A stretch of 64,000 bases of DNA from assembly GCA_950295325.1 (NCBI GenBank), contig OX485807.1:40764440-40828439 (forward strand), given 5' to 3'. Each line of letters begins with the position of its first letter. The stretch's first letter is position 1. Positions 1 through 64,000 of the stretch are shown piece by piece. The notes under the pieces are model-generated. The model saw nothing but the letters and a program-made list of their open reading frames with translations. It searched no databases and was not told the origin of the DNA. A program made the position numbers and the translations under genes. Origin of the DNA: Polytrichum commune. Its lineage: Eukaryota; Streptophyta; Polytrichopsida; Polytrichales; Polytrichaceae.

Positions 1-3000
1 CTGTAAGGTTGAGCATCAAAAACCTCACGACATCTGATGAGCAAAATGTTACGTCAAAGAAAGAAAAACTGTTACCTCAAAGATAATGCCATCTAAAGCC
101 ATTGCATTACTAGCTTCTTCAACAGTCCTCATCTCCACAAATGCAAACTTTTTCTCTTGATTGATGTAGACATTCACAACAGCATCACCTATAATAGAAC
201 CCAAGCTGGCTCAGTAACACCACACAGCCATAATGATACACAGATCAAAGTATCTCACAAGGATCTTTGCTGTAAGTGTTTCAAAAAAGGATGGAGAAGT
301 AGGTACCAGAGAAGATAGATTTTTACTACACAAAGGAAGACTGTGAATGTACTAGTCAACTACATTCATAATGCTCTTAAATCAGAAATGTGATGCCTAA
401 AAACCAACATACCTGGACCAGCGGTGTTTCCTCCGACAGCAGCCATCACCTGACTAAAAAAGGTCGCAATTGTCTAAACCATACAACAGCAGCAGAAGTG
501 GTTGGTCAACATAGATATCCAAGATATACAATTACCGGCCAAACCTTCCAAGAAGAGACTCGGAGATAATGTCAATAGATCATGGCACACATGATTCTCT
601 TCCAGGTTAACACCTACACCATTGAACTTGCTTTACTTTACCAATGACTTCAACAGCTTAATTATGTTGGCACAATGGGTAATAAGTTATCTGTCTGGCA
701 GGATTTAGGATCACTTTCATAGCAGGTGAGATAGAAACAGGAGCTTCCTATGCGCCTGCAGGTTGGAATCCTGAAAGAGTGACTAACAACAGCAGCGTCA
801 CCTGACTGAAAAATGTGGCGACCGTCTGAAAAACAAACACCATAGAAAGAAAAGGCTAAAGTTTAGGGGGCAGAGAAACCCCTTGAACTCTGACAACCAA
901 AGCTTATTGCATGGGACTGGCTAAAGGAACCGCAACTGTACACGATACACTTTGTGATTCTATGACTGCCCATTGGTGCCTCCACTACCATGAGGAACTC
1001 ACTGAGTCACCCAACCCAGAAACATAGGACTTGACACACAATGCCAGACCTTACCTTATTGAGTCCCATTGACACCTTGAAAATGAGTATCAAGTTGCAC
1101 CAACTCTTGGCAGGGAAGCATTTTGACCTCTAGATTAACTTCTGTTATGCTGTATGTTCATGTGCGCATTAGCATTACACGATCTGGATACCACACTCAG
1201 GTGCTATAAATGTCCAGCAAACATTGCTAGAAACCCACATCCTACTTACAGAAAAGTAACCGGTCAAGCTAATGACTTTCATTGCAAATGTGCAATTAAT
1301 TGCTTTAACATGAAGAGATCACTCACTTGCTCATTCGCCATGGGTGGAAGACCTCCAACGTAAACTCGGCGAGCATGCCTGGTTGCCTACAAAAAAAACG
1401 TCCACAATGTCAATAAAATTCTTCCTTTAATAAACACTAAACTATTTTCCTTGTTAATATTAATTCATTACAAACTGGTGCAATCTGCATAAAATTATTC
1501 AGAGCTACCTTCTGAAAGGTAGATCATAACTATATTGGTGGCCATGACTCCTTTCCCACTGTTCTTAGCATCAAAGATGTTGGCAAGCCACTGATATATA
1601 TCAATATGTTTCATACTCAAACAAGGTTTAGACAACAATAGGAGCACTTCCACAAAATGCCACAACACCTGAGAAAAGGGGATTAAAGAGTTTCTACGAT
1701 GTTTCATTAAGACAATACCAAGGGTGACTACAACTTAATACATCTTGGTATGTGAAGGTCACTGAGCAGTAAGAAGCAGAATCACCTGTTGAGTCATGGC
1801 TTGTGCTGGCATTCCAGGGAGACCTCCAAACTGATTGATCACCAAAGTACTTGATTACTATATAGCAGGCTAGAGGACTCACCTCTGACTCATTGAAGTC
1901 AGAACTTAAAACACACCAACATATGACAGGTTAAAATATCAAAAGCAATATCACCATGAGATAGAACCACATACCTGTGTACCACCGAAAGGGAACATTC
2001 CGGGAAATACTCCTGGAATTGGCTGAGTCATCCCAGGAATTTGGCCTGAAAAATGCATGGACATTAATAAGACAAATGTCTGAAAGTCACTATGACATGA
2101 ACAAACCAAGCAAACATATAAGGTCTTGATCTAACCCACGTTTGCTACCTGACTTTAATGAAAGGGAAAATATTTACCCAAAAACAAAAATGTAAGAAAC
2201 TCAACCCTCTAACCCAAAACTTGAGCTGTGAATGGGGAAGAGCTATACTTAGTGAGGCTAATCAGGTGCTTTAGATGGTAAGCCATTTATCAAATATTTT
2301 GAAGGCACTTCCACACTGAACCTACTTTGACAAATCTTCCAGAAGCATATTCCATAGAGAAAGCTGTCTTACAGCTTTACACTACTGTATACAGACAGAC
2401 ATTTGACTGCCTACAATTCTACTTTGTGTATAGTACTACTCTGCCAAAATCTTGACCTATTCCTGCAATATTTGAACACTAATCCCCACATATTATTTAG
2501 ACCTCCAAGTTACAATTGCTGTATGAGCTGAAATGGGCAAAGATCAACTAACACCAGAATATTCTCACTTCCTTGTCGACCATTCACACCCATGCACGCA
2601 CTCTATGCGCTCCGTGGAGAGGGCACAGGACTTGGTTGATGCCTTCCGCAACCACGAAGCATACAATGACAACCACAAACAACAAACAACAAGAAAACAA
2701 CAAGCAAACACCAAAGAACAGACTTCCTCAGTTCCAAATCAAAAGTAGGTCCAACCATCTCAAAAAGAACAGTGATTATAATCTACTCAACCCAAACCTA
2801 GTCTAATAATCGCATTCTGTCTTATTGAGGGTCCATGGCATTGATCGCTACTTTACTGAACATGGCGAGCTATTTTAAGGATGTTGAAATCAATCGACAT
2901 ATGAAGTGACTGAGGTTCATAAGAACCAAACAAATTTTCCTAGTGTACTGGGAACTACAACGAAACACAATTTTGCAGTCCTTGAAATTTTGGATTTTGG

Positions 3001-5969
3001 GAATAACATACTGCCAGAATTCAAGGGACACACTCCAGAGTGTAATAGGTGTTGATAAAGGAGATGCAATACTGATACGAAATTAAATAATCCATCCTAG
3101 ACAAAGGAAAAATGTATCTGGGGCCAAAAATTGTGTCTGCAAAGAAATCCTCAGTTGAGATGAGGTTTCAAATTGCAAGAAGCATGTTGCAGTGAATCTA
3201 GATAACACATCACAACTGCACTTCTCACCTCAGTCAATTGAACACAATCAGGACCATCAGAATGCCAAATAAGTGCAGGAAATACAAACCTGGCATTGCA
3301 GCCCCTGGAACAACAGTAGCACCTGGAGGGGCCATGTCAAACCCACTTGTCCGCTTACTGCAAAAAGAGGTACATCAGATACAGAGAATGAGATGCCCTG
3401 CAAATCACCCAAGGTGCAGTCCCAACAAGTAACTTCAAAGCAAAATAATTGGTTCTATTTAGGATAAATGTCATCTGGATGCTCATTAAAAAGGTCTAGT
3501 TTAACTTTCATCAACTCTCCCATTTCTGGATCTCAATTACCTCTTCTTTTAAAGACCCTGCCTACAGAGTAAGTGCAACGTTTCAGAGAAACTATCCACA
3601 TATTTCAGCATGAGTACATCACTCAGGCCCCAAACTTAAAGTTTGTTTCCTTTGCCAACAAGCAAGAAATGAAATATTTCACTGATACCAAGATGCACAT
3701 AAATAACCCACTAGTGGCTATTTTGGCCAATTTAGAAAGAAAATCCAAAATGCCTAGAAAAATTGAAATGAGAATCAACACACAGCACCCTGTGTAACTA
3801 CACAGAACTCCGGAAACATTCCACATACCTTCTCCGATCCCGTGAATGAGATCTAGAACGTGACCTTGAACGGGAGAGGTCCCGTGATCGCCCTCGAGAG
3901 AGTGAACGAGATCGGTGTCTATGCCTCCTGTCCCGATCACGATCATATTCACGGCTCCGTCTGAAGAGAGTGAAATGTGGACACATAACATTTTTGTCAT
4001 TAGCACAGACAATCACTAAAGGTGCTGATGATTGCAGTCAAAAATGCTTAAAACTATCATGGTGCAGCCGCTGTGCTGATCAAGCCTCAATACTAAAATT
4101 GAATCAAAGCACATGTCAAAAGGTAGGTAAAATTGACATCACTAACCTTTCACGATCATGGCTTCGATGGCGTTCCCGGTCTCTATCACCTCTATCCCCT
4201 CTATCTCTTTCCCGATCCCCCCGATCATCTCGATGACGGCGTTCTCTGTCTCTATCTCGATCTTTTTCACGGCTCTTCTCTCTGTCTCGGCCAGAATCAC
4301 GTGAGGAAGGCTGCACCAGAAACAATAGCTCAATAAAGGGGAACATGACAACATATGAGCGTCAGCAACTTCAGACAGTTAGGATTCTGGTACGATGATA
4401 CATCATGGTGGGATGTAGTCACTCTGTAGGTCTGTACGTGGCTTAACCAAACACAGTGTAGTCATTCGATGAAATAATACTAACCTGTCCACTTAAACAA
4501 GATTACCCTTCCTGAGAAAAGATGGAAGTAGACACCGCACTTACATTTCACTAATCCTGACACTCATCTTCAATGACACCACCATGTCAGGTATACCTTT
4601 TTGATATGGCAATTAGAGATTGCAGCCACACATCCCACAAGAGTCTAAGAAACTGCTCCGGCAAAATAGAAGGCCAGATCAAAGACATCAAAAGGTTAGC
4701 TTCAATGAATTTCTACACAAACCATTAAGTTCAGATATTTTAGAGCATAAATATCATCAACGTGGAGGATGAGGTGATGGAGACATCTATACAGGGATCT
4801 TTGAGATAGTCGTTGATGTGGAGGATAAAGCATCTCTCCGTCAACCTTTACTCAACATCAGTGCTCTTTAACCGAGGTTCTTCCAAACTACGCACATGAA
4901 GGAACAACAAAAGCAACAAAAGAGTCCATTAAAATACAGATCAAGTCAAGCAGCAGTTGAACTTAAAACGTTAAGAAGCGTGCGGCAACTTACTCTTTGA
5001 TGGTAAGACCTAGAATATGTATACAATAGACTGGCTATTTTTCAGACCAAGGATGTTCACTCCATGTATTTACACACACCTACCCTCCAACTGCATTAGG
5101 TCACCTTCAAACACCATTTAGGATGATCCTACACAAAAACAGAGGACCAGCTAAGTAATATCTACTACATTTTTTTTTAAACAAAGAGACCATGCCAAAC
5201 GATCATGAATCTTAAAATGATCAGGTAGAACTTTAAGAATGACATTAACACTAGTCACAGCCTGTTTTCGATGTAATTTCATAAGACCAAGCACCTTCCT
5301 TGCATTCTTCACCCATAACACCTCATACGGAAACCTAAACACCAACAGAACAATAAATACCTGTAATCTTCGCAATAAACTCGAAGTCACCCTAAATGAT
5401 CAAAACGCCAAATACTAAAGGCGGCTGGTGTGTGTCGCTTGAAATGCTCTCAATCAACACATATTCTCTAAAATCAACGGGAAGAAATGAACCTTTCCCA
5501 CTCCCCGAGAAACCAACGGGTAGGGGAAATGTGGCATTATAACAGGGGACATGAACCATTGAAAAGACCTCAAGAGCCCGCCGGAAGAAATTCTTCGACA
5601 ATGAGGAGAGAATACCGATACTAGATTACCATTACAAATATACACCATTACGCATCCCGCCGCGAGGATTCGAACCGACTCCAAGGAGTACGCCACCAAA
5701 CCCTAGACACAAGCATACACAGAACGTGGAAATTCGAGCTACAGACAGACGGACATGGAGACGAGACTAACGACGGCCTCGCCGACACTAGAAAGGAGGA
5801 GGGTAGTGCTTGTAGTGAGCGCAAGGGGAGAGAGAGCGAGCCATTAGTACAGTACCTCGCGCTTGCGATTATCTCCGTTGTCGCGATCCGCATGCGCGTC
5901 GTAGAAATCCCCCCCGTGGCGCGCTGGAGGCGAGTCGCCGTCCTCATAAGGACCCCCTTCGTCGGCCAT
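1..5969 (-). CDS. U2AF65: U2AF large subunit (U2AF65), 5' part, runs off left edge
   Basis: Large subunit of the nuclear U2 auxiliary factor, which binds the polypyrimidine tract at 3' splice sites and recruits U2 snRNP. Exons read on the minus strand with GT-AG borders and consistent phases: 5969-5856, 4310-4147, 3960-3829, 3357-3290, 2045-1975, 1830-1786, 1386-1327, (825-802), 473-413 and 188-76. An acceptor CAG sits exactly at bases 3-1, so the next exon starts just outside the window. Exons 1-3 give an acidic start (MADEGGPYED) and a long Arg/Asp/Ser RS domain. Exon 4 carries the plant U2AF65 signature KRTSGFDMAPP, exons 5-6 a Gly/Pro/Met linker ending AMTQQ, exon 7 ATRHARRVYVGGLPP (RNP2 of RRM1) and exon 9 KKFAFVEM (RNP1). 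About 276 residues are visible; the rest of RRM1, RRM2 and the UHM lie outside. The start is the first ATG that joins the RS exon in frame. Confidence 0.95.
413..473 (-). other. U2AF65 RRM1 exon (8b) with nested internal acceptor
   Basis: This exon encodes TIATFFSQVMAAVGGNTAGP and ends in a GTATG donor. A second AG (TTTAGTCAG before base 449) lies 24 nt inside the exon. That is exactly the length of the upstream micro-exon at 825-802, so the two can substitute for each other without changing frame. Confidence 0.75.
802..825 (-). other. Candidate alternative 24-nt micro-exon of the U2AF65 gene (8a)
   Basis: Between a TTTTTCAG acceptor and a CAG/GTGACG donor, this micro-exon encodes TVATFFSQ. 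The standard exon (473-413) begins with the near-identical TIATFFSQ. Similarity continues for about 13 nt past the donor, so it looks like a tandem exon duplication. Joined to an internal acceptor at 450/449 in the second copy it gives the same 20 residues with Val for Ile. Joined to the normal acceptor it inserts eight in-frame residues. Read-through reaches a stop soon after. Confidence 0.6.
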
Positions 5970-6300
5970 GGCGGAGATCCCCCGGGTGACGCAGGCCTGA
6001 GAGCTTGACGAGGGGCGCGGGGTGCGAGCGGGTGTGGGTGCGGCAGCTATGGCGATGGGATGAGATGAGATGAGATGAAACCCTAAGCAACAAGGCGAGT
6101 CTCCCGCAAAGCGCAAGGCAGCGCAAGCCAAGCGAGGAATGGAATGGGAAAGGAAACGAAGCAAAGTGGGGGACGCTAGGTAGGGGCAAACCCTCTTCGC
6201 TAGGGTAGCTTTCCTTGGGACTCCACTTTGTTTGATAAACCAAAAGAAAAGAAAAGAAAAAAAGAAAAAAAAAGAAAAACCCCACCAAATCCTTCATATT
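5970..6300 (-). promoter_or_regulatory. Upstream region of the U2AF65 gene with a telo-box
   Basis: GC-rich 5' leader upstream of the U2AF65 ATG. It holds AAACCCTAA (telo-box-like, + strand 6077-6085) and a long purine tract on the + strand (6240-6280, pyrimidine on the gene's sense strand). Telo-boxes are common near plant housekeeping gene starts. No transcription start can be fixed from sequence. Confidence 0.35.
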
Positions 6301-6779
6301 AACTTATTAAGCACCTTTCACACCTAGTGCTGAACCAATGGGAGCTTGCTTGATAGCGGAGCGGTGGTAACCTTTACCATGCTATCATACCACTTCACTA
6401 ACGGCCGGTGTCCCAAGTCCCAAGTCCCACTCATGTTAGCAACGTCCAACATGGAGGCAAAGTCCCAACTTTTGAGACTCAAGAAACCATTGAAATATGG
6501 TTTCCTTGTCATTGATGTTGAATCTTCGGAATATTATGCATAAATATTCGTGGGAAAACCACTTAGTAAGTGTCAATATTTGCAACCTCGTAATTCTATA
6601 ATGCCCAAAACCTTTTACAAGGAATAAGAAATAATGTTAGGTTTACACTTTCGTGTTGGTGACACTATACAGGGCGGTTTACAATTAGTATTGAGCAAGA
6701 CAAAATGGAATTGGTGACACCAGATACAATTTTCAATGTAGTGTGGCCCCATAGTGAACTAGCCCATTGCACCCATGCA
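6301..6779. other. Intergenic, nothing recognised
   Basis: AT-rich sequence with no coding frame, RNA gene or clear repeat that I can support. The last bases before 6842 grade into the left fragment of a dispersed repeat that the retroelement interrupts. Confidence 0.5.
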
Positions 6780-6841
6780 TATGAATTGAGGTAGATGTGT
6801 CTAATACAGTGCCCATCTAAAACGAACATTTATATTTGAGT

Positions 6842-6947
6842 TGTCGACTAAATAGCGATCGTGTGTCACTGCAGCTCGAGTACCAACCACCACTAACAAA
6901 CAACACTAAAACATAACAAAGTCACATATAAACAACACACCTCAACA
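6842..6947 (-). repeat. Terminal repeat B2 (3' end of retroelement)
   Basis: A 106-bp segment forming the 3' terminus of the element on the minus strand, ending TCGACA. It is about 90% identical by eye to B1 at 7281-7386, with differences mostly transitions. Confidence 0.85.
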
Positions 6948-6954
6948 GAGAAAA

Positions 6955-7278
6955 AAGAGAGTAGAACACTCATAATAGCTCTAAATCTCTCTTCAAATGC
7001 ACACAATTAGTCAAGCTATCTCTCACTCCAAGGGAGAATCCAAGAGTGTAAGTAGAGGGAGAAGAACTCAAGATTTATTGTAAAATCATGCAATCTACAC
7101 CTCACACAAGCTCTCTCCACACACTAACTTACAAGACTTGACTTGGCAAGAATGCCAAGCCAAGGAGGAGGCTCATCACTTAGGAGCCTTTCTCTCCACA
7201 TCTAGATTCATCCATCCAAATCTAGATGGATGAAACCCAACGGATAAGGTGCGGCCGTCGACGCCGCATACCGTGACA
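6955..7278 (-). repeat. Internal repeat A2
   Basis: About 324 bp, nearly identical to A1 at the other end of the element. Differences seen are transitions plus two short indels. It lies between B1 and B2 and is separated from B1 by just the dinucleotide GC, so the junction reads ...TCGACA-GC-TGTCACGG... on the minus strand. Confidence 0.85.
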
Positions 7279-7280
7279 GC

Positions 7281-7386
7281 TGTCGAGTAAATAGCGATCG
7301 TGTATCACTGCAGCTCGAGTACCAACCACCACTAACAAACAACACTAAAACATAGCAAAATCACACAGAAATAACACACTTCGACA
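7281..7386 (-). repeat. Repeat B1 next to the polypurine tract
   Basis: A 106-bp copy of the element's 3' end, bounded by TGTCGA and TCGACA. It directly follows the purine tract, where a 3' LTR would normally begin. Confidence 0.85.
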
Positions 7387-7400
7387 TGCCCCCCCTCAGC
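7387..7400 (-). promoter_or_regulatory. Polypurine tract (plus-strand primer site)
   Basis: On the minus strand, CTGAGGGGGGGCA lies immediately before the TGTCGA start of B1. Position and composition fit the polypurine tract that primes second-strand synthesis in LTR retroelements. Confidence 0.65.
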
Positions 7401-7670
7401 TGACTATGGAGTCCCGCCAAACAGCTAGGACCAATGCCAATCTAAAGGGCATGGATCATGAAAGATTACTCCACAACTAACTAGTGTGGTAAATGTTATT
7501 TCAAGGAACTGTAGGCTGGGTGCAAGGTGAGCCCCATCCTTAATCGCCTCTGATGTTTGGCCATCAGATCCCAAAGAATTAAATCTACCGCCTCATGTTG
7601 ATTGCATCTCTAAGCCATAACTCCTCATTTTCCATTTGGGCAGGCACAAGATGATGAAAACCACACAGGA

Positions 7671-8180
7671 TCATTGAGTACGATTAGTGGAAGCACCAAG
7701 TACCGAAGATCCTCGATAGCGAGGACAACTCCACTGTCTAGATGGTAGAGAAGTCAAGGGTGGCCTCAAACATGCCATGTGCCAACCGCGTTGATACTGA
7801 TCACACAAGAGCATAATAGCCGCTCATTTCTTCTCTCCACACACAAAACATGGAAGACCCTCTGGCACGACGGCTAGTTCAGGATGAACTGTACCCTCAA
7901 TAGGTAGATGATATGGGACACAGTTTTTGGAATGCTCGCGATATTCCCTACCATCCTTGCCTTCCAACAACAACAAACCACTCGGCAACACCTCCTTCAC
8001 CCGAAGGATAGTGCGCCCCGCCCTGACATCCAATGTCGTAGGCGCCTCACGTTGGAGATAGACATAATTCCCTTGCCGGAATCTCCGCAACTGAGGTCGG
8101 TAAGCACCATTGCGAATGCGTGCATAACGCAATGTGTCACGGTGCTGAGCAATGGACAAATTCTCCATGGCCATAGGCAT
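7671..8180 (-). pseudogene. Integrase C-terminal region ending in a PHD-like zinc finger
   Basis: The post-core region is basic and SH3-like (QLRRFRQGNYVYLQR, ILRVKEVLPSGLLLLEGKDG). It is followed at 7850-7716 by CFVCGEKK-stop-AAIMLLCDQY, GWHMACLRPPL and WSCPRY. This matches the PHD C4HC3 pattern (C-x2-C, LLCD-x-C, GWH-x2-C, WxCPxC), with the 4th and 8th ligands Tyr instead of Cys. Both are TGT-to-TAT type changes. PHD fingers usually read histone H3 tails. Here it would sit where chromoviruses carry a chromodomain, so a targeting role is plausible but inferred. A TGA at 7826-7824 lies within the finger. Confidence 0.75.
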
Positions 8181-8207
8181 GGCCCTCTGGAAGAATTGAG
8201 CCCGCTC

Positions 8208-9100
8208 CTACAAACACTCTGCCCAAAGGTCTGGGTCATCAAAGTACACAACAGGAGCTAGTTTTTCCCGAATAGAACTTGGGAGTATAGGCTCACGTCC
8301 ATACAACAACTGATACGGGCTGTAGGACGCCAAAGAGGCATGCCTACTAAATCGATAGCCCATAGCAATCCAAGGCAACATAAGGTCCCAATCCCGGTGG
8401 CTTCCCTGAAGTAATCCATACTTCCTCAAACCACGTTTGGTTGTCTGAACAACCCGTTCAGCCAAGCCATCTGCCTCCGGATGATCCCGAGAGGTGGTGC
8501 GGTGATCTATGAGCGCCTTAGTGCACAACTCCTCAAAAACATCAAGGAACTCCCTCCCTTGATCCGTCAACACCTCAGCCGGTGCTCCAAAACGTGCCAA
8601 CACACGATCCAAAAAGGCGGCTGCGGCCAACTCTGCAGAGTTTTGGGGTAAAGCAACAAGCTCAATCCACTTGCTAAAATGCTCCACCATCACCAACACG
8701 TACTTTGCTCCACGTGGCGTGACAACCAACAGTCTCGCAAAATCTAGCGACCAACGGTAGCCCAATCCCATGATAGGTAAGGGCTGTAACTGAGGTGACA
8801 AGGTGTTAAAGCTAGACCTGACCCGGTCACAAACTTCACACCTCCCGACATAAGCAGCCACCTGCTGATACATGTCAGTCCACCAATATTGGCCACGCAA
8901 CATCGAATGTGTCATACGTATGCCAAAATGGCCAAGTTCCTCGTGCATTTGTCGCACCAAGGAGGCCCTCTGATCCGGCCTAGGAACAATACGCCTTGTC
9001 CCATCCGGCCACAATCGAAATAACAAACCGTTCTCCCAACGGAACCTTGTTATTCGATGTCCAATCCTATCCCTTTTCATTGCCGAAATAGACAAAGGAA
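8208..9100 (-). pseudogene. DDE integrase (zinc-binding and catalytic core)
   Basis: Inserts element DNA into the genome. An HHCC zinc-binding motif is visible (HEELGHFG..., CEVCDRVRSS). The catalytic core has Asp in WSLDFARL, Asp in EVLTDQGREFLD, and Glu in EADGLAERVVQTTKRG, a D,D35E arrangement. The presence of a DDE integrase, not a tyrosine recombinase, matters for interpreting the odd terminal repeats. A TAG at 8210-8208 separates the core from the C-terminal part. Confidence 0.93.
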
Positions 9101-9289
9101 AGGTACCCTGTTGAAGCTTATGCAATACGGGAAGATCCTCCCATATATCCGCAATAACTTGAGGCCGATCAGTCTCATCATCCGAGCCCTGTATCGGAAT
9201 CTCAACAGATGCACCAGAAAATAAAGTGAGGTAGGCAGCCACGTGCCAACCTGGAACCGCCTCTCGATCACAATCTCCATGCCACCTGG

Positions 9290-10805
9290 CCCCGGTCAAG
9301 TCCTCATCCGAAGGACTTGGATTGCGTGAGAGTCCATATGCATCCATGTTGGTAATCCCAGCACGGTGTACCACCTCAAAGTCATACTCCTGGAGCAACA
9401 AAGCCCACCTGGCAAGTTTGCCGGTAAGCTTATCCAACTCCATGAGCCACCGTAACGGCTGATGGTCAGTCACTAAAGTAAAGTGCTGACCATAAAGATA
9501 CGGCCAAAAATGGGCAATAGCCCATACTGCCGCCAATGCTTCTCCATTGTAGGATGAATAATTAGCCTCCGCCGTGTTATTGCTTTGCGAAGCATAAGCA
9601 ACAATATACTCCCGGCCAAAATCATCTTTCTGAATGAGAATTGCTCCCAAACCCAATGAACTCCAATCTGTATGCAACTGGAAAGATTTGGAAACATCTG
9701 GACTTCAAAGCACTGGAGTCGTACCCAGTTTCTGCTTCAATGTCTCAAACGCCTATTGTTGCTCATGACCCCAAGTCCACGGCTGGTCCTTGCTCGTGAG
9801 AATGGTGAGAGGCTTGGCGATCAAGCTAAAGTTCTTGACGAATCGCCGATAGTAATTCGCCAAGCCCAAGAAAGCACGAAGTCTCGGCACATCAACTGGT
9901 GTCGGAATCTTCTGCAAGGCATCCACCTTAGCTTGTTGTACCCCAAGACCTCATGGAACAATCATATGCCCTAGATATGCCAGCCGGTCATGGAAAAACT
10001 TGCACTTGCCGTGGTGCAAGCGCAATCCCTACCGCTGCAACCGTTCAAAAACGGCTTGTAGATGCCTCACATGCTCATGTGGTGTTGTGCTGAAGATGAT
10101 CACATCGTCTATGTAACACCGAGCAAAGGGCAAGCCAGAGAGAAGATGATCCATCACCCGCTGAAACTCAGCGGGTGCATTCTTCAGGCCAAATGGAAGA
10201 AACTTCCAATGATAAAGTTGATCTTTCCCATCTTGATCAACTCCCCAAAATGCGGTCTTCACCCGATCTCCCGTAAGTAATGGAAGTTGGTGATATCCGG
10301 ATCTCAAGTCTAAGGTGCTAAAGACCCGAGAAAATCCGATAGCATTGAACAACTCCTCGGGGATTGGCATGGGATACCGATCCGACTTGGTATTCCGATT
10401 AACTGGACGGTAATCCCCGCACATCCTCTTCTCTGTCCAATTGCCAAAGATATCCTTCTTCGATGGCATCACCGTAGCACAAGCATACTCCCCGTTGGAA
10501 AGTTCGATTAGTTTTGCTGCCAAGAGCTCTCGACAATGGGCTTGAACGCCAATCCGCTCGGAAACACTGAGTCTATAAGGTCTCCGAAAAATGGGATGGT
10601 CGTCCTCCAACTGAATGTGGATGGGTTTTCCTTTATAACCTTCAAGATCCTGAAGGCTAAAAGCAAAACATCTACGGTACGAGCGAATAAATGCTCGTAC
10701 CTTCCGTGCCTCAGCACCAGTGAGACGAGGGCCTAATTCAAGTGGCCAATCATCAAACTCTGTAGTCTCCCTCTCCACCAAAGGAGAACCACCTGATGTT
10801 GGCAC
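9290..10805 (-). pseudogene. Reverse transcriptase and RNase H domains
   Basis: Copies element RNA into DNA and degrades the RNA strand. RT motifs include RVFSTLDLRSGYHQLPL, LPFGLKNAPAEFQRVMD and the catalytic CYIDDVIIFS (near 10122-10096). The RT connection follows (LRAFLGLANYYRRFVKNFS). RNase H begins LHTDWSSLGLGAIL and continues with the acidic residue in SSYNGEALAAVWAI and the TDHQPLRWL block. The order is typical of Ty3/gypsy. Four nonsense codons (10031-10029, 9953-9951, 9755-9753, 9707-9705) cut the RT/RNase H connection. Confidence 0.93.
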
Positions 10806-11129
10806 AGACTCTAATTGCTAATGAGAAGAAGGGGCATTAACCATGCCCCTAGTCTCAGTGCTAGTACTAGAGTCTGACATTTCTTCATCACCACCAATAT
10901 GTGATGATGAAGCCACCACCGGAGGCGAAGAAACCGAAGCAGTGTAAAAATGTTGAGCTCGAAGCTCCTCCATCACATGCTGCTCGAATTGAAAAATTCG
11001 TTCGGCTTCTCCAACCATGGCGTGAATTCCCTCCTCCATGGGTGTGGACCGCTGTGCCCCCTGACCAGAGTCCTCTGCCCCCAAAGACAACCACTGGTCA
11101 CCACAATGCCTTTGCAATGAAAGGCATAA

Positions 11130-12085
11130 AGCAACAGTCCACACCATAGTATGAAGATCCATAGCTTGGCCCAAAACGAAGCGTCGTTGGCCCTTAGAAA
11201 GGCCGGGAGCTGCGGTGGTGCCAGTGCGGAATCCCATGGCACGTTCCCGTTCGTCAGCCAATGGTTCGGTGTGGATTTTAGTGTGAACATCCCACATCAT
11301 ACCCGGCCCCCTATCGCGGAAAGCGAATGACTGTGGAAACGTCATAAATGTGGGAAAGGCCCGCCGTGGTGCCCCCATTTTGTTGACCAATGCCAACGGA
11401 GGTAAATCATCTCGAACAACCGGCAATGAAGTCCAGTTTGGATCCAAGATGTCATCTACCTTTTGATCAAAAGGTGGAGGCACTGCAAAAAATGCTGCAG
11501 CTAAAGTAGATGACGGTGCGAGGTTGGTCCAAATTCACCGAGGCCGGTGGGCATAAGAACCAATGCTCGCGGCATCCACAAGAATGGGATCTCCAATGTG
11601 TTGATGAACATAATAATCGCCTTCCAACACCTTGTCCCGAGAGTCTCCCAACAAAGGTACATTCTCGAAAATATACCCTGGAGAGAAAGGTTGGTGGGAA
11701 TACCACCACTGCATGAGGCGGATGAGGTCCCAAAATAGAGTAGACATGGGATCCTCTAGTCCTCCGTCTGCTCCAGCACGTGAATGACCCTGGCATGGCC
11801 ATCCCGCAATCACCATATCCACCGGACCTAAGTGTCGTAAGTCGGCCTCACTGATGAGTGTGACATCACGAGGGAGACGTGAAAAATACCAACGAATGGT
11901 AGTCGGGTGTAACTGCTGTGGGTACAACACTATCAACCGGTGAAGATGATGACGAGCCGCACGGGTGAACACTGGAGAGTTGTCCACATAGACATATCGG
12001 TTGACCGTAAGGCCAGCCTCCAATACGGTTGCCAAACCTGTGCCAATGCCCCCAAATAGCTCCATCAAAGTAATTCCATTGTCTG
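11130..12085 (-). pseudogene. DNMT3-like DNA cytosine-5 methyltransferase domain within the retroelement
   Basis: Enzyme domain that would transfer methyl from S-adenosylmethionine to cytosine C5 in DNA. Motifs appear in the canonical, unpermuted order. Motif I is LMELFGGIGTG (FGGIGTG at 12056-12036), motif IV GWPCQGHS with the catalytic Cys at 11795-11793, and motif VI FENVP near 11650. Motif VIII is AHRPR followed by IWTNL (near 11555-11520), then a target-recognition stretch containing TFPQSFAFR, and motifs IX-X ERERAMGF...RRFVLGQAMDLH ending near 11140. The DxxxxxxAHRxR..W.NL and ERxxGF...R..LG patterns resemble DNMT3 more than DNMT1/CMT. The order is not rearranged as in plant DRM enzymes. 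It lies between protease and RT in the same frame. A TGA at 11537-11535 interrupts it directly after motif VIII; all catalytic motifs are otherwise intact. Confidence 0.92.
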
Positions 12086-12449
12086 GAGGACGCCACAAAA
12101 TGGGGCGTGCCAATGTGGATAGACTATCCGATATGACAAGTGTGGTAGAACTGAGAGAGAGGACAATGTCATCACACCTTTGGAACAAGCCAACGGAATC
12201 ATGCCACGGAGGTAGAGGGTCCTTGGGATTTCGCACCAAAGAATGCCTAGGTGCCATCTCCTGTGGGTCTTCAACACTCCCCATGAATGCTAATGACTCT
12301 TCCAATAATGTGGGTCCATGAGGCAATGTATCCACCATAGCACTGCATCTAAAAACCATGGATAATGGTGCGATGGTGGCGGCCGCTGCGAATGCCATAG
12401 GAATGAGTTCCCTACAACCGTCTCCAACCGACCGACCTGGGCGGATCCA

Positions 12450-12790
12450 AGCCTCCTCAGTCCAGTTGTCCAACCCAAAACCAAGAGAGTAAAGTGCTTG
12501 CTGACCAACTAAAATGTCATAGTTGGTCGCATCCGTCACCGCACACCTAAGAAGAAGAGGTGCGGGTGAATCTCCAGGCTTCAGGCGAAAGCTAAGCTGT
12601 AATGGCTCCTGAGTATAACCAGTGGCCTGCTCCACGTGGCCAATAGATGTGACAATGGTAAATGGACAAGGAGCCAAGTCGTCGGCCGTCAATCGCAATT
12701 CCTGCGCAAGTTTTTTGCCGATCATAATAGGTTGTGCTCCTAAATCCATCATCACACACTGGGGAGCAACTCGAATAGGGTTGCCCCCAG
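12450..12790 (-). pseudogene. Retroelement aspartic protease domain
   Basis: Retropepsin-like segment that would cut the polyprotein. The active-site region reads MMDLGAQPIMIGKKLAQEL. The catalytic Asp is at 12746-12744, but the next codon is TTA (Leu) where the family has Ser or Thr (D-[ST]-G). A TCA-to-TTA change would explain it, in line with the C-to-T damage elsewhere. A downstream hydrophobic stretch (NYDILVGQQALYSLGF, near 12520-12470) fits the second half of the fold. Confidence 0.75.
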
Positions 12791-13583
12791 TCCGGCCGAC
12801 CATCAAAATGTCGGAATCATTCACCATCCGTACAACGCCAGGTCGAATGCCTCGACGCTCGCGAGCAGGTCGAGCAACGACATCAGACAGATAAGCTGCT
12901 CCCGCGGATACTGGTGAGTCATAAGACGTGGTCGGTGCCCTGTCATGTGAGGCGTGTGCGTCAAAAGACGCAATGGTCTCTACCGCAAGTCTCGCTCGCC
13001 GTTTGGCCACCTCCTCAGGATCTTCAGAAGAAGGGATGTATGTAGTGGCTTGGGCCACGGTCAGAGAAGGTAAGGATGCATTCCCTTCCAAAATCCTACC
13101 TGCTAAGTGAAAAACCTTAGCAGGTTGGAACTCTGGCGACGACCATTCCATTGCCATGAACAAAGGTGTATGCAACACCTTGGATGCCAACGTGTGCGCC
13201 ACGTCGGTCGATGAATGTGAAACCTCATCGTTCGGATGACGACCACTAACAGATTGGACGGCATCAACCAATCCAAAAGATAATGGTAGACGTGCCTGAC
13301 CAATTTGGTCCGCGGGCGCATTGTCCCGAGCTCGCGAGCTTGTCACATACCCGTACACGGCTTGAGCACGTGTCACGGCTGCGGAACTCACCACCTCGCC
13401 CGAGGCTCTGAACATATAATAATCCGGCATGGAAGAACTAGCCTGAGCACCGGAGGAAGACGGCGAGCCCAAAATTTGGCCGGATGACGCCAAGCTTTTG
13501 AACCTCTCCTCCATGGCTCCAATTTTCGCCTCCAACGTCTTCTCCCGGTCGGAAGAAGGACGTTTCTCAATATGGAGAGCAAA

Positions 13584-14885
13584 GCAGTTCTCCACCGCGT
13601 GATTATTCCGCCCACAATGGGAACATTTCAACTGTTTGGGTAACTGATTACCCGTCCCCTTCGCCGAGCCCTTAGCGGGAACAAATGGTTTCCGCTTCGG
13701 AGTAGTAACGGTCTGGGCTTGCCTTTGCTTCAAAGGACAATCCTTCTTAGCATGGCCCGCCTGCCTACAAGACCAACAATGCAAGATCTTGTCCACCTCT
13801 GCCTCCGCCAACCCCGCAGCCGCAACCGGAACCTTCTGGAATTTGCTAGAATCTACTAGCATGGACACCAAATCAGTGGCGTCGTGCTGACACAAGGCAC
13901 GATCACACTGCTCAACAATGGCGAACGCTTCCGCAAGTGTCGCTCGGCCACCATGATCCATGATGATCCTGGGCAAAACTAAGTCAATGAGGCGTTTGTC
14001 AATCTTTGACAAAAACACCTTTACCAACTGGCTCTCGGCGAAAACACCTCCAGATTCTCTGGCAAACTTCGCCAACCTCGTGTACATGGTACGAGGTGTG
14101 TCATCTTTCTCCCGTCAAAAGTCCTGGATACGCTGCATTTGATCGCGGCGGAAACCTCTATATTCCTCCTCCAAATGAACCAAATGGAGTTGGAATTCCT
14201 GCAGAGGATCAAAATCTGGCGGAGCTCCTAAAGAAGCTAATGTCGCCTGGGTGGCCTGGGCATAACGTGACAGTGGAAGAATGGGGCTCGAAGTACTCGC
14301 CACCGCGGGAGCAAAACCCGTAGCCCTTGGCTCACCATGTGGAGCTCCCTCCACATCCACCACATAACCTCCTTCCGGTACCTCTGATTTAACCTCAAGA
14401 ATGGCCATCAAACTGGAAGATGCGCCTTCCTTCAATGCAGACACCAACTCAACCCGAGTCTCCCAGTACCGCTCCACCTGGCGCAGCTCCATCCAATGAG
14501 CATCTGTCCATTGCTCATAGGTCTGGAGAGCTTCGTGCTCCAAATATTATGGCAGAAGCTCGAACACATACTAATCGTTGAAGTCGGTATTACGTTGACG
14601 TTTCTCCCTCATCCATATTCTGAACCGAATTTTCCAATCTTGCAAGGAAATGGTCCCCACTCGACCAGAAAATCGGTCACGGATGCCGCCTCGCGTCTCC
14701 TCCTCCATCTCGTCAAATGATCCCACCCAAAGGACGTGAGACCGAGTAGCAATCCCCCACGCCAAAGTAGGTTGAAAAGCCTCGTCGGGTGCTACCACAG
14801 GTTCACTGTCCAAAAGGTCCGAAGATTGATTTTACGATGATGCCAGAGACGAAGAACAATAATGTTGGCTCTGAGTTGTAACCAT
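13584..14885 (-). pseudogene. Gag region with two CCHC zinc knuckles
   Basis: N-terminal structural part of the polyprotein. A helical region with gag-like composition around 14110-13870 (YTRLAKFARESGG, FLSKIDKRLIDLVLP) is followed by two nucleic-acid-binding knuckles. The first, CWSCRQAGHAKKDC, is at 13778-13737 and the second, CSHCGRNNHAVENC, at 13625-13584; both have exact C-x2-C-x4-H-x4-C spacing. Four of the nonsense codons fall here. Confidence 0.85.
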
Positions 14886-16436
14886 AAATCCGCAATGGAT
14901 TTGGTCACTGGAGCCAACAACCTAAACTAATGTGGTATTAGGGTAAAGGCAACCTGCACCTGCAACCACCACCAAATCTTATGGTCTGTTGGTCATCAAT
15001 CCAGCCTCACCATAAAGGAATACAAGCACCACCCACTTGGTGCACACACAAGGGTCTCGTCGGTTATTACTCCGACCTCACCCCCACAATACCCTATCAC
15101 AAACTAGGACAACATAAAAATGGGGCAATATTGGAAGACTCCAACACAACAGTCCGCTACAGGGGGAAGGTACCACAACAAAATACAAGGAACAATGCAA
15201 TAACATCACTGGATCCTCTTCCCCAAAACAACATTTAAACAAAAATGGAAAACGACCGCGACCAACCGGCACCCACCTACAGTTGGTGGTCAAAATGAAG
15301 AGCCCCTGTTGCTTAAGAAAAGAAAATGCACATTTCTCATTTTTCCCATCACTACCTAAGAATCTCTCCTCACAACAATGCCAGGAATATGTGTTGATAA
15401 ACACAATTCAACCCTAATAATAATTTATTTTAGGCTGAATGAAAATTCCACATGCCACCCAATTCCCAATGACACTTCCCTCGGAAATTTCGTACAACAC
15501 AACCCCTAAAAATAATCCCAAATATTTTTAATATTTCATAAAAGCTTAGGTTTTCTTCCTTGTGTCCTTGATTAATGAGCCCAAGAAATTAACCTCTTAG
15601 AGAGAAGAGAAAAATTAGAAGTTGAAAGGAAACATAAAATATTAAATTAAATTAAATCCGCTTTTAATTCATTAACACATTGATTAATTAAAAAAACAAA
15701 ATAAAAATACACAATCGGTTGGACTTGCAACCACCCGAATCTCAATTGATTACGTCCAAAAACAAAAACAATTCCCTCGATCACTACCCCGTGTCAAGAT
15801 TGGGTAATTTGCGCGCGTACTGCCTTCTTTGGATGTGGTAGCTCCCTCTCTGGAATCGAACTCCAAGCCTTTGTCACCCACGACCCTGGTATGCAGCTGC
15901 TGGCCTGACTGCTGCCTGCAGCCTGCCCGCTGGCCTACTTGGCAGCCTACAGCCGCCGCGAGCCGCAGGCGGCCGTAGGAAGACGCCAGAAGCCGCTGGC
16001 CATAGGTTGGCAGCAGAGGTCGCCATAGCAGCAGAGGCGGCAGCAACAACAACAACGACAGCTACAGCAGTTGTTTCTCGGTTTTATTTTTTTTATGAAT
16101 CTTCTTCTTTTGTTGAAATTTTGTGTTTTGTATGAATGAATTGCTTTTGAAAGCAAACAAGAATAGTTCCTCACAACCCAATGGCGTGAATTCAAGCTTG
16201 CAAGCAATCAATTCACATAAAATTTTGTGGAAACTTCAACACCTCATCACCACAATTCACCTTGAAATGACATTCCCAAGCAAGCATTCTTCATGTTGCT
16301 TCGCAAATCCGTGGTATTCTCGCTCCGGAACTTCACAACTTCATCACTCCTTGTCTTCACGCCCTCCCTTGCGCGTTACATCTCAAGAATGAAGAAGAAA
16401 ACATCAAAGATGAAGCATTCTTGCCAAGTGAGAAGG
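14886..16436 (-). other. Non-coding leader of the retroelement
   Basis: The 1.55-kb stretch between terminal repeat A1 and the polyprotein ATG. It has no conserved coding frame. It includes a Gln/Leu-type trinucleotide-rich patch (16030-16065), AT-rich stretches and GC-rich repeats (15890-16020). No sequence matching repeat B was seen here, although a conventional 5' LTR would place one. Confidence 0.6.
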
Positions 16437-16767
16437 AAGAGAGTAGAACACTCATAATAGCTTTAAATTTCTCTTCAAATGTACACAATTAGTCAAGCTA
16501 TCTCTCACTCCACCAAGGGAGAATCCAAGAGTGTAAGTAGAGGGAGAAGAACAGTCTGAAGATTTATTACAAAATCATGCAATCTACACCTCACACAAGC
16601 TCTCTCCACACACTAACTCACAAGACTTGACTTGGCAAGAATGCCAAGCCAAGAAGGAGGTTCATCACTTAGGAGCCTTCCTCTCCACATCTAGATTCAT
16701 CCATCCAAATCTAGATGGATGAAACCCAACGGATAAGGTGCGGCCGTCGACGCCGCATACCGTGACA
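16437..16767 (-). repeat. Terminal repeat A1 (5' end of retroelement)
   Basis: A 331-bp repeat forming the element's 5' terminus, starting TGTCACGG on the minus strand. It is about 97% identical by eye to A2 (6955-7278). Homology stops abruptly at 16437; there is no B repeat on either side. Confidence 0.85.
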
Positions 16768-17330
16768 GAGTGGTGGATGGTTGGCTTTGGATTTTTTGAC
16801 AATCACCAAAAAAAATATGTGTTGAAAAGATATTGGACTATGTGCTCAAAATCTATTAATCATTCTAGACTCAATAGTGAATTAAAAAAAACAAAATTGG
16901 AGATTGTTCACTTTGATAATGTAAGGTGCTTCTTGCTTCGGCTTTTAATAAATATAAATATAAATATTTTGAAAATGATTAACTCCAACACATTCATGTC
17001 AATCATTTCAAGTCATTATTAACTCCGAGTAGTAATGAAATTTTTAAGGATATACTCAATGTGCCATAATCTCTAGATGTTAGGAATAGGATGTCAAACA
17101 CATAATTTTTTTTTTAAATAATTGTTCCAGTCACCAATGGTCAAACCAAGAAGCACCTTATGGTAATAAATACGATAAGCATACAAACTCTAAAAACTAG
17201 GAGGAAAGTGGCTATGGGCATGATTTGGATTTGCTAGTCATCTCACACTAAATGCGTGTTTCACATCTTACAAGAAGTGAGTGCAAAGAGAAAAGTGACC
17301 GTCTAAGGCCCACTGAATGTCCCAGGCCAA
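16768..17330 (+). repeat. Dispersed repeat family C, copy interrupted by the retroelement
   Basis: The right-hand part of an old non-coding repeat whose left tip ends at 6841. Shared landmarks with other copies are GATATTGGACTATGTGCTCA, 'attctagactcaatag' and a terminal 'aagaagtgagtgcaaag ... aggcccact'. Other copies or fragments are noted separately. No transposase is visible, so the class is unknown. Confidence 0.6.
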
Positions 17331-17626
17331 ACTTGCATTGTCTGTTCACTGTGCAACCATCAACAGTTGATTGTTTTAGAAAGGTAGAGTATTGACAACC
17401 TCTCACATCCATACACTACTTTGTACTAACTTATCACATCCTCCACACCTCAAATAGCATACGTGTATTAATATTTCTGAATATAGTACATAAGCAAGTT
17501 CCACATTATAATAATCTTATTTCTAAAGTTGGATCACATAGATGAGTACTCTTTGAAATCCTACAATTTTTCATTTAAAAATACAGAAATATGAAAAAAT
17601 TGGCATTATAAAAAACAACAGAAGTT

Positions 17627-17775
17627 CATAACATTATTCAGATCCATAACAGTGTTCTGTGGGACTAACAATATTCCAAGGAATATTTCCCACATTCACC
17701 ATGAATGTAAAAAATACAAGAACTATTCCCTGGAATAGTGTCAGTCCCGCAAATATGAATATGAACAATGTTATG
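17627..17775. mobile_element. Foldback MITE, copy 1
   Basis: About 150 bp whose halves are inverted repeats: CATAACATTATTCAGATCC at the left and its diverged complement ending AATGTTATG at the right. A second member lies at 58108-58263. The conserved GTGGGACTAACA block is mirrored as 'tgtcagtcccgc'. Non-coding. Confidence 0.75.
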
Positions 17776-19096
17776 TTTGTGTTGGTATGGTAGTGGATTT
17801 TTGTGGTGCACAATTTCACGGGGTAGTGCATTTCACACTCTTGTGTAATTTCATGCACCATTTTTAGTGTGCAAATGTTCCACATCCTCATGACCATATG
17901 TTTACTCTCAAACCCTTCTCGGAAATAATCATGCTTTGAGCCCATTGCCAATGGGATTACTTGCAGATGGACACACACACATGCAAGGTTGTTTCATACG
18001 AGATTGTACTTCAAAAAGCCTCGGTGGCATCAATTCATATTATCTCCCACTAAGAATCCACACCCTTTTATTGAGGGGGTGATTTTTAGCATAGCTCTTT
18101 GTACACTACTATGCGTTTGCCAAGTTGGTAAATCCCAATAAATGACAAAGAAAGTGGACCTCTATGCACATGGATGATGAAATTATGCATTAAACTTCCA
18201 TGAAGAATGAGAATTAACAACCAACACAATTGTGTGTGTATGGGGGGAGGACTCTGGCTCATTGACGGGACGAACAGACACTCTATTCACGCCGGCCCCC
18301 CCCTGGGGCAGGTGTTCATATCTATCTGTATGGGGGGGGGCACAGGGTGGGAAATTGGCAATTTCTTCATTGACAACATCGATCCAAGAATTTGTCTACT
18401 ATTTTAAAAGTTGATTCCTTGTTAGACTGGCCATCGGGAACGGGGTTTTGCTTCCCCGCCAGACCACTAGATCTTCAAAAATGGTTGAGGAAAAACATGG
18501 CTGGAATGCAACATCATGTTGGACATGTTTCAAATTAATGTGCTTGTTTGTTGAACTTTGAGGTGGGGTTGGTGTTGGCAACTGAGTTTCTCTGATTTTA
18601 GCAATATTTTGAAGAAGTCTTATGTAACTCTAGAAGCTCATAAAACATGCTTGCTTGGAAGCTAAAAAAACCCAAAAATTTCGGGTGGTATTTTGACCTC
18701 TATTGCTCTACTTCTAAATGCGCTTCTGCTACATTTTTTGGTTGTTGGATTTTATTAAGAAATGAGAAATATAGAGGGTTGAAAAGTTTCATGTCAAAAC
18801 TTGTATTGGTTTCCATTTTTGGGGTATTTATTCAATGCATGTATAAATTATGAGATTGTTGTTCATCATCCAACAAAATGATTGACTTGATGACAAAAAT
18901 GAATCAAAGATCATACTATTCCATTGAAATCTGTAGTTGTTGTTAATTTTCAAAGTTTGGGCTATATTTATAAATTGTGTACTTTATATTTGTTGTATAG
19001 CATTATGGCTTTCAAGACCTCCAAGACTTCCATAAGTTCAATGATGTGATACGAAGATGAGTAAATGACCTCTTACTCAAAATTTACGAAGAGATC
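17776..19096. other. Intergenic, nothing recognised
   Basis: AT-rich sequence with a G run near 18328 and no supported gene or repeat. Confidence 0.45.
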
Positions 19097-20258
19097 TACC
19101 GTACGTTAAGGGCAGCTTCGGCACAAAATAATTCTAAAAATAGACGCCGAAAATTTTGGAAAATTATTGACATTTTTTTGCCGAATATAAAATTAATTAA
19201 TTTTCAAAATTGCCGAAAAGTAAGAAATTTTAACTTCTCACTAGAATTTTACTTACACTGGAAGCATATATGAATTCTGAAGGAGAGAAGGTGCTCCTTT
19301 TGTAATCAAGCTCACTTACATTAGTCCACAAAGAATATGGGTTAAGAAGTAGCAAGACTCTAAGTGAGGCTTTTCAAATGTGTTGTACACAATTTTTTGG
19401 AGCCCAATTGAGCATAGAAGATGAAGTTTTATAGAATTTTGTCCAACTAACAAAAGTTGAGAAATCAAGTAATCTTCCACCTCCAACAAGTTTTGTGTCA
19501 AAATAAGTCTTTATGCGAAAGATATGGACAAAACATTGCAGCCGTGTAAAGATCAAAAAATTAAAATGCGTTCATAACAGTTTTTCGGAGCTCATTTGTG
19601 CATAGAAGATCAACTTTTTTGGAATTTTGTTGCTCTAAGAAAAGTTTAGAAATCAAGTAATCTTCCACCTCCAACAAGTTTTGTGTCAAAATAAGTCTTT
19701 ATGCGAAAGATATGGACAAAACATTGCAGCCATGTAAAGATCAAAAAATTAAAATGCGTTCATAACAGTTTTTCGGAGCTCATTTGTGCATAGAAGATCA
19801 ACTTTTTTGGAATTTTGTTGCTCTAAGAAAAGTTTAGAAATCAAGTAATCTTTCACCTCCAACAAATTTTATGTCATTTGAAGACTCTATGCAAAAGTTA
19901 TGCGTGTTATAAAAATGAAGTCTAACTAGGTGCTTCACCTCAAACTTTACATATCCCATATGCATTGTTGAACACAACTCCACTCTACTTGTATAAAGCA
20001 CAGAGCATTCTCAATCTTTCACAAAATCGTGAAAGATTTATATCTTTTGTAAAACTCTTCACACAAATTGTGAAATCGTGAATGAACATCCTTGTTTACT
20101 GTTAGATAATAACTTCTTGGATGTATGCCGAAATTGCATTATTAAACTATTTAAAATGCCGAAATTTTTAGTAATTTTTTTTTGCCGACGAACACTGTTT
20201 TTTTACTTTTAATAATTATTCGGCAAGAGAGCGCCGAAGCTGCCCTTAACATACGGTA
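19097..20258. mobile_element. Non-autonomous TIR element (1.16 kb) with internal tandem repeats
   Basis: The ends are 26-bp terminal inverted repeats with one mismatch. They contain GTTAAGGGCAGCTTCGGC (19105-19122) and its complement (20233-20250). Subterminal GCCGAA/TTCGGC motifs recur on both sides (19129-19220, 20160-20240). If TA is the target duplication, the inner TIR begins CCGTA, a mariner-like arrangement, but this is uncertain. No transposase is encoded. The middle is a 188-bp tandem array. Confidence 0.75.
19370..19925. repeat. 188-bp tandem repeat array inside the TIR element
   Basis: The word GAAATCAAGTAATCTTCCAC starts at 19461 and 19649 and recurs with one mismatch at 19837, an exact 188-bp period. 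The second and third spacer segments are almost identical; a diverged partial unit lies upstream. About 2.5-3 units in total. Confidence 0.9.
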
Positions 20259-21360
20259 TGTGACTCACATTAATTGCGCCAACTTGAAAGCACGTCATTG
20301 GTGTGAGATTGTCAATATTTTAAACCAAAAAATAAACAAAGCGTGGACCATGAACAACATTCGATTAAAGATTGACTAGTGTAAGAAACATCACAAATTT
20401 GAACGGGCTAAGGTGGTTAAAGTTATTGGAGGGGTCCCATTAGAATAGTCATGGCATGATAAATGCGACTACTTGTGAGGAGCTAATCCAAAAAATGCAT
20501 GCATACTAGATGCATATGACTTTGGTAGTAAGGTACCTTTCACTGCAAATGTGGTAAACTTGAATGACTATTTAGGTACTCAATTTGTTATAAACTTAGT
20601 TATGAGGCTATGGAAAATCTTGAGCTGATATATTCTTCTCCTTATGAGATTTGTTATAACACACATTCATTCCCATATGCAAATGTTGTTGAAGTAACCC
20701 CTCCACCCATAGCACTGGACTCTCCTAGAGAACAAGTTTGTAGGCTGAATAATGTTTATGACAAGTTAATTTCCAAAAAAAAATTGATATGCAAAAGGAG
20801 GTTCTAATAGCTTTGACATTGAAAATATTTGTGGACACTTCTAAAACTATGGACGAGACTAAATTAAAATTGACAAATGTCCATATGACATTGGTTGCAA
20901 AAATACATTGTAATAAGTAGAGCACGTATGATGAGATGTTATTCCAAGTATAAGTTTATAGGTATTTGTATATAACAAGTTAAGTGTAATATCTAGATAG
21001 ATAGATTGTACATAATTTTATTAATATGTAAATATTAATATTGTAAGAATATTATATGATATTATGAGTTACTTCACAATTTTACAAACGCAATCTCACC
21101 CTAGACCCCTTGAATTTTTATTTGTTCCAATTGCCCAATGTGGAGAACATTGTAAAGATTATAGGCATATGATATTTTCGCCATTTTTTTCTTTGTCATT
21201 TAGTTTGGTACTTTGTCCAATCTTGCAAAAGGGTACATTGTTTATCATATTCATAATCACCTACATCATTGGTAAATGGTTGTAATATTGCATGGAGGCA
21301 TGGAAATGTCGAGTCCATGAATTATCAATATGACACTATAGCAGAGCCCAACATTTTCCT
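20259..21360. other. Intergenic, nothing recognised
   Basis: AT-rich DNA without a coding signal, RNA gene or recognised repeat. Confidence 0.45.
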
Positions 21361-21660
21361 TTAAATTGCACCCATACCCAGACCATGCCCATCAGCAGCG
21401 ACCTATGCCCACCCATGCCCACCCATGCTATTCAAAAGTGAAGGTGATTCGGTGCTCTTACCCTCGAAAGCACTGAATGAGAGCTCATTCAATGACCCCT
21501 TTCAATATGCTTTGCTTTAGCCCATGCTCACCCATGAACAATAATATCGAACCCATGCCCACCCATGAACAATAATATCGCACCCATGCCCACCCAAAAC
21601 CAATGGGCATGGGTGGGCATGGGCATGGGCATGGGCATGGGTATGGGCACCCAATGTAGG
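21361..21660. repeat. CCCATG/CATGGG minisatellite with opposite-strand halves
   Basis: CCCATGCCCACCCATG units occur at 21385-21430 and 21515-21600. A 30-bp unit containing AACAATAATATCG is repeated in tandem (21537-21595). The strand then switches to GGGCATGGGTGGGCATGGGC repeats (21605-21650). The two halves can pair into a long hairpin. Confidence 0.8.
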
Positions 21661-21984
21661 GCTTTGCACTATAGTTCAATACAAATAGCTTTATGAAGAG
21701 AATAAATTCATGCAGTATGACATTGAGTATAATACATAAGAGTACGTTTTATATCAAATTCTTGTATGTAGTTATAGAATACAAACTATGTCAATCTCCA
21801 ATATTTCTAAAGACAACTTAATATAAAATTTGGCTTGAATAAAAATATGCATCACAACATAAATCAATTTCATATACTTGAATAAAAATACTTTACAAAT
21901 ACTAAATTTCATGCATGTATCAAAATTTTGGAGGATAAATGTCGTCATACATATATAATTTACCAATAAAATAAATTTGGTAAT

Positions 21985-22481
21985 CACGGGTAGATCACTC
22001 TAAGGCATTTTTGTACACCACGTGCGGCTGGGGGTTTTTTGTTTTGGGGCTATTTACCTTCAAGGGCTGAATTAAAGCCTCCCTATAATTACTTAAATTT
22101 CAAAAATGGCCCATTTGTTTGCACCCTTCCATTACTTATATTATCCAAGTCACTGCAATTTTTTGTACTCTATATTCCTTTTAATTAATTTTGGACAGAT
22201 GGAAATCCCAATTATCATCCATCCCCGTGAATCCTAAACCCATTTACATACCATACTAAACGTACCTTTTAGGATCCTTATCTTCAGCCCCTATATTAAT
22301 TTTACAAAAAAATAATGGCCCACGTTTTATGTTCATCTAACTTACTTATAATGAGATTGTCTACATTTAATGGCCCCTTCATTATTTGGAATTCCTTTAT
22401 AATTTTTATTTCAAATGATTTTAATCCTCTCTATATTGTGCCGCATGTCGTTTTTAAAATGCACTAAGTGATCTACCCGTG
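21985..22481. mobile_element. hAT-type MITE with 8-bp target duplication
   Basis: A 497-bp non-coding element with perfect 15-bp ends, CACGGGTAGATCACT and its complement. It is flanked by the direct 8-bp repeat TTGGTAAT at 21977-21984 and 22482-22489. An 8-bp duplication is the hAT hallmark. No transposase is present. Confidence 0.88.
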
Positions 22482-22513
22482 TTGGTAATCCGCCTATGCA
22501 CTAAATTAATTAC

Positions 22514-23832
22514 CTATAATACGCATATTCCAATTTTCAAATAAAGCCTCCCTAATCCTCCTTGTTGCAACTTTGATTGGTTCTCATTTTCTAATTGTCT
22601 AGGATGATCTAGACCATTGAAATTTTCATGTGGAAGGGGTGGATAATCAATAAGTCCATCCTCATGTAATTTGCAAAAATCATGTAACACACAATATGCA
22701 AGATTAACTTGCCGAGAATAAAGTACGCTGAAATTTAGATTCTTCATTATTTGCCACCTATTCTTTGAAAGGGCAAAACATTTTCAATCTTCACACGACC
22801 ACTCCGCAATGCCTTGTCAAAAGCATCTCTTTGCACATCTTTGATAAACATTCACTATATGTTTTTGTGGATATCGATGATAAATGATAGCTACATCATA
22901 AACTACATAGGGCATGATCTTTTCCCTTCCTAGATTAAGAGTGGTTCTTGTAAGATTTTATGTTGTATGAGTCCTCTATATAAGGACGAAGCACAAAGAT
23001 GAGTTGCATCATGGATCCCACCGGTACTAATATAGACACACCCCCCCCCCCCAAAAAAAAATACAATCACAAACCTCTTATAGTAAAATACTATGATAAT
23101 CATGTCTATTCCAGTAATCACCTAGACCAATGCTATTTTAAGTTTCTCTACAAGCTTGATGTGTGTATCATCAATAGCAACACACATATGACTTATCCTT
23201 GTCAAATCTTCAAAACTTGCGATAATATCAATTAGTCTTTGTATGTGCAGTCTACTAACAAAAATAGGGAAAAATATAATCTCTATTGGATAATGCATAG
23301 GTAATAATGAGTGTGTACTACCTCAATGTGCTCTTCCATGTGCCATAGTGACTAGAAATATCTTTATTTGATGCTCCAAATGCTCATTTTTTAAAAACTA
23401 CAACAACAACTTTTTCAAGCTCTATTGGTTTTCTCCAATTTGTAGTTCTGGCTTGCACGTAAGGTTGAAGCAAGTCACATAAAACATTAAAAGAACAAAA
23501 ATATTCTACCACATATTCTCATCAAGCATTTTTGTGGTGGCTTGCCATACTACTTTATAGGTAACCTCCCAATAATGGTGGGACCTAGGGTACAACCAAA
23601 AACTTCCTAAAAAAAATTTCCCCACATATTTGGAACCAAAGACTGTGAGAAAACGAATCAAAATCTGAACTTGTTTTGTACCATTGTCATGAAGCAGAGG
23701 AGAAGAGAGCAACAATAAGTCAAGAGGGTCCATTGACATTACACATATACAAATCTTGAGTGATGAAGAGATAATTTCCAATGACCCTCCTCCATGGTAA
23801 TGGAGGAGTGATGTTAATAATTTAAAAAACAA
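22514..23832 (-). pseudogene. PIF/Harbinger-type transposase, degenerate
   Basis: Remains of a DDE_4 (PIF/Harbinger) transposase, read across frameshifts on the minus strand. Near 23480-23370 is LLQPYVQARTTNWRKPIELE then KVVVVV, the helical N-terminal region. Near 23210-23130 is SHMCVAIDDTHIKLVEK, the first catalytic Asp block (family A-I-D-G-T-H). Near 22850-22790 is QRDAFDKALRSGRVKIEN, then after a frameshift KNRWQIMKNLNFS and LAYCVLHDFCKLHEDG at the C-terminal end. Several stops and frame changes and a poly-C/poly-A run (23041-23061) break it. The hAT-type MITE ends just upstream in coordinates and is unrelated. Confidence 0.85.
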
Positions 23833-26800
23833 ATCTTGAATAGAGAAGAGGGGTGGAAACCAAGTAAGTTTAATAATATTTGATCAAAGCACATGGTAAA
23901 GGTGTGTGGGACCTTGCAGCTCTTCGATCCATAACACGTCATCAAACTAACGGAAACGGTAGCTCATTTGCTTATGTAACTTAATGTGACTGCAAATTTC
24001 AAAACATCCTGATTCACTTCTCCAATCTGAGATGGTTTAAAAAAAATGAAAACCTATAGTTTTGGCTGTGTATGGCCTCCACTTGTGTGTGTGTGTGTGT
24101 GCGCGCGAGTTGTTTGAAATTCAAAGAGGTTGAGTTCACTACCTGACATGAATTTTCATATGAGCAAGAAAAATATGATTTGCACAAATTTGGACCTCTC
24201 ATATCATGCATTACGGTTTTCATGGTGATTTTAAATTTTCTTTTAGAAACCTTGATAAAGGGTTATATATATATAGAGAGAGACGACATCAACCAAGATT
24301 GGTGTGATTGAGGGTCACTTCACTTTTGGTCATAGCCCCTTGTAAGTTTTCATATTTATTGGATTTTTGTACAATACTCTAGAATTTCAAGACATAAAGT
24401 TCATTACATCCACTCATTTTAACATTCAAAATGGATATATGCAATGACGGCCACATTCCAACTTGCATGTTTGACAACAATATGCATTTCTACACTCTCA
24501 TACGTCGTCCCCCCCCCCCCCCCCTCCCAACCTCGACCAACAAGATGCAATGATTGGCCAAAACTTCACCAATACTGGCAAAGTCTATTTCGCTTTGCCT
24601 AAATAACCGACACCTGGAAGTTTGTCCTAGTGTCCTACCAGCTTGGGCTTTGTGGTGTCTACATAAACTCATCCATAATGGATGTAGCCTTGAATTGAAG
24701 TAGTCCATATTCACACCATCATTGTTTGGGAACTAAGATCTGGTCAAAAGTTACAAGTTGGTCATTACACTACAATGATGGGATTGTGAACCTTTAGGCA
24801 AAGCTATTCTACACACGTAGGTTTGGATATTGTTTGCTAATACCTACCATTGGGGGGTGCACACACGCTCAAGTGGATAGCTCTTGAAGTATGCATAGGT
24901 TTAAGTGAAAGTGATTCAAAACTATATACTAACCTTAACTTTTGTGAAGAAAACATCATGGACAATAAAAAAAAAACACATTGATCTACAAAGCCAAGAA
25001 ATTTATGTTGACAATTTTTTTTCAAGAAAAGTCTACATATTCTAGAAGATGGTGCATAGTGGTGTGCAAGTAGGTGATATTGAGCAAGTAATTATTTTAA
25101 TTTTGTTCTGAATATGATAAATTACACTATATTGATGTTTTTTTCTTCTAAAAACAATTATGATGATGCCCTCAAGTATATAATGAATTTGAGGAACATG
25201 AAAAATTCCAATTGCAACATATTAAAGGTCATAAACTTTACTACCAACACTAGATGAAGCCATTGCTTTTGAGCATCACTTTTAATGATAAGTTTTGAAG
25301 ATCTCATCTTGATATTCTATATTGAGTATTTAACATACCAATAGAGGTTCTTGTGAGAAATTCTAATTTAAACATCAAGTTTATACTATTTTTACTCATA
25401 TGCCAATAATAATATGTTTTTGGTTTACCATAGACCTTTTTTTGGTAGACTTGATAGTGCCAAGGGTACAATAAAAAAAACTGCCCATTTAGATTTGTTG
25501 CTATTTCATATTGATTTAATTGAGGAGTAGACTAATATGAGGTCTTCGGCTCCAATAAAGGTGATTATTAGTTATTAAAAAAAAGATTCTCTAGGTTCTA
25601 CATAGCAATCAAAATTTTTGCCCTCCTTTATGGTAGGTGTTGCAAACATGTACCATATAGGTTTGACAAGGCATTAACATGGGTTGGAGAAAACCTAGAT
25701 TATTGTCCGGTTAACCTCAAAATAACTCTAAAATCCCACACTAGGGGCCCACTTCCATGCTTTGGCAATTCCAATGAAGCAAAATAGAGAGTTCACTAAC
25801 ATCAACGAAGTTTTTGATAGTGTTGTCAAGTATTTGTTGGCTCAACACTTCCATGCAAAGTAGGGGGGGGGGGGGGGCAAAATGTGAGATAATAGATTTG
25901 CCTTGTTGTCCAACATGCAAGTTGGATTGTGGTTGTCATCACACTTACCACTTTGAATGTTCCGTCATAGTACTGATTGGCTTTTTTTTAATCTTGGGAA
26001 GCTAGAAAAATGAAAAAAAATCCATGAGTCATGAAAAATTCAGGCAATGTTTGAATAATAAGAATATGGCATCATGGAAAAATCAACGTAAAGTGAAACA
26101 ATTTCAAATCCACACTAACAAATTTATGGAAATGAAGTTTTTTTCGATCAAATGAAAGTCAATGTCCGGGTTCCGGAATAGAGAGGCAGCCAAGTCCCCC
26201 TCCTCAAACTTCAACTATTTGTTCTAATCGTGATGGATCTTGCGTTATGTTTTCATGGGATAATTAGTGCACAATTCCACATGGAGGGTGGTCCAAATTT
26301 TTGTCGTCTAGTGGATTTCGCCGACTTTACTAGCACATGGAAGTGTGCCTTAAGGGTCCAAACCCTTTGAGTTGGAAGAAATCTTCATGATATCTCTAAT
26401 GCCTTACCAGGTTGGCTTTGTGAAGTGTGCCGTTAGGCAAAATAATAATTGGACCCTTTAGAGACATGGCGGTTATCTTTCTTCAAGTTTTTAAAATTTA
26501 ATTTTTTTATAAATCTTGCTTAGTATTCTACAAGACAATTTAGAATACAATGCATATGTAGACACTTAAAGCTCTATTGATTGTGTCTTGCATACAATTT
26601 TGAACTTGAGCATGTAAACTTTGGAATTTAGCACAACAACTTGCAGGATGGTCCCACTCACCCTTACAGGTATCGAAGGACACACAAATATGTAGGAGAA
26701 TGGCATGGCCTTTGAACAAGAGGATGTGCTAAGAAGTGAGTAAGCTTGAAAGTAAGCACAAAATTGCTCAAGAGATGTCCAACACTCTCATGGTCTTCAT

Positions 26801-26880
26801 TGCCTTGTTGGTTATTTGCCATTTGGCAATGAAACATAACATTTCATTTGTTTAGAATATAATATATCATTGTGTACACA
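23833..26880. other. Intergenic with simple repeats
   Basis: No gene recognised. Contains a (GT)n tract near 24084-24106, a 16-base C run at 24509-24524, and a 15-base G run at 25863-25877. The rest is AT-rich and unassigned. Confidence 0.5.
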
Positions 26881-26883
26881 TGA

Positions 26884-28780
26884 TCGAAGTTGGTATTATC
26901 ACATCACATGTACAACTTGAGGCTTCTCCTTTTCCATTGAATAGTCCAAAACATCGTCATCATCAACGATCCATGACCTTTGTAAAATTGACTCACCTAT
27001 GGCTTAGATAATTATGCTTAAGCATGGTTGTCCCATTGGAGAGGGCGGTCGATGGCAAATGTTCAATTTGATGTGATGGTTGCCAAGATCCACATGCCTC
27101 GTCGACCAATAAATTTTTTTAAAAAAAGTACCAAAAAAAAAAAAACTTGGGGGGGGTATGTCGATTGGGATATTGATCGAAAGAGTTGGTGAGGCATACT
27201 CTGGTTTGCAGATGTGAACAATTGTCTCAACATTTAGGTTGATTGATCATGCAAAAAATTCTATATTTATAGAATTGTCATTTTATAATGTGGTTGACTG
27301 ATTGGTTTGCTTACGTGGAGCATTTTGATTGGCCAATTTTGTACACCTTTAGCTTCAAAAAGTACCCTCTTCCGTCTGAACGAACAACATGGTATGTGTC
27401 CCCATTGCCATACATACTAGATGGACCGTAGCAGACCCGATGGGGATGACCCTGTGCTTAAGAGAAAGTCTTGCCTTGCTTGGAGATGTGTGATTCCACC
27501 ATGTGCACCCAAGAGAGTTGCCCTAGATCTCATGGTCCTCGTGGCCTTGTTGATTCTTTGCCTTTCGACAATGAAACAAAGTGTTTCATTTTTCTAAAGC
27601 ATGTAATAAATTGTCTAAACGTACAGTATGGATCGAAGTTGGTATTATCACATAACCATCATGCACAACCTGAGGCTATTCCTTTTCCATTCAAAAGTCC
27701 AAAACATTGCCATCATCAACGGCCCATGACCTTTGTAAATCTGACTCACCTACGGCCAAGTCTTCATATGGCTTGTTGCATCGGTTCCGATTCCGTGCAG
27801 TTGCTGTCTCTCTACAAGGAAGGACTTGCTTTAGCAAAAGGAACTTACATCCTCAAGGTCACATTTTAGGTCTACTCATTTTCACACAGCGTCCGCAAGA
27901 TATTACACTACTGTTTCATCAAAATGGAGACCGAGTACCATCAATTAGGTAGACACCTTTGTAAATTTATGTGTGACGTCTCATAAGGAATCTGCAATAT
28001 AAAGTGGTGAGCAATACAACCTTCAATAGTCGCGTTGCGGGAGCATTGCAGAGCTTTATGTAATAGATCAAGTGTGAGTAGACTGATTTATCTATGTGTT
28101 CCTGCTTGATGCAATGTCGTGTCATGTTTTTGTTGTTGTTCCTGTAGGCCAAGGACTCGGGAAATCGGTATAGCAAAAAGAGTTTACATCTTTGCGTCAT
28201 TGACGAGAATCCACAAGATGTTCACGACTGTTTCAAAGTGCACACCGTGTGCAATTAGATAAACACTTTTGATATATGCGTGAAGCCTCGTCAAGAATCT
28301 TCCGCACTAGGAGCAACACATACTTCAAGAGGAGCATTGATAACACACCTCCCTTTTTACAGGTCGAGTGCGAATACAGGACGCATCAATAAAATCCATG
28401 CATCAAAGTGTAGGCTACTATACCTATTCCATTCAAAAGTCCAGAACATTGCGATCATCAACTGTGAATTTTGGAAATCTAATTTCTCTGCGGTCTTGTC
28501 TTCCTGCTTGTTGGATCGGTTCGTATTCCAGCTGTCATTGAAGGACTCAGGACATTGCTTTATAGTAGCAAACAGAAGCTACAGCTTCGGGTCATAGATA
28601 GAGCTCCAAAATTTGACATAGAGTGCACAAGATGTGAGATACTACATGACTAGAAATGTGACCGAGTATAATTAGTTAACTACTTCTGGTTAATGTGTGA
28701 AGTCTTTTCAAGAATCTGCCACAGAAGGATCGACACATTAATTGGACAACTTCAAGCTACAGGTCGAGTGGGAGTGTGCA
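26884..28780. repeat. Diverged large tandem/dispersed repeats downstream of the SWEET gene
   Basis: Blocks recur: 'tcgaagttggtattatcaca ... tccaaaacat' at 26884-27010 and 27632-27765, with a partial at 28415-28480. A second block ('caattagataaacac ... gtgaagcctcgtcaagaatc') recurs at about 27930, 28245 and 28660. Spacing is uneven (about 300-750 bp) and identity moderate. No coding function is supported for the open stretches here. Confidence 0.6.
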
Positions 28781-29437
28781 TTCAGCAACAATATCTTGGA
28801 AGCGGAGGACATGCTAATCAATACAATTGAGAAACACAGGAGAATTCATAGTAATTATACAGAAACGGGAATTCAATCCCGGCAGCAACATACAGCGCTC
28901 ATCGAACAATGATGCTTGCGCATCCTGCCCGCGCGTCCTTTAATTACTCTGCCATTATCGATCAACTCGAACGATGTCCATCAAAAATTGCAATTGAAAG
29001 TCTTCTCGGGGATCGGATCATTATCTACTTGGGATGGCAGACATTGATTCTAGGTGCCAGAACAAGCTAAAAAATTACTAGCACAAGGTTTGAGTGCAAT
29101 AGATCCTTTCGAGGTCTCCACGAGCTTCAAACTTGTGACTCCTCCTCCACGTGCATGCAACTGTTGCAAACCTTCCGTTCGGGATGTTTTATGCCTTTCG
29201 ACTATGTCCACAGTGGTGAGAATCTTAGCTGATACTTGACATTATGTACCTATTTACGGCTGTGTGTGCATGCATGCTCAGACCGCAACTGCTGTCGATG
29301 AAGATCTGATGCATCTCTTGAATATATAGGAGTTCTCTTTCGGTCTCTCTCTCTCTCTGGTGGCCAGCCCCTGGTTGCGAAACACATGTAGATTATGAGG
29401 GCGGCCTCACTCAGGGGGAGAGAGAGCTTTAGAGTCG

Positions 29438-31271
29438 TCAAGTCGTGCCGTTGGTGGCGTGCTTGGGAAGCGAGCCCGTCGTTTGCTTGGCTCCTTGAAG
29501 CTCACCGTTCTTCTCCATCTGGACGTAGACCGAGTGGGAGACGGGCTTCATGGGAGTGCCTTTCTCGTCAGCGTCGGTCTGCTGTTCCTCCAGTTCTCTT
29601 GGCGTTGCGTTTTTGTAGAACGCGTACAGACACAGTTGCGCGATGCCGGACAGAGCGCCAAGGCCGTTAGGAATCTGGTAAACAGAGTCGAGTCGGCACA
29701 TCAGGGATAAAGATTGATGAAGGAGAGGGATTCACCATTCAACAGAATATAAATATTGTTTGGATTAAATTTACCACGTCTTCTATCCACATTGGTGAAG
29801 GCCATATTCCATCCAACGTGGAATTTATCTTTATGGACTCGAAGTGTTGAGCCTGGCAACACCACCCCTAGGGTAATCCTTCGCAAGAAATGCAAATACA
29901 TCAGGACCAAACTTAGTCCGGTATCACGGAAAGCTGGGTGTAGAAAGGTTTCTGACTTACGGCAATAAAGACGTCAATGCCACCAAGAAATGCATAGCCA
30001 AACCACACCAAGCCGTTGATGAAGTTAAAGAGGGAGAGCAAGAAAGGCATGTATTCCACACTCCTGGTCCGGATCACCAACCTCTGCAGAAAGCCAGATG
30101 ACATAAAGTAAGAAAGATAACTCCCTACGTGACGGTGAACGGAGAGGTGTGAGCATCGAAGTGCAGATTAGATCATGTCACGGAAGAGATGTTAAGGAGC
30201 ACAGGGGGAAGAGGAAGTTGAAATATGTAGTCAATGCCTTAAGTGCTTACCATGACTGTGAGGGGCGAAGCGTACATTCCCACTGCAAACACAGCACACA
30301 GACTGCCGATGATGAGCTTCCGTTTATTCTTGTCATGGACTAGCAACAGTACAAGCACCACGACGATGGCAAATCCAACGATGACAGCCGTCAACAACTT
30401 CATCACCTTCATCTGCGGTGACGGCAAACAGGGTGCACACGAAGCGTGGCATTAGCGACAAAGTAAGGCGTCTCTGCAGTAGAGATTGATCATGAACATG
30501 AAGAAGTAAGATGACTGGGATAAGATAATTGCAGAAAATATGGGAGTTATATGCATGCGTAGATTACGAACCCTGATTTTCTTTGCTGCATGTATCAGAT
30601 ATAAGGTGAGGTACGTAAACTCAATGGCGCATCCGGCTGCATTGATCGTAACTACCAAGACTTGGAACTTCACAATAGGGAGTCCGTAGACCACCCATAG
30701 CATGCAATTGAGAAGAGTGCATACGTAAGGAATCCCGGAATAGTCCCCCACCGACTTCCTTTTCACAATGTCGATGAAGGTGGGGCTGCAAGTATGGAAA
30801 AGTAGACGTTAATATTCAACCACCAAAAACATGATGATGCTCTTGAATTGGAATAAGCTATTTTCATCCGACACGTTGTTTCAAGAAGGTTCAACAAGAT
30901 AGAGACAGCACTCACATGGGGGATGTGAACAAGCAGATGGCGGTAATGTTTCCTGGACACACCCAACAAAGGCCACCCAAAAACAGAGTACTGAGATCCA
31001 GCAATTCAAGAACCCGAAATTGGATGTTAATTTGTGCAAGATGACAGACGTGATACAGAGCACGGCATGAAAAATTAAGATGTAGGTGCAGCAGGGCGCC
31101 ATGATCTCTAAAACTGATGATCGACTTGGCATGCTGAACGTTTCTTGCACCATCATACAAACAGTAAAGTGGGACATGTACATGTAGGAGACACACATGA
31201 GAGACAAAGAAGGAAGGAAGGTAGGCGTTACCCAAGATGCCCAGAATCAGCTTGAAGTCCACATGACCCAT
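29438..31271 (-). CDS. SWEET: SWEET sugar transporter, complete six-exon gene
   Basis: Bidirectional sugar uniporter of the SWEET (MtN3/saliva) family, acting at the plasma or tonoplast membrane. Exons on the minus strand, all GT-AG and in phase: 31271-31232, 30952-30916, 30785-30572, 30412-30251, 30083-29961 and 29674-29438. The product is 270 residues, a normal length. Repeat 1 starts GHVDFKLILGILGNITAICL and carries the P-T-F and SGIPYVCTLLNCMLWVVYGL signatures. Repeat 2 carries MYASPLTVMRLVIRTRSVEY, MPFLLSLFNFINGLVWFGYA and IPNGLGALSGIAQLCLYAFY. Seven membrane segments are expected; the last about 60 residues form a polar cytosolic tail (ELEEQQTDADEKGTP). The start ATG sits exactly at the family's short N-terminus. 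Clade and substrate (hexose or sucrose) cannot be assigned safely from this reading. Confidence 0.96.
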
Positions 31272-31600
31272 TTCTGCCGCTGCTGCCTTTCACAAATTCT
31301 CACAAGAATATCAGCGGGCCTGTGAAGCTCAAACTCGTGAATTCAAAAACTCCTGCCACCTGCCCCCAGGGAGGAGGAAAAATCTAGAAAGGGAACGACG
31401 ACACCAAGAATTACAACTCCAAATTGCTCACGAGCCAGCCAAGCTCCCTCCCCTGATCCCTGGCTGATACTGAGCACTCCGAAACTCTGGATCCCTCTCT
31501 CTGGAGTCTGTCTCTCTCTCTCTATGAACGAACGAGCTCTAGCTAGCTGGCCAGTGCAAGTGTACCTTGCTGTGTACTCATGGCAGATTTATGTAGTGTG
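31272..31600 (-). promoter_or_regulatory. 5' leader and proximal upstream region of the SWEET gene
   Basis: Directly upstream of the SWEET ATG. On the + strand it holds a TC microsatellite (31494-31524), which is a GA repeat on the gene's sense strand, typical of plant 5' leaders. No TATA box can be assigned with confidence. Confidence 0.35.
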
Positions 31601-32852
31601 GGAGTAGTAAGGAACGGGGTAGGGGCGGAAAAGGATGAGGATGAAGTAGTTATCCAGCCGATTGTTTTCACTTGATGAGGTCAATCTGAACGACAATGGG
31701 CAGGATAAAGGGGATAAAGGGCGCTAAATAGTAAGCATCATCATCATCAGGCTACAGTGGCAAGAAGAGTGAGCAATGAGATGGAAAGAGGGTTGGTAGA
31801 ACATGCGCTCCTCCCCTCCTTGCCTGCCAGGTATGCAGATGCACGGCACATAGGTATATCATCAGCTCGCCTTTGCAACTTTGCGACAACATAGGCGCCG
31901 GCCACCTGGAGCAATTTTACAAACAATTCATCAACAACATTCCTCCTCTCCTCTCCTCTCCGAATACCGCAACTACTCTAGGCCAATGCCACATCTCCCC
32001 CAGCCAAAATAATCCCCAGTTAATAATCCCAAAGTGGAATCACCACTTCCGAATATATTTCGAAACTCTCCAAGAACCGATGTCCTTATAATGGCCCCAT
32101 ATTGCCCCCACCCCCCGCCCCCCCCCCCCCCCATCCCCACCCTGACATTTGGAAGGAATCATGAAAGATCACCGTTGGAAGCTGATGTACGGCGGCCTAA
32201 GTCTACACTAGCGGGAAGAAGAAGAGTGCCATGATGATCATGCGGTAAGGTGGGATTCTTGATGCCAGCCACCATGACCTTGACCCGTACACATGGGGGA
32301 CCCCAAAATACTCCTGGCCTGCCTCAAGGAGAAAGTAAGGATGATCACGAAGAGATTACCTTGCCTCTCTGAAAGGAGGAGGACTGTCATGAGGGAAGGG
32401 CATCATCATCAGTGGTACTTGAACATGGATCTTGCAGGCGATTAACGTTAAGTACAACCGCACCGGAGAAAAGGATTACCAGCGCCCGGGCCCCTTTGCC
32501 CCTCATGGAAGCCTCGCAGTCACATGGCGAATGGTAGCCAAATGCCAAATATTCTTCCTCTAATCATACTCCCCCCAAAATAATGACACATAGAGTTTTA
32601 CATCACACGGCTGTGTGAACCAGGTTACGAAATGCCAACAAACAGCCTGAACCTGCCAGCATACAAATCTCTCTACCACCAAAACCCCAGCCAAACCCTA
32701 CAGAAATCCCGCTGCATCCCAAAAACCTTCTAAACTGATGGGCATTCCAATTCGGTCGTCGTTTTTTCACCTGTGGACGTGTGGAATCGGCCCGTCTTCG
32801 AGGAGGGAGTTACGCAGCTGATTACATAATTAGGTCATCTTTGCTCCCATGA
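31601..32852. other. Intergenic, nothing recognised
   Basis: Moderately GC-rich; contains a 15-base C run (32118-32132). No gene, RNA or repeat supported. Confidence 0.4.
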
Positions 32853-33245
32853 TTACTTCAGCAACACATCGACGTCAGGAATGGTCGAGCCTCTGATCTG
32901 ATCGTAAGTGGAGGTAATAAACCTGTCTCTCTCCGTGTACGTGTCGCATGCAATCATGGACCGTGATGGTAAGTTCGCAGTTTCTATCCAGGTAGAAGTA
33001 GGTGGTAGAGTAGTACTCTGAATTCTCAGGCTTCTGCAGATCACTTAGCCTGAGCTTCATCACACTGTGTGAAAATTGTCACGAAGCTCAATTGCTAAAC
33101 GCAATGTCCACGATCCAGTTGCCAGTCCAAGCATGACTTCGAGTCTCTGTTGGAGACTCCCTGAAGTTCATCACCTCCGTCTCCCAAATATCTATGAGTT
33201 TGGTAGGTGTACATACCAGTTTTACCAGTGGTACCATCTACCTCG
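32853..33245 (-). pseudogene. Unrecognised coding remnant or missed exons
   Basis: Two adjacent minus-strand stretches look protein-like but belong to no family I recognise. The first starts MVPLVKLVCTPTKLIDIWET near 33230 and includes HAWTGNWIVDIAFSN before a stop. The second, in another frame (33063-32875), includes MMKLRLSDLQKPENSEYY and LDRNCELTITVHDCM. A third frame over the same bases ends in IRGSTIPDVDVLLK at 32853. Local GC content is higher than in the flanks. It could be a gene fragment or exons of an unmodelled gene. Confidence 0.3.
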
Positions 33246-35301
33246 TTCCTAGATACCGGACGTAGGGCTCACCATCTCAGGATCTAGCCGATGTGTCGTG
33301 TCTTCATTGGACATGAGCATGACAAATATAGACTGTAGCAAGTGTTTCTCACGACACAATGAGTATTACATTCAATATCGTACACGTCACTGTTGGTCTG
33401 CTATAGCTGTCCTCTTCGACTTCTTAAGTCAAAATAAGAAATAAGAAATAAATCTGGTCGTTGGATGGAATTTAGGTTCGTCTTGTCTAGTTAGCAAAAT
33501 CCGTGATGAATCGTTAAAATTGTTATTTATTTCAACTTTCAAGTTTCAAAATCCAAGATTGAATTGCAAAAAGTTATGAGAAATCAAAGGTGAGGTAATA
33601 TCTACCTCTTTAAGTGGTGTTGACACATACACCCTCCCAAATTTTGTGGGTAACACTTGAAACTAGCATGGTGTTGTATGTTAAGCACATAGTCCCATCT
33701 CATATTGTAACATGTATGTCTTTCTGGTGTTTGTGATTGACTACAAGTGTTGTCATATACGTTTAAGTTGCATTAGAAGCACATTATTATTCATAACGTG
33801 GAGAGCAGTTCCAATAGCTCCATGCTTCCAACAACTACAGAGAATATTTTCATCCATAACATCCAAATTGTGTCCACAAGCAATTGACAAGTTATGCCTC
33901 ATAAACCAACTCTACTATTTAGGTGTCTCATGACCCGTTACAACTCACTACCATAAGTTATTGTCCAGTCTCCTCTCATCGGCTATGGAGTCCATCGTTT
34001 GACACTTCAGTCAACATACTAAACCCTACATCGGGATCATATTGGGCATAATGTTATCATATGAATGGTTACTTCCTCCTTTAAAATTGAGGGAAAATTA
34101 ACATTAGGCAGGAGAATTTGTGCCCAATCAGACATGAATAAACTTCATTCTCCTTCAAGTTTCAACTTTGAGAGGTTACATCCATGGTGTATATATACTC
34201 TTGCATTAAGCATTCTACCTCTCCCTTACCAAGCCATTCGATTGTCATGCAGTCCTTATGCGAGACTGCCTCCACCCACGATTCAGATTGCCACATGTTA
34301 CCATGTAATTGGTTGGAACACCTTTTGAAGATGATGTGGAAATTGAATCTAGGCAAAGACACACCCAACCTTACCAAAATGTATTGTATTTAATTGTTTT
34401 TGCAATGTCTCAAGCAATGTCTGTACATTATCCTTTTTATATATATACATATATACACACACCATTTGGGTCTCTATGATGAGGATTTCATATTTTTGGA
34501 TACTTGTAAAAGTATTATAAATGCTTGACGATACTTTTTGTTCTCAACATCATCATTTGGATCTATATACATATCATGCACGAACCTACATACCTACACT
34601 GAAATCACCTTAGTATCAATACGATTCAAAAGAAGTAATCCCAAGACTATAATTAACAATGGAATAAACAACTACGTGTCCTATGGAGACGTGGTAAACC
34701 AATCAGGTTTGTGAGCCATATGATAGGTAACCATATCGCAAAGTTCGGCGTGCACTTTACTATGTCGAACGTGTAAACAATCCGAAATACATTACCGTAT
34801 TCACACTATTTGAAGTACTTGCCCCATCCCACTACTTTGGATACCCATTGACCCAACAAATAACTCGGGTATGCAAAAATTCTCTCACCTAGATATATCC
34901 ACCAAATACCCAACATTCTACCTGTACTTTAATTTCGATACCCAGGGGTAGGTTCTTTGATGCCAACCAATTTACTGATGCCGATTATTGATGCCCATGC
35001 ATTTTACTTGTCTCAACATTAACTTGCCTTTAGAAAGTTACATCGGCCATCAGGATTCTTGCATCCTTTAAGCATCTTGTGCAGTGCCTGGGAAGTTTTT
35101 GAGCATGCATAGTCGGTCAAGATCCTAGTGATTCTAAATCCAACCGGTTACATGTTAACATCTTCGGGTTTGGCTTTCATTCATGTGAAGTATATTCTTC
35201 TATAGATTCCTCTAAAAGGACCGGTAAGGTAATTCTCCTTGAAGGAAGTCTCCAACTTCAACCGGTGAGTTTCTCAAACTTCACCAGTTCATCTGTAACC
35301 A
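33246..35301. other. Intergenic, nothing recognised
   Basis: AT-rich and unassigned; a short TATATA run lies near 34437-34460. Confidence 0.45.
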
Positions 35302-35804
35302 AGGGCCACTTCACACACGAGACTGAGAGCCCGTGACCATTACACTGCAAGCACTCTCATTGGTGGAAAAGGCACACCTGGTCCAAGTTCACTTCACGCT
35401 ACGCTTGAGGGACCAACGGAGTATGTGAATGCAAGATGGATGTAAACTCTACATGGATTCCTACATGACATCAAGTGGATCATGTTTCATGGTCACCTGG
35501 ATTATTTCCAAAACCCATCTCTTAGAGGTAGGCCGAACACAAAACCGGGAGACCATGGCACCTTGAATGCCAACAACCGTTGATTTATTCTATTTTATCA
35601 TGTGCGAGGATCCGCGTGGATAGAAATTCATTGAAATAGCATTTGGTTGAGGCCCCGGTCACACATGACTTCACACTCCACTTGAGGGCCCGTGACCACA
35701 CTACATGATGTTGGAGGTGTGTTGGGACGGCCTTTGGACACTCTTCTTTTGGGCTGTCACAATTTTCATGGTCACGGCTCTTGGCTCATGTAGGAAGTGG
35801 CCCT
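35302..35804. mobile_element. Family F element (about 500 bp), unit 1 of a tandem pair
   Basis: Non-coding element with terminal inverted repeats AGGGCCACTTCACAC and its complement (GTGGCCCT end). Nearly the same sequence follows at 35810-36309, and an inverted copy lies at 47174-47675. Unit 1 lacks a clean matching duplication on its left. Confidence 0.8.
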
Positions 35805-35809
35805 CCCTA

Positions 35810-36309
35810 AGGGCCACTTCACACTCGGGACTGAGAGCCCGTGACCATTACACTCCAAGCACTCTCATTGGTGGAAAGGACGGAGCCGGTCCAAGTTCGC
35901 TTCACACTACGCTTGAGGGACCAACGGAGTACGTGAATGCAAGATGGATGTAAAGTCTACATAGATTCCTACATGGCACCAAATGGATCATGTTTCATGG
36001 TCACTTGGATTATTTTGAAAAACCACCTCTTGGAGGTAGGCCTAACACAGAACCGGAGACCACGGCACTCCGAACGCTCACAACCGTTGGTTTATTCTAC
36101 TTTATCATGTATGAGGACCCGCGTGAATAGAAATTCATTGAAATAGCGTCTGGTTGAGGGCCCGGTCACATATGACTTCACACTACACTCGAGGGTCCGT
36201 GACCACACTACGTGATTTTGGAGGTGTGTTGGGACGGCCTTTGGACACTTTCTTTTGGGCTCTCACAATTTCATGGTCACGGCCCTTGGCTCGTGTGGGA
36301 AGTGGCCCT
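35810..36309. mobile_element. Family F element, unit 2
   Basis: 500-bp copy flanked by the direct 5-bp repeat CCCTA (35805-35809 and 36310-36314), showing an independent insertion next to unit 1. The TIRs are as in unit 1. Small open frames inside it are conserved only because the DNA is repeated. Confidence 0.85.
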
Positions 36310-37029
36310 CCCTAAGCAGCGGTTCTCCCCGAGCCCTGGTCTTGGGGGAAGCTTATCCCCCGGGGCTCCCTTAGGAAGCCAGGCAGTCGTTAGTTAACTT
36401 AGTTGTCGCCTGGCCTATTACTCAGCGTACTCATGAAGAACATGGAGGCGGAGGAAGTGCCACCAAGGGAAGCTGAAGAGGCACAAGCACAAGACAAGCG
36501 AGCCGACAAAGCCAACGGGATTCGGGCACTCCTCCACGCGGGGGCTGCACTCGGCCGGCGGACGGACGGATGGATGAATGGATGGATGAATGAATGCTAC
36601 ACTATATAGTCCTATTAGGGTGGGAATTATCAGCATGGGTGACGCTGATTTGCTAGTCAAGGTGGAATTAACGTGGGTCCAAGATCCTGGGTCTTGCCCT
36701 AAGTCTTCATGAAGATTTCCGACCAACACTGGTGAATATGAGTTATAGGATGAAAGTAGTACAAAGTAAAATGTTGTTATCACCCACATGAATTTTTTAG
36801 AAAAAAGGAAAAAAAGAAAAAAAGAAAAGAAAAGAAAAAATCAGTGTGGTCCAAGCTAAAGTTTTAGGAGGAGATTAGCGTGGGTTGGAAATCGATGTGG
36901 TCCACGTTAATTCTCATTTTGAGAATTAGCGTGGGATGTGGAAAATTATGGTAGCCCGTAGTAATATGACTATTTAGTGTACATGGTTGATTGCTTAGCT
37001 ACTTGTACACTTATCACGGTGGTAACGAC
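36310..37029. other. Intergenic, nothing recognised
   Basis: Includes a purine-rich A/G tract at 36798-36840 and a short GC-rich segment (36420-36600) with no recognised product. Confidence 0.4.
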
Positions 37030-37269
37030 CACTAGAAGAAAGAGGCTATCCATCACAACCATCTGTTGTGACTCGTCCGTTGTGACTCATGGCAAGAAGA
37101 TGTTGCATGAATGAGTCATTCTGGTTGTCAACTGGAGCTTTTTGGTTGGTGTTTTGGGACGATTGGCAACCAAACCCCTCTGGCTGACAACCAAAAGCTT
37201 TTGCTAAGTATGCATTTTCTTGCCATGAGTTGCAAAGCATGGTTAGAATGGGCAGCTTTGCTTCTAGTG
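37030..37269. mobile_element. CACTA-like foldback MITE, copy 1
   Basis: 240 bp with ends CACTAGAAG and CTTCTAGTG. Long internal arms are near-complementary: 'accatctgttgtgactcgt ... catggcaagaa' against 'cttgccatgagttgcaaagcatggtt'. CACTAG ends suggest the CACTA superfamily. No clear 3-bp target duplication is visible. A relative lies at 51717-51953. Confidence 0.75.
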
Positions 37270-37970
37270 ATCCTGTGTCACAAAAATGCTATTTCATTTT
37301 TTCCATACCTAGACCCTCGTGTGAACTCCTTGGGTCCAAAATTTTGCTTGTGACCAATAGAAGTGCTTGATTTCTGAGTTCTTTGGCCTTGGACCCTAGG
37401 GCCGATTGTAAAACCCACCCTAAGTAACATAAATATTATTTCGGGGCACTTTTGTTGAATGATTGATGCGTATGCTCATATGCAATGATCTCCTCTTGCC
37501 GAGCTTCATGATGTCTAGGCGTACTCATTCATCGAGAAGGTGAGAATGCAACCGGTTATTATGTAGGAGTATGAAACTAGCTCTTGTTAGCATGTGTTGT
37601 TTCAAATGATTCCAAAAATGGCATCAACGACCCCAAATTAGACTACGAATGTCTAGTTGGAATGAATTCGCCCTCAATATGTAGGGATCTTATTTCTATT
37701 CTTATTACAAGCCTTCTCATGATGGATAAGTTTACCTAGACGCACCGAAGCTCAAGTTGTGTGTGGTGAAGCACTCATTTTCCAACAAAAGGTACACAAA
37801 ATTTTGCAATCAAGGTAATAGGTAGACTCTCGTTGTTTGTTTTGTGGGTTGTCTGCGTTGAAAAAAACATCTTCTCCCATGCACATTCATAACTAGGATT
37901 TAAGTTAATGTGGGAAAAAAAACTTACTCATTATTAATAATGCATATTAGGGTACATTTTGCACAATTGA
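37270..37970. other. Intergenic, nothing recognised
   Basis: No gene or repeat recognised. Confidence 0.4.
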
Positions 37971-37974
37971 GACA

Positions 37975-38225
37975 TGCACATTGCAAAACAATTTATTTGG
38001 ACGAAGAAATTAGAATACTTGATGAGAATCTTTATATTACATATTTTGAGAAGCAACATGATTAGGCATTGCCTCTACATGTGCATTTTCATTTCTACAA
38101 AAAATACGGTGTGTATGCAACTAACACGTGCTACAACTAAAGATGCAATCCACATCTTGGATTCATTGTTGTCAATTCTATCATAAGGTCTATTGGTAGA
38201 ATTACACACATAAAATTTCATTATG
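37975..38225 (+). repeat. Dispersed repeat family E, copy 1
   Basis: Shares an ordered set of words with 48190-48475 (for example 'aaagatgcaatccacat', 'tctatcata', 'aaaatttca.tatgtc'). Diverged and non-coding. Confidence 0.5.
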
Positions 38226-38979
38226 TCCATAAATCATGCATAACTTTAAAATTATTTTAAATGTAGCTTCATGATTCTGGACTTCTCAACTTTGTGGTAT
38301 GCATATTATGCATTGCAAAGAGTGGTGAAAACTCACCGAACTATTTTATGATATGACTGTCAAACTTCTAGTCTCACTAAAACATTTGAACTCCGGAATA
38401 GGCATCTGAGACCCCAAATCAATCTCGTGACTCTATCTAATTTTTAATTAAATAATAAATCCCTCCTTCCCAAATTCATATATTATATTAGAGAAGTCTA
38501 ATCAAGAACCCATGTGCCAATATCGAGGATTTAAGTATCTTTGGATTTATGCATGAATTTTGAACAATTCCAGTAGCCAATATGATATACACTAGATTGC
38601 AAAACCACACAAATATGGTGGTGGGCGAACATGGATTACAAAACATTCGAAGATGTGGTTGTCGTGGTGTTGTTTTTACTATTGCCGTTTTGATGTTTTT
38701 GTCCCAACATGTGCACATCCCTTATTGTTTTTGGAAAGATGGTTGCTCCAAATATACTTAAATGTCAATTCACTACAAGAAATATAGTCCACTTTGCAAC
38801 CACATGTTTTCACTCCCATTGAAAAAAAATAAAAATGTATGAAGAAATCTATTTGAGAACCAATTGCCCAATATCTCCAACCAAATTGAAACATGTATGT
38901 GTTATTTTGTTGGGAGCTGCAACAAACATGTTTGCTTTGAGTGTGACCTGACTCCCTAGTGTGTGAAGAGGAAGTAATG

Positions 38980-39336
38980 CCCCGGGCTAGATCACATCTT
39001 CATTTGGTTGGGGCCCACCCCTCCCACGCCTCCTTCACTTCCCAATCATCATGCCCGCACCTGTGTGGGAACTCTTCCTCGTTGGGAACCAATGTGACAA
39101 TAGCTGGTCAAAATTACAAATATTCAAGCTGACATCGCTTTCATTATTCCTAAGTTAATTGATGCAACTCCTTCACATGCCAAAGGAGCTTAATGGCTTA
39201 AGTAACCGGGAATCGTGACATTGGTTCCCAACGGGGAAGAGTTCCCATGCAAGTACAGGCAAGAAGACCGGGCAGCGGAGGAGGTGTGGGAGGGGTAGGG
39301 CCCAGCCGAATGAAGATGTGATCTAGCCCAGGGTAT
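38980..39336. mobile_element. hAT-type foldback MITE, copy 1
   Basis: 357 bp with long inverted arms (CCCGGGCTAGATCACATC at the left, complement at the right, about 110 bp each). It is flanked by the direct 8-bp repeat AAGTAATG (38972-38979 and 39337-39344). The second copy is at 46140-46586. Confidence 0.88.
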
Positions 39337-41704
39337 AAGTAATGAACTTAGAAAAGAAACCAACCAATAATAATAATAGTATCTAGAAATTAAATATTGA
39401 TGAAATCTCTTTGCCCCAAAGGAGCTCATTAGATATTGAAAGATTTTTAATTGGCGTTTTCCCCTTTAAAAACCAATTACTGAATTTCCCCACTGTTACT
39501 GAGGGTGTGGTTAGATGTTAAAAAACTTCAACTTCTTAAGATAGAAAGTTAGAAACTAGGAAGACATGAGTTTGAAAGGGGGTGGCTTTAAAAAAAATTC
39601 TAAGCATTGTCATAGTGAACTAGTGATCATTGATGCTCGATCGGAGCACTGGCAACCCTAAAGAAAATAATAAAAATATAGGAATTATGTGTGATAAAAT
39701 ATAGGGTTTAATATAATAATTGTGGGTAATATTTGTAAAACAATTACATATAGTGTAGGGTGTTCTAGGTGTGTGAAATATAAGTACGTGTGATGTGGCA
39801 TTTGACATAACATCATAACATTACCGAAGTGGTGCATATAAAAGACCATGGAAATAAAGGTTAGATATGAAGAATCACATACCTTGCATTTTGATTCTAG
39901 AGATTGATTGAATATCAGTTGATTTTCCATGAAGAATTTGGGGATGAATCAGTCACTCGTGAAATCATCAACCCCAATTTGGAAGGAGTAGAATGATCTT
40001 GTTTTCAAGAAGATAGCTTGGCATGTGCAAAAAGTTCACCATACTATTGGGGGAGTTTTAGTGACTTATGATAGCCCCAACTAGCTCAAAAACTCTTGAT
40101 GAGTATAATAAGACTTTGCGCGTTGCTCAACAAGATGTTTTACATCCTTTGATTCTAACTGATGCTTTCAATTGGGGGTGGGGGGTCATCAATGTTCCAC
40201 CCAAAAACATGGTGCAATGATAGATCCTTCAATTATATATCAAAGCAAAAATTAGAAGTAGATGATTAAAAAAAGAAGGTATTGAAATTTCTCTTTGGGA
40301 GTGCACTAGAAATTTGTACTTGTAACACATGGGTTCACATAAGGGATGCTACTTGTGACTATGGACTACAAAATATACATAGCACTAGAAGTTTTTTGTT
40401 GATTCATTGGCAATATAGATAATATGTTTTGCCCTACGGACCATTAAAACCCAAACATAAATTTACAACAAGGGCATACATATAGAGGAGAGTATAAAAG
40501 ATTGTGATGAACATCAATAATAATACACATGATTTTGCTTACAAATATTGGAGGCTTACTTTTTGCATCAAAACAAAAACAAAACCAAAAAAACTCATAT
40601 AAAGTTTTCATGGTATTACTTTTCTATTTTATTTTTGTATGGTATTAATACTTCTTTCCAATGCTTTCATTTTTAGCTATTATTTTGTGTGCATACTCCT
40701 TTTTTGTCCACCCAAAATCCGTATAAGTGGATTTTGAATTGAAGACAGTGCACGCATGTGACGCATGCTTTTACTAAAGGGTGCACCCCCTAGGAGCAAA
40801 TTTTGAGAATACAATAAACATATTCCAAAATTATTCACCAAATATACAAAATATCTCATGAATATGTGCATTACTTCATAATCTCATGAAAATACCCTTT
40901 ATCTCAAAGGTCTCAAGGGTAGTTTGTATCTCTACAACGAGTGGACCCCCCCCCCTTGCTCCAAGTAGGCGCTCCACATATGCATCAGAGAGCTTATTGC
41001 TTGAAGATATGATACATATGTTTATTTGGGACATTGATGAACCTTATATTTACATCATTCTCTCCTAACCCAATTTTGAAACTTTGTTTGCGGGTTCCTC
41101 TTGCAATTAAAATCACTTCAATTTGTACCCAAAAAGAAGAAGAAGAAGCAATAGACAACATTTCTACGTAACATGAACTCCATAACAACCATATAATTAT
41201 GTTGCATTTGCACTCTCTAAAAATCTAGAGTGAGATCACAAGGCCAAAAATAATGTACCATGGTCCAATATCAACCAATGAGAGGAAAAATCTCTTACCC
41301 CCCCCCCCCCCAAAAAAAAAAAAAACGGTTTCTTATCCTACTAGAGTTAGATTTCACTACACATACATGATATGTCCTCTAAGTTCTCCCAAGGACATTT
41401 GGTCCTTTCGGATCCGTTCACCAGTTGACCCCAATGGGCAAGATCTTGTGCGAAATTCCGTTTTGAGATCTTGGAGGAATGTAAAACCCTCTTGCTTCCA
41501 ATTCCTTGGGAGCATTAACCTAACGTCACCCTTTGTGTAGTCAAAACGTCAATGAACTCAAAGGCAACCGTTACCATATGCTAAGGTTCATTTGAAGACA
41601 ACTTGTTTAGTGCAATCTCTTGGGAGTGATTTTTTCATACGAGATGTTGACGATGCTAGTAACTTTGATACGTCGAGTACAAGATTTACAAATAAATTAT
41701 CCGA
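39337..41704. other. Intergenic with a C14/A14 run
   Basis: No gene recognised. Holds a 14-base C run followed directly by a 14-base A run (41298-41325) and a shorter C run near 40948. Confidence 0.45.
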
Positions 41705-42015
41705 CCTAATCAATGGTGGACTGGTATATCGATGAATGTGTGGTATGAATAATCAAACCGAGTGATGGTATCAAAGAACCTACCCATGGGTATCAAAATA
41801 GTGACACCAATCAAACTTTGATGTTTGGTGGGTATGTCAAGGTAAGAGAATCTTTGTATATAGGAGTTATTATTTGGATTAGGTACCATTCTAAACCAAG
41901 TTGATATGAAGATAACTTTGCTTGGATATGAAGATCCCTGCATGGTATATAGGCTCGAATGCTCTTACCTTCTTGGTATCAAAAATACGTGCAATGCTCA
42001 TTATAGATACCTAAA
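41705..42015 (+). repeat. Dispersed repeat family D, copy 1
   Basis: Similar throughout to 60435-60716: shared 'ttgatgtttggtgggtatgtcaagg'-like text, 'gcatggtatatag', 'ttggtatcaaaaat' and 'ctcattatagataccta'. The complete element with ends is the 60.4-kb copy. Confidence 0.65.
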
Positions 42016-43926
42016 TGGATTCCAAAGAAAGACAATTGTATTTTAACACTAGACCTAACCCATGAAGACATTGGGGGTGATCTCTTTTCAGCGATGCATC
42101 ATAATGTATGATTTGAATATTGAGTATATACTTGGGCATGTGGAAACATTTTGTCTAGACCAAACCCATCCCCTATGATCCCCTATGATAGTGCCTATCA
42201 AACATGATATATCAATACCCAATGAGTTTGACATGTGCACGTCCACGTAACTTTGCTCATTAAATAAACAACCCTCATGATGTATTATCATCATGGCTTA
42301 AGCTTCATGGTGTCCTTGTAAACTCATCCATTGGATGATAATAATGATAATAATAATAATAATAATTGGTAATCAAGTTTACTTCTTAATTCTCAAGAAT
42401 TAAAAGAACACATGTTGGAGATAAGTCACTAAGCACAATTGCCAATAGTTCTCCACCAATGAATGTCAAGTTTCAGCATAACACAATAGCAACATGTGTT
42501 ACAATACTTGTATATGAGTTGTTCATATGCTACATCGTGGATAACAAAGTATGAAGCAAATGGGCTCACATTCACGTTGGTGCTACAACACCAATGTTTT
42601 TTTTTCTTTATCTTTTTTTATTCTACGAAGGTTGCATATGCACTGGACCACCATAGGCCCACAACTCAATGGATTTATTCTCCAAGACGAGGCCGCCTTG
42701 TGGGTTGCAACTAAATGCATTTGCTTACCAAGCTTGAGGACTACAATATGCATCATATATTGTAGTAGTGACCCTTTTTATTCAATGATTTGTCATAGAA
42801 TGAAAAATTCAAAGACTTGCAAAATTTTGGAGCCATGAGGATAAATTTTAGACAATGGAAATTTTATATGTAAGAACAAGAAGCTAAATGCAATGTTGTG
42901 TTATCTTTGCATGATGTTAGGACATTTTTTTTCCAACTCACTTTTGAACTTGTAATGAAATCCCTAAAATCGTTTACGTCATTCATGCGAAATGCTTTCA
43001 TCCAAATAAACAAAGAGATTTCATCCACTCTAGTGATGAACTAGCCTCACTCCTACATTGTTTTGTCCCTCTAACGGACACTGGTGCTTGGTGTAGTAAG
43101 AGGTGACAATGAATGTTTCAAGATTTTCCTATCAAAGTTACATGCAGAATGCGAAGAAAGTGATGAAAACTAGGAGATTCAACCACCGTAATAGATCAAC
43201 TTTCAAAAATCACCAAAAATACACACCAAACCCAAGGAAAGCCAAGTTTACAATAGTTCTTGACTTCAAAATGCATGTTCGTATATTCATTTCGATTTCT
43301 TGACCCTTTCATGAGCAACGAACTTTGTTTAAGTCAAACTTTATCACATTTGCCTTGACACCCACTAATGTACGAAGTCATACGCTCCAATGACTTGCTT
43401 GCAATATCATAAGGCTATGCAATCCAAAGTGCTCCCAAAGTGTTATGGTTTTGAGTCATATCATGCAAACCCATTATCCATAGTTGGTACTTTGATAACA
43501 TTGTGTCGACACTTACTTGGGAATCGTGTTGGGAGTATGTTATGTCCTTGAATTTAACTAAAGTTTGACTCCATCCGGTCATCCTAAAGCACTCTTTCAA
43601 GGACCCTCTAAGTTATCCAACAATTATTGTCGCGAGTCACAATAGCTAGCAATGTGTAGGCTACTAGCTAGGTCTATCCCATCCTTATCTTTGCATGATC
43701 CTTAACATCATCTCAAAGGAAAAGTGATGGGTGCCAAACATGAGTCAAGTGTAAGCAAGTTTACATGCCATGTTGAATCTCAAACAAGAGTATATTGTGA
43801 TCCACATCCGTAGAGCTAGCGACCTTATCATTATCCTCATCCTTTGGAGAGAAAAAGGGACTAAGACCCTCTATCAAGGCAATCCATACCAAAGGACTAC
43901 TTGGAAGGCAATTTTTGCTATGTATA
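42016..43926. other. Intergenic, nothing recognised
   Basis: Contains an (AAT)n microsatellite near 42338-42366; otherwise unassigned. Confidence 0.45.
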
Positions 43927-44236
43927 AGGTAGATGGGTTTTATATGGTTATTTTTTTCCTCATTAGCCCACTTCTCTTAGAATATGAAACACGCTATTAG
44001 TATCAAATGGCTAGCAAATCCAGATCGAGATCGTGCCCATTTTTCTCATAATTTTTGGAGTTTACATGAATATATTAACCATTATCAAAGTGAATATTCT
44101 TGTGCTCATTGAATGGTCATATAGATCCTCCCAATTAAAATCCCTATTGAACCTTAAATGGTTATCATGTTTTGAATATGTAGTTCAATTGCTTTTAAGC
44201 ATGTCTTTTTAATATCCATTCTTGCAGCCATTCTTG
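43927..44236 (-). repeat. Dispersed repeat family C, inverted copy
   Basis: Reverse-orientation copy with 'cccacttctcttag', 'tatgaaacacg', 'aatttttggagtttacatg' and 'ttaatatccattcttg'. Related copies lie at 48868-49190 and 61790-62120. Confidence 0.65.
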
Positions 44237-45019
44237 GGGGTGGGGGGGGGGACCTTGCACAAATTTAGGAAAACACATGAGTTACAATGAAGGGTCTTTT
44301 TATTTCCTTTGAGGGTCAAATGATAAACTTGGAATTGATACAAGAAAACATCAAGTACTTGCACAAATTCTATTTATATGTAACCAAGTATTCCATATAA
44401 TACTCGAACTTAGATTCTTATTTTGTTTCTTAATTTAGTATATTCTATCTTCATGAATGTCCGTAGACATTGTCGGTAGTGTAGTTGTGAAAGCTTTGAC
44501 TTCTGACTTGCTAGTAGGAGATACATGAAAGCCTCTAATTGAATTGTTGTGATGTGGCTTGATCATACTCTTTCATATTTGTAGTGTTTCTCAACATATT
44601 AGAAATACAAAGTTCTATGTTTTAGGCTAGAATATTATCTCATATGATTGTCACGTCCATTTTTGCAAATTTTGTTGGTTTGAGTGATTACTTATGCTCC
44701 CTACGTTGCCTTGTCATGTGTTTAAATTTTTGGATTTCTTGTACAAGGCAGATAAAGTCAAACTCGTTTTTTTCTTACATTTACAAGATACGTAGCATGA
44801 TGGAAAGAAAAACAAGGTCTTATGGATTTTCAAGTAATTAAAAGCTCATCAAAGTGTATTTGAAAATGGGTCGGAATGCTATTATTTGCAATTCAAGGGT
44901 TTCAAAACCTCATACTAGAATCCAACACAATAGACTCATGATAATATTCGATTAACGCATGTGGTTTTAATGTGGTTGGCAGCTAAGGTAGAAGTGCTTG
45001 ATTTGGTTACTTATCTGAA
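44237..45019. other. Intergenic, nothing recognised
   Basis: AT-rich with a G run near 44240; no supported feature. Confidence 0.4.
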
Positions 45020-45275
45020 CTTGATTCTTATGATTGAGTGGTATGTGGTTAGAAGTGGCTTCAAGAATGGATATTAAAAAGGAGTGCATTTAAAACAGAT
45101 TGGACGACATGCTCAAAATATGATAACCATTCTAGGCTCAATAATCAACATAGTTGAGGAGATCTATATGACCAACAAATGAGCACTAAAATCTTCACAT
45201 AAAAAATGAATAAGATAGTCCTAAGAGAAGTGGGCCACTCCAAAAAAGTAACCATTTAAGACCCATCTACCTCAC
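45020..45275 (+). repeat. Dispersed repeat family C, partial copy
   Basis: Direct-orientation fragment ('gagtggtatgtggttag', 'gacatgctcaaaatatgataaccattctaggctcaataat', 'taaccatttaagacccat'). Confidence 0.55.
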
Positions 45276-46104
45276 TCGTGGCCATTACAAAATATGGCAA
45301 TATGCAAATAATCCCCATGGGCATGTACATGGGCTTGCCACACATTGATGACATGCTACTTGTCAGTTGACATGGTTGCGGACTTGGTGATGGTGCATGC
45401 CACGTCACCAAGTATATTGCCAATTAAGGACCATAGCTTGGTGGCCAACCCATTTGTAGCTTCATACGACCAATAAAACCAACAAACCGCCCAAAAAGAA
45501 TGCTTGCACATTGGTTGGTTGCTTGGTTGCTATGGACATGATAACTTTCGTCAAGTGTTGGATGGTGTGATTGTGAATATTGGGTTCCTCAAGTAAGATA
45601 TGTGGTGCTGTTGTGGGCACTTATCAACTTCTCATTCAGTTTTAGTTGTTGGATCGAATGGGAAATCGTCTCATCCAATTAGCAATTGTGAATCGAAAAT
45701 ATCGTCATCTCAAGTTTCGGGATCGGTGTTAAGATGCAAAAGTTATCGGATCTCAAACTGAGAACTATACATACATATACCATCCCAAATATGTTTAGTT
45801 ATTGGGCCAACAATGATGTCTTTGTATACTTTTATTAGCGACTAGGACCCACTTTCAAATTGTAACATGTGTGTTTTTAATGACCATTCTTATGTGCAAG
45901 CCTTGTCAAATCGACTCATATATAATTGTTCACTCAAGAAGAGTGCAATGACCACATAAGGCTTCGTTACCAGATCTAACTTGCAGATCAATAGAGCTTT
46001 CAACATGTTTAGGTGTTTAAAATTATTACAACCGGAATATAATCACATTTTTGAAGTGATGCTGACTTTATGAGATTAGCACACCAAATTTAATTACCCA
46101 TCTT
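45276..46104. other. Intergenic, nothing recognised
   Basis: No gene, RNA or recognised repeat. Confidence 0.4.
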
Positions 46105-46910
46105 AAAGGACACCTATATTTGAGTGGGGTGTGGTTAGGGCCCCGGGATAGATCGCATCTTCATTCAGCTGGGCCCTGCCCTTCCCACGCCTCTTTCACT
46201 GCCCAGTTTTCGTGCCCGTACTTGCGTGGGAACTCTTCCTCGTTGGGAATCAATGTGACAATACCCAGTCATTTAAGCCATTAAGCTTCTTTGGCATGTG
46301 AAGAAACTTGCCAAGGAGAATATGCGGGTTCGATTCTGATTGGATAATAAAATCTATAGATTTTTTTATTTTTTTTAGGAGCGATTCATTTTTCCCGAAC
46401 GCAGCATACAACATACAATTAACTTGGGGATAATGAAAGTGATGTCCACTTGAATATTTGTAATTTTGACCAGGTAGTGTCACATTGGGCCCCAACGAGG
46501 AGGAGTTCCCACACAGGTGCGGGCAGGGAAGGAGGCGTGGGAGGAGTGGGGCCTAGCTGAATGAAGATGTGATCTAGCCTAGGACATGGTTAGGTGTGAA
46601 TATAAGAACAAACATAAGGAAAACACATACTGAAAAGATATCGGACTACATGTTCAAAATTTGTTAGCTGTTATAAATACCATAGTCAACGTAATTGGGA
46701 AGAGACATGTAATATGATCATTTTATAAGAAAGAGGATCATCACTTTGACAATGAATTAAATATTCATATAAGCTCCAGAATTCATGCAGAAAGCAACTG
46801 CGGGTGAAATTTGGATGTCCTGATCATCTTACATTGAATTACATGTTTCATATCTTACGAGAAGTGGGTGCAAAGCTAAAAGTGTCCATTTAAGGCCCAC
46901 TTATCGTATG
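46105..46910 (+). repeat. Dispersed repeat family C copy containing a nested MITE
   Basis: Begins 'cacctatatttgagtgg.gtgtggttagg', is interrupted by 46140-46586, and resumes with 'aagatatcggactacatgttcaaaa' to '..gagaagtgggtgcaaag ... aggcccact'. An uninterrupted relative at 53484 reads GTGTGGTTAGGTGAGGATC, giving the empty site. Confidence 0.7.
46140..46586. mobile_element. hAT-type foldback MITE, copy 2 (nested)
   Basis: 447 bp with inverted arms like 38980-39336. It is flanked by a perfect 8-bp duplication TGGTTAGG (46132-46139 and 46587-46594). The host repeat has a single TGGTTAGG at the same place in other copies, confirming insertion. Confidence 0.92.
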
Positions 46911-47173
46911 TGCATACCCAATAAGATTACGAATGCAACCGCTTGTGAAAGCGGTTGTAAGATTCCTAGTCTCCCAATGAGGTCTCGACGGGTTGGTGTG
47001 AGTTGATTTGTGCACCCTTTTGATGTGCTAGTGCACCCTCCGCCGAGTTTGACCCATGTATGCTCTCTAGTTACACTCCGTGGTGAAAAATATGAAAGGG
47101 GTGCCCTTGGTGAATGTGATAGGCTATCAACAATGTTGAAAGACCTCTTGTCACACCTCCTAAGTCCCAACTA

Positions 47174-47675
47174 AGGGCCACTTCACACATGAGCCAAGAG
47201 CCGTGACCATGAAATTGTGAGAGCCCAAAACAAAGTGTGCAAAGGCCGTCCCAAGACCACCTCCAAAATCATGTGTTGTGGTCATGGACCCTCAAGTGTA
47301 GTGTGGAGTCATATGTGACCGGGCCCTCAACCAAATGCTATTTCAATGAATTTTTATTCATGCGGGTCCTCACACATGATAAAATAGAATAAATCACCGG
47401 TTGTGAACGTTCGGAGTGCCATGGTCTCCTGGTTTTGTGTTCGGCCCACTTCTAAGAGGTGGTTTTTGGAAAAAGTCCAAGTGACCATGAAACATGATCC
47501 ATTTGATGCCACATAAGAATCCATGTAGACTTTACATCCATCTTGCATTTACATACTCCGTAGGTCCCTCAAGTGGAGTGTGAAGCGAACTTGGACCGGC
47601 TCCGCCTTTTCCACCAATGAGAGTGCTTGAAGTGTAATGATCACGGGCACTCAGTCTCGTGTGTGAAGTGACCCT
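47174..47675. mobile_element. Family F element, inverted single copy
   Basis: 502 bp in the opposite orientation to 35302-36309. TIR AGGGCCACTTCACAC at the left and diverged complement at the right, with a perfect 5-bp duplication AACTA (47169-47173 and 47676-47680). An (AAT)n tract follows at 47696-47717. Confidence 0.9.
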
Positions 47676-48189
47676 AACTACCATCACAATTCTCAAATAA
47701 TAATAATAATAATAATAAATGTAGTACCCCTTGCAAAGGGTGAAGTTGTTTAAATCTAACATCATTATCCTCTACAAGGTGGAGACAAATGTTTTACGAA
47801 CATCCACTCTATTCACTCCAGCCTTCTCTGGAGACTGGAAATCTCCTTCTTCACTTTATTTTTAATTTAATCATGTCCTCCGCTTTACATTCCATGGCTT
47901 ACTCAATTAGTTTCTACAAGGACCTCACAAGTAGCTATGATATACCTTGTAAGTATGGACAAAAAGACAAAAGGCTTGTCCAAATTAATATCGTTCCGCC
48001 TAGGTGGCTTTGATGGAAATTATAGTACTTCATAGAAAACCAAGATTTATGGAAATTATAGTTATAGAAAATTTGAGAAAGAGAAAAAGGAAAGATGTTA
48101 GTTCTCAAAGTTTGAAAAAAAATTAATTCTATAAGAAAATTTGATATTCAAATCTTAGATTCGAAACCACCTAGTTAGAACATTACTTT

Positions 48190-48475
48190 TTGAGAGTGTT
48201 TCTTGTGCCTTCTAGACGTGCATATTGCAAAAGACAATTATGTTGGGAGAAATTCAAAGAATATGATGAATGCCATAATCATGCATACTTCGAGAAAACA
48301 ATGTGGTTCAATCATCACTCTACTACTTGTGTATTTCTCATAAATGATGTGTATGTAATTAAATTGTGTCTATAACAAAAGATGCAGTCCACATTGTAAT
48401 ACTAGTTTCTGCCATTTCTATCATAGGGTTTGTCAATAAAAGTGCACATATACAAAATTTCAATATGTCTAGAAT
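48190..48475 (+). repeat. Dispersed repeat family E, copy 2
   Basis: Diverged relative of 37975-38225 in the same orientation. Confidence 0.5.
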
Positions 48476-48867
48476 GTACGCATAAGTCAAGATTCACTTA
48501 AGACCCAATTAAGTGTTAAATTCAAAATATACTTGGTCTATGACATTATATAAATATCTATTTAAACACACATTTTTAAAGGATAACAACATAATCATTT
48601 AAAATAGCAGTATTAGCATACATGTGATATGTATTTGAATCCATGTCATTTATATGATCTTGTGTTTGTCTTTGAAATAGTTCCTTTTACAAACATGTGT
48701 GCTCTGATTAGAAGAGCACATTTTTTGACATTATTTAATTTGAGGCGGAATCATTTTTGACATTTTCTACAAGGTATATAATGAAGTGATTGTAAACATT
48801 GTCATTTTACGTCATGAGGCCCATAATAGGCATGTTTTACCATAAGAGTTCATGCTTAAGCTAAGGA

Positions 48868-49190
48868 TGTGTTTAGGGATTACTTTAAGCTATGCACCCA
48901 CTTCTCATAGGTTGCAAAAACACGCAATTAGTCACTAGTGCGAGATGGCAGCCAATTCTAAATCGTGTCGACAACCATTTCCCTTGTTATTTTTGGAGCT
49001 CACGTGAATATCTTATTCATTGCCAAAGTGAAGATTCCCATTCCCATTAAATAATCCTATAGGTATGTCCCACTCATGTTGATTATTGAACCTAAGATGG
49101 TTAACATATTTAGAGCGTGCAGTCAAATCTCTTTTATACAAAGGTGTTTTTGATGTCCATTCTTACAACCACACTTAACCACACAACACT
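48868..49190 (-). repeat. Dispersed repeat family C, inverted copy
   Basis: Carries 'cacccacttctcatag', 'atttttggagctcacgtgaatatcttattcat' and 'tttgatgtccattctta'. Confidence 0.6.
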
Positions 49191-51716
49191 CACATATAGT
49201 TGTCCGATTTGAAAAAAACCACACCATAAAACAACCACTTACCTTATCATGCATGCTTGGAATGGATGAACATGATTCGAGTATGTGGAGGACTACTAGA
49301 TCCATGCACCTCTTATGGATATCAAGAACTCTTGAATTCCCGAAAAATTTAAAGGACATGGGTTCTCAATGTACAACCTTATACACATTATTATACACAT
49401 TGTCTTATGTCAATGAGCCAATAGAATACCCTCATACTTGACATTGCTAATCAACATCCTAGTGCATCCAAGCCATGTATTTTAACTTGGATCTTCAATA
49501 ACATCAATATGTTCAACGTATCAAAGTCATGCACTTGAAAAATGAGTTGATTTGAGATAGGGTCACTTTTAGCACGACTAGCTAAAAATGTAAGTATGTA
49601 AGTTCAAATATGCTATTATTTTCTTGGGAAACTCCATGTTGGACCTCTTAGATGAATAGGGGTTAATCCCACAAAACCTCTTGCCATGAGCTTTTCAAAT
49701 CAACGAATGATGGGAAAATTGAATAGTTGACAAGTAAGTACTGTAGCTCTCTCGCAACTTGGGCAAAAAATAATTAGTTTTAAAGGTGCCTAATTTTTTG
49801 AAATTAATTTCGTTGAATGTCCAAAATAGAAGGAAATAACCTTCAAAGAGTGCCTAAAACCACAATAATGCAAGTGACATTCACTAGAATCCAAGAAAGT
49901 AACATCAAATAACTTGAACAATGTCTTCACGGGGCATCAAACCCTAACATACAAGTAAAATACAAACTTTAGGGTAAGGAATGTTGGTTAAGGGAAGTGT
50001 TTACGTTAATTCTAGCCACCATAGATGAAATGAGAAAAACATCCATGAATTATAGAAATAACCTTGATGAATGGCTAAGTTATTTTGAATTACTTATTGA
50101 ATTTGCCCAATCTTAGAATATCATTTTCTGGGCTATCTAACTTACTTTTGCACTCTAATTAAGTATTAGGCAAAAAGGTGCCCAAGCTGCTAGAAAGTTA
50201 CGGTACATGTCAGATATTTGATCAACTAGCATGTTGCTCCATCCAGCCCGCCCTCATCAATAAAGAGAAATGAATTATAAAGTCCAAATTTACACGGCTT
50301 GTATATTTGTACTAAACACATTCACTATGCATGCTCACACCCACATGATTTGCACCATGGATTCATTCGATGCATGTCACACGCTTAAAATGTTCGTAGT
50401 TGTCACGGAAGTGTGAGTACTTATATGTTTTGGGAAAGGTCCCAACTTCCTTCCAAACCCAAGAATCTTGGTCCACTTTGACATGATTGGAAGTCACTAT
50501 TCCATTTTGGTGATGAATAGTCATCCCAAAACTATAATATTCTTGTATACATTAGATCTTGTACATCAACGCCAAATATCAACCCTTATAGGTCCACTTA
50601 AGGGCCAAGTCTATGACCTCTAGACACTATTTCTTGGAGTCCTCACCAAGTTTTAAACCCCTAGTTTTTATGTTTATGGTTTGATACTATCTTGGGTGAA
50701 ACCTTTGATTCAAGCAAATTTAGACAAAAGACTATTATATATTGGCATATGCGTATAAGAATATGATTCCAATTTGGAGTCCTATTGAATGAAAATATTC
50801 TAAGAAGGTTTCTTGAATTTGGTTTGGAACACTAGGTGTAATTCATAGATCTCTTCATCACATTGTTGAGTAATCTTGGAACTTATTAATTATTTCATAC
50901 TTCTACCTCCAATGTATTCTAACGATCCTAAAATTTATCATCAATGGTTTGTGTTTTGCAGTCACGATGACCTCCCTTAAAAAACTCACTCTTGTACCTT
51001 TAGATGAGATTTTCATGCAAAATCGTCTTGAAGTTCATTATGAACTCAATGAGTAATAAAACATAAATAAAATTAAAATCTTCAAAACCATGAAATTTGT
51101 GTCTAGAACCAAATACACTCATTTGTTTGTAGAAATACTTTTAGTGATACTAGAGATATGAGTATTTTCAAGAATTGTAGAAGGTTTTTGATTATTATTT
51201 CTTTATTTTTTTAAACAAACCAACATAAAAGGCAATTTGGTACTAGACTTGATGGCCTTTAGCCAAATTGTTGTGATATCAACATGAAGGACCGTGGTTC
51301 GGTCTGCCATGCTCGCACCCAAAGAACTTAGATGGTTTGAAGAATACAAGAGTTGGTTTCAAGGACGTGACCGCTTTAGTCACCGTTGACATTAGGATTC
51401 GAGTGGTGGGCGTACCTAGTGATCACGCTCCTCACAACTCTTCACGGTGAGCGCCACATGTACCAAATGGATGCCCACGTGGAAGGACACTCAAGAGAGA
51501 GGAAATAACTTCATAACTAACCGAATTGTGGGCTCTTTGAGTATGACCGTTGCTCGAGCCAAGAGTTGAGTGGTCAAAATGTGGGTCACCTTTGTGGTTG
51601 GAAATCAACCACTAGGCTAGGACCCAATCAAAGCCTACGAGGGACGTAATTGGGCGTGGTGTGGGCCTATGGATTCATGCCAACACACACTTTCATTTTT
51701 TTTTGTTTTCTTCCAA
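49191..51716. other. Intergenic, nothing recognised
   Basis: A long stretch without a supported gene. The 51290-51660 part is more GC-rich and may be an old element fragment, but nothing is recognisable. Confidence 0.4.
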
Positions 51717-51953
51717 CACTAGAAGAAAACTTGCCCAATCCAACCATCTGTTGCAATGTTTTCATTCGAACTCGTGGCAAGAAAGTGTGTAAATTGGTTG
51801 CAAATTAGAGAGTTTTGGTCACGGTTTTTGAAGTATTGACAATCCAAAACCTACAGTCGACGACTAAAATGATTGACTTATGTAGTTTCTTGCCACGAGT
51901 CCCAATAGACGAGTTGTAACAGATGGTTGGAATGGACATGTTTTCTCCTAGTG
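51717..51953. mobile_element. CACTA-like foldback MITE, copy 2
   Basis: 237 bp with ends CACTAGAAGAAAAC and GTTTTCTCCTAGTG and complementary arms ('ccaaccatctgttgcaa', 'ctcgtggcaagaaa' and complements). Same family as 37030-37269. Confidence 0.8.
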
Positions 51954-52129
51954 CACCATCAACCTTGCTGTGGCCTTTAGTATCAGATGGGATAAGCATA
52001 GCTGGCACTTGGGTGTCGAAATGGTGGTTTTTTGAGGTGACACGTGTGATTTTGTAGAGGCTCCAGCTAATAGGAAAGTTCCACGTGGCAATTTGCTCAA
52101 ATATGGAATCCGTTTGTGTTGAAAATGTT

Positions 52130-53060
52130 TATCACCTACGGAATTGTTCCATGATGAAAGGACCATGCACATCAAAAGAAATCTCCACCATACGCTTTGC
52201 GGTCGAGTGGTGAAGCCACAAGAACATTGTGGGTGGATGTCGGGGGAGGTACGTTTTCACCATGTGAGCATCGCTTTCAACATGTGGTCGAACCATATTA
52301 GAGATGTGAACTTCTAGACTTGAGAAGAAAGAAGGTGAGTAAGTTAATGTGTTGACTTCCTTCAAAGCACGTTATACACCTTCAGTTTGAAATGCGTGAT
52401 GTAAGTCCGTAGGCACTTCAATATTTTTCTTTAAAAAGTCTAACATGAACAACACGATTCTTGTTGTGCCATTTGCCATGTGCTCACGGGATCTCCGATC
52501 GTTGTAATTGCAAGTGCAATGTAAAAATGGTTCAAACCCAAGGTCTTCATCTGACCTAGGTATTCCAAGGTTCAACCGTTTACAGTCATAATAGCGATTG
52601 GGTGGGTGACGTTCTTAGCACTTGATTTTTGGTGCACCCTACCAGTATGATATCCATGGCATGTGTTCTTTGTGAAACATGAAGGTCACTAAGTTAGTTC
52701 GTTGACTTCCTTCAAAGCACATTATGCACCTTAATTTGAAATGCATGATGTAGGTCTACTAGGTACTTGGATTCAAGTACAACAATAAAATAAAACCATA
52801 ACACGAAAAAAGAAGAAGTGGATATGTGCATTGTCTTCAAGCTCATGGACCAATAAATGAATCTTTCAAGGTAGAAGGAGATAAATTATGAATATAAAAA
52901 GCCTGTTGGATTTGGCGGTGGTCCATTATGCCCATAAAATGTTCCCTCCAACTAGCCTGCAAAGAACTGGCGAGTTCTTTATGGGTTTGATTAGCATCAA
53001 ATAAAACTGAAGTTACAAGGCTATGGTCCTTGAAATCATCCAACCTTTTCCAAGTACAAT
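52130..53060 (-). pseudogene. Unrecognised degenerate coding region
   Basis: One minus-strand frame keeps protein-like text over about 900 bases with a few stops. Segments include WKRLDDFKDHSLVTSVLFDA (near 53055) and QASWREHFMGIMDHRQIQQA. A segment near 52575-52375 includes NLGIPRSDEDLGFEPFLHCT and FLKKNIEVPTDLHHAFQTEG. One near 52365-52135 includes SNMVRPHVESDAHMVK and AKRMVEISFDVHGPF. A block of about 80 bp is duplicated within it (52328-52408 and 52680-52760). I recognise no family; it may be an old transposon protein or a host pseudogene. Confidence 0.4.
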
Positions 53061-53483
53061 TATGAACAACTAGATTGGAAGGAAGGTTTCCTTATCACTT
53101 GGTCTCCAAGACAAGTCGTCTGACCAATTCCGAGTGCTGGATCACCTTGAATGACCACTTGCAAATGCCAAAAACAATTTGCAACAGAATTTCGGAGCTA
53201 CTGTACTGTATTTGACACAAACGTTACCCACTCAAGAGGCTTGATATGAGTTTTATCGAGACCTTGTATACTTCAGTAGTCGAGAATCAACAGTTCAAGA
53301 ATCTCTGGCTCACAGGAATTGAAATGAGAGTTTCTCAACATACATATCTAGGACTTCCTTTTGTGCCTCCTCGTCGAAGTGGATCTTGCAGTGTCGTGAT
53401 AAACTCGATGGAACTTCAATTCACACTCATTTGAATGTAGGTATGCAGGTGATATTTGGTTACTTTTCCTAACTCAGACGCCT
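53061..53483. other. Intergenic, nothing recognised
   Basis: No feature supported. Confidence 0.4.
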
Positions 53484-53650
53484 ATATTTGATTCATGTGT
53501 GGTTAGGTGAGGATCAAAGAACGAACACCATAAAGACACATGTTTAAAAGAGATTGGGCTATGTTTTCAAATTCTATCAATTACTCCACACTCGATAGAG
53601 AACGTCTTTGGAATGAAGGATTCAACAAACATGCACTTTTGATAACCATT
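53484..53650 (+). repeat. Dispersed repeat family C, partial copy with an unoccupied site
   Basis: Reads 'cgcctatatttgattcatgtgtggttaggtgaggatc' and then 'aaaagagattgggctatgttttcaaattctatcaatta'. It shows the single TGGTTAGG used as target by the nested MITE at 46140. Confidence 0.6.
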
Positions 53651-55784
53651 ACTAAATCATGGGAAGCCTGGTTTGAAGTTAGATCTTTGCTGATGCTTCA
53701 ACAAAGAGTTGTTGTAGCAACACAAGTTTCCGTTGAGTAAATCTAATTGGTAGAAGTTGAAGAACATGAAAAAGGAATTGAAAACACCCACACACCTTAG
53801 AATAGAGGTAAGACTTAATAGGTGAGCATAACCCGATAGGTATTCAAGGCTGTCTAGTGATTAAGCCTTGAAGGGCCAGAGGGGTAGAGCATTTTCTAAG
53901 AGATGTGTTGCAAGATAATATTTCCAAGGGTTTCTCGAGAGAAGTTGAGAGACACCATCAAATGATCACATTTGTATGGTTACATTTAATACAGAGAATA
54001 CTATTGGTCCTCTTATAAAGACTTTGGAAGTAAGAACCTTGAAAAAGTATCATAATCTATGCAAATCTCATTGATTTGATGAAAAATATCAGAAGATTGA
54101 CTAGAGTTATATGTACTATAGATTGGTGGAGAAGTTGCAAGCATATTAGGATTTTGAAGTGAACAAACCCATCAAAATGTCCCTTCAGATGTGAGTGCTT
54201 CATGAGCCATTCACAAGATTTTAGGAATAAGATTTTGATTGTGACAAACAATTTCAGTAGTAATGTCCAAGACAAATAGTTGCAAAAATTCTAGCAAGAT
54301 CCAATCGCCTGAGATTGAGACTCACATTTGGAACGTTTGAGTTAGGCCATAGATTCACAGCTTGGAATTCCATCAGCCGCTCTCAGAGGCTCCTATAATG
54401 AAGTGCAACTGCTTAGACCAGTGGACTAATCATCTGCCGATTTCCTATAGGCTTCCAGAGACCATCCATCTTCTTAGCACAAATTAGGCCTTACAGCACC
54501 TAATTGATTCAACTTCGTAGGGAGATGAAGCAGTGTAACCTATATTCTTCATTTATCACCAATTTAAGAAAGGGAGATTGCAATATTGGAAAAAAAAAAT
54601 TAAAAAAAAAATCTTTGTTTGTATTTTAATCATAGCTTCCTTTGGAGTGTCAGTACATTTTTCTACACATCTCGAGGTTAGGAAGCATTAAAATTTGAGG
54701 TGAGGAAGAGTAAGCTGACAAAGAAGAACAGGTTCGACCGCAAAATGTCAAGGTAGCACTCAATGCAATGCAACCTTGCAAACCGTGGCACTCGTGTAAG
54801 TTAACTTACCTTCCAACCAAAGGTTCACTCTCTCTGCTGTTGCTTGTGTTGTATTTTGTTTTTGTTTCACAATGCGAACAAAAACTGTAAAACTTGAGAC
54901 TGAATGTATGTTAAAACTTAAGCTTCTACTGTAGGTTGTTTGTCTGGTGGTAATTGCTGCAAAGAGGGCCACCACAAAGGGCCCACCACTACTGCAAGGA
55001 CCAGTCCCCAAGTAATTAACTTTCTTTTGAGCTGGTGCTGTTTTGCAGCAATCTCAAAAGTTTATCACTAATTTACTGTGACCCTTCAACTATTCTTGGA
55101 TAGATTGATGCTAGTAGGATATGGGACCTCTTCCACAAGGTGCATTTCACAAACCAAATGACTCAATACGCAAATCAACAGTTGGGTTAAAATTGAAGTG
55201 ATGTAAACATATTTGCATCACTTTCCTATAGAGATGCTGTTGTAGTCCAAAAGTCTAAGAGTTAACTTGCATGGAAGGGATGATGTAGCCAGCTGATTAC
55301 ATCCTCAATTTAGAAGACAGCCTGAGCCACTCAATTTAGAAGACTCCTGTCGCTTTGAGTTTGTTAGTTTCTCTGCTGTTAGTTGAAGCTACTTTGTAGA
55401 TGACGTTTGATAAAAAATCATTTTTTCGTCTACATCAGGACTCTGTTAGATGATTACAACAAGTTTGTTCTTGGAATATGTAAAATCAGAGTTCCAAACC
55501 ATTCAAGCCTCTGCACTTGGGTGCACTTGTAACTGCCAATCCACAAATTTAAATACAAGCTTCAAATCTGCCACTATGTATTCATGGCAAGTGAAATGAA
55601 TTGGCACATTGTAAAATACATTCTGTTTGTCGAGACTGCTAGATTCCACAGATCAGACAAGGATCAGACTCTAGTCACTACAGGGGAAAATCTACTTTAG
55701 TAGGGAACACATGTATAAAATGTTGATCATAAAAACTACATACAAATCTTTGAGCTCATGTTATTACCTACCGGGTACTGCTGT
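53651..55784. other. Intergenic, nothing recognised
   Basis: Unassigned DNA; an A-rich run lies near 54590-54611. The last part is downstream sequence of the next gene. Confidence 0.4.
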
Positions 55785-57622
55785 TTATTCCTCGCTCACT
55801 CGTCGATTTCGCTTGCTCGTTCCAACTCCTTGTTCCTCATATTGTGTCACCTTTGGCTCGCTGTATAGACCTTTGGCTTTCAGCTCCTGCATCTCCTCTT
55901 CCTGTGGCAAGAAATCACAGCAAAAAGCTATTCCAAGTGAGTGCAGGGATATTGGAGTTGTCCTCAAAAGTCTCTCAAAAACTCATGTTTTGGTTGGGAG
56001 TATCACCCCACTTTTAACAACTTTAAAATGGTGAAGGAATATTCAAGTGGTGTTGAAACCCCCAATTTTGGTGAAATGAAGCAGAGGTGTTCAACTTTGG
56101 CCAAGTGACGGTTATATTGAAAATTGAACTCCTCATCAAAAATTCCATATGAGGTGTCTTCAGAAGTTTGCGATGAAATTCAAATTTGTGTAGCCGTCTT
56201 TAGGCTACACATCCCTGTGAGCACAAGAATCATCAAGTTTATGCCACATCAGAGTACCGAGCACTATCTGAAGGTTCAGAATTCAAGCACTCTCATTTCA
56301 CATTCATCAGATTGATTGAAAGGAAGCAAACGCATGCAAGAGGATCACCATTCTTGTTTCATTGATCTCATTGATTAATTCTCCACACTGGCCCAACTTC
56401 ATATTTGTGTTTTTAGAATTTTGCTAAAATGATCAGGTGTCACCCAACATCCTCACTATATATCATCATTAACAAACAACCTTCAACATGGTACTCTCAC
56501 ACACGACTGAGATCTTTGGAGGAAACCGAAGATGTTCACATGCTTCTTTGGCCTATGGTTTTTTGCTCCACAGTCCAGTTGGCATCACGTCAACTGATTT
56601 TGATAACATTGAAGTCCTACATTTCAGATTGTAAAGAAAACACCTGATCTACTTGACGTTTCATCATGACAAGCATTTGGAAGGAATGTTGTGGTTCTCA
56701 TGCTGTAGAATACAGCTCACCAAAGGTCAAACTGTGATGTCCACCAAAAACCAAAAAACCTGGGCTAAAAGGATAGACAGAAGAATTCTCTCCATGAAGC
56801 AAAGGTTCCTCCTGGATTTCTCTGAATCACATTATTGTGTCTATGTTGGCCAATCAATGGCCTACTTGGGCAGGACGTCAAGAACTTCAAGTGTGTGCTC
56901 ACAACCGAACGACGAAAACGTGACATTCACTAATTCCACCGAAACCAAAATCATTTAACCTAAAAGGTTGGACAGAAAAAAATTGTCGCCTTGAAGGAAT
57001 GGGTTCCTCTTGGTTTCTCCGGATCCATGTTGGACAATCAATGGCCTACTTGGGCAGGATGCCGGCATTAGATGATTTTCGTTATCGAAAGAAAACTCCA
57101 ATTTAGGGTATAATTGAAGGGTTTAGCGGGCGTTGTTGTGCTCACCTCCTCTCGGATTTGGTTGTCCATACCCTTGGACAGCAGGAATCCACCGATAGCA
57201 GCGAACGCTGCGAGGGACAGGACTAGTGCAACCGCTGCCGTGGCCGTCACCCACATGGTATCCCCCCCGCTACCAGCTTCAACCCTTAAACCCAAAACCC
57301 TCCGCCGGTTCTCGCTCCCCCTCCACCCGACGACCGCACCGTTCATCCCCACCGCCTCCCGCCACGGTCTCACTCTGTCCCCGGGAGCACATTCGCACAT
57401 TTGTGTTGCACTTCTCCCTCTGCCGCCAATCGTCAACAAATTGGCAGAAGAAAAGGTGTGCTCGACGCTGAATTCCAACAATGCGCGCCCCAGCAGCGAC
57501 GATAGCCGCCCGTTGCGACGACGGCCCAAGGTGTCCGAAACTTGGTGAGGCTTGAAAGAGGGATGTAAATTGTTGGAGCTGGCGTTCAAAATTGTGGAGC
57601 AGCAGCAGCGACAAAGCTCCAT
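55785..57622 (-). CDS. Small single-pass membrane protein, probably plastid-targeted, function unknown
   Basis: Two minus-strand exons, 57622-57146 and 55901-55785, joined at phase 0 across a GT-AG intron of 1.24 kb. The predicted protein is 197 residues. The first about 115 residues are rich in Ser, Arg, Gly and Ala and poor in acidic residues at the N-terminus, as in a plastid or mitochondrial presequence, and end VLGLRVEAGSGG. A membrane helix follows at about 124-148 (VTATAAVALVLSLAAFAAIG), then SKGMDNQIREE. The second exon adds EEEMQELKAKGLYSEPKVTQ and ends in a basic tail. The junction makes a run of five Glu. I do not recognise the family. The intron contains a direct repeat (see findings). 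Targeting is inferred from composition only; the exact start could be downstream. Confidence 0.75.
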
Positions 57623-58107
57623 GGCTTCGATGGGGTTTTGGTTTGCACAAAAATTGGAGTTTATACTCGCAACTACTGCATCACCAACTTATTAGCCTCC
57701 CTGTGAATGTGGGAATTGGGGAAAACTCTCAAATGATGTGATTTCTAAGCCGCCGAGCGAGATACAAATCCACTACTGCTCAAAAAACTTTCAGGGAGAT
57801 AGGTCAGGGAAGAAGACGCAGCTGGGTGGTTTGATTTCGACTCTCCGAATCACAATTGTGTGCAAATTCGTGCCTGTCGATTTCCAACTACAGCTCTCGA
57901 GCGTCGCCGACTCGTAGGGTGATGAAGATGGCGTAACTCCAGTGTCATTTCCGCCGGTCAGTAACTTATCTCGGTAAGAATATATCCAATTCCAGATCGG
58001 GGTAAACTATCGTGACACCTAGGATGGGGGAGGGTGAAAACATTTGGAAACATTGTATATGCATTCCCCATGTATTTCTATTTCTAAATATTTTGATCCC
58101 CTAATAT
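57623..58107. other. Upstream region of the small membrane protein gene
   Basis: Likely promoter and 5' leader of the minus-strand gene ending at 57622. No specific motif can be assigned, and it contains no other gene. Confidence 0.35.
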
Positions 58108-58263
58108 AAAATTATACAGATCCATAACAATGCTTTGTGGGACTAACAGAATTCCACAGGATATTCTCCACATTTAGTTTGAATGTGGAGAATATCCAAG
58201 AATATTCCTCTTGGAATACTGTCAGCCCCACATAACATTGTTACGGATCTGAATAATGTTATG
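58108..58263. mobile_element. Foldback MITE, copy 2
   Basis: Nearly complete palindrome. The core ATATTCTCCACATT is followed after six bases by its perfect complement, and the outer arms 'cagatccataacaatg' match 'cattgttacggatctg'. Same family as 17627-17775. Confidence 0.85.
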
Positions 58264-58708
58264 AAAATCTAGACTTTATTTTAATTCTCTTTGGATTGAC
58301 ATCATAACATCCCATTGTGTAAGCCTCAAGCATCCTAAGAGTAATAATCGAGTCAATAATAATTTTTGAAGTCTGTTGGAACATTTGTGTTTCATAACAC
58401 GTGTTCTTGGGTAATGTTGCCCATAGTGAGCATGAATTAGGTCAACTTATGAAAAACTATATTACATAAGAGTGGGATTAAAAATCCTCGACTTAGTTTG
58501 ATACGATCCAATTGGAATGAATTTTTTAATAAACTTGGGAGGGGCGGGTTTTTATTGGAACCCCCATGGTGCATAGTTGTCATGAACCAAAATTCTCCAT
58601 GAAGTGTAGAAATTAAAAAATAATTGGATTTATCTACACGCAAGTCAAGTTGGGCATATTTTAATTTTAATTTTTGGATATTGCTACAAATTTCAAAGTG
58701 GTAAAGTT

Positions 58709-59339
58709 AGTGTAACACATAGTTGGTCTATAGGGTAACCCATAACCGCTCATCTAAATACTAATGCTTGCCTAAGATAGTTCTTAGAACTCTTATGATA
58801 TAGTAAGGTTGAGGCATCCATAGTCGACCAGGTCAATTTTAACCACTCACTAGGGTGATGTAATGCCGACATGGATGACATTTAAATTTTTTAGGGGAAC
58901 AAAGTGAAAGTTTATGTGGTGGCATCTTATGGTTGATTGCCCACACAAGAGATTTGACAGTTGTCGTAGCCAAGGAATAGCGTTTAGATGAGTAGTTATG
59001 AGTTAACCCATAGATTGACTATGTGTAACCCTGAAATTTATGTTTCAAAATTTGTAGGAATTCTATATTCATGAATTTTATTATAAAATAAACGTATTCT
59101 CCTTAAAATTTGTTCCTGTTCGCAAGAAAAGTAATTCCATGCTATAACTCCTCCTAAAAAAATGCAAACTCTCTTATTTTTACAGTTATGAATGCCTCAA
59201 CCTTAATCAATCACAAATCGCTAGCACATAAACTCTAAATTTGTTCACCCAAGAAATATAGATCTCATCCATGTCGGCATTGCATGGCCATAGTGAGCGG
59301 TTAAACGGACATGGTCGACGATGGATGCCTTGACCTTAG
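58709..59339. repeat. Interleaved inverted repeats
   Basis: Arm A at 58709-58759 is the inverted counterpart of 58981-59032 (about 50 bp). Arm B at 58804-58880 is the inverted counterpart of 59264-59339 (about 75 bp). The order is A-B-A'-B', so the two hairpins cross. Non-coding. Confidence 0.75.
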
Positions 59340-60257
59340 TACCTAATGTCTCGTTTTGGTGACCACTTGCCAATAAGTATTTTTGTACATGAAGCTTAAA
59401 TGCACAGGACAGCATCCTGATGTGTTAAGAGATTCATATCTACGAACTAATTAGTCCTGCCAAGTGAAGAAACTCAAGCACATAAATATATTTTAAGTGA
59501 GCAGCAAAGTGCTCTACATAATTGCTCAAGCCTCACATTGCTCACATTACGAGCAACAAAATCAAAAGGCCTTGCATGACAATGATACCTAACCAGGGAT
59601 TTTTCAACTTGCTTAACTTTGCTTCAAGAGCACCCAAACTGGTGCAATGCCCATCACTTCAACTACAAAAAATCTAAAACCATCACACAGTCCAGCCTCC
59701 AGACACTTGAACTCAAAATACTAAAAGATGGATGCATCATGTCATTGAAGGATGTTGATTTTGAAGAGGTTGTTTTCATAGTTAGACTTGGCTCTCTGTA
59801 AACAGACACATTAATCTACAATACCACGGAGAAATCTTTAGCTTTTGGAGACCCACCGTTGTCAGGTTTTGCGCCAGTTTATGTTCACTCTAATAGGAGA
59901 AGTATCATTATTTTGATGTTAGTATATACAAATGATAATTTTCAAAGTCAATTCGGTTGATGTTGTGTGCACACTTAAACCAGCCCTTGAATCACACAAA
60001 TCTCAACTTCTATCACAAATGTTTACAGAGACCTGATCTCTTGAAACCACTTTACATCTCAATGGAGATCCCAGTAATAATGTTCCAGGTACCCAGTACG
60101 TAAGACTCTTGATAACAACCTAACAAGTTGGACGCAGGTGCCCATCACGCACTTCTACTCTTCCTCAGACATAAATGCAGAAGACATCACTCAAGTCCTA
60201 TGAATTCCATTTTACATTCCAATTCTCCATTGGAGATTTAAATGCAGTGATAGACAA
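59340..60257. other. Intergenic, nothing recognised
   Basis: No gene, RNA or repeat supported. Confidence 0.4.
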
Positions 60258-61265
60258 AAGATCACATACAGCATCAATCAAGCTCTCTAAATCCACATGT
60301 GCCAATTCTTTTAAGTTTTGTCATCACTTTTGCAAAGTGATGATTTTTCTACCTGTATCTATTATGGTCACAGAAAAAACAGGAACAGAGAACTCTTACC
60401 AAAAGGACTTTGTGTTGGAGAGTAGCAATCGATGTTGGTATGGTATATTGGTGAATGCGTGGTATAATCAACATCAATAATGGTTTCAAAATTGTAATAC
60501 CAGTCCAATATTGATATTTGGTGGGCATGTCAAGTGAGGATCTTTTGTTACCTGATTTAGTATTCAGCTCAATCCCATTCTAAACCATAATTGTATGAAA
60601 GCTCTTGCATGGTATATAGAGTTGCATGCTATTGAAAACAAAAACACCATCAAATACCCATACCCTGTTGGTATCAAAAAATGTAAAATCCTCATTATAG
60701 ATACCCAAATGATATTTTTTTTAAAAAGTAAGTGGCTAAACGAAGAAGAGAATAAATATATTTTCTCCCACAGCCTAAAGCAGCAAAAAACAAATAAAAT
60801 TTGCTACAAAATCCGGCTAACGAGGATAACGGCTAAAAACACATAGATAGTAACGCTCTATTCGCTGCGCAGATGTAGGGATACCAGACCAACACTCGTA
60901 GCAACACCATTACCTTGGAGAACAAATTTAGTTTCCTGCAGACAGAAACTGGCAAAACTATCAGCTACTTAATAAAATGCAGCTCCCCAATACACACTTA
61001 CGATTCTCCATCAGGCATTATGGATCAAGCTCTATATATCCACACATGCAATTCTCTTTTTGTCATCACTAGATTTGCAAAGTGTTGATTATTATACTCT
61101 AAACCTGCACATTCAATGTGCCAATGGTTCCAGAAGGCAGCACTGAACGGAGAACTCTTACGAAAAGGATTTCGTGTTTTTAAAAGGCACTAATTCTCCA
61201 ATATGTAGTACCATGGAGAACAAATTTAGTTTCTTGCGGTCAGAAACTGGCAAATTATCAGCTAC
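60258..61265 (+). repeat. Segmental duplication pair split by a MITE
   Basis: 60258-60428 plus 60898-60975 resembles 61009-61265: shared 'gaactcttac.aaaagga.tt.gtgtt', 'tggagaacaaatttagttt' and 'cagaaactggcaaa..tatcagctact'. The first copy is opened by the element at 60429-60897. Confidence 0.65.
60429..60897. mobile_element. Family D MITE, copy with ends
   Basis: 469 bp inserted in the left copy of a local duplication. It is flanked by a 7-bp direct repeat GTAGCAA (60422-60428 and 60898-60904). Imperfect inverted ends are GATGTTGGTATGG and the complement of CCAGACCAACACTC. Size and flanks suggest a hAT-like origin; the class is tentative. A relative lies at 41705-42015. Confidence 0.65.
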
Positions 61266-61481
61266 TGTAACTACCTGAACTAGATCTCAGAGCGCATCCA
61301 CATGCTCTTTCATGTTGAGCATTAGTTAGCCAAAGCAATAGCTAACAGGCACTTTATATAGTCTTGGTCCTATATAAGATCTCCAGTAACGAGGCCTCCA
61401 ATGTCCAGAAACTCCCTTCTGGGTTATGGGTCACTCAGGTTTCCAAAATGTTCAGGTCCTCTTTTTGAGATCACATACACT

Positions 61482-63774
61482 TCAAGTACGCCGTGTCGAA
61501 CCAAAATCGCTCCCTCCTGTCCATTTCCCATACTTGTCTTTCATCTTCTGTGCAAGTCTGGTAGCTTTCGATTCCTCTTTCCTTGCTGCTCGCCGCTCCG
61601 CCTCAGCTTGCGTGCGTCCAAGATCAGCTTTGGTTCGACTTGTCATCTCAATGTCTTCATAATAATCCACAAGATCACAACAATTGACGCATACACCAAG
61701 AATAGCTATGACCACCTGCATACATAAAAGGAGATCAAGCTTAGCTGATTAGATTCAGCTCCCATTTTGCACCATCAAAGGTTGATATGTCTTAAATGGG
61801 TACTTCTTTTGACTAGCCCCTTCTCTTAGGATATGAAACATGTGATGAGTATGAGATGGTTAGCAAATCCAAATTGAGACCATAGCCACTTTCCTCATAA
61901 TTTTCAGAGCTCGTATGGATATCTTATTCATTTTCAAAGTGAAGATTCACGTGCTCTTTAAATGGTCATACAGGTCCCCCCATTGTGTTGATTGACTATC
62001 GAGCTTAGAACGGTTATCATATTTTTAGCACGTAGTCCAATCTCTTTTATACAGATGTCTTTTTGGTATCCGTTCTTGGAGCCACACATAAGCACATAAA
62101 GAATGAGCACCTGAATTGATTAAGATATGTGTCTGATTAAGATAAGTAACCGAATTAGGCACATCTACCCTAATTACAGAGCCTTTAAATAATTCAGAAC
62201 CATGTCTGGTTATTTTTCATTGGATCACATGATGCGACTTTCATGATGAGCTATCACAAAACTTTTCCAGATGATCTTTTTGTACATTGGATGAGCGAGT
62301 TGCAACCACTCCCCAACCACTTTACATCTAAATGGGAACTGCAGAGTTGCTTTTCTGGCAGTCTGAGTTGCACTGAGATGTACATTCTTTGATGACTTAA
62401 AACAGGTAATTAAGAAACGTTAAACCAGCCAAGGACAATACCCCAATTCAACCAGGTGTGCACATCAAATGGTTTGGTGTGTATATAAAATGATGGTTGA
62501 TGTAGACTGAAAACAGTACCTAATGGGAAATATTATACTTCTCATTTTCACGAAATGCATAGGATATCAGATCTGTCAAAGTATCAGTCACTATTCCTAA
62601 TCACACACCTATATTTGATTGATCTATGGTGGTCTATGGCGGCCTGTAGTTAAGAACGGACAGTGAAAAGGCTTCGTGTGTTACAATGAGATTGAACTAT
62701 GTGCTCAGAATATAGACACCATTCTAGGATCAATAGTTAACATCACAACTGGGAGGGCCTGTGTTCACTAAAAGATAAAGGGATTGTTCACTTTGACCTC
62801 TGATAACTTCTGCAGTGACTTGAATTCTGAAACTTGAACAAAAATCTTTGTAATTCACAATTGCTAATGAGATGAGACAATTCCTAATCTGATCCAACGT
62901 CCCAAATGGTCTGTGGAGTTACAAGTGCCCACCATAGGGCCACATACGGTATGCATTCCGAATTCGGTTACAGACCTTAATCAGACACCTATATGTTTGA
63001 GTGGTGAGTGGTTACGTTCAGATCTAACAACAAACACCAGAAAGAATGTGTTTAAAAGAGTGCTCGAATTTGCTGAACATACCAGGTGCAAATAGTCGAC
63101 ATAATTGGGGGGGACCTATGTGGCCTTTTTATGGCTCATTGTCAGTAAACTTAGATAAATCACAACAATTCGAGCTCCAAAACTTCTGGAACTCATCCTG
63201 ACTTCTTTAGATACATTTGCGGACACACAGAAATTACAACCTCACGAATCCGAATTGTACAAGGTAGGAAACAACAGAAAGTAACCAATGAGGCCCATCT
63301 ACCTTACCTTTAGTTTCACCAAAAGACTGCAAACCGGAAAGAAGTGATTAAATAAGAGAGGAAAAAGATTCTCACATTGATGCAGAATGTGATGAAGAAG
63401 ATTGCTGCCTCGAGTTTGATGATCCTGCGGGCACTTGGTTCACTGTTCTTGTACCTCATCCCTTGCAAAACTTGCGTAGGTTTAAAAAAAATCACAAGAG
63501 CCGCAGCTATAAGCCCAATGAGAGCAAACATCAAAAGCACCAAATGCCATGTGAAGCACCCTCGAAGATTGTTTGTTGACACCCCTAACACGCCCGCTGC
63601 GACCGCAAATCCTCCAACGATCACAAAAAGCCACCCTATCCTGCTGGGTTGGTGCTCCAGGGAAAATATGATGACAATTGCAGCAATTCCACCGATCACC
63701 GCAGCAAGGTTCAACACAAAAAGTAGGCCAGTTGAGATAAATGCCAAGTGCCCCTTGAATGATCGTCCTGCCAT
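61482..63774 (-). CDS. Four-transmembrane protein with charged C-terminal tail, function unknown
   Basis: Two minus-strand exons, 63774-63376 and 61715-61482, joined in phase (AAT/GTGAGA donor, TGCAG acceptor). The product is 210 residues. It begins MAGRSFKGHL without a cleavable signal. Predicted membrane helices lie at about 10-37, 46-66, 75-97 and 121-146; the fourth is split by the intron (AIFFITFCIN then VVIAILGVCVNCCDL). A hydrophilic tail of about 60 residues follows, dense in Lys, Arg and Glu (AEAERRAARKEESKATRLAQ), likely helical and cytosolic. The four-helix topology is tetraspanin-like, but I see no clear large extracellular loop with CCG, so it is not called a tetraspanin. The 1.66-kb intron holds several copies of repeat family C. 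Start chosen as the first ATG of the open exon. Confidence 0.8.
61790..62120 (-). repeat. Dispersed repeat family C in the intron, inverted copy
   Basis: Contains 'ccttctcttaggatatgaaacatg', 'tcatggatatcttattcatt'-like text and 'ctttttggtatccgttcttg'. It lies inside the intron of the four-transmembrane gene. Confidence 0.6.
62605..63305 (+). repeat. Two direct family C copies in the intron
   Basis: Starts at about 62607 ('cacctatatttgattgatc') and 62985 ('cacctatatgtttgagtggtgagtggtta'). Both carry the 'gtgctcagaat ... accattctaggatcaat'-type centre or remnants. The second ends near 'aaccaatgaggcccatctacctta'. Confidence 0.6.
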
Positions 63775-64000
63775 TGTGATTGTACTTGCATACGTCTGTA
63801 TGAATCACCTGCCATGCATGACACATAACATTCTTGATTTAGGTCCCATTTAGGTTCCAATGCAAAATGGAAAATTCTCAGGTAATCCAGATAACCTAAA
63901 AATGATTCCATTGGGTGACAGACCTCTTCGAGTGAATATTGGTAGGGGAACAGGACTTTATTTCCAAAGGTATGCAACCATGAGGGCTAATGAGAGCTAT
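63775..64000 (-). promoter_or_regulatory. Upstream region of the four-transmembrane gene
   Basis: Sequence immediately upstream of the ATG at 63774. It may be leader and promoter, and is cut by the window edge. No motif can be assigned. Confidence 0.3.

Follow-up and report, generated by a model that had tools for sequence, protein, structure and literature searches.

A Ty3/gypsy retroelement family with a predicted DNMT3-type cytosine methyltransferase, represented by a decayed copy in Polytrichum commune

Plants silence transposons through cytosine methylation. Because of this, an element that keeps a cytosine methyltransferase (MT) of its own under selection presents a paradox, as a mobile element may then put on its own DNA the silencing mark that plants use. 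The window analyzed here, i.e., the whole stretch of 64,000 nt (contig C5:40764440-40828439 of a 407.8 Mb genome), raises this question, as a preliminary description had placed within it a Ty3/gypsy retroelement with a captured DNMT3-like MT. Is such an enzyme encoded there, is it the trait of a family or of a single chimeric copy, and on what might it act? The paradox is testable in this genome, in which young, near-identical copies lie beside old ones and the seven largest contigs make up 99.6% of the sequence (406.1 of 407.8 Mb).

Anatomy and decay of the window copy

The element lies on the minus strand, and its features are given below in the order in which it reads.

6842..16767, minus strand: whole element with TG...CA termini, ~9.9 kb, decayed (from split repeats and flanks)
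16768..16771, no strand: target duplication ACTC, 5' flank, identical to the 3' flank
16430..16767, minus strand: split repeat A1, 94.4% identity to A2 over 339 columns
10818..14885, minus strand: ORF1, gag-protease-methyltransferase, five premature stops (aligned with intact relatives)
13580..13778, minus strand: gag, pair of CCHC motifs resembling zinc knuckles (recognized by eye, without a Pfam match)
12432..12824, minus strand: aspartic protease region, approximate (aligned to the relative P0006)
11130..12080, minus strand: predicted DNMT3-type cytosine-5 MT, premature TGA at 11537-11535
10812..10820, minus strand: TAG CAA TTA, ORF1 stop (TAG = 10820-10818) in a type I readthrough context
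7671..10817, minus strand: ORF2, RT-RNase H-integrase-PHD, in the frame of ORF1, six premature stops
10035..10436, minus strand: reverse transcriptase (RT; RVT_1, Pfam 1.1e-21)
9384..9698, minus strand: RNase H (RT_RNaseH, Pfam 2.2e-34)
8478..8978, minus strand: integrase, H2C2 zinc finger and rve core (3.8e-16 and 2.4e-15)
7717..7850, minus strand: PHD finger, degenerate here, intact in the genomic copy L048
7387..7397, minus strand: polypurine tract (by eye)
7281..7386, minus strand: split repeat B1, 90.8% identity to B2
6948..7278, minus strand: split repeat A2, linked to B1 by a 2-base spacer, GC (7279-7280)
6842..6947, minus strand: split repeat B2, with CA at its end (from repeat and flank comparison)
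6838..6841, no strand: target duplication ACTC, 3' flank (from flank comparison)

Some of these assignments draw on better-preserved sequences, including the protease region of P0006, which matches Asp_protease_2 at 6e-4 (under the curated cut-off), and the PHD finger of L048, which matches PF00628 at 6.4e-12. The preliminary description had put MT in frame between protease and RT, and the three do share one frame, but that frame is broken by stops: because of the TGA within MT and the TAG before RT, they do not form one unbroken reading frame. Likewise, MT is encoded in the segment first assigned to it (12085-11130), although its frame begins at about 12080 and not exactly at 12085. With 11 premature stops, five in ORF1 (one of them within MT) and six in ORF2, the window copy is dead. 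CpG deamination was rejected as the chief cause of this decay, as CpG transitions account for just 37 of the 374 differences between the window copy and L048. A nested insertion is not favored as the explanation of the long 5' leader either, the distance from A1 to TAG being 5.9 kb in both copies. No primer binding site was recognized in the element, nor was any tRNA or Rfam family detected in the window.

Other observations in the window concern sequences outside the element. Arg/Ser-rich exons at 3800-6050 (minus strand) resemble by eye a gene for an SR-type splicing factor, and fragments at 29400-31290 (minus strand) resemble by eye the exons of a SWEET sugar transporter. Tandem-like direct repeats are present at 19373-19936 (three copies of 188 bases) and at 35301-36259 (period of about 508 bases).

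The MT motifs FGGIGTG, PCQ, ENV, AHRPR, WTNL, ERERAMGF, and LGQAMDL were all found on the minus strand, in the order I-IV-VI-VIII-X. In the profile search, the N-terminal half of the window MT matched Pfam PF00145 at 8.1e-10, and its best PDB match was DNMT3A (2.3e-5). The C-terminal half alone had no match in Pfam or PDB and was recognized through alignment with intact relatives. One intact relative, P0016, scored 4.5e-10 against DNMT3C, 2.1e-5 against DRM, and 1.2e-3 against HhaI. DNMT3 is thus the nearest among solved structures, before DRM and HhaI, and the motif order is canonical; the likeness to DNMT3 noticed at the outset holds, and sequence scores support the assignment of the element MT to the DNMT3 type. 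An origin from DRM was rejected, as DRM scores lower and the motif order is not rearranged, i.e., the late motifs do not precede motif I. They do so in a host DRM exon of this genome (L064, G000:C2:4701359-4705159; family read by eye), a gene type that assigns the host to the streptophytes.

The element family and its relatives

A profile search of the genome with PF00145 gave 123 scored matches from 353 candidates, all of them above the curated cut-off; the copy in the window is absent from this set. Open frames of 1325-1386 codons contain 19 of these matches, and 18 of the 19 have no internal stop. The 60 best-scoring of the 123 loci, picked as methylase matches, were fetched, and tblastn found this MT in 59 of them, the exception being the DRM exon L064. 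RT adjoins MT in 58 of the 59 (L054 is without RT). As the same MT recurs in 59 of the 60 fetched methylase loci, the original observation was not due to chance, and a one-off chimera is ruled out; MT together with RT in 58 of the 60 makes MT a family trait. The family is a high-copy Ty3/gypsy family of this genome, and the window holds a dead member of it.

Many copies are better preserved than the one in the window. MT is uninterrupted in 41 of the 59 loci; PCQ and ENV are present in all 41, F.GI.TG in 38, R.RW in 36, and ERAMGF and LGQAMDL in 35 each. Of the 51 copies with RT in one piece, 36 have an RT free of stops, and YIDD is present in 49. Based on RT identity to the window, the copies fall into two subfamilies, A (82-97%) and B (mostly 81-85%, with some pieces higher or lower); L012 was placed in B by the length of its MT, while in its RT and stop context it resembles subfamily A.

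Ka/Ks was calculated from copies with full-length, gap-free matches only. In subfamily A, MT has a median pairwise value of 0.23 (18 copies) and RT one of 0.15 (16 copies); in subfamily B, the medians are 0.39 (24 copies) and 0.24 (22 copies) respectively. Taken as ratios of sums, the values for MT and RT are 0.23 and 0.14 in A, and 0.34 and 0.25 in B. In comparisons across the two subfamilies, with four copies from each, Ka/Ks is 0.12 (MT) and 0.07 (RT); synonymous sites are close to saturation here, and 6 of the 16 MT pairs give no defined value. As judged from these substitution patterns, MT is shown to be under purifying selection, with a constraint somewhat weaker than that on RT.

Relatives outside this genome were found in three protein searches, which gave 20, 59, and 164 matches (120 of the 164 listed). 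Named plant hosts among the matches listed are Marchantia polymorpha, Calypogeia fissa, Sphagnum fallax, S. troendelagicum, and Monoraphidium neglectum; another host label, Chrzof1, was read as Chromochloris zofingiensis, and most relatives listed are contigs without an organism name. Their presence in liverworts, Sphagnum, and chlorophytes suggests an old lineage. With P0006 as the query, no relative was found among viral contigs. A search of viral contigs with the A3 profile gave 562 relatives, of which the best 80 included none above 35% identity. Against prokaryote genome contigs, the same profile gave 221, and among the best 80 only L075 (CADCWO010000201.1, 63%) is a family member, the other 79 being at 33% or lower. 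L075 is filed under a Synechococcales metagenome-assembled genome (MAG), and P0070 under Candidatus Obscuribacterales; bin contamination is the probable source of these plant-type element sequences in bacterial MAGs.

The relatives have two layouts. In one, protease and MT are located 5' of RT (Gag-side); in the other, MT lies between RNase H and integrase (Pol-side), often with a PHD finger after integrase. A side observation concerns P0047, in which about residues 1690-1881, past the PHD finger, contain DPWAGTG...TSPW and appear N-methyltransferase-like by eye; P0057 has a similar tail, and this region of P0047 has no Pfam match.

The existence of two layouts implies either a relocation of MT or more than one capture. 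That Gag-side and Pol-side elements each captured a host DNMT3, instead of a single capture followed by relocation, is possible, though we give it somewhat less than an even chance. The MT tree of 47 rows (40 hand-chosen from P0005-P0069, six from this genome, and a partial mouse DNMT3C as outgroup) splits the two positions cleanly, with 25 Gag-side rows against 20 Pol-side rows plus P0069, in which MT precedes RT (branch support 92/98); it is best read without a root, given the great branch length of mouse DNMT3C, and the layouts of truncated proteins in it were set by alignment. Separate captures would also agree with de Mendoza et al. (2018; PMC5890265), who argue that MT was acquired within the Klebsormidium nitens lineage. 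However, a Gag-side query from Marchantia finds the Pol-side MTs at 33-40% identity with full coverage, and the RT tree (23 rows) has the same split, with a branch (support 91/88) that sets the seven Gag-side rows apart. The row next to these seven is P0154, which bears the default label Pol-side and has the actual order MT then RT. No plant or algal host DNMT3 was recovered among the 120 listed of the 164 matches in the third protein search; as this search scored just the 8000 candidates sharing most words, and 120 of its matches were listed, the missing host genes are no proof of absence.

The stop codon, the split repeats, and a possible mechanism

In all 58 copies with RT, ORF1 ends at TAG followed by CAR YYA, with CAA or CAG after the TAG and then TTA in subfamily A, or TCA (once CCA) in subfamily B. 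The frames of MT and RT agree in 52 of the 58, the remaining six carrying shifts, and in the window RT continues directly past TAG CAA TTA in the same frame. As a background, CARYYA follows 17 of the 6785 stop triplets on both strands of the window, and three of these 17 are TAG. The context also occurs beyond this genome: in L075, ORF1 runs to 3491 and ends at TAG CAA TCA, followed by 1047 open in-frame codons that encode RT, RNase H, integrase, and, by eye, a PHD-like C-terminus. Among the close metagenomic relatives P0005-P0016, 11 of 12 proteins end in the short C-terminal motif found at the end of the window's ORF1, the exception being P0007. A conserved RNA structure downstream of the stop was not supported, as 22 of 200 shuffles were equally stable, although seven sequences taken singly gave more stable folds than their mononucleotide shuffles did (z of -2.1 to -4.0). 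Further, readthrough would not apply to every relative, since P0154 encodes MT and RT in a single open frame that has no intervening stop; it may be an intermediate, or belong to a lineage that lacks the signal.

The type I readthrough of tobamoviruses has UAG CAR YYA as its motif, described as acting through the six bases after the stop, and benyviruses have UAG-CAA-UUA (PMC3542737). As gag-protease-MT ends at a stop of this readthrough type, MT would be made at the dosage of Gag, not of Pol; Gag-protease-MT would be the abundant product, and RT-integrase a minority extension. We think it unlikely that the TAG is instead a plain terminator, with RT-integrase made by another route such as re-initiation or an mRNA of its own, in which case MT would still be Gag-side and its ratio to RT would not be set by readthrough. 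Such an arrangement would fit the long open frames on both the 5' and 3' sides of the stop; it fits poorly with UAG CAR YYA in 58 of 58 copies from two subfamilies and in L075, with a YYA that varies only within the consensus (TTA, TCA, CCA), and with an RT that is open in frame directly past the stop.

The ends of the element are equally unusual. The window copy, L048 (subfamily A), and L045 (subfamily B) all have the plan A1, ORFs, polypurine tract, B1, GC, A2, B2, so that two complete LTRs were rejected in all three copies examined. The A repeats are identical at 99.7% in L048 and 99.55% in L045 and the B repeats at 100% in both, which indicates that these two copies moved recently. Each of the three copies is flanked by a 4-bp target duplication (ACTC in the window, GAGA in L048, CATC in L045), and their B1-A2 junction, CGACA-GC-TGTCACG, is also found in L075. 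The arrangement from A1 to B2 may represent a permuted molecule with two [B-A] repeats, in which CA-GC-TG would be a kept circle junction.

The membership in Ty3/gypsy proposed at the outset is confirmed by Pfam matches to RVT_1, RT_RNaseH, Integrase_H2C2, and rve. The order RT-RNase H-integrase and the target duplication are those of Ty3/gypsy LTR elements, which differ in having two complete LTRs, and the best PDB match of the relative P0062 is the Ty3 polyprotein. Split repeats are shared with DIRS elements, which differ in having a tyrosine recombinase without an integrase; rve is present here, and no recombinase was among the Pfam matches of the element pieces scanned.

Taken together, the account that we favor, with moderate confidence, is of a high-copy gypsy family, dead in the window, with a Gag-side MT, UAG readthrough, and an MT in the particle that methylates the element's own cDNA. 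The first frame would yield Gag, protease, and the DNMT3-type MT, and stop at UAG in its tobamovirus-type context; a minority of ribosomes would pass the UAG in frame and add RT, RNase H, integrase, and the PHD finger. Made alongside Gag rather than Pol, MT may enter the particle and methylate the element cDNA before or at integration, and the integrase would then insert the element DNA and leave 4-bp duplications. The B1-GC-A2 junction has the look of a circle junction, with a possible role in replication.

An improbable alternative is that MT targets host chromatin at the insertion site, or RNA, instead of the element's own cDNA, perhaps with guidance from the PHD finger. This finger has a histone-reading fold and follows integrase, and RNA is discussed as a possible substrate of a LINE-type MT in PMC5890265; however, the Gag-side position would bring the enzyme together with the nucleic acid inside the particle, and the nearest solved structures are DNA methyltransferases. 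Methylation of the element's own cDNA remains our preferred reading, and the Gag-side position predicts both the dosage and the place of MT, for which the Pol-side relatives offer a natural comparison. More tentatively, and with less confidence than in the account above, we suggest an old green-plant lineage of gypsy type with DIRS-like ends, a DDE integrase, and a de novo DNA MT, which in bryophytes would be encoded together with Gag, 5' of a UAG readthrough signal, be stoichiometric in the particle, and methylate the cDNA there, so that newborn copies receive a host-like or self-silencing mark.

Comparison with known systems

The REM1/TOC1 elements of Chlamydomonas are gypsy relatives with a PHD finger and unusual terminal repeats, and resemble the window family by description. 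The Pol-side elements of Chromochloris, Monoraphidium, and unnamed contigs have a related MT and RT, and many have a PHD finger after integrase, but they carry MT in the Pol frame between RNase H and integrase, whereas the window family carries it in ORF1.

With the type I readthrough of tobamoviruses and benyviruses the window family shares the motif, the UAG-CAA-UUA of benyviruses being identical to that of the window. In the viruses, as described in PMC3542737, readthrough extends a replicase or coat protein, whereas the stop of the element splits gag-protease-MT from RT-integrase.

Captured MTs in retroelements of a dinoflagellate and a charophyte, mentioned in the preliminary description, are confirmed in the literature (de Mendoza et al., 2018; PMC5890265). 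KnitGypsy-Dnmt3 of the charophyte K. nitens has Gypsy domains and DIRS repeats (Fig. 4 legend of that paper), and its MT is described there as Dnmt3-related, under purifying selection, and part of the Pol polyprotein ORF. Going by these statements, a gypsy element with a DNMT3 MT and DIRS-like repeats is a kind that has been in print since 2018. The window family shares with it, by text description, the Gypsy domains, the Dnmt3 MT, the purifying selection, and the DIRS-like repeats; it differs in that its MT precedes RT and is part of the gag-protease ORF, which ends at the UAG. The likeness is by description; no match named K. nitens was among the matches listed in the three protein searches. 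Judged mainly from titles and abstract openings, the literature gave no bryophyte or land-plant element of this kind, and no report of a Gag-side MT or a readthrough context in such LTR elements, of 4-bp duplications with split-repeat gypsy ends, or of chlorophyte Pol-side relatives.

As to activity, PMC5890265 reports CG methylation in yeast by the MTs of DIRS-type retrotransposons and no methylation in yeast by the K. nitens gypsy MT, a result that its authors call inconclusive as human DNMT3B also failed. In its discussion, the mark is considered as a possible way to pass as self, to guard against editing, or to slow transposition. SymbioDIRS-Dnmt3 of dinoflagellates, as presented in the same source, is likewise a retroelement with a DNMT and the split-repeat ends of the DIRS class, but it has a tyrosine recombinase, whereas the window family has a DDE integrase and 4-bp duplications. 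The combination of split repeats with integrase-type duplications in the window family thus bears on how DIRS-like ends arise.
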